Below, piece by piece: positions 1 to 14,751 of a stretch of DNA of 14,751 bases. The stretch covers positions 1-14,751 of the forward strand of contig JAGYMJ010000295.1 in NCBI GenBank assembly GCA_018400625.1. Reading direction: 5' to 3'. This stretch comes from Planctomycetota bacterium (GTDB lineage Bacteria; Planctomycetota; Brocadiia; SM23-32). The translations under genes and the position numbers were made by a program. Below the pieces are notes generated by a model, which was not told the origin of the DNA, ran no database searches, and saw only the letters and a program-made list of their open reading frames with translations. Each line of letters opens with the position of its first letter. Position 1 is the stretch's first letter.

Positions 1-351
1 CGTTTTCTGAGAAAATATAAGCTCGATGAATTCCCTCAGTTGATTGATGTGCTGACCGGCCACATGAGCCTGGTCGGGCCGCGGCCGGAAGTGGAAGAGT
101 ATATCGAGTGTTATCCTGAAGATGTGAAAGAAAAGATTTTGTCAGTGAAACCGGGCATTACGGACAAAGCTTCCATAGAAATGGTGGATGAGAACAAAAT
201 CCTTTCCCGGTATAATGATCCCCAAAAAGCCTATATTGAAGCTATTTTACCAGTTAAACAAAAACATTACCTCGACTATGTTGACAACCAGAGTTTCCTG
301 GGCGATCTGGTTATCATTCTGAAGACCCTTTGGAGAATAATTGCAAGATAG
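1..351 (+). CDS. Sugar transferase, C-terminal part (5' truncated by window edge)
   Basis: The frame is open from base 1 and ends at a TAG at 349-351, so only about 116 C-terminal residues are present. They carry the family signature KLDEFPQLIDVLTG followed by SLVGPRPE, then a PGIT segment, as in the catalytic domain of bacterial sugar transferases (PF02397; WbaP/PglC/EpsL-like). These membrane-associated enzymes move a phospho-sugar from a nucleotide sugar to undecaprenyl phosphate, the first step of O-antigen, capsule or exopolysaccharide repeat-unit assembly. The GITDKASIEM variant differs from the common GITGWAQV. The ATG at 40 is internal, not the start. A polymerase/ligase-type gene lies downstream at 1822-3144, so this looks like the end of a polysaccharide locus. 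The sugar donor cannot be told. Confidence 0.93.
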   Translation, partial: RFLRKYKLDEFPQLIDVLTGHMSLVGPRPEVEEYIECYPEDVKEKILSVKPGITDKASIEMVDENKILSRYNDPQKAYIEAILPVKQKHYLDYVDNQSFLGDLVIILKTLWRIIAR

Positions 352-392
352 AAAAGATTCCGCCAACAGAGAACGACCTGGGGCCACAAATT

Positions 393-412
393 ACACGGAT
401 TGACACAGATTG
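393..412. repeat. Short tandem repeat, ACACRGATTG type
   Basis: Two adjacent imperfect copies of a 10-bp unit are present (ACACGGATTG, then ACACAGATTG). This is one of several short-repeat families in the otherwise gene-poor stretch 352-988. No function is assigned. Confidence 0.55.
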
Positions 413-430
413 GGAAATGATACTTAATGG

Positions 431-616
431 TCAGCCCGTTCCGATTCCTGCAACATGCCCCAACGAAGGGGGAATATCCCTGACCGCCAGAATATCTTTA
501 GGGCCAACAGATCGAACTTGGTCCACCTTTAACGTCACAAGGGCCTGAGTACGTCCTGTACCGGTCACAAACTCCACATCAATGCCGCCCGGGTCATAGA
601 CTTCTACGACCGCATA
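431..616 (-). pseudogene. DUF4926-like gene remnant
   Basis: On the minus strand the frame ending at 431-433 (TGA) reads AVVEVYDPGGIDVEFVT, then GRTQALVTLKVDQVRSVGP and DILAVR. This matches the C-terminal two-thirds of DUF4926, a small protein of about 65-80 residues often found in toxin-antitoxin or accessory islands. The expected N-terminal part (a short strand, then a GDxGxVV turn) is missing. Upstream on the minus strand the sequence becomes a GCAAAGAACGCAAGAC-type repeat, so the 5' end appears to have been replaced. The open frame continues to 790, but that part is repeat DNA translated by chance. The family call is from memory of the consensus. Confidence 0.55.
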
Positions 617-626
617 GGCGTTGAGA

Positions 627-866
627 GCGCAAAGAACGCAAGACAGAATAATGCAAAAAGTTGGAAGTAGAACGTTGAAATGCAGGGATGCAGAGATGAA
701 AATAACGGCTACGGCAACGGCAGGAATCACACGGAGACACGGAGAACACGGAGAACGCAAAATAACCAATTTCCAATTTCCAATTTCCAAGTAACGGCAA
801 ATGGCTACGACAACGGCGGCTAACCGCTAAGACGCTAAGGACGCTAAGACGGCTACGGCTAAGAGT
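627..866. repeat. Patchwork of several short tandem-repeat families
   Basis: Successive blocks of unrelated short units sit side by side. They are GCGCAAAGAACGCAAGAC (627-644), GCAGGGATGCAGAGATG (682-698), ACGGCTACGGCAACGGC (705-721), three ACACGGAG-type units (728-753), a period-7 array of CCAATTT (766-790, about 3.5 copies) and GCTAAG-type units (824-863: CGCTAAGA, CGCTAAGG, CGCTAAGA, CGGCTAAG). No coding potential is credible here. The block separates the DUF4926 relic from the UPF0175 gene. A similar CTTTGTG array occurs at 14560-14590. Confidence 0.75.
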
Positions 867-988
867 TAGGGCTTTAAAAGAAACGGCTTACTGCTCACAT
901 TAAGAGTTTATTTTCTCACTTGCTGTTTTAGATGCTTGGTGGTAAAATAAATGATAGCTTTTGGAGCATGTTTTCAGGAGGCTGGAAT

Positions 989-1246
989 ATGCAAGCTAAT
1001 ATATCAGTGGAAATACCACGCGAAATCAGTCATGCGGTTCGTATGACTGCCGATGAGCTGAAACGGGAATTGGCCATACACCTTTTCGAACAGGAAAAAT
1101 TATCCTTCGGGAAGGCCAGAGAAATGGCTGATATGTCCGTGTGGGGTTTCATGCAGCTTTTGAAGGAAAGAGGTATAAATATCCACTATGACCAAGAAGA
1201 ATATAAACAGGATATTGAAACTTTGGGAATGCTGGAACAACAATGA
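989..1246 (+). CDS. UPF0175 family protein (putative antitoxin)
   Basis: This 85-residue protein starts ISVEIPREI and has a helix-turn-helix-like core (LSFGKAREMADMSVWGFMQLLKE) followed by GINIHYDQEEY, the arrangement of UPF0175 (PF03683). Members are usually the upstream partner of a PIN-domain DUF3368 gene and are thought to be antitoxins. I chose the ATG at 989 because CAGGAGG at 975-981 lies 7 nt upstream; the ATG at 932 lacks such a site and adds residues outside the family. Its TGA overlaps the next ATG (ATGA at 1243-1246), showing translational coupling to the toxin frame. It appears intact although its partner is truncated, so it may now be an orphan antitoxin. Confidence 0.85.
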   Translation: MQANISVEIPREISHAVRMTADELKRELAIHLFEQEKLSFGKAREMADMSVWGFMQLLKERGINIHYDQEEYKQDIETLGMLEQQ

Positions 1247-1467
1247 TTATCAGCGACTCCTCCCCTTTAGTCAGCCTCTCTTATATAAATAAACTTGATT
1301 TGCTGAAGGAGTTGTATGGGCAACTTGTAATTCCTCAAGCAGTCTGGAATGAGGTCGTTGTAAATGGTGCTGGAGAACCAGGGGCCCAAGAAGTTGAATC
1401 AGCGGATTGGATTGAGTGTAAGAATGTGAAAAATGAACGAAACAGCTATGCTGCAGAGAATTTGTAA
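1243..1467 (+). pseudogene. Truncated DUF3368/PIN-domain toxin
   Basis: The frame begins MIISDSSPLVSLSYINKLDL and continues LYGQLVIPQAVWNEVV, then GAGEPGAQEVESADWI, the N-terminal half of DUF3368 PIN-like nucleases (normally about 150-165 residues). It ends after 74 residues at a TAA (1465-1467). The first PIN acidic residue (Asp5) is present, but the later acidic residues in the GEAEAI and DE/DK segments are gone, so nuclease activity is not expected. From about codon 64 the DNA belongs to the overlapping DUF433 gene in another frame, so the toxin's 3' half was probably deleted when the two modules were joined. The 4-nt overlap with the UPF0175 gene is the normal arrangement for the pair. 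Confidence 0.78.
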
Positions 1468-1687
1468 CGCCCCCAAAATCATGCTTGGAAAACCTGTTAT
1501 AAAAGGAACCAGGCTCCCAGTGGAAATCGTAGTGGAAAAATTAGCCTACGGGGCTACCGCTGATGACTTGAAAGAAGAATACCCATTCCTTGCCGATGAA
1601 GATATTCAAGCGGCACTCCTTTATGCGGCAAAATCCCTGAGCGGGGACCCATTCTATGGGGTGCGGTCCCCCGTTTCCACGGGCTGA
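1433..1687 (+). CDS. DUF433 family protein with repeat-encoded C-terminus
   Basis: The 84-residue product has a DUF433 core: NAPKIMLGKPVIKGTRLPVE, then EIVVEKLAYGATADDL and EEYPFLADEDIQAALLYAAK. DUF433 proteins are small winged-helix-like antitoxins usually followed by a DUF5615 PIN-like toxin; none follows here. From residue 68 the codons lie inside the 95-bp repeat starting at 1635, so the tail SGDPFYGVRSPVSTG is repeat-encoded and not family sequence. The frame overlaps the broken DUF3368 gene by 35 nt. No good ribosome-binding site precedes 1433, and 1448 is an alternative start. It is probably a decayed antitoxin gene, although the core is almost complete and could still fold. Confidence 0.72.
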   Translation: MNETAMLQRICNAPKIMLGKPVIKGTRLPVEIVVEKLAYGATADDLKEEYPFLADEDIQAALLYAAKSLSGDPFYGVRSPVSTG

Positions 1688-1729
1688 CGCCGCGTGGCTA
1701 AAACAACGTGTCGTCCCGAAGGGACTTTT
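1635..1729 (+). repeat. 95-bp multi-hairpin dispersed repeat, copy A
   Basis: This 95-bp block matches the reverse complement of 14229-14323 at 89 of 95 positions by my hand alignment, without gaps. It can form three stems: GGGGACC/GGTCCCC (1643-1649 with 1665-1671), CCCGT/ACGGG (1670-1674 with 1679-1683) and GTCCC/GGGAC around a GAA loop (1713-1725). Sequence similarity stops at both ends. It resembles REP-type palindromic elements or a small non-autonomous mobile element. No transposase for it is seen in the window. Confidence 0.85.
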
Positions 1730-1767
1730 TAGCGGAAGAAAGTATATTTAGCGCAATCATTTAGTAA

Positions 1768-1869
1768 ACGGCATATACGAACACACGAGGGGCAAAAGTC
1801 CAATCCCGTCTGAAGCAAAACATGACCTTCTCCAGCGGTACTGTGGAAGGATTAAATCACAAAATTAAT
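1768..1869 (+). mobile_element. Relic of an ISL3-like transposase C-terminal region
   Basis: After a TAA at 1765-1767 this frame reads through SRLKQNMTFSSGTVEGLN and HKINLA. The FSSGxVEGLNxK segment is characteristic of the C-terminal catalytic part of ISL3-family DDE transposases, where it holds the last acidic residue (the Glu of VEG). The sequence usually continues with a K/R-rich AYGFR segment; that is absent, and the frame passes into the next gene's membrane protein. Only about 30 residues remain and no terminal inverted repeats are seen. The call rests on one short motif. Confidence 0.45.
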
Positions 1870-3144
1870 TTGGCAGGCAAGAAAATCTCAAAGAAAGAAA
1901 AGGAAAACATATTACAAAAAATGGCGTTGGTTATATTGTGCGTTCTCTGGCTGCTTCTCCCAACAGCTTTCGTCACTCGCCTGTCACGCTCGTTCGTTGA
2001 GAACGTGTTCATCCTCACCCCCCTGCTTGGCTTCATCCTTTGGGGCAAAGGCTGGCTGGGGGAATGCCGGTGGAGCAAGCCGGTCCTTGTCGCCGTGGGT
2101 GTCTTCACCGCGCTGACCGTCTTTGCTCAGTTCATACCTTTTCATCCCCTCAGCGGGCTCGATTCGGTGCGGTCGTTCCACGTTAAATTCGCCCTTGTGG
2201 TGCTCGGGATAATGTTCGTGCTGACAAAACCGCCGCTGACCAAGGCGCTGCTTTGGGGCTTTGCGCTGGCGATGCTGGTGGCGACGTTCTGGGGGCTTTA
2301 CCAGTGGATATTGGGCCCCGAGGCTTTGCCCTGGGAGTGGGACGGGAATCCGCACCTTATCTCTCCGTTCGGATACAACGTCAACCGGTTCGCTGCTTAT
2401 CTTGCCTATTTTTTGCCGGTGATGGCTGCAGCGGGATTTGCTTTCCACAAACAAAGCGTGAGGAAACTGAGGTTCTGGCTGACACCGTACGTGATATTGT
2501 TCCTGCTTTCCGTGTTTTTATTGATATTGACAGGATCAAGAGCATCACAGGGTGGATTTGCGGCGGCGGTGATTTGCATTTTATTTGGATTAGTCGCCAA
2601 AAATCGCTGCAGGAAGGTATGGATTGCCCTCGCTGTATTTTTTATTGTCCTTTGGACAGGCATATTCTGTTTGATCAGGGTCAGTGACTTAGGGGAGCGA
2701 ACGGAAAGTAAGTGGCGGAGTTCTCCTGAGTTTATCTCTGACAAACGCTTTACTCAGGTCTGGCCGGAACACTGGGAAGTGCTCCGGCCGTACAAATGGT
2801 TCGGACTGAATTTCTCGCGCGATCAGAGGGAGAAATATATCGAAGAAGAGCCGGGTTTACACGAACACAGTTTTTACATGGAGTTTTTTGCCGACAGCGG
2901 GCTGGTGGGCCTGGCCGGGCTTTTAGTTCTGGCCCTGTCATTGCTCGGCGCCGGCGTCTGGCGGCTGTGGCGGATGGATTACGGGGTGCATTACCTGCTT
3001 CTCCTGGGCGCTATGAGCAGCTACCTGGCGCTGCTTGCGCGATCGACCATGGACTCGGCCTATACCTACCAGTTCGAGTATTTCACCGCACTGCTGCTGG
3101 GCCTGGTGTGTATTCGGAAGGTTGATTGGGATCAAGACCGTTGA
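1822..3144 (+). CDS. O-antigen ligase / Wzy-type polymerase family membrane protein
   Basis: The product is a polytopic membrane protein with about ten to twelve hydrophobic segments. Two Wzy_C (PF04932)-like features are visible: LILTGSRASQGG near the middle, and a large extracytoplasmic loop ending in HEHSFYMEFFADSGLVGLAG. Enzymes of this family polymerise O-antigen or exopolysaccharide units, or transfer them to lipid A or protein, at the outer face of the inner membrane. The upstream sugar transferase fits this. The start is uncertain. The open frame begins at 1822, but its first 16 residues look like an ISL3 transposase, so the native start is probably later, such as ATG 1921 just before the first membrane helix. 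Neither has a strong ribosome-binding site. Which reaction it catalyses cannot be decided. Confidence 0.85.
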   Translation: MTFSSGTVEGLNHKINLAGKKISKKEKENILQKMALVILCVLWLLLPTAFVTRLSRSFVENVFILTPLLGFILWGKGWLGECRWSKPVLVAVGVFTALTVFAQFIPFHPLSGLDSVRSFHVKFALVVLGIMFVLTKPPLTKALLWGFALAMLVATFWGLYQWILGPEALPWEWDGNPHLISPFGYNVNRFAAYLAYFLPVMAAAGFAFHKQSVRKLRFWLTPYVILFLLSVFLLILTGSRASQGGFAAAVICILFGLVAKNRCRKVWIALAVFFIVLWTGIFCLIRVSDLGERTESKWRSSPEFISDKRFTQVWPEHWEVLRPYKWFGLNFSRDQREKYIEEEPGLHEHSFYMEFFADSGLVGLAGLLVLALSLLGAGVWRLWRMDYGVHYLLLLGAMSSYLALLARSTMDSAYTYQFEYFTALLLGLVCIRKVDWDQDR

Positions 3145-3167
3145 TAAATATTCAGTGAACCACGTTA

Positions 3168-3188
3168 CCGCCGGGCTTGTCCCGGTGG
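3168..3188. other. GC-rich stem-loop in the 3145-3389 intergenic region
   Basis: CCGCCGGG (3168-3175) pairs with CCCGGTGG (3181-3188) around a CTTGT loop, giving eight pairs with one G-U. No T-run follows, so it is not a typical intrinsic terminator. It could still stabilise or end the polysaccharide transcript. The rest of this 245-bp gap shows no gene, and I found no convincing promoter in it. Confidence 0.5.
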
Positions 3189-3389
3189 AGCGGTATTTCT
3201 GCACTACAAATGGAGGTGCCCTCCCCCCGGCCTCGCCCGCCGCGTTTCTGCCCAGGGAGGAAATAAAGTTAAATCCGTAAGTTTTTTATGGGAAGGATAT
3301 TGACACGACGATCAAATATCCTGACGGTATTCTTTTGGGGCTCTTTTACCTGACCTTTTTCCAATAAACTTCAGAATATACAAATAAGA

Positions 3390-4727
3390 ATGGAAAACAG
3401 CAAGCAAAATATCATCCTGGACTCTGTAAGCGAAGGCGTTTTTACGGTCGATATGGACTGGCGAATAACCTCCTTCAACCGTGCCGCCGAAGAAATCACC
3501 GGCATCAGACGAACCGACGCTGTGGGGAAACAGTGCCGGGATGTGCTTCAGGCCGATGCCTGTGAAAGCGGATGTACGCTGGCCGAAACCATGCGGACCG
3601 GCAAACCCGTCATGAATAAGGCCGTCCATATCATCGATGCTTCCGGCGACAGGCGGGCGATCGCCATCTCCACCGCCCTGCTGAAAGGCAGCAAGGGAAG
3701 TATCATCGGGGGCGTGGAGACTTTTCGTGATACAAGCGTGATCGAAGAACTGCGTAAGGAAATCGAAGGCCGATACTGCTGCGAAGATATTATCAGCCGG
3801 AGCCACCGGATGCGGGAACTTTTCGACATTCTCCCGAATATCGCCGAAAGCAACTCGACGGTTCTGATCGATGGGGAAAGCGGTACCGGAAAGGAACTGT
3901 TCGCCCGGGCCATCCATAATCTGAGCTTCCGCAGCGATAAGCCTTTTGTGACCGTCAACTGCGGCGCACTTCCGGATAACCTCCTGGAATCGGAGCTTTT
4001 CGGCTACAAGGCCGGCGCCTTTACGGACGCCAAGAAAGATAAACCCGGCCGCTTTGAACTCGCCGAAGGCGGTACAATATTCCTGGATGAGATCGGCGAT
4101 ATCTCGCAGAACATGCAGGTGAAGCTTCTTCGGGTTCTGCAGGATAAAACCTTTGAACCGGTCGGCGGAGTCCAGCCCGTCCAGGCCGACGTGCGGGTTC
4201 TTGCTGCAACGAACAAAAATCTTGACCGGCTCGTCAGCGACGGCTCTTTCAGGGATGATTTGTATTACCGCATCAACGTTATGCGCCTTCAGCTCCCGCC
4301 ATTGCGGGAAAGGAAGGAGGACATACCGCTGCTTGTGGACCATTTCATCCACAAATACAACCGGCTCCAGGGGAAAAACATCTCCTGCGTGACGAACGAG
4401 GTCACGGCGGCCCTGCTGTCGCACGATTATCCGGGCAACGTACGCGAGCTGGAGAACATCATCGAACACTGCTTTGTACTGTGCGAAGGCGAGATCATCG
4501 AGGCCCGGCACCTCCCCCCGTTTCTGCGTCCGCGGGGAGCGGCAGAATCTCAGCACGGCAAAGATGAAGGTCCGAAAACCATCCAGCAGATGGAGCAAAC
4601 GCTGATAGAGCAGGCGATCCAAAGAAACGACGGCAATAAAACCGCTGCCGCACGCGAGCTCGGGATCAACAAGAGCACGCTGTTCCGCAAGCTGAAAAAA
4701 TTCGAGATCAATGATGACAAAATCTAA
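3390..4727 (+). CDS. PAS-domain sigma-54-dependent transcriptional activator
   Basis: This 445-residue bacterial enhancer-binding protein has a PAS sensor (about 5-115), a short linker, an AAA+ domain (about 135-365) and a Fis-type helix-turn-helix (about 415-440, NKTAAARELGINKSTLFRKL). The AAA+ part has Walker A GESGTGKE (162-169), the sigma-54-contacting loop as GAFTDA (209-214, where GAFTGA is usual) and Walker B TIFLDE (229-234). There is no receiver domain, so it responds to a signal at the PAS domain and not to phosphorylation. The PAS carries Cys49, Cys58 and Cys62, a pattern compatible with redox or metal sensing. It overlaps the cupin gene, and a sigma-54 promoter with paired dyads lies about 0.5-0.65 kb beyond its stop, so that operon is its likely target. 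Specific effector unknown. Confidence 0.95.
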   Translation: MENSKQNIILDSVSEGVFTVDMDWRITSFNRAAEEITGIRRTDAVGKQCRDVLQADACESGCTLAETMRTGKPVMNKAVHIIDASGDRRAIAISTALLKGSKGSIIGGVETFRDTSVIEELRKEIEGRYCCEDIISRSHRMRELFDILPNIAESNSTVLIDGESGTGKELFARAIHNLSFRSDKPFVTVNCGALPDNLLESELFGYKAGAFTDAKKDKPGRFELAEGGTIFLDEIGDISQNMQVKLLRVLQDKTFEPVGGVQPVQADVRVLAATNKNLDRLVSDGSFRDDLYYRINVMRLQLPPLRERKEDIPLLVDHFIHKYNRLQGKNISCVTNEVTAALLSHDYPGNVRELENIIEHCFVLCEGEIIEARHLPPFLRPRGAAESQHGKDEGPKTIQQMEQTLIEQAIQRNDGNKTAAARELGINKSTLFRKLKKFEINDDKI

Positions 4728-5094
4728 CAAAATCCCACGTTCAGGCATTATTAAATGTAATCCGAGTACTGCGGATAATACAAGAATATTTATTGACGGC
4801 AGTACTCGTTCTCATGCTGCCCTTCAAACTGCTTCCATTGGATTGGGGACGTATAAACCAGGCTGGCAGTGGTCCTTACATGCAGGCCCGCAGACAGGTA
4901 AGAGTTCAGAGAACCATATTGGTTATGTTATCTCCGGACGTATGAAGGTCAAAGACCCATTCGGGAATGAAGCCGAGGTAGAGGCGGGATGTGCATTCGA
5001 AATCATGCCCGGAAGCGATGCGTGGGTGATGGGGGATGAGCCATGTATTGCTCTTGACTTCATACCCATGAGTAATCCTGCCAAATCCAAGTAA
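4711..5094 (+). CDS. Small cupin-domain protein
   Basis: This 127-residue single-domain cupin has the first conserved box around SLHAGPQTG and NHIGYVISGRMKV, and the second around VEAGCAFEIMPGSDAWVMGDEP. His residues of the first box are present, but the second-box position often filled by His (PGHDAW in relatives) is Ser here (PGSDAW), so metal binding may be altered. The ATG at 4711 overlaps the end of the activator gene by 17 nt, with a second ATG at 4714, implying co-transcription and coupled translation. Cupins of this size often bind small ligands, so it could act as an accessory sensor or handle the activator's effector; that is inference. No signal peptide is evident. Confidence 0.85.
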   Translation: MMTKSNKIPRSGIIKCNPSTADNTRIFIDGSTRSHAALQTASIGLGTYKPGWQWSLHAGPQTGKSSENHIGYVISGRMKVKDPFGNEAEVEAGCAFEIMPGSDAWVMGDEPCIALDFIPMSNPAKSK

Positions 5095-5210
5095 TTGCCG
5101 GTATGTTGAAAACGCCAACCGGGCCCTGGTAAGGCGCCTGGGGTCATGTGTTAACACTCCGGCTTAAGTCTTTCCCCATTTGATTCTGAACGCACGTCGA
5201 AAACAAAACA

Positions 5211-5260
5211 GGTTGCACCCTGCGCCCGGTGAAGAATCGCATCGGGTGCAAAGTGCAACC
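5211..5260. promoter_or_regulatory. Paired 17-bp dyads: candidate enhancer (UAS) for the sigma-54 activator
   Basis: Two imperfect palindromes share the plan GGKTGCA-N3-TGCAMCC. They are GGTTGCACCCTGCGCCC (5211-5227) and GGGTGCAAAGTGCAACC (5244-5260), with centres 33 bp apart, about three helical turns. They are also inverted copies of each other (5211-5231 with 5240-5260; 17 of 21 positions identical), so the region could form a long hairpin around AAGAATCG. They lie about 100-150 bp upstream of the -24/-12 promoter at 5358, the normal range for enhancer-binding protein sites. An RNA structural role in the cupin 3' end is the alternative. Confidence 0.6.
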
Positions 5261-5357
5261 GACGTCGCCGAGTCGCCTGCCTGCATTCCCGTTATTTTTT
5301 TGCATACTCTTATTTAACATGTGATTATGTTCTTCTTGTGTATTGTTTTTTTATGAA

Positions 5358-5373
5358 TGGTATGATTCTTGCT
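5358..5373 (+). promoter_or_regulatory. Sigma-54 (-24/-12) promoter
   Basis: TGGTATGATTCTTGCT matches the consensus TGGCACG-N4-TTGCW at the GG and TTGCW elements, with the correct spacing (GG at 5359-5360, GC at 5371-5372). The predicted transcription start is near 5384, giving an untranslated leader of about 80 nt before the ATG at 5465. An activator gene of the required type lies directly upstream. Confidence 0.72.
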
Positions 5374-5464
5374 TTAAGTGTTTTGTTGTTGTATTTGTTC
5401 TATCGACGCTGTTTCTACGTCAGGATCGCTTCGCGCAAGTAGAGGGTTTAGGAGAAAACACGTT

Positions 5465-6811
5465 ATGGAAAGAGAAATCGATGTTGTTGTTGTAGGAGGC
5501 AGTGCCGCAGGCCTTACAGCGGCTCTGACTGCCAGAAGGCATTATCAGGACAAATCAATTCTGATCATCCGCCGTGAAGAACAGGTACTGATACCTTGCG
5601 GGATACCCTATATCTTTGGAACCGTGGAAAGCCCGGAGAACAATCTCATTCCGGACGCCATTTTGGGAAAAAACGATATAGAACTTCTGGTCGATACCGT
5701 GGTCGATATCGACCGGGCAGCGAAAACCCTGCAGACAAAGGGCGGCGAAACAGTACTTTATAAGAAGCTTGTCCTCTCCACAGGTTCCCTTCCTGTAAAA
5801 CTCCCGCTGCCGGGAAGCGATCAAGATTCTGTTTTCGCGGTAGAAAAAAGCGTGCCGTATCTTGAGAGTATGCTTGAGGAAATAGATAAAGCCTCCGATT
5901 TACTTATTATCGGAGGAGGTTTCATCGGTGTGGAATTTGCCGATGAGTGCAAGAAAAATCGCAATTTGAATGTTACTATAGTCGAGATGCTCCCCCATTG
6001 TCTGCAGGCCGCATTCGACGAGGATTTCTGCAAACAGGCGGAATCGCTCCTTGATTCAAAAGATATAAATCGCATCACATCTGAAAAAATCGAGCGTTTT
6101 ACAGGTGACGGCAAAGTCAAGGGTGCGATCCTTAGCAGCGGCAGCGAGATCGAGGCGGATGTGGTTATACAAAGCGTTGGCGTTAAACCGAATATTGCTT
6201 TGGCAAAAGAGTGCGACCTGGACATCGGCCCCCTGGGCGGCATAAGCGTGGACAGATCCATGTGCACTTCCGACCCCGACGTCTTTGCCTGTGGCGATTG
6301 TGCAGAAAAAGTGTCGTTCTTTACCGGGCAACCAAGCCGGTTGTGGCTGGCCTCTATCGCAACCACCGAAGCAAGGGTGGCCGGAGCAAACCTGTTTGGC
6401 ATTACCCGCGCCTATCCGGGCGCTATCGGCGTTTATTCCACCGTAATCGGCGATACGGCGTTTGCCACGGCCGGGCTGACCGAAAAAGGGGCAAAGAAGG
6501 CCGGGTATTGTTCGGTGTCGGGACGAGCGGCATCCGTGAATCGCCATCCCGGCAGAATGCCCGGCGGAGCTGAGCTTGTGCTGGAGCTTCTTTTCGAGAG
6601 ACAGACACGCGTGCTGATAGGCGGACAGGCGATGGGAGCCAAGAGCAGCGGAGAACTCATCAATGCCGTCAGCGCATGCATTCAGCAGGGTATGACTGCC
6701 GATCAGATTGCCACCTTCCAGACCGGCACACATCCGGCACTGACCGCCTCGCCGATTGCGTACCAGCTTGTCAATGCCGCCGAAGAAGCAATTGGCGCTA
6801 TGAATGAGTGA
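5465..6811 (+). CDS. FAD-dependent NAD(P)-disulfide oxidoreductase (CoA-disulfide reductase / NADH oxidase-like)
   Basis: This 448-residue flavoprotein has an N-terminal FAD dinucleotide fold (VVVVGGSAAG, ending at residue 16), an active-site cysteine in VLIPCGIPY (Cys45), an NAD(P)-binding fold (LLIIGGGFIGVEF) and the second FAD motif VFACGDCAE. A single redox cysteine at this place marks the CoA-disulfide reductase, NADH oxidase and NADH peroxidase group, cytosolic enzymes using NAD(P)H. I chose ATG 5465: TAGGAG (5449-5454) sits 10 nt upstream, family sequence starts there, and the earlier ATG at 5378 would lie at or before the predicted transcription start. The stop overlaps a possible GTG start of the next gene, so the two are coupled. 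A likely role is electron donor to the downstream 2Fe-2S/ASKHA protein. Substrate unproven. Confidence 0.92.
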   Translation: MEREIDVVVVGGSAAGLTAALTARRHYQDKSILIIRREEQVLIPCGIPYIFGTVESPENNLIPDAILGKNDIELLVDTVVDIDRAAKTLQTKGGETVLYKKLVLSTGSLPVKLPLPGSDQDSVFAVEKSVPYLESMLEEIDKASDLLIIGGGFIGVEFADECKKNRNLNVTIVEMLPHCLQAAFDEDFCKQAESLLDSKDINRITSEKIERFTGDGKVKGAILSSGSEIEADVVIQSVGVKPNIALAKECDLDIGPLGGISVDRSMCTSDPDVFACGDCAEKVSFFTGQPSRLWLASIATTEARVAGANLFGITRAYPGAIGVYSTVIGDTAFATAGLTEKGAKKAGYCSVSGRAASVNRHPGRMPGGAELVLELLFERQTRVLIGGQAMGAKSSGELINAVSACIQQGMTADQIATFQTGTHPALTASPIAYQLVNAAEEAIGAMNE

Positions 6812-6867
6812 CTGAAGTTAAATCCTTCGCAAAAAGTCTGATTAATTTTGAGATGCCGGGGAAAAAA

Positions 6868-8721
6868 ATGTCCAAAAATGAATATAAAGTTACTTTTCAG
6901 CCGGAAGGTCAAAGCGTGATTGTGCTGGAGGGCACAGCCATCGTTGAAGCCGCAGGCCAGGCCGGTATTGCCCTGAATACCCCGTGTGGCGGGCAGGGTA
7001 CATGTGGAAAATGCAAGGTCATTGTACACGGCAAGGCGCCCGAGCCCTGTGCAGCAGGGAAAATACATCTTCAGGAAGATGAAATAAAACAAGGAATCCG
7101 TCTGGCCTGCCAGATGCGGGTTGACAGGGATATGGTGGTGTCAATACCGCCGGAAACACATTTTTTTGAGCAGGTTATCCTGACCGAAGGCCGCGAGGCT
7201 CTGCCGCATCACCATGAACCTAACGTGGTAAAACGCTTTTTGAAACTCGACGGGCCGGATAAAAACGATCTCCGAAGCGATGTGGACAGAGTGGTTGATT
7301 TGCTTGCGAAAGAGGGCCTGGATGTCTGGATGGATGTGCCGCTGATGCGGGATCTGCCCGGTGTAATCCGCGAGTCGGATTTTGCCATCACTGCGGTCAT
7401 CGACGGCAGTGAAGTCGTAGCACTGGAGGCCGGCGACACATCCCAAAGCGTTTTGGGGGTGGCGCTTGATATCGGCACGACCACCATTGCGGGCGTGCTG
7501 GTGGATCTGACCACCGGCCTTTCAAAGGCGGTGGCCAGCCGTACGAATCCTCAGATAAGATTCGGCGACGATGTCGTCGCCCGTATAAAATACGCGCAGG
7601 AAAACGACGACGGCCTGGACAAGCTCCAAAGCTCGGCAATCGATGCGATCAACGAGATCGTTGGGGAACTGACCGACTCGGTCGATCTCGGCCCGGAGCA
7701 CATCTACGAACTGACGTCCGTCGGTAATACCACAATGAGCCATCTCCTGCTGAATATACCTCCCCACTCCATCGCCAGGGCGCCCTACGTATCCGTCTTT
7801 CGGAGCGGTGTGGATTTGAAGGCCGCTTCCGCGGGGATAGAGACCAACCCCAATGCCAACCTGCACCTGCTTCCCAATGTTGCCGGTTTCGTCGGAAGCG
7901 ATACCGTAGCGGTCGCTATGGCATCCGGGATTGATACGGTCGATGATGGTGTGGCACTTGCGATAGATATCGGAACCAACGGCGAATTGGTCATCGGCAA
8001 TAAAGACCGGCTCATAGCATGTTCGTGCGCGGCCGGTCCAGCTTTTGAAGGTGCTCGTATCCGCCACGGGATGCGTGCGGCAAGCGGCGCCATCAACAAA
8101 GTCGTTGTTAACGATCGTATTGAAATAGGTGTGATAGGCGGCGGCAGAGCACGCGGGATCTGCGGCAGCGGCTTGCTCGATGCCGTCGCATCGCTGCTGG
8201 ATACGGGATTGATAGACCCTATGGGGCGCATCCTTACAGGCGAAAGCATACCCAACAGCGTTCCCGAAAAGGTCGCGGCGGCGGTGACGGAATTGGACGG
8301 TCAACCGGCCGTAACTCTGGCCGAAGGCGAGGCAGGCAACGGCCCGGTCTTACTGACACAGAAAGATGTGAGGGAACTTCAATTGGCCAAAGCTGCCATA
8401 GGGGCCGGCGCCAAGACAGTCAGCAGTGTTTTCGGGATAGAGCCTGAAGAACTGGATACGGTTCTGCTGGCTGGCGGTTTCGGCAATTTCATTAGGCGTT
8501 CCAGCGCGAAGCGTATCGGTTTGCTCCCGAATATGCCTTCGGAAAGGATAGAATCCATAGGCAATGCCGCACTTGTGGGGGCCGGATGTGCACTTACGTG
8601 CAGATGCTGCAGGCGGCAGGCCCAGAGCCTCAGCGATAACATAGCATATGTCGAACTCGCCGGCCGTCAGGATTTCCAGCAATATTACATGGAAGAGATG
8701 ACATTTCCCCCGGTCATTTGA
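6868..8721 (+). CDS. 2Fe-2S ferredoxin / ASKHA-domain (DUF4445) protein, RACo-like reductive activator
   Basis: From the ATG at 6868 (617 residues) the N-terminus is a plant-type ferredoxin with cluster ligands Cys40, Cys46, Cys49 and Cys81 (PCGGQGTCGKC and ACQ). After a linker come ASKHA ATPase motifs: LDIGTTTIAG (near 200), IDIGTNGELVIG (near 365), AAGPAFEGA, ICGSGLLDA and LAGGFGNF. This is the architecture of RACo/RamA-like activators, which use ATP to reduce inactive Co(II) corrinoid proteins to Co(I). No corrinoid protein or methyltransferase is nearby, so the target is unknown. A run of extra cysteines (CALTCRCC) sits near the C-terminus. The frame is open to a GTG at 6808 that overlaps the previous stop; 6853 and 6868 are also possible. 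I prefer 6868 because family sequence begins there and GGGGA is 5 nt upstream. Confidence 0.92.
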   Translation: MSKNEYKVTFQPEGQSVIVLEGTAIVEAAGQAGIALNTPCGGQGTCGKCKVIVHGKAPEPCAAGKIHLQEDEIKQGIRLACQMRVDRDMVVSIPPETHFFEQVILTEGREALPHHHEPNVVKRFLKLDGPDKNDLRSDVDRVVDLLAKEGLDVWMDVPLMRDLPGVIRESDFAITAVIDGSEVVALEAGDTSQSVLGVALDIGTTTIAGVLVDLTTGLSKAVASRTNPQIRFGDDVVARIKYAQENDDGLDKLQSSAIDAINEIVGELTDSVDLGPEHIYELTSVGNTTMSHLLLNIPPHSIARAPYVSVFRSGVDLKAASAGIETNPNANLHLLPNVAGFVGSDTVAVAMASGIDTVDDGVALAIDIGTNGELVIGNKDRLIACSCAAGPAFEGARIRHGMRAASGAINKVVVNDRIEIGVIGGGRARGICGSGLLDAVASLLDTGLIDPMGRILTGESIPNSVPEKVAAAVTELDGQPAVTLAEGEAGNGPVLLTQKDVRELQLAKAAIGAGAKTVSSVFGIEPEELDTVLLAGGFGNFIRRSSAKRIGLLPNMPSERIESIGNAALVGAGCALTCRCCRRQAQSLSDNIAYVELAGRQDFQQYYMEEMTFPPVI

Positions 8722-8762
8722 CCCAATATCTGAAAAACACTAAAATATAGGAAGCCTCAAAC

Positions 8763-9311
8763 ATGCAAGGCGCAAAAAAGAATTCTCGGTTTTCGAAGCT
8801 GTCTTCCCTGACTCCGACGATGGAAGATTACATGGAGGTTGTCACCAAGCTGGTTGCGAAGGAAGGAGTGGCCCATGTGCAAGATATAGCCGATGCCGCG
8901 GAGGTTCACAAGTCCACGGTAACCACAGCCATGCAGGTGCTGGCGGAAAAAGGGTTGGTAAATTACCGGCCGTATCAACCAGTCACTTTAACCGATGAAG
9001 GACGAAAGACTGGCGAACGCATTATTGAGCGTCATGAAGCCATTAGTACTTTTTTGTCGGAAATTTTATTAATAAACAAAGACCTTGCGGATGAAAACGC
9101 CTGCCGAATGGAACATGTGCTGGACCGGGAAGTTGTTGAGCAGCTTTCCGTTTTCGGCCGGTTTGTCAAAGAATGTCCCAGAGCGGGCAGGGATTGGCTG
9201 GAACGATTCCGGTACTACCGGTACTCTATGAAACACAGCAAAAATCCACCCAAAGACGAAAAAGCGCTCAAAGACTGGATAGAGCAGTTTCAGAAAAAGC
9301 TGAAAGTATAA
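8763..9311 (+). CDS. DtxR-family metal-dependent transcriptional regulator
   Basis: The 182-residue protein has a winged helix (about 20-78, VQDIADAAEVHKSTVTTAMQ) and a DtxR/MntR dimerisation and metal domain, without the C-terminal SH3-like domain of DtxR. Putative ligands are Asp22 and Glu25 (MEDYMEVV), His91 (ERHEAI), Cys114, Glu117 and His118 (ACRMEH). The CxxEH trio matches DtxR Cys102-Glu105-His106, whereas the Asp at the first position is MntR-like. Fe(II) sensing is favoured by the feoA and feoB genes downstream. The start has AGGAAG (8749-8754) 8 nt upstream. The gap to the ASKHA gene is 41 nt with no terminator, so it may be read through from the sigma-54 promoter. It probably represses iron uptake when iron-loaded. 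Confidence 0.92.
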   Translation: MQGAKKNSRFSKLSSLTPTMEDYMEVVTKLVAKEGVAHVQDIADAAEVHKSTVTTAMQVLAEKGLVNYRPYQPVTLTDEGRKTGERIIERHEAISTFLSEILLINKDLADENACRMEHVLDREVVEQLSVFGRFVKECPRAGRDWLERFRYYRYSMKHSKNPPKDEKALKDWIEQFQKKLKV

Positions 9312-9327
9312 AAATTTTTACCTTCAA

Positions 9328-9339
9328 TGTTGGGCAACA
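9328..9339. promoter_or_regulatory. Palindrome upstream of feoA, possible metal-regulator operator
   Basis: TGTTGGGCAACA is a perfect inverted repeat (5-bp arms, 2-bp centre) in the 94-bp gap between the regulator stop and the feoA start at 9406. Its place suits autoregulation of feoAB by the DtxR-type protein, but it does not match the classic 19-bp DtxR box. Weak call. Confidence 0.25.
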
Positions 9340-9405
9340 CAAACTATTAAGGGGTATTGACGAGTATGGCGTATTAAAATTTACTTGAATTGGAGAATGC
9401 AAAAA

Positions 9406-9642
9406 ATGTGTAAGAACCTGGCGGAACTTGGAAAAGGTGAGTCGGGAGAGGTTATTGGCTTTGATTCCGGGCACATGGCATCCCGGCGTTTCCAAAGCAT
9501 GGGGATTCGGCCCGGGAAAATAATATCAAGAGTCAGTTCTCAACTCATGGGAGGCCCGGTAACAGTATCGGTTGATGGACGCCAGACCGCTATGGGACGG
9601 GGGATGGCGGCAAAGGTGAAGGTGAAAGTTTTGAATCAGTAA
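9406..9642 (+). CDS. feoA: FeoA ferrous-iron transport accessory protein
   Basis: This 78-residue SH3-like protein reads LAELGKGESGEVIGFDSG, then RRFQSMGIRPGKIISRVSS and GGPVTVSVDGRQTAMGRGMA, the standard FeoA pattern. FeoA is a cytosolic protein that assists the FeoB transporter. I chose ATG 9406 because GGAGA (9392-9396) is 9 nt upstream; the open frame extends to a TTG at 9385, and ATG 9397 would abut the ribosome site. It is 32 nt upstream of feoB, same strand, so the two form an operon. Confidence 0.95.
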   Translation: MCKNLAELGKGESGEVIGFDSGHMASRRFQSMGIRPGKIISRVSSQLMGGPVTVSVDGRQTAMGRGMAAKVKVKVLNQ

Positions 9643-9674
9643 GACAGCAAAATAACAAATTAATGGAGATTTCA

Positions 9675-11393
9675 ATGCGTATCCTGCTGATGGGAAGTCC
9701 GAATGTGGGAAAAAGCGCCATTTTTTCGCGCCTTACCGGAACGCACGTGGTTGCCTCAAATTATCCCGGAACGACTGTAGAATTCACCCGGGGCCACCTG
9801 AAGATGGGAGAAGAAACCGCCGAACTTATTGATGTGCCGGGGGCTTATACTCTGGAGCCGACCAACAGGGCTGAAGAGGTGGCCGTTGAGATGGTGGATG
9901 AGGGAGATGTCATAGTTAACGTGGTCGATGCGACCAACCTGGAACGCAATCTGTATCTCACCCTGCAACTCCTTCAAACCGGCAAACCGATGGTAGTTGC
10001 GCTCAACATGTGGGACGAAGCGCTTGAACACGGGATTAATATAGATGCTGAGGACCTTGAAAAACATCTCGGGGTACCGGTCATTCCAACCTGTGCGATC
10101 AGCGGCGAGGGTGTCAAATCTCTCACCGACAGGTTGGAAGAGGCCGATCAGGGGGATTTAAAAGTCGTGTCGGAAGATATATGGCAAAGGATAGGCGAGA
10201 TAATTGAAGACGTTCAGCATATAGAATACAGGCATCCGACCTTCCGCCAGGTGCTGAGCCATGCCACCGTTCATCCCTTGATCGGGCCTTTCATCGCAAT
10301 GCTTGTGCTCTTTCTCAGTTTCTTTTTCGTCATCCATACCGGGGAGTGGCTGATTGGAAACGTGATGGAGCCAGCGTTCGAATTGGCCTGGGAGCCCGTA
10401 ACGGTATGGATTTCCGCCGCGCTCGGTGGAGAAGGTTTTATCCATGGCGTGCTGATAGGCGACCTGATAGAGGGGGAGATCGACATGGAAAACTCTTTCG
10501 GTCTTCTGACCACCGGGCTTTTCATCCCCATAGCGGTCATTCTCCCGTTTATTTTCTGTTTCTACTTCATCCTGAGCCTGCTTGAGGATATAGGCTACCT
10601 GCCACGCCTCGGGGTTCTGATCGACACGCTCATGCACAGGATGGGGCTTCATGGGCTGTCGATTGTGCCGATGATGCTGGGGCTGGGATGCAACGTACCG
10701 GGGGCGATGGCCGGACGCATACTGGAGACGAGGAAGGAGCGGTTTATCGCCCTGACTCTGGTGTCGATCTGCGTGCCCTGTATGGCGCAGATAGCCATGG
10801 TGGCGGGATTGCTGGGTGATGCCGGGATCACCGGGCTTGCGGTGGTATTTATGACACTGCTGATCCTATGGGTAGCACTTGGAGTATCGATGAAGTATTT
10901 TCTGAAGGGCGAGACGCCGGAAATTCTCGTTGATATACCTCCATACAGATTGCCGTACTGGAAATCGCTTGTCAAAAAGGTATATATGCGCATGAAGGGG
11001 TTTGTCAGGGAAGCGCTTCCTTACGTGCTGTTGGGGGTCTTCCTCGTTCAGCTACTCTATACGCTCGGAATAATTGCTCTTTTAGACCGCGCTTTCACGC
11101 CGGTCGTGCAGACCCTGTTCGGTCTCCCCGGCACCGCAGTCGGCCCGCTTATCGTTGGTTTTCTTCGCAAGGATGTGGCGGTCGGCATGCTTGCGCCGCT
11201 GGGGTTGAACACGCGTCAGCTTATCGTTGCCAGTGTCATACTGGTCATTTATTTCCCGTGCGCGGCAACGTTCGTTGTGCTTTTCAAGGAACTGGGCATA
11301 CGCGACCTGCTGAAAGCGTCGGGAGTTATGATAGTTGTGGTAACCGTGGTGGGCACCGGCCTGAACGCCCTGCTCCGCATAGCCGGGTTGTGA
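9675..11393 (+). CDS. feoB: FeoB-type Fe(II) transporter with N-terminal GTPase domain (short form)
   Basis: From ATG 9675 the protein has 572 residues, well below the roughly 770 of E. coli FeoB. G motifs are GSPNVGKS (7-14), Thr33-Thr34 in NYPGTTVE, DVPG (53-56) and NMWD (111-114). A helical GDI-like linker follows, then hydrophobic segments with two Gate-type blocks: GLGCNVPGAMAGR with VPCMAQIAM, and FLRKDVAVGML with FPCAATFVVLFKELG. FeoB imports Fe(II) across the inner membrane under control of its G domain. The VPCMAQ stretch differs from the SCxARLP seen in the classical transporter, pointing to a separate subfamily. GGAG at 9666-9669 supports 9675 over ATG 9663. It is the last gene of the dtxR-feoA-feoB set. 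Metal specificity is inferred from the family. Confidence 0.93.
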   Translation: MRILLMGSPNVGKSAIFSRLTGTHVVASNYPGTTVEFTRGHLKMGEETAELIDVPGAYTLEPTNRAEEVAVEMVDEGDVIVNVVDATNLERNLYLTLQLLQTGKPMVVALNMWDEALEHGINIDAEDLEKHLGVPVIPTCAISGEGVKSLTDRLEEADQGDLKVVSEDIWQRIGEIIEDVQHIEYRHPTFRQVLSHATVHPLIGPFIAMLVLFLSFFFVIHTGEWLIGNVMEPAFELAWEPVTVWISAALGGEGFIHGVLIGDLIEGEIDMENSFGLLTTGLFIPIAVILPFIFCFYFILSLLEDIGYLPRLGVLIDTLMHRMGLHGLSIVPMMLGLGCNVPGAMAGRILETRKERFIALTLVSICVPCMAQIAMVAGLLGDAGITGLAVVFMTLLILWVALGVSMKYFLKGETPEILVDIPPYRLPYWKSLVKKVYMRMKGFVREALPYVLLGVFLVQLLYTLGIIALLDRAFTPVVQTLFGLPGTAVGPLIVGFLRKDVAVGMLAPLGLNTRQLIVASVILVIYFPCAATFVVLFKELGIRDLLKASGVMIVVVTVVGTGLNALLRIAGL

Positions 11394-11534
11394 GGAAGTA
11401 ATGATTTGAAACGAGATTTTTAATCGCATGGCCTTATCTGGATAATTAGAGTTGGTCTATGATTACCGGGGATTATACCTCATTGCAAATGCAGTTACAC
11501 ATCGCGAAATTAAATTTTTAAAGGGGTTTTTGAT

Positions 11535-14186
11535 ATGAATGATCGGCCGGAAAAACAATTAGAAAACAGTCCATTGAATGCGGAATTACCTGAATACGTC
11601 GATGAAGCACGCCTGGAAGCGCAACTCGACGAAGAAGGGATGCGAAGGCTTGAATCCCGTTATCTTAATCGGGACAGTGAGGGGAAAATAAGCGAAACGG
11701 CTGCAGAACGCCTGTATAAAGTGGCCCGGTCGGTTGCTGAAGTTGAGCAGGAATACGGCGCTGACCTGAAAGCGGTGGAAGCTTTGACCAGAGATTTATA
11801 TGAGCTGATGCAGTCGCTTGATTTTCTGCCCGCCGGACGTATCCTGTCAAACGTCGCCTCAAGCGTTCCCAGTCTGTTTAATTGTTATGTCTTGCCCGTG
11901 CCGGACGACTTGCCCGGTATATTTGAGCAGGTGAGAAATGCCGCTATCATCCACAAAAACGGCGGCGGAACCGGATTTAATTTTTCCGCTCTGCGCCCCC
12001 GGGGCACCTACGTGAAAAAATCCCAGGGCGTTGCCTCCGGTCCGGTATCATTTATCAGCCAATTTGATAAAGAGACCGAAATCATCAATTCCGGTAACCG
12101 GCGCGGGGCAAACATGGGGATCCTTAATATCTCGCACCCGGACATCCTGGATTTTATCCATGCCAAAACCACAGAGGGAAAACTGTCCAATTTTAACGTC
12201 TCCGTGGGCGTAACGGATGCCTTTTTGAAGGCGGTGCGCCAGAAGAATTTTTATACCCTGCAGTACCCTGAAGGTGAACCGTTTACGGCTTCTTCCCTGC
12301 GCTGCATTTGTGAGAATATCGAGGGGAATATAGGCGGCGCCGACGTGGGGGCATCTCCGCGACCGCCGGCATTGTATATCGAAGGAGAAGATGTTATCGA
12401 TACCTATGAACAGCAGACCGTCGGCCGGATCGACGAGGATGGTCATATACAGCTCCATGCCGGAATGATTTTCGATAGAGTTTGCAGGCTGGCCCGAAAC
12501 AGCGGCGATCCGGGTATGATTTTCCTGGATGCAATCGATCGGGAAAACCCGCTTCCTTCAAAAGGGAAAATAGAAGCTACCAATCCGTGCGGGGAACAGC
12601 CGCTTCACCCCTATGACGCCTGTAATCTCGGATCAATCAATCTTGCCCGCCATGTGGCTATAACCGATACAGGTTACAGAGTTGATTGGGAAAAATTGCG
12701 GCGCACGGCCGCACTGGCAGTGCAAATGCTGGATAACTGCAACGATCTGAACGAGGGCCCCATACCGGAGATCGAGCAGACGGTAAGAGAGCATCGCCGC
12801 ATAGGGCTGGGAGTAATGGGATGGGCCGATATGCTCGGGTATCTCGGCATACCCTATAACAGTGAGGAAGCCCTTCAACTCGCCGAAAAGGTTATGAAAC
12901 ATATCACTGAGACGGCCAGAAAAAAATCACTGGAGCTGGCCGGTGAAAAAGGACCTTCTCCCGCACTTGATAGCTCTAATGGCGAAGATGAAGTGACCGG
13001 ACTTCCCCGGAACCTGCAGGTAACGACCATCGCGCCAACCGGCACAATAAGCATGGTGGCCGGGTGTAACAGCGGTATCGAGCCCTATTTCGCCATCTCT
13101 TACAGCAAACATCTGCGAGGTGGCGAACAGGTCGACATGGTTGCCGCGCCCCTGCGCGAAGCGCTAAAATTGCGCGGAATTAAATACGATACACTCAATG
13201 AGAAAATCCGGCACAATGGCGGCAGCATCCATGGTCTCAAGGAGGTTCCCGAAGACCTGCAGAGGGTTTTCTCCACAGCACATGAGATTACCCCCCAGTG
13301 GCATGTCAAGATGCAGGCGGCATTTCAAAGTCAGACCGACAACGCCGTAAGTAAAACCGTGAACCTCCGGAATCATGCTACCGCCGAGGACGTAGCTTCC
13401 GTATTCCTCATGGCATGGGAATTGGGATGCAAAGGGGTAACGATCTATCGTGACGGCAGCAAGCAGGTTCAGGTGCTGGAAAGCGCAGGAGAAAGACCAC
13501 CGAAAATCCAGTACCGGCAGATTGAATTGCCGAACAAAACCATCTCCCGCACGCCGGGATCGCTCGGAATGGAACATTACGAGATAAAGCGCCGCATCCA
13601 GGGAGACACACTCCACGTCATCCTGGAACCGAAACTTTTCAAAAAAAACGAAAACGAATATGTCGAACTGGTGCACGCCATCTGGCAGAGCGTAAAACCG
13701 CTCGGGACCGAACGCTCGGCCGAATTTGCCCAGTCAGGCATCGACCGCTCCAAGGGGATTCTGCAGGCTCCCGATCCCGATTGGGCGACGTTCATCCGCG
13801 ATTTGAAAGCCGTTGTGGGAGATCGTTCCGAGGGAATGGGGCCTCATCGCATCGATTCACCTTCACACGCCGTAGGGCTGTGTCTCGAGCATGCGCTGCT
13901 TTGCCGCGGCGTGATCGGCTACAACGAACGGCATGAACTGATAAACATCGTCCGCAAGCCCGAACTCGAACCGGTGCCCGCGGAAGAAGCCGATACTATA
14001 TACACACGGTGGATATTTTCGGAAAAGGAAAGTACCGAAAATGGTGAGATGTTACCTCTGACAGGACGCAGCAGAGGCATCCAGTTTCGCTGTTCCGAAT
14101 GCGGCGGGACGGACTACCACATGGAGGCGGGATGCCCGGACCCCGTCTGTAATGAATGCGGCTGGAGCCGGGGGGAATGCGGTTAA
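11535..14186 (+). CDS. nrdJ: Adenosylcobalamin-dependent (class II) ribonucleotide reductase
   Basis: This 883-residue enzyme reduces ribonucleotides to deoxyribonucleotides using B12 as radical source, without oxygen or a small subunit. Key residues are Asn350, Cys352 and Glu354 in NPCGEQPL, the redox pair Cys117 (FNCYVLP) and Cys363 (DACNLGSINL), and the nucleotide-binding loop APTGTISMVAGCNSGIEP. The C-terminus has a Cys-rich tail (853, 856, 867, 872, 875, 882) of the type that recycles the active-site disulfide or binds zinc. Two features are odd: about 45 extra residues between 245 and 305 compared with my memory of typical NrdJ, and a domain at about 660-810 that lacks the TSCPD/TGCG signature. 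AGGGG lies 8 nt before the ATG. The 141-bp gap after feoB shows no cobalamin riboswitch. Confidence 0.95.
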   Translation: MNDRPEKQLENSPLNAELPEYVDEARLEAQLDEEGMRRLESRYLNRDSEGKISETAAERLYKVARSVAEVEQEYGADLKAVEALTRDLYELMQSLDFLPAGRILSNVASSVPSLFNCYVLPVPDDLPGIFEQVRNAAIIHKNGGGTGFNFSALRPRGTYVKKSQGVASGPVSFISQFDKETEIINSGNRRGANMGILNISHPDILDFIHAKTTEGKLSNFNVSVGVTDAFLKAVRQKNFYTLQYPEGEPFTASSLRCICENIEGNIGGADVGASPRPPALYIEGEDVIDTYEQQTVGRIDEDGHIQLHAGMIFDRVCRLARNSGDPGMIFLDAIDRENPLPSKGKIEATNPCGEQPLHPYDACNLGSINLARHVAITDTGYRVDWEKLRRTAALAVQMLDNCNDLNEGPIPEIEQTVREHRRIGLGVMGWADMLGYLGIPYNSEEALQLAEKVMKHITETARKKSLELAGEKGPSPALDSSNGEDEVTGLPRNLQVTTIAPTGTISMVAGCNSGIEPYFAISYSKHLRGGEQVDMVAAPLREALKLRGIKYDTLNEKIRHNGGSIHGLKEVPEDLQRVFSTAHEITPQWHVKMQAAFQSQTDNAVSKTVNLRNHATAEDVASVFLMAWELGCKGVTIYRDGSKQVQVLESAGERPPKIQYRQIELPNKTISRTPGSLGMEHYEIKRRIQGDTLHVILEPKLFKKNENEYVELVHAIWQSVKPLGTERSAEFAQSGIDRSKGILQAPDPDWATFIRDLKAVVGDRSEGMGPHRIDSPSHAVGLCLEHALLCRGVIGYNERHELINIVRKPELEPVPAEEADTIYTRWIFSEKESTENGEMLPLTGRSRGIQFRCSECGGTDYHMEAGCPDPVCNECGWSRGECG

Positions 14187-14228
14187 CCAAATCGTGTCAT
14201 TTGGCATACGGGTCGAAATGTGGTAGAT

Positions 14229-14323
14229 AAAAGTCCCTTTGGGACGACACATCGTTTTAGCCACGCGGCGTCAGCCCGTGGAAACGGGGGACCGCACCCC
14301 CTCGAATGAGTCCCCGCTCAGGG
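14229..14323 (-). repeat. 95-bp multi-hairpin dispersed repeat, copy B (inverted)
   Basis: The reverse complement matches copy A at 1635-1729 in 89 of 95 positions; the six differences are scattered. The stems are kept: GGGGAC/GTCCCC with a T-G next pair, CCCGT/ACGGG, and GTCCC/GGGAC with an AAA loop. It begins 43 nt after the nrdJ stop, so it may also sit in that transcript's 3' end. Confidence 0.85.
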
Positions 14324-14341
14324 GATGGCACCCCGCCGCCA

Positions 14342-14426
14342 TCGACACAGGGTCATTGGAGGACTGGGGGGGCTGACGTACGTAGTGGTGAATCATTGCC
14401 CCCACCGACACGGGGTCGGCGGGGGC
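14342..14426. repeat. Direct repeat CGACACRGGGTC with a strong hairpin
   Basis: CGACACAGGGTC (14343-14354) recurs as CGACACGGGGTC (14406-14417). Around the second copy, GCCCCCACCGAC (14398-14409) pairs with GTCGGCGGGGGC (14415-14426) at 11 of 12 positions. No T-run follows on either strand, so a plain intrinsic terminator is unlikely. The block adjoins repeat copy B and may belong to the same composite element. Confidence 0.6.
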
Positions 14427-14559
14427 AAAAGAACAACTGCGCCGGCATGATAACGGAGCCGAGCCGGGGCTCAGTGGTCCCGGTGCTTCCAAGCTTAATG
14501 GTTACGGGAAAACAGCCTGTAAGCTGAAAACTGGTCATTCCCCTAATAATGTTTTTTGT

Positions 14560-14590
14560 CTTTCTTTGTGTTCTTTGTGACTTTGTGTGA
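14560..14590. repeat. CTTTGTG short repeat
   Basis: Three CTTTGTG units occur in about 25 bp (TTTCTTTGTG, TTCTTTGTG, ACTTTGTG). The reverse complement is a CACAAAG array, the same style as the arrays at 627-866. Confidence 0.65.
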
Positions 14591-14662
14591 TGCATGACGT
14601 TTTAGATTTAGATCATTGTGATTTTTTTGGAACTTGGTGCTTTGAATTTAGGATTTATCTTT

Positions 14663-14677
14663 TGTGGTGTCACCACA
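14663..14677. promoter_or_regulatory. 15-bp palindrome, possible operator
   Basis: TGTGGTG-T-CACCACA is a perfect inverted repeat with 7-bp arms in an AT-rich stretch near the window end. It could be an operator for a gene beyond the edge. No regulator is implied by sequence alone. Confidence 0.3.
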
Positions 14678-14751
14678 GTAAAGTGTTGCTAAACAATGAC
14701 AAATTGCAGAAAATCGTCGTAAAAGAGCCCTTATATGCGTTTTTCGGGGGG

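Follow-up and report, generated by a model that had tools for sequence, protein, structure and literature searches.

Gene content and organization of the locus

The window, the whole 14,751-bp stretch of DNA that was analysed, comes from a Brocadiia-class (Planctomycetota) bacterium and contains an activator gene, a small cupin gene, two dyads, a -24/-12 box, a flavoprotein gene, and a gene for a RACo-like [2Fe-2S]-ASKHA protein (Table 1). Gene calls, Pfam matches, and scans for dyads and boxes recovered all of the genes, the paired dyads, and the promoter listed in an earlier sequence-only reading. No Rfam family matched the window at gathering thresholds. The likely start of the flavoprotein gene is the ATG at 5465, preceded by AGGAG, and an alternative GTG at 5378 precedes the predicted transcription start. 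The ASKHA gene probably starts at the ATG at 6868, on the same strand and 56 bp past the flavoprotein stop, and no terminator-like site was found in the gap between the two. Judging from the gene overlap, the cupin is probably translationally coupled to the activator. It matches Cupin_2 in Pfam weakly (21.5 bits, cut-off 27.2), has no relative in a PDB sequence search at 0.1, and is present in 3 of 58 genomes of the class, its own included.

Table 1. Positions of genes and predicted regulatory features in the window
Feature	Position	Strand	Basis or remark
EBP (activator) gene	3390..4727	+	ORF listing; Pfam PAS, Sigma54_activat, HTH_8
Small cupin, 127 aa	4711..5094	+	17-bp overlap with activator gene
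Distal operator dyad GGTTGCA-CCC-TGCGCCC	5211..5227	+	Predicted; matrix and layout scans
Proximal operator dyad GGGTGCA-AAG-TGCAACC	5244..5260	+	Predicted; matrix and layout scans
A+T-rich (63%) spacer	5261..5357	+	Weak IHF-like match at 5315 (7/9)
-24/-12 sigma-54 promoter-like box TGGTATG-ATTC-TTGCT	5358..5373	+	Predicted start ~5384
Flavoprotein, CoA-disulfide-reductase-like FAD/NAD, 448 aa	5465..6811	+	Pfam Pyr_redox_2, Pyr_redox_dim
RACo-like [2Fe-2S]-ASKHA protein, 617 aa	6868..8721	+	Pfam Fer2, RACo_linker, Raco_middle, RACo_C_ter
DtxR/MntR-type metalloregulator	8763..9311	+	Profile matches; sigma-70-like match at 8718-8746
feoA	9385-9642	+	Neighbourhood part common to nearest relative
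feoB	9663-11393	+	Neighbourhood part common to nearest relative

An activator of the ORP-linked type

Pfam matches and an alignment give the activator a one-component PAS-AAA+-Fis HTH architecture, with a cysteine triad in the PAS domain (C49-x8-C58-x3-C62) and a GAFTDA loop in the AAA+ domain. It is 58–60% identical to activators that adjoin ORP-like genes in four other members of the class (L067–L070); Pfam backs the ORP-like assignment in three of the four, and the L067 protein, which has no Pfam match at 0.001, is termed ORP-like solely from its resemblance to the L070 protein. To P0354, a Sedimentisphaerales MAG protein, its identity is 77%. The triad, which we take to be the means of Fe-S binding by OrpR, occurs in all four aligned ORP-linked activators and in 115 of 120 PAS homologues, and the aligned cysteines are absent from the activators of L072, L074, and L076. 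Of nine loci entered in this alignment, seven yielded an activator; the search pattern found none in L071 or L075, which were dropped. The window activator and L067 have GAFTDA, and L068, L069, L070, and L086 have GAFTGA, so the loop is not diagnostic of ORP-linked activators. Neither ORP nor Mrp genes occur in the window; ORP genes scoring above cut-off in the same genome are on two other contigs, C648 and C674. Since they do not adjoin the activator gene, we call the protein OrpR-type and not OrpR. No rpoN was found in the source assembly, which is 83% complete, and the gene was found in 11 of 12 other, related genomes.

Tandem dyads and a predicted sigma-54 promoter

The dyad centres are 33 bp apart, and the proximal centre is 106 bp ahead of the TGGTATG-N4-TTGCT box, which places them at about -132 (proximal) and -165 (distal) from the predicted start. 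The box (TGGTATGATTCTTGCT) is the sole exact match to TGGYRYRN4TTGCW in the window; its GG and GC elements are 10 nt apart, and two of the seven -24 positions differ from consensus. By itself it is within chance and was therefore not relied on alone: allowing up to one mismatch gave two matches where 1.56 were expected, and a site at 2930 inside an O-antigen-ligase gene equals its score (10/12 against TGGCACG-N4-TTGCW).

The combination of dyads and box is beyond chance. Scored with a matrix trained on ORP promoters from other genomes, the window dyads rank first and second in the 14,751 bp (17.7 bits at 5244 and 17.6 at 5211), followed by a third at 11.6 bits. None of 300 shuffled windows contained a dyad pair at that score 28–36 bp apart, and even a single such dyad turned up in just 2 of 5000 shuffled intergenic regions. 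The matrix test is not fully blind, its six training dyads having been picked via a consensus drawn up in sight of both the ORP promoters and the window. It was checked with a window-blind 5-mer count and with two held-out promoters (L086 and L117). In the count, GCAAC and TGCAA were the only 5-mers present in all six non-window ORP promoter regions. A chance origin of dyads and box, with no circuit at all, would account for the box taken singly; against the joint layout, the matrix from other genomes, and the shared 5-mers, it is hardly credible. Palindromicity alone, with sequence ignored, ranked the dyad first in L069 and in the window (proximal dyad), gave a tie in L067, and did not rank it first in L068, L070, L086, or L117. 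The operator evidence lies in shared sequence and layout.

The same layout at ORP promoters

Five other contigs have a similar operator-promoter layout ahead of ORP-like genes; C648, where the distal dyad is weak, belongs to the same genome. A scan of 125 loci for the joint layout (two dyads 29–37 bp apart, box 80–125 bp on) returned the window, L067, L068, L070, and L086, with further loci that overlap these, and the four matches outside the window are all promoters of ORP-like genes. Two promoters were missed by the scan: L117, ahead of an ORP gene in the same genome, has a dyad spacing of 33 and a distance of 108 (33 and 106 in the window) and a weak distal dyad (8.9 bits, below the 9.0 cut), and L069 has an imperfect second dyad. 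L086 comes from another class and was not among the training promoters. Its activator homologue (51%) carries the Cys triad and is encoded immediately ahead of the dyads and ORP genes; the contig also has a flavoprotein homologue (44%), about 2 kb from those ORP genes. No convincing dyad pair was found at C674, which carries three ORP genes of the same genome (best dyad 12.9 bits, next 10.1). The window dyads have a 3-nt gap, compared with 4 nt in the ORP dyads of other genomes.

A regulatory link from the activator through the candidate operator to the flavoprotein-ASKHA promoter is thus well supported by sequence comparison, and the activator probably has an ORP gene of the same genome as a further target. 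The sequence-only reading had proposed a self-contained and dedicated sigma-54 circuit on the flavoprotein/ASKHA pair. An activator beside a probable operator and box agrees with the circuit, but not with those two adjectives: a like layout precedes the ORP gene at L117, activators of the same type sit beside ORP-like genes in the four other class members, and the sigma factor lies outside the window.

The Desulfovibrio vulgaris orp system (DVU2106/OrpR, sigma-54, IHF, and ORP proteins) has a one-component GAFTDA activator and palindromic operators as well. One report describes the GAFTDA loop of DVU2106 (PMC4641369) and another places the orp1 operator at -131 (PMC3897727), compared with -132 for the proximal dyad centre here; a sigma-54 promoter and an anaerobe setting are common to both. 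DVU2106 is likened to the window activator by these published features. Unlike D. vulgaris orp, the window has a flavoprotein-ASKHA target and no ORP gene, a cupin gene that overlaps the activator gene, and tandem dyads 33 bp apart with the 3-nt gap. Mrp-ORP clusters (MrpORP, Fe-S biogenesis) share the activator type, and those of genomes G098 and G085 have a flavoprotein homologue within them or about 2 kb away, but the window has neither of the genes that name them.

The flavoprotein

Among the matches listed, 114 positions of the flavoprotein are near-invariant across 120 homologues. Cys45, presumably the active-site position near FAD, is kept in 120 of 120, and E174, the acidic residue at the NAD site, in at least 117. 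With Pyr_redox_2 and dimerisation domains and the conserved Cys45, the protein resembles CoA-disulfide reductases, NADH oxidases, and CoA-persulfide reductases, and the solved structures closest by sequence include NoxA-3, CoA-persulfide, and CoA-disulfide reductases. With somewhat less than even probability, it is a CoA-(per)disulfide/polysulfide reductase or NADH oxidase acting in thiol or oxygen stress, with the ASKHA protein repairing corrinoid enzymes hit by the same stress, so that a signal and not electrons would be shared. The family fit, the two conserved residues, and the redox type of the activator are consistent with this. However, the score against the CoA-disulfide-reductase model TIGR03385 is far below its curated cut-off (250.7 and 578.8 bits), and the Pfam matches include no rhodanese domain. 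Part of the subfamily is found in or near ORP-type clusters.

Flavoprotein homologues are present in 1 of 58 class relatives and in 6 of 392 genomes in the phylum, its own included. Upstream of a further homologue (58%), at L083, lies a TGGCACGGAATTTGCT box. A RACo-type gene occurs in just one of six other flavoprotein neighbourhoods: an ORP-type cluster of G098 (L082) includes both a flavoprotein homologue and a RACo-type gene different from that of the window. The 10.3 kb examined of this 15.3-kb contig contain no activator homologue, and the 400 bp examined ahead of the flavoprotein homologue no good sigma-54 box. Within the stretches examined, one genome thus has such a pair lacking both activator and -24/-12 site, which partly weakens the tie between pair and circuit drawn from the window sequence.

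The RACo-like protein

The ASKHA protein has Fer2 (with four Cys), linker, middle, and ASKHA domains, the architecture of RACo/AcsV and of RamA-like (DUF4445) reactivators. It matches 3zyy with 382 bits, and each of its four [2Fe-2S] cysteines is kept in at least 119 of 120 homologues among the matches listed; the RACo alignment has no Cys opposite its C-terminal Cys. On these features it is a probable corrinoid/cobalamin reductive activator. It differs from RACo/AcsV in scoring 455.2 bits against AcsV (NF040756), under the cut-off of 800, and no corrinoid-protein gene adjoins it. A role as the canonical acetyl-CoA-pathway RACo under its own regulator would fit the domains but is highly unlikely, and we rejected it: no corrinoid iron-sulfur protein subunit gene is near, and another RACo of the genome (L003), 33–36% identical, adjoins by eye a gene like a subunit of that protein. 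The sole match to PF02607 in the genome is a 208-aa corrinoid protein (C466).

NADH alone is too weak a reductant for the step from Co(II) to Co(I), and we know of no settled direct electron source for RACo-like corrinoid reactivators. By genetics, reactivation of B12 for methionine synthase has been reported for DUF4445 proteins (PMC5764234), and ferredoxin or flavodoxin have been suggested as electron donors (PMC6739815). No paper was found, by title or abstract start, that reports a flavoprotein-RACo link.

Linkage and origin of the gene set

Conserved linkage of the ASKHA gene with the activator, cupin, and flavoprotein, the check proposed in the sequence-only reading, did not emerge: among 14 loci encoding ASKHA homologues of at least 47% identity, any of the three is nearby only in the window. 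These loci include a 60% paralogue from the same genome (L047) and L054, which is cut by a contig end; several of the contigs are just 5.7–8 kb and may lack part of the neighbourhood. A conserved four-gene module was rejected on this count. In 6 of the 14 loci fusA adjoins the ASKHA homologue, which together with the single linked locus makes the gene a possible bystander. The nearest relative (L048; 79%, same genus) is next to feoAB and has no activator, cupin, or flavoprotein. Probably the ASKHA-feoAB locus was already resident, and the lineage acquired the flavoprotein and activator genes next to it.

It is accordingly quite possible, if somewhat short of an even chance, that the flavoprotein is the sole target of a real regulatory link and that the ASKHA gene (with DtxR-feoAB) is an older downstream neighbour serving general cobalamin reactivation. 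L048 and the fusA neighbourhoods point this way, as do the breadth of ASKHA homologues (some match in 29 of 30 genera) and the stretches examined around flavoprotein homologues in L083, L084, L085, L086, and L090, which contain no ASKHA-type gene. The short same-strand gap free of terminator-like sites and the cluster in G098 argue against it.

Proposed mechanism

With moderate confidence, we favour a reading in which part of an OrpR-type sigma-54 regulon has branched off onto a new operon and an NADH-dependent flavoprotein serves a RACo-like reactivator. The PAS domain would hold an Fe-S cluster on C49/C58/C62 and report the anoxic or redox state, and the active activator would bind both dyads. 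With DNA bent by the A+T-rich spacer or IHF, the GAFTDA loop could open sigma-54 polymerase at the box, and the cupin would be a probable small-molecule or metal-sensing accessory. Beyond transcription, the operon would yield the two proteins working together. The RACo-like protein may spend ATP to restore an inactive corrinoid from Co(II) to Co(I), its substrate perhaps being the genome's free-standing corrinoid protein, and the flavoprotein may keep the RACo-like protein, or its thiol/Fe-S environment, reduced. Counting against this reading are the lack of rpoN in the assembly, the mostly unlinked ASKHA homologues, the scarcity of RACo-type genes in other flavoprotein neighbourhoods, the imperfect box, the 3-nt dyad gap, the weak distal dyad of L117, and the low reducing power of NADH.

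A bolder version, which we consider unlikely, is that cobalamin repair has an electron-delivery pair within the OrpR/ORP regulon of anaerobes. In it the flavoprotein would be the missing dedicated NADH-dependent reductase of RACo-type proteins, the activator would turn on both Fe-S (ORP) and B12 repair, and the pair would have split off in this lineage, carrying an ORP operator copy of its own. On the favoured reading, one anaerobic redox switch may serve both Fe-S and B12 maintenance. The flavoprotein/RACo-like pairing, a possible electron route to the reactivator, appears in one uncultured bacterium and ties a RACo-like corrinoid reactivator to a specific flavoprotein that is open to expression and assay. 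The operator model for OrpR-type activators (GGTYGCA-N3/4-TGCRACY, two copies 32–35 bp apart, proximal centre 94–108 bp ahead of the -24 element) lets ORP regulons be listed in genomes.

Regulatory layout

Gene calls and domain searches recovered every part named in the sequence-only reading (see table). The window spans contig C295 in full; the source MAG is 3.19 Mb in length and 83% complete. Among named genomes, its closest relative is a Candidatus Brocadiaceae MAG (L004).

Features of the window discussed in the text
Feature	Position	Strand	Remarks
Activator gene	3390..4727	+	PAS, sigma-54 activation, and Fis-type HTH domains
Cupin gene	4711..5094	+	17 bp overlap with the activator gene
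Flavoprotein gene	5465..6811	+	Pyr_redox_2 and dimerisation domains
ASKHA protein gene	6868..8721	+	RACo domains

Full-length homologues of the activator (58–60% identity) occur in four other members of the class (L067–L070), each adjoined by an "orange protein" (ORP)-like gene. PF02579 was confirmed by Pfam for the ORP-like genes of L068, L069, and L070 and was not confirmed for that of L067; L070 has a larger ORP cluster, including a NUBPL/Mrp-type ATPase that bears a ferredoxin. A PAS cysteine triad (C-x8-C-x3-C) is common to the window activator and all four homologues and is present in 115 of the 120 PAS homologues listed, the window's own counted. In OrpR, the ORP activator, the PAS cysteines act as Fe-S ligands. 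The AAA+ loop is GAFTGA in L068–L070 and GAFTDA in L067 and the window activator, the latter matching the loop published for DVU2106, the orp activator of D. vulgaris (PMC4641369). The closest full-length proteins among the 120 listed (77% identity) include one from a Sedimentisphaerales MAG, which hints that the activator gene may originate outside the class.

The ORP promoters examined carry dyads of the form GGTYGCA-N4-TGCRACY. At L067, L068, and L070 these are paired 32–35 bp apart, and the proximal dyad is centred 94–98 bp 5' of the sigma-54 box; the corresponding values in the window are 33 and 106 bp. With the window excluded, the six ORP promoter regions have just two 5-mers in common, GCAAC and TGCAA. 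A matrix built from six ORP-promoter dyads, with those of the window left out, ranked 5244 first (17.7 bits) and 5211 second (17.6 bits) in the window, followed by a third site at 11.6 bits, and none of 300 shuffled windows had a dyad pair of that strength 28–36 bp apart. The proximal dyad is centred at -132 relative to the predicted start at 5384, compared with -131 given for the orp1 operator of D. vulgaris (PMC3897727). Besides the window, a joint-layout scan of 125 loci picked out just four promoters (L067, L068, L070, and L086), further matches being shorter loci spanning the same places. L086 belongs to another class and was outside the training set; its dyads are 32 bp apart, 5' of an ORP gene and directly 3' of an activator homologue (51%) with the cysteine triad and a GAFTGA loop. 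This one contig (L086, 2178–9464; genome G085) also carries a flavoprotein homologue alongside the activator homologue, the dyads and sigma-54 box, and the ORP cluster.

A second promoter of this kind lies in the source genome, on contig C648 (L117, 3593–3782), where dyads 33 bp apart are followed 108 bp on by the box TGGCACAACTGTTGCT and then by an ORP gene. Its distal dyad is weak (8.9 bits), under the cut of the joint-layout scan. The window activator is the best candidate regulator for both promoters because a search of the genome for close activator homologues gave no other match at E 1e-110 or better. We did not find rpoN in the 83%-complete source assembly; it is present in 11 of 12 other genomes examined, including both of the same genus. 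The observed regulatory layout is real, with more support than the sequence-only reading could draw on, while the proposal of a self-contained, dedicated redox module is too narrow. The window looks like a branch of an OrpR-type regulon, so far in one genome.

Gene linkage and distribution

Conserved linkage of activator, cupin, and flavoprotein around ASKHA homologues, the check proposed for a dedicated module, did not hold: among 14 loci (the window and L047–L059, homologues at 47% or more), the three occur in the window only. Neighbours at these loci include fusA in six, feoAB in two, and a sensor kinase in one. Within the window's family, six genomes have the ASKHA orthologue and fusA as immediate neighbours (L049–L053, L055). 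A second paralogue in the source genome (60%; contig C44, L002/L047) is directly 3' of a PAS-HisKA sensor kinase. By eye, the N-terminal 120 residues of this kinase resemble a dinucleotide-binding domain; they have no Pfam match.

Of the 58 class genomes, 55 have ASKHA-family matches, of which at least one is ferredoxin-only. Among the 120 database relatives listed for the ASKHA protein, organism names, where given, are all Brocadiia or other Planctomycetota. Flavoprotein matches were limited to the source genome among the 58 class genomes at 1e-60, to six of 392 phylum genomes at 1e-100 (own counted), and to 1/9 and 1/29 genomes of two further classes at 1e-120, each already known. Cupin matches occurred in 3/58 class genomes, own counted. 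From these counts and the ASKHA neighbourhoods, the full set of activator, cupin, flavoprotein, and ASKHA protein is seen in the source genome only among those surveyed.

Six flavoprotein neighbourhoods were compared beyond the window; a RACo-type gene was found in one and an activator homologue in one. In L082, the flavoprotein homologue belongs to a same-strand cluster whose other members encode DUF1847, an ORP/DUF5320/Fer4 protein, a methyltransferase, a YkoF protein, and what looks by eye like an Mrp-like ATPase; the RACo-type gene of this cluster lies 4.3 kb away. L083 has a full-consensus TGGCACGGAATTTGCT box 5' of the homologue, L085 has no telling neighbours, and in L086 the flavoprotein is ~2 kb from the ORP cluster with activator and dyads. 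Genes nearby in L090, a Peptoclostridium plasmid, encode methyltransferase, YkoF, DUF5320, DUF134, and MBL proteins. In L084 (2558–4375), the flavoprotein is fused by eye to a response-regulator-like domain; a receiver-domain fusion also occurs in protein P0198 (PF00072 listed by Pfam).

Predicted functions

CoA-disulfide reductase is the best-scoring NCBI family for the flavoprotein, yet the score is far below its cut-off. Cys45 is invariant in all 120 homologues listed, and at least 117 of them have E174, where the second nucleotide-binding strand ends. An acidic residue closing this strand favours NADH in such folds, so E174 favours NADH as the predicted cofactor.

The four [2Fe-2S] cysteines of the ASKHA protein are conserved in the alignment of listed homologues. 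Its C-terminal patch, C574-x3-C-x-CC (8587–8610), is conserved at C581 in 105 and at C578 in 70 of the 120 homologues listed; alignment with RACo 3zyy placed no cysteine opposite it. RACo-type activators need an electron donor. Genetics implicates DUF4445 proteins in reactivating B12 for methionine synthase (PMC5764234), and the sole PF02607 match in the source genome is a free-standing corrinoid protein of 208 aa. For an O-demethylase system, ferredoxin or flavodoxin was suggested as donor to the activator, whose Fe/S centre is at -330 mV (PMC6739815). A centre of this kind could be within reach of an NADH-dependent flavoprotein, and this makes the flavoprotein-ASKHA pair worth testing; direct transfer to the ASKHA protein is hypothetical.

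Genes for a DtxR/MntR-type regulator, feoA, feoB, and a B12-dependent ribonucleotide reductase lie 3' of the ASKHA gene. A strong sigma-70-like match (10/12) at 8718–8746, between the ASKHA and DtxR-type genes, may be a separate promoter for feoAB, such matches being not above the chance number in the region. Small genes at 932–1687 encode UPF0175 and DUF433 proteins (Pfam) and are possibly toxin-antitoxin-like.
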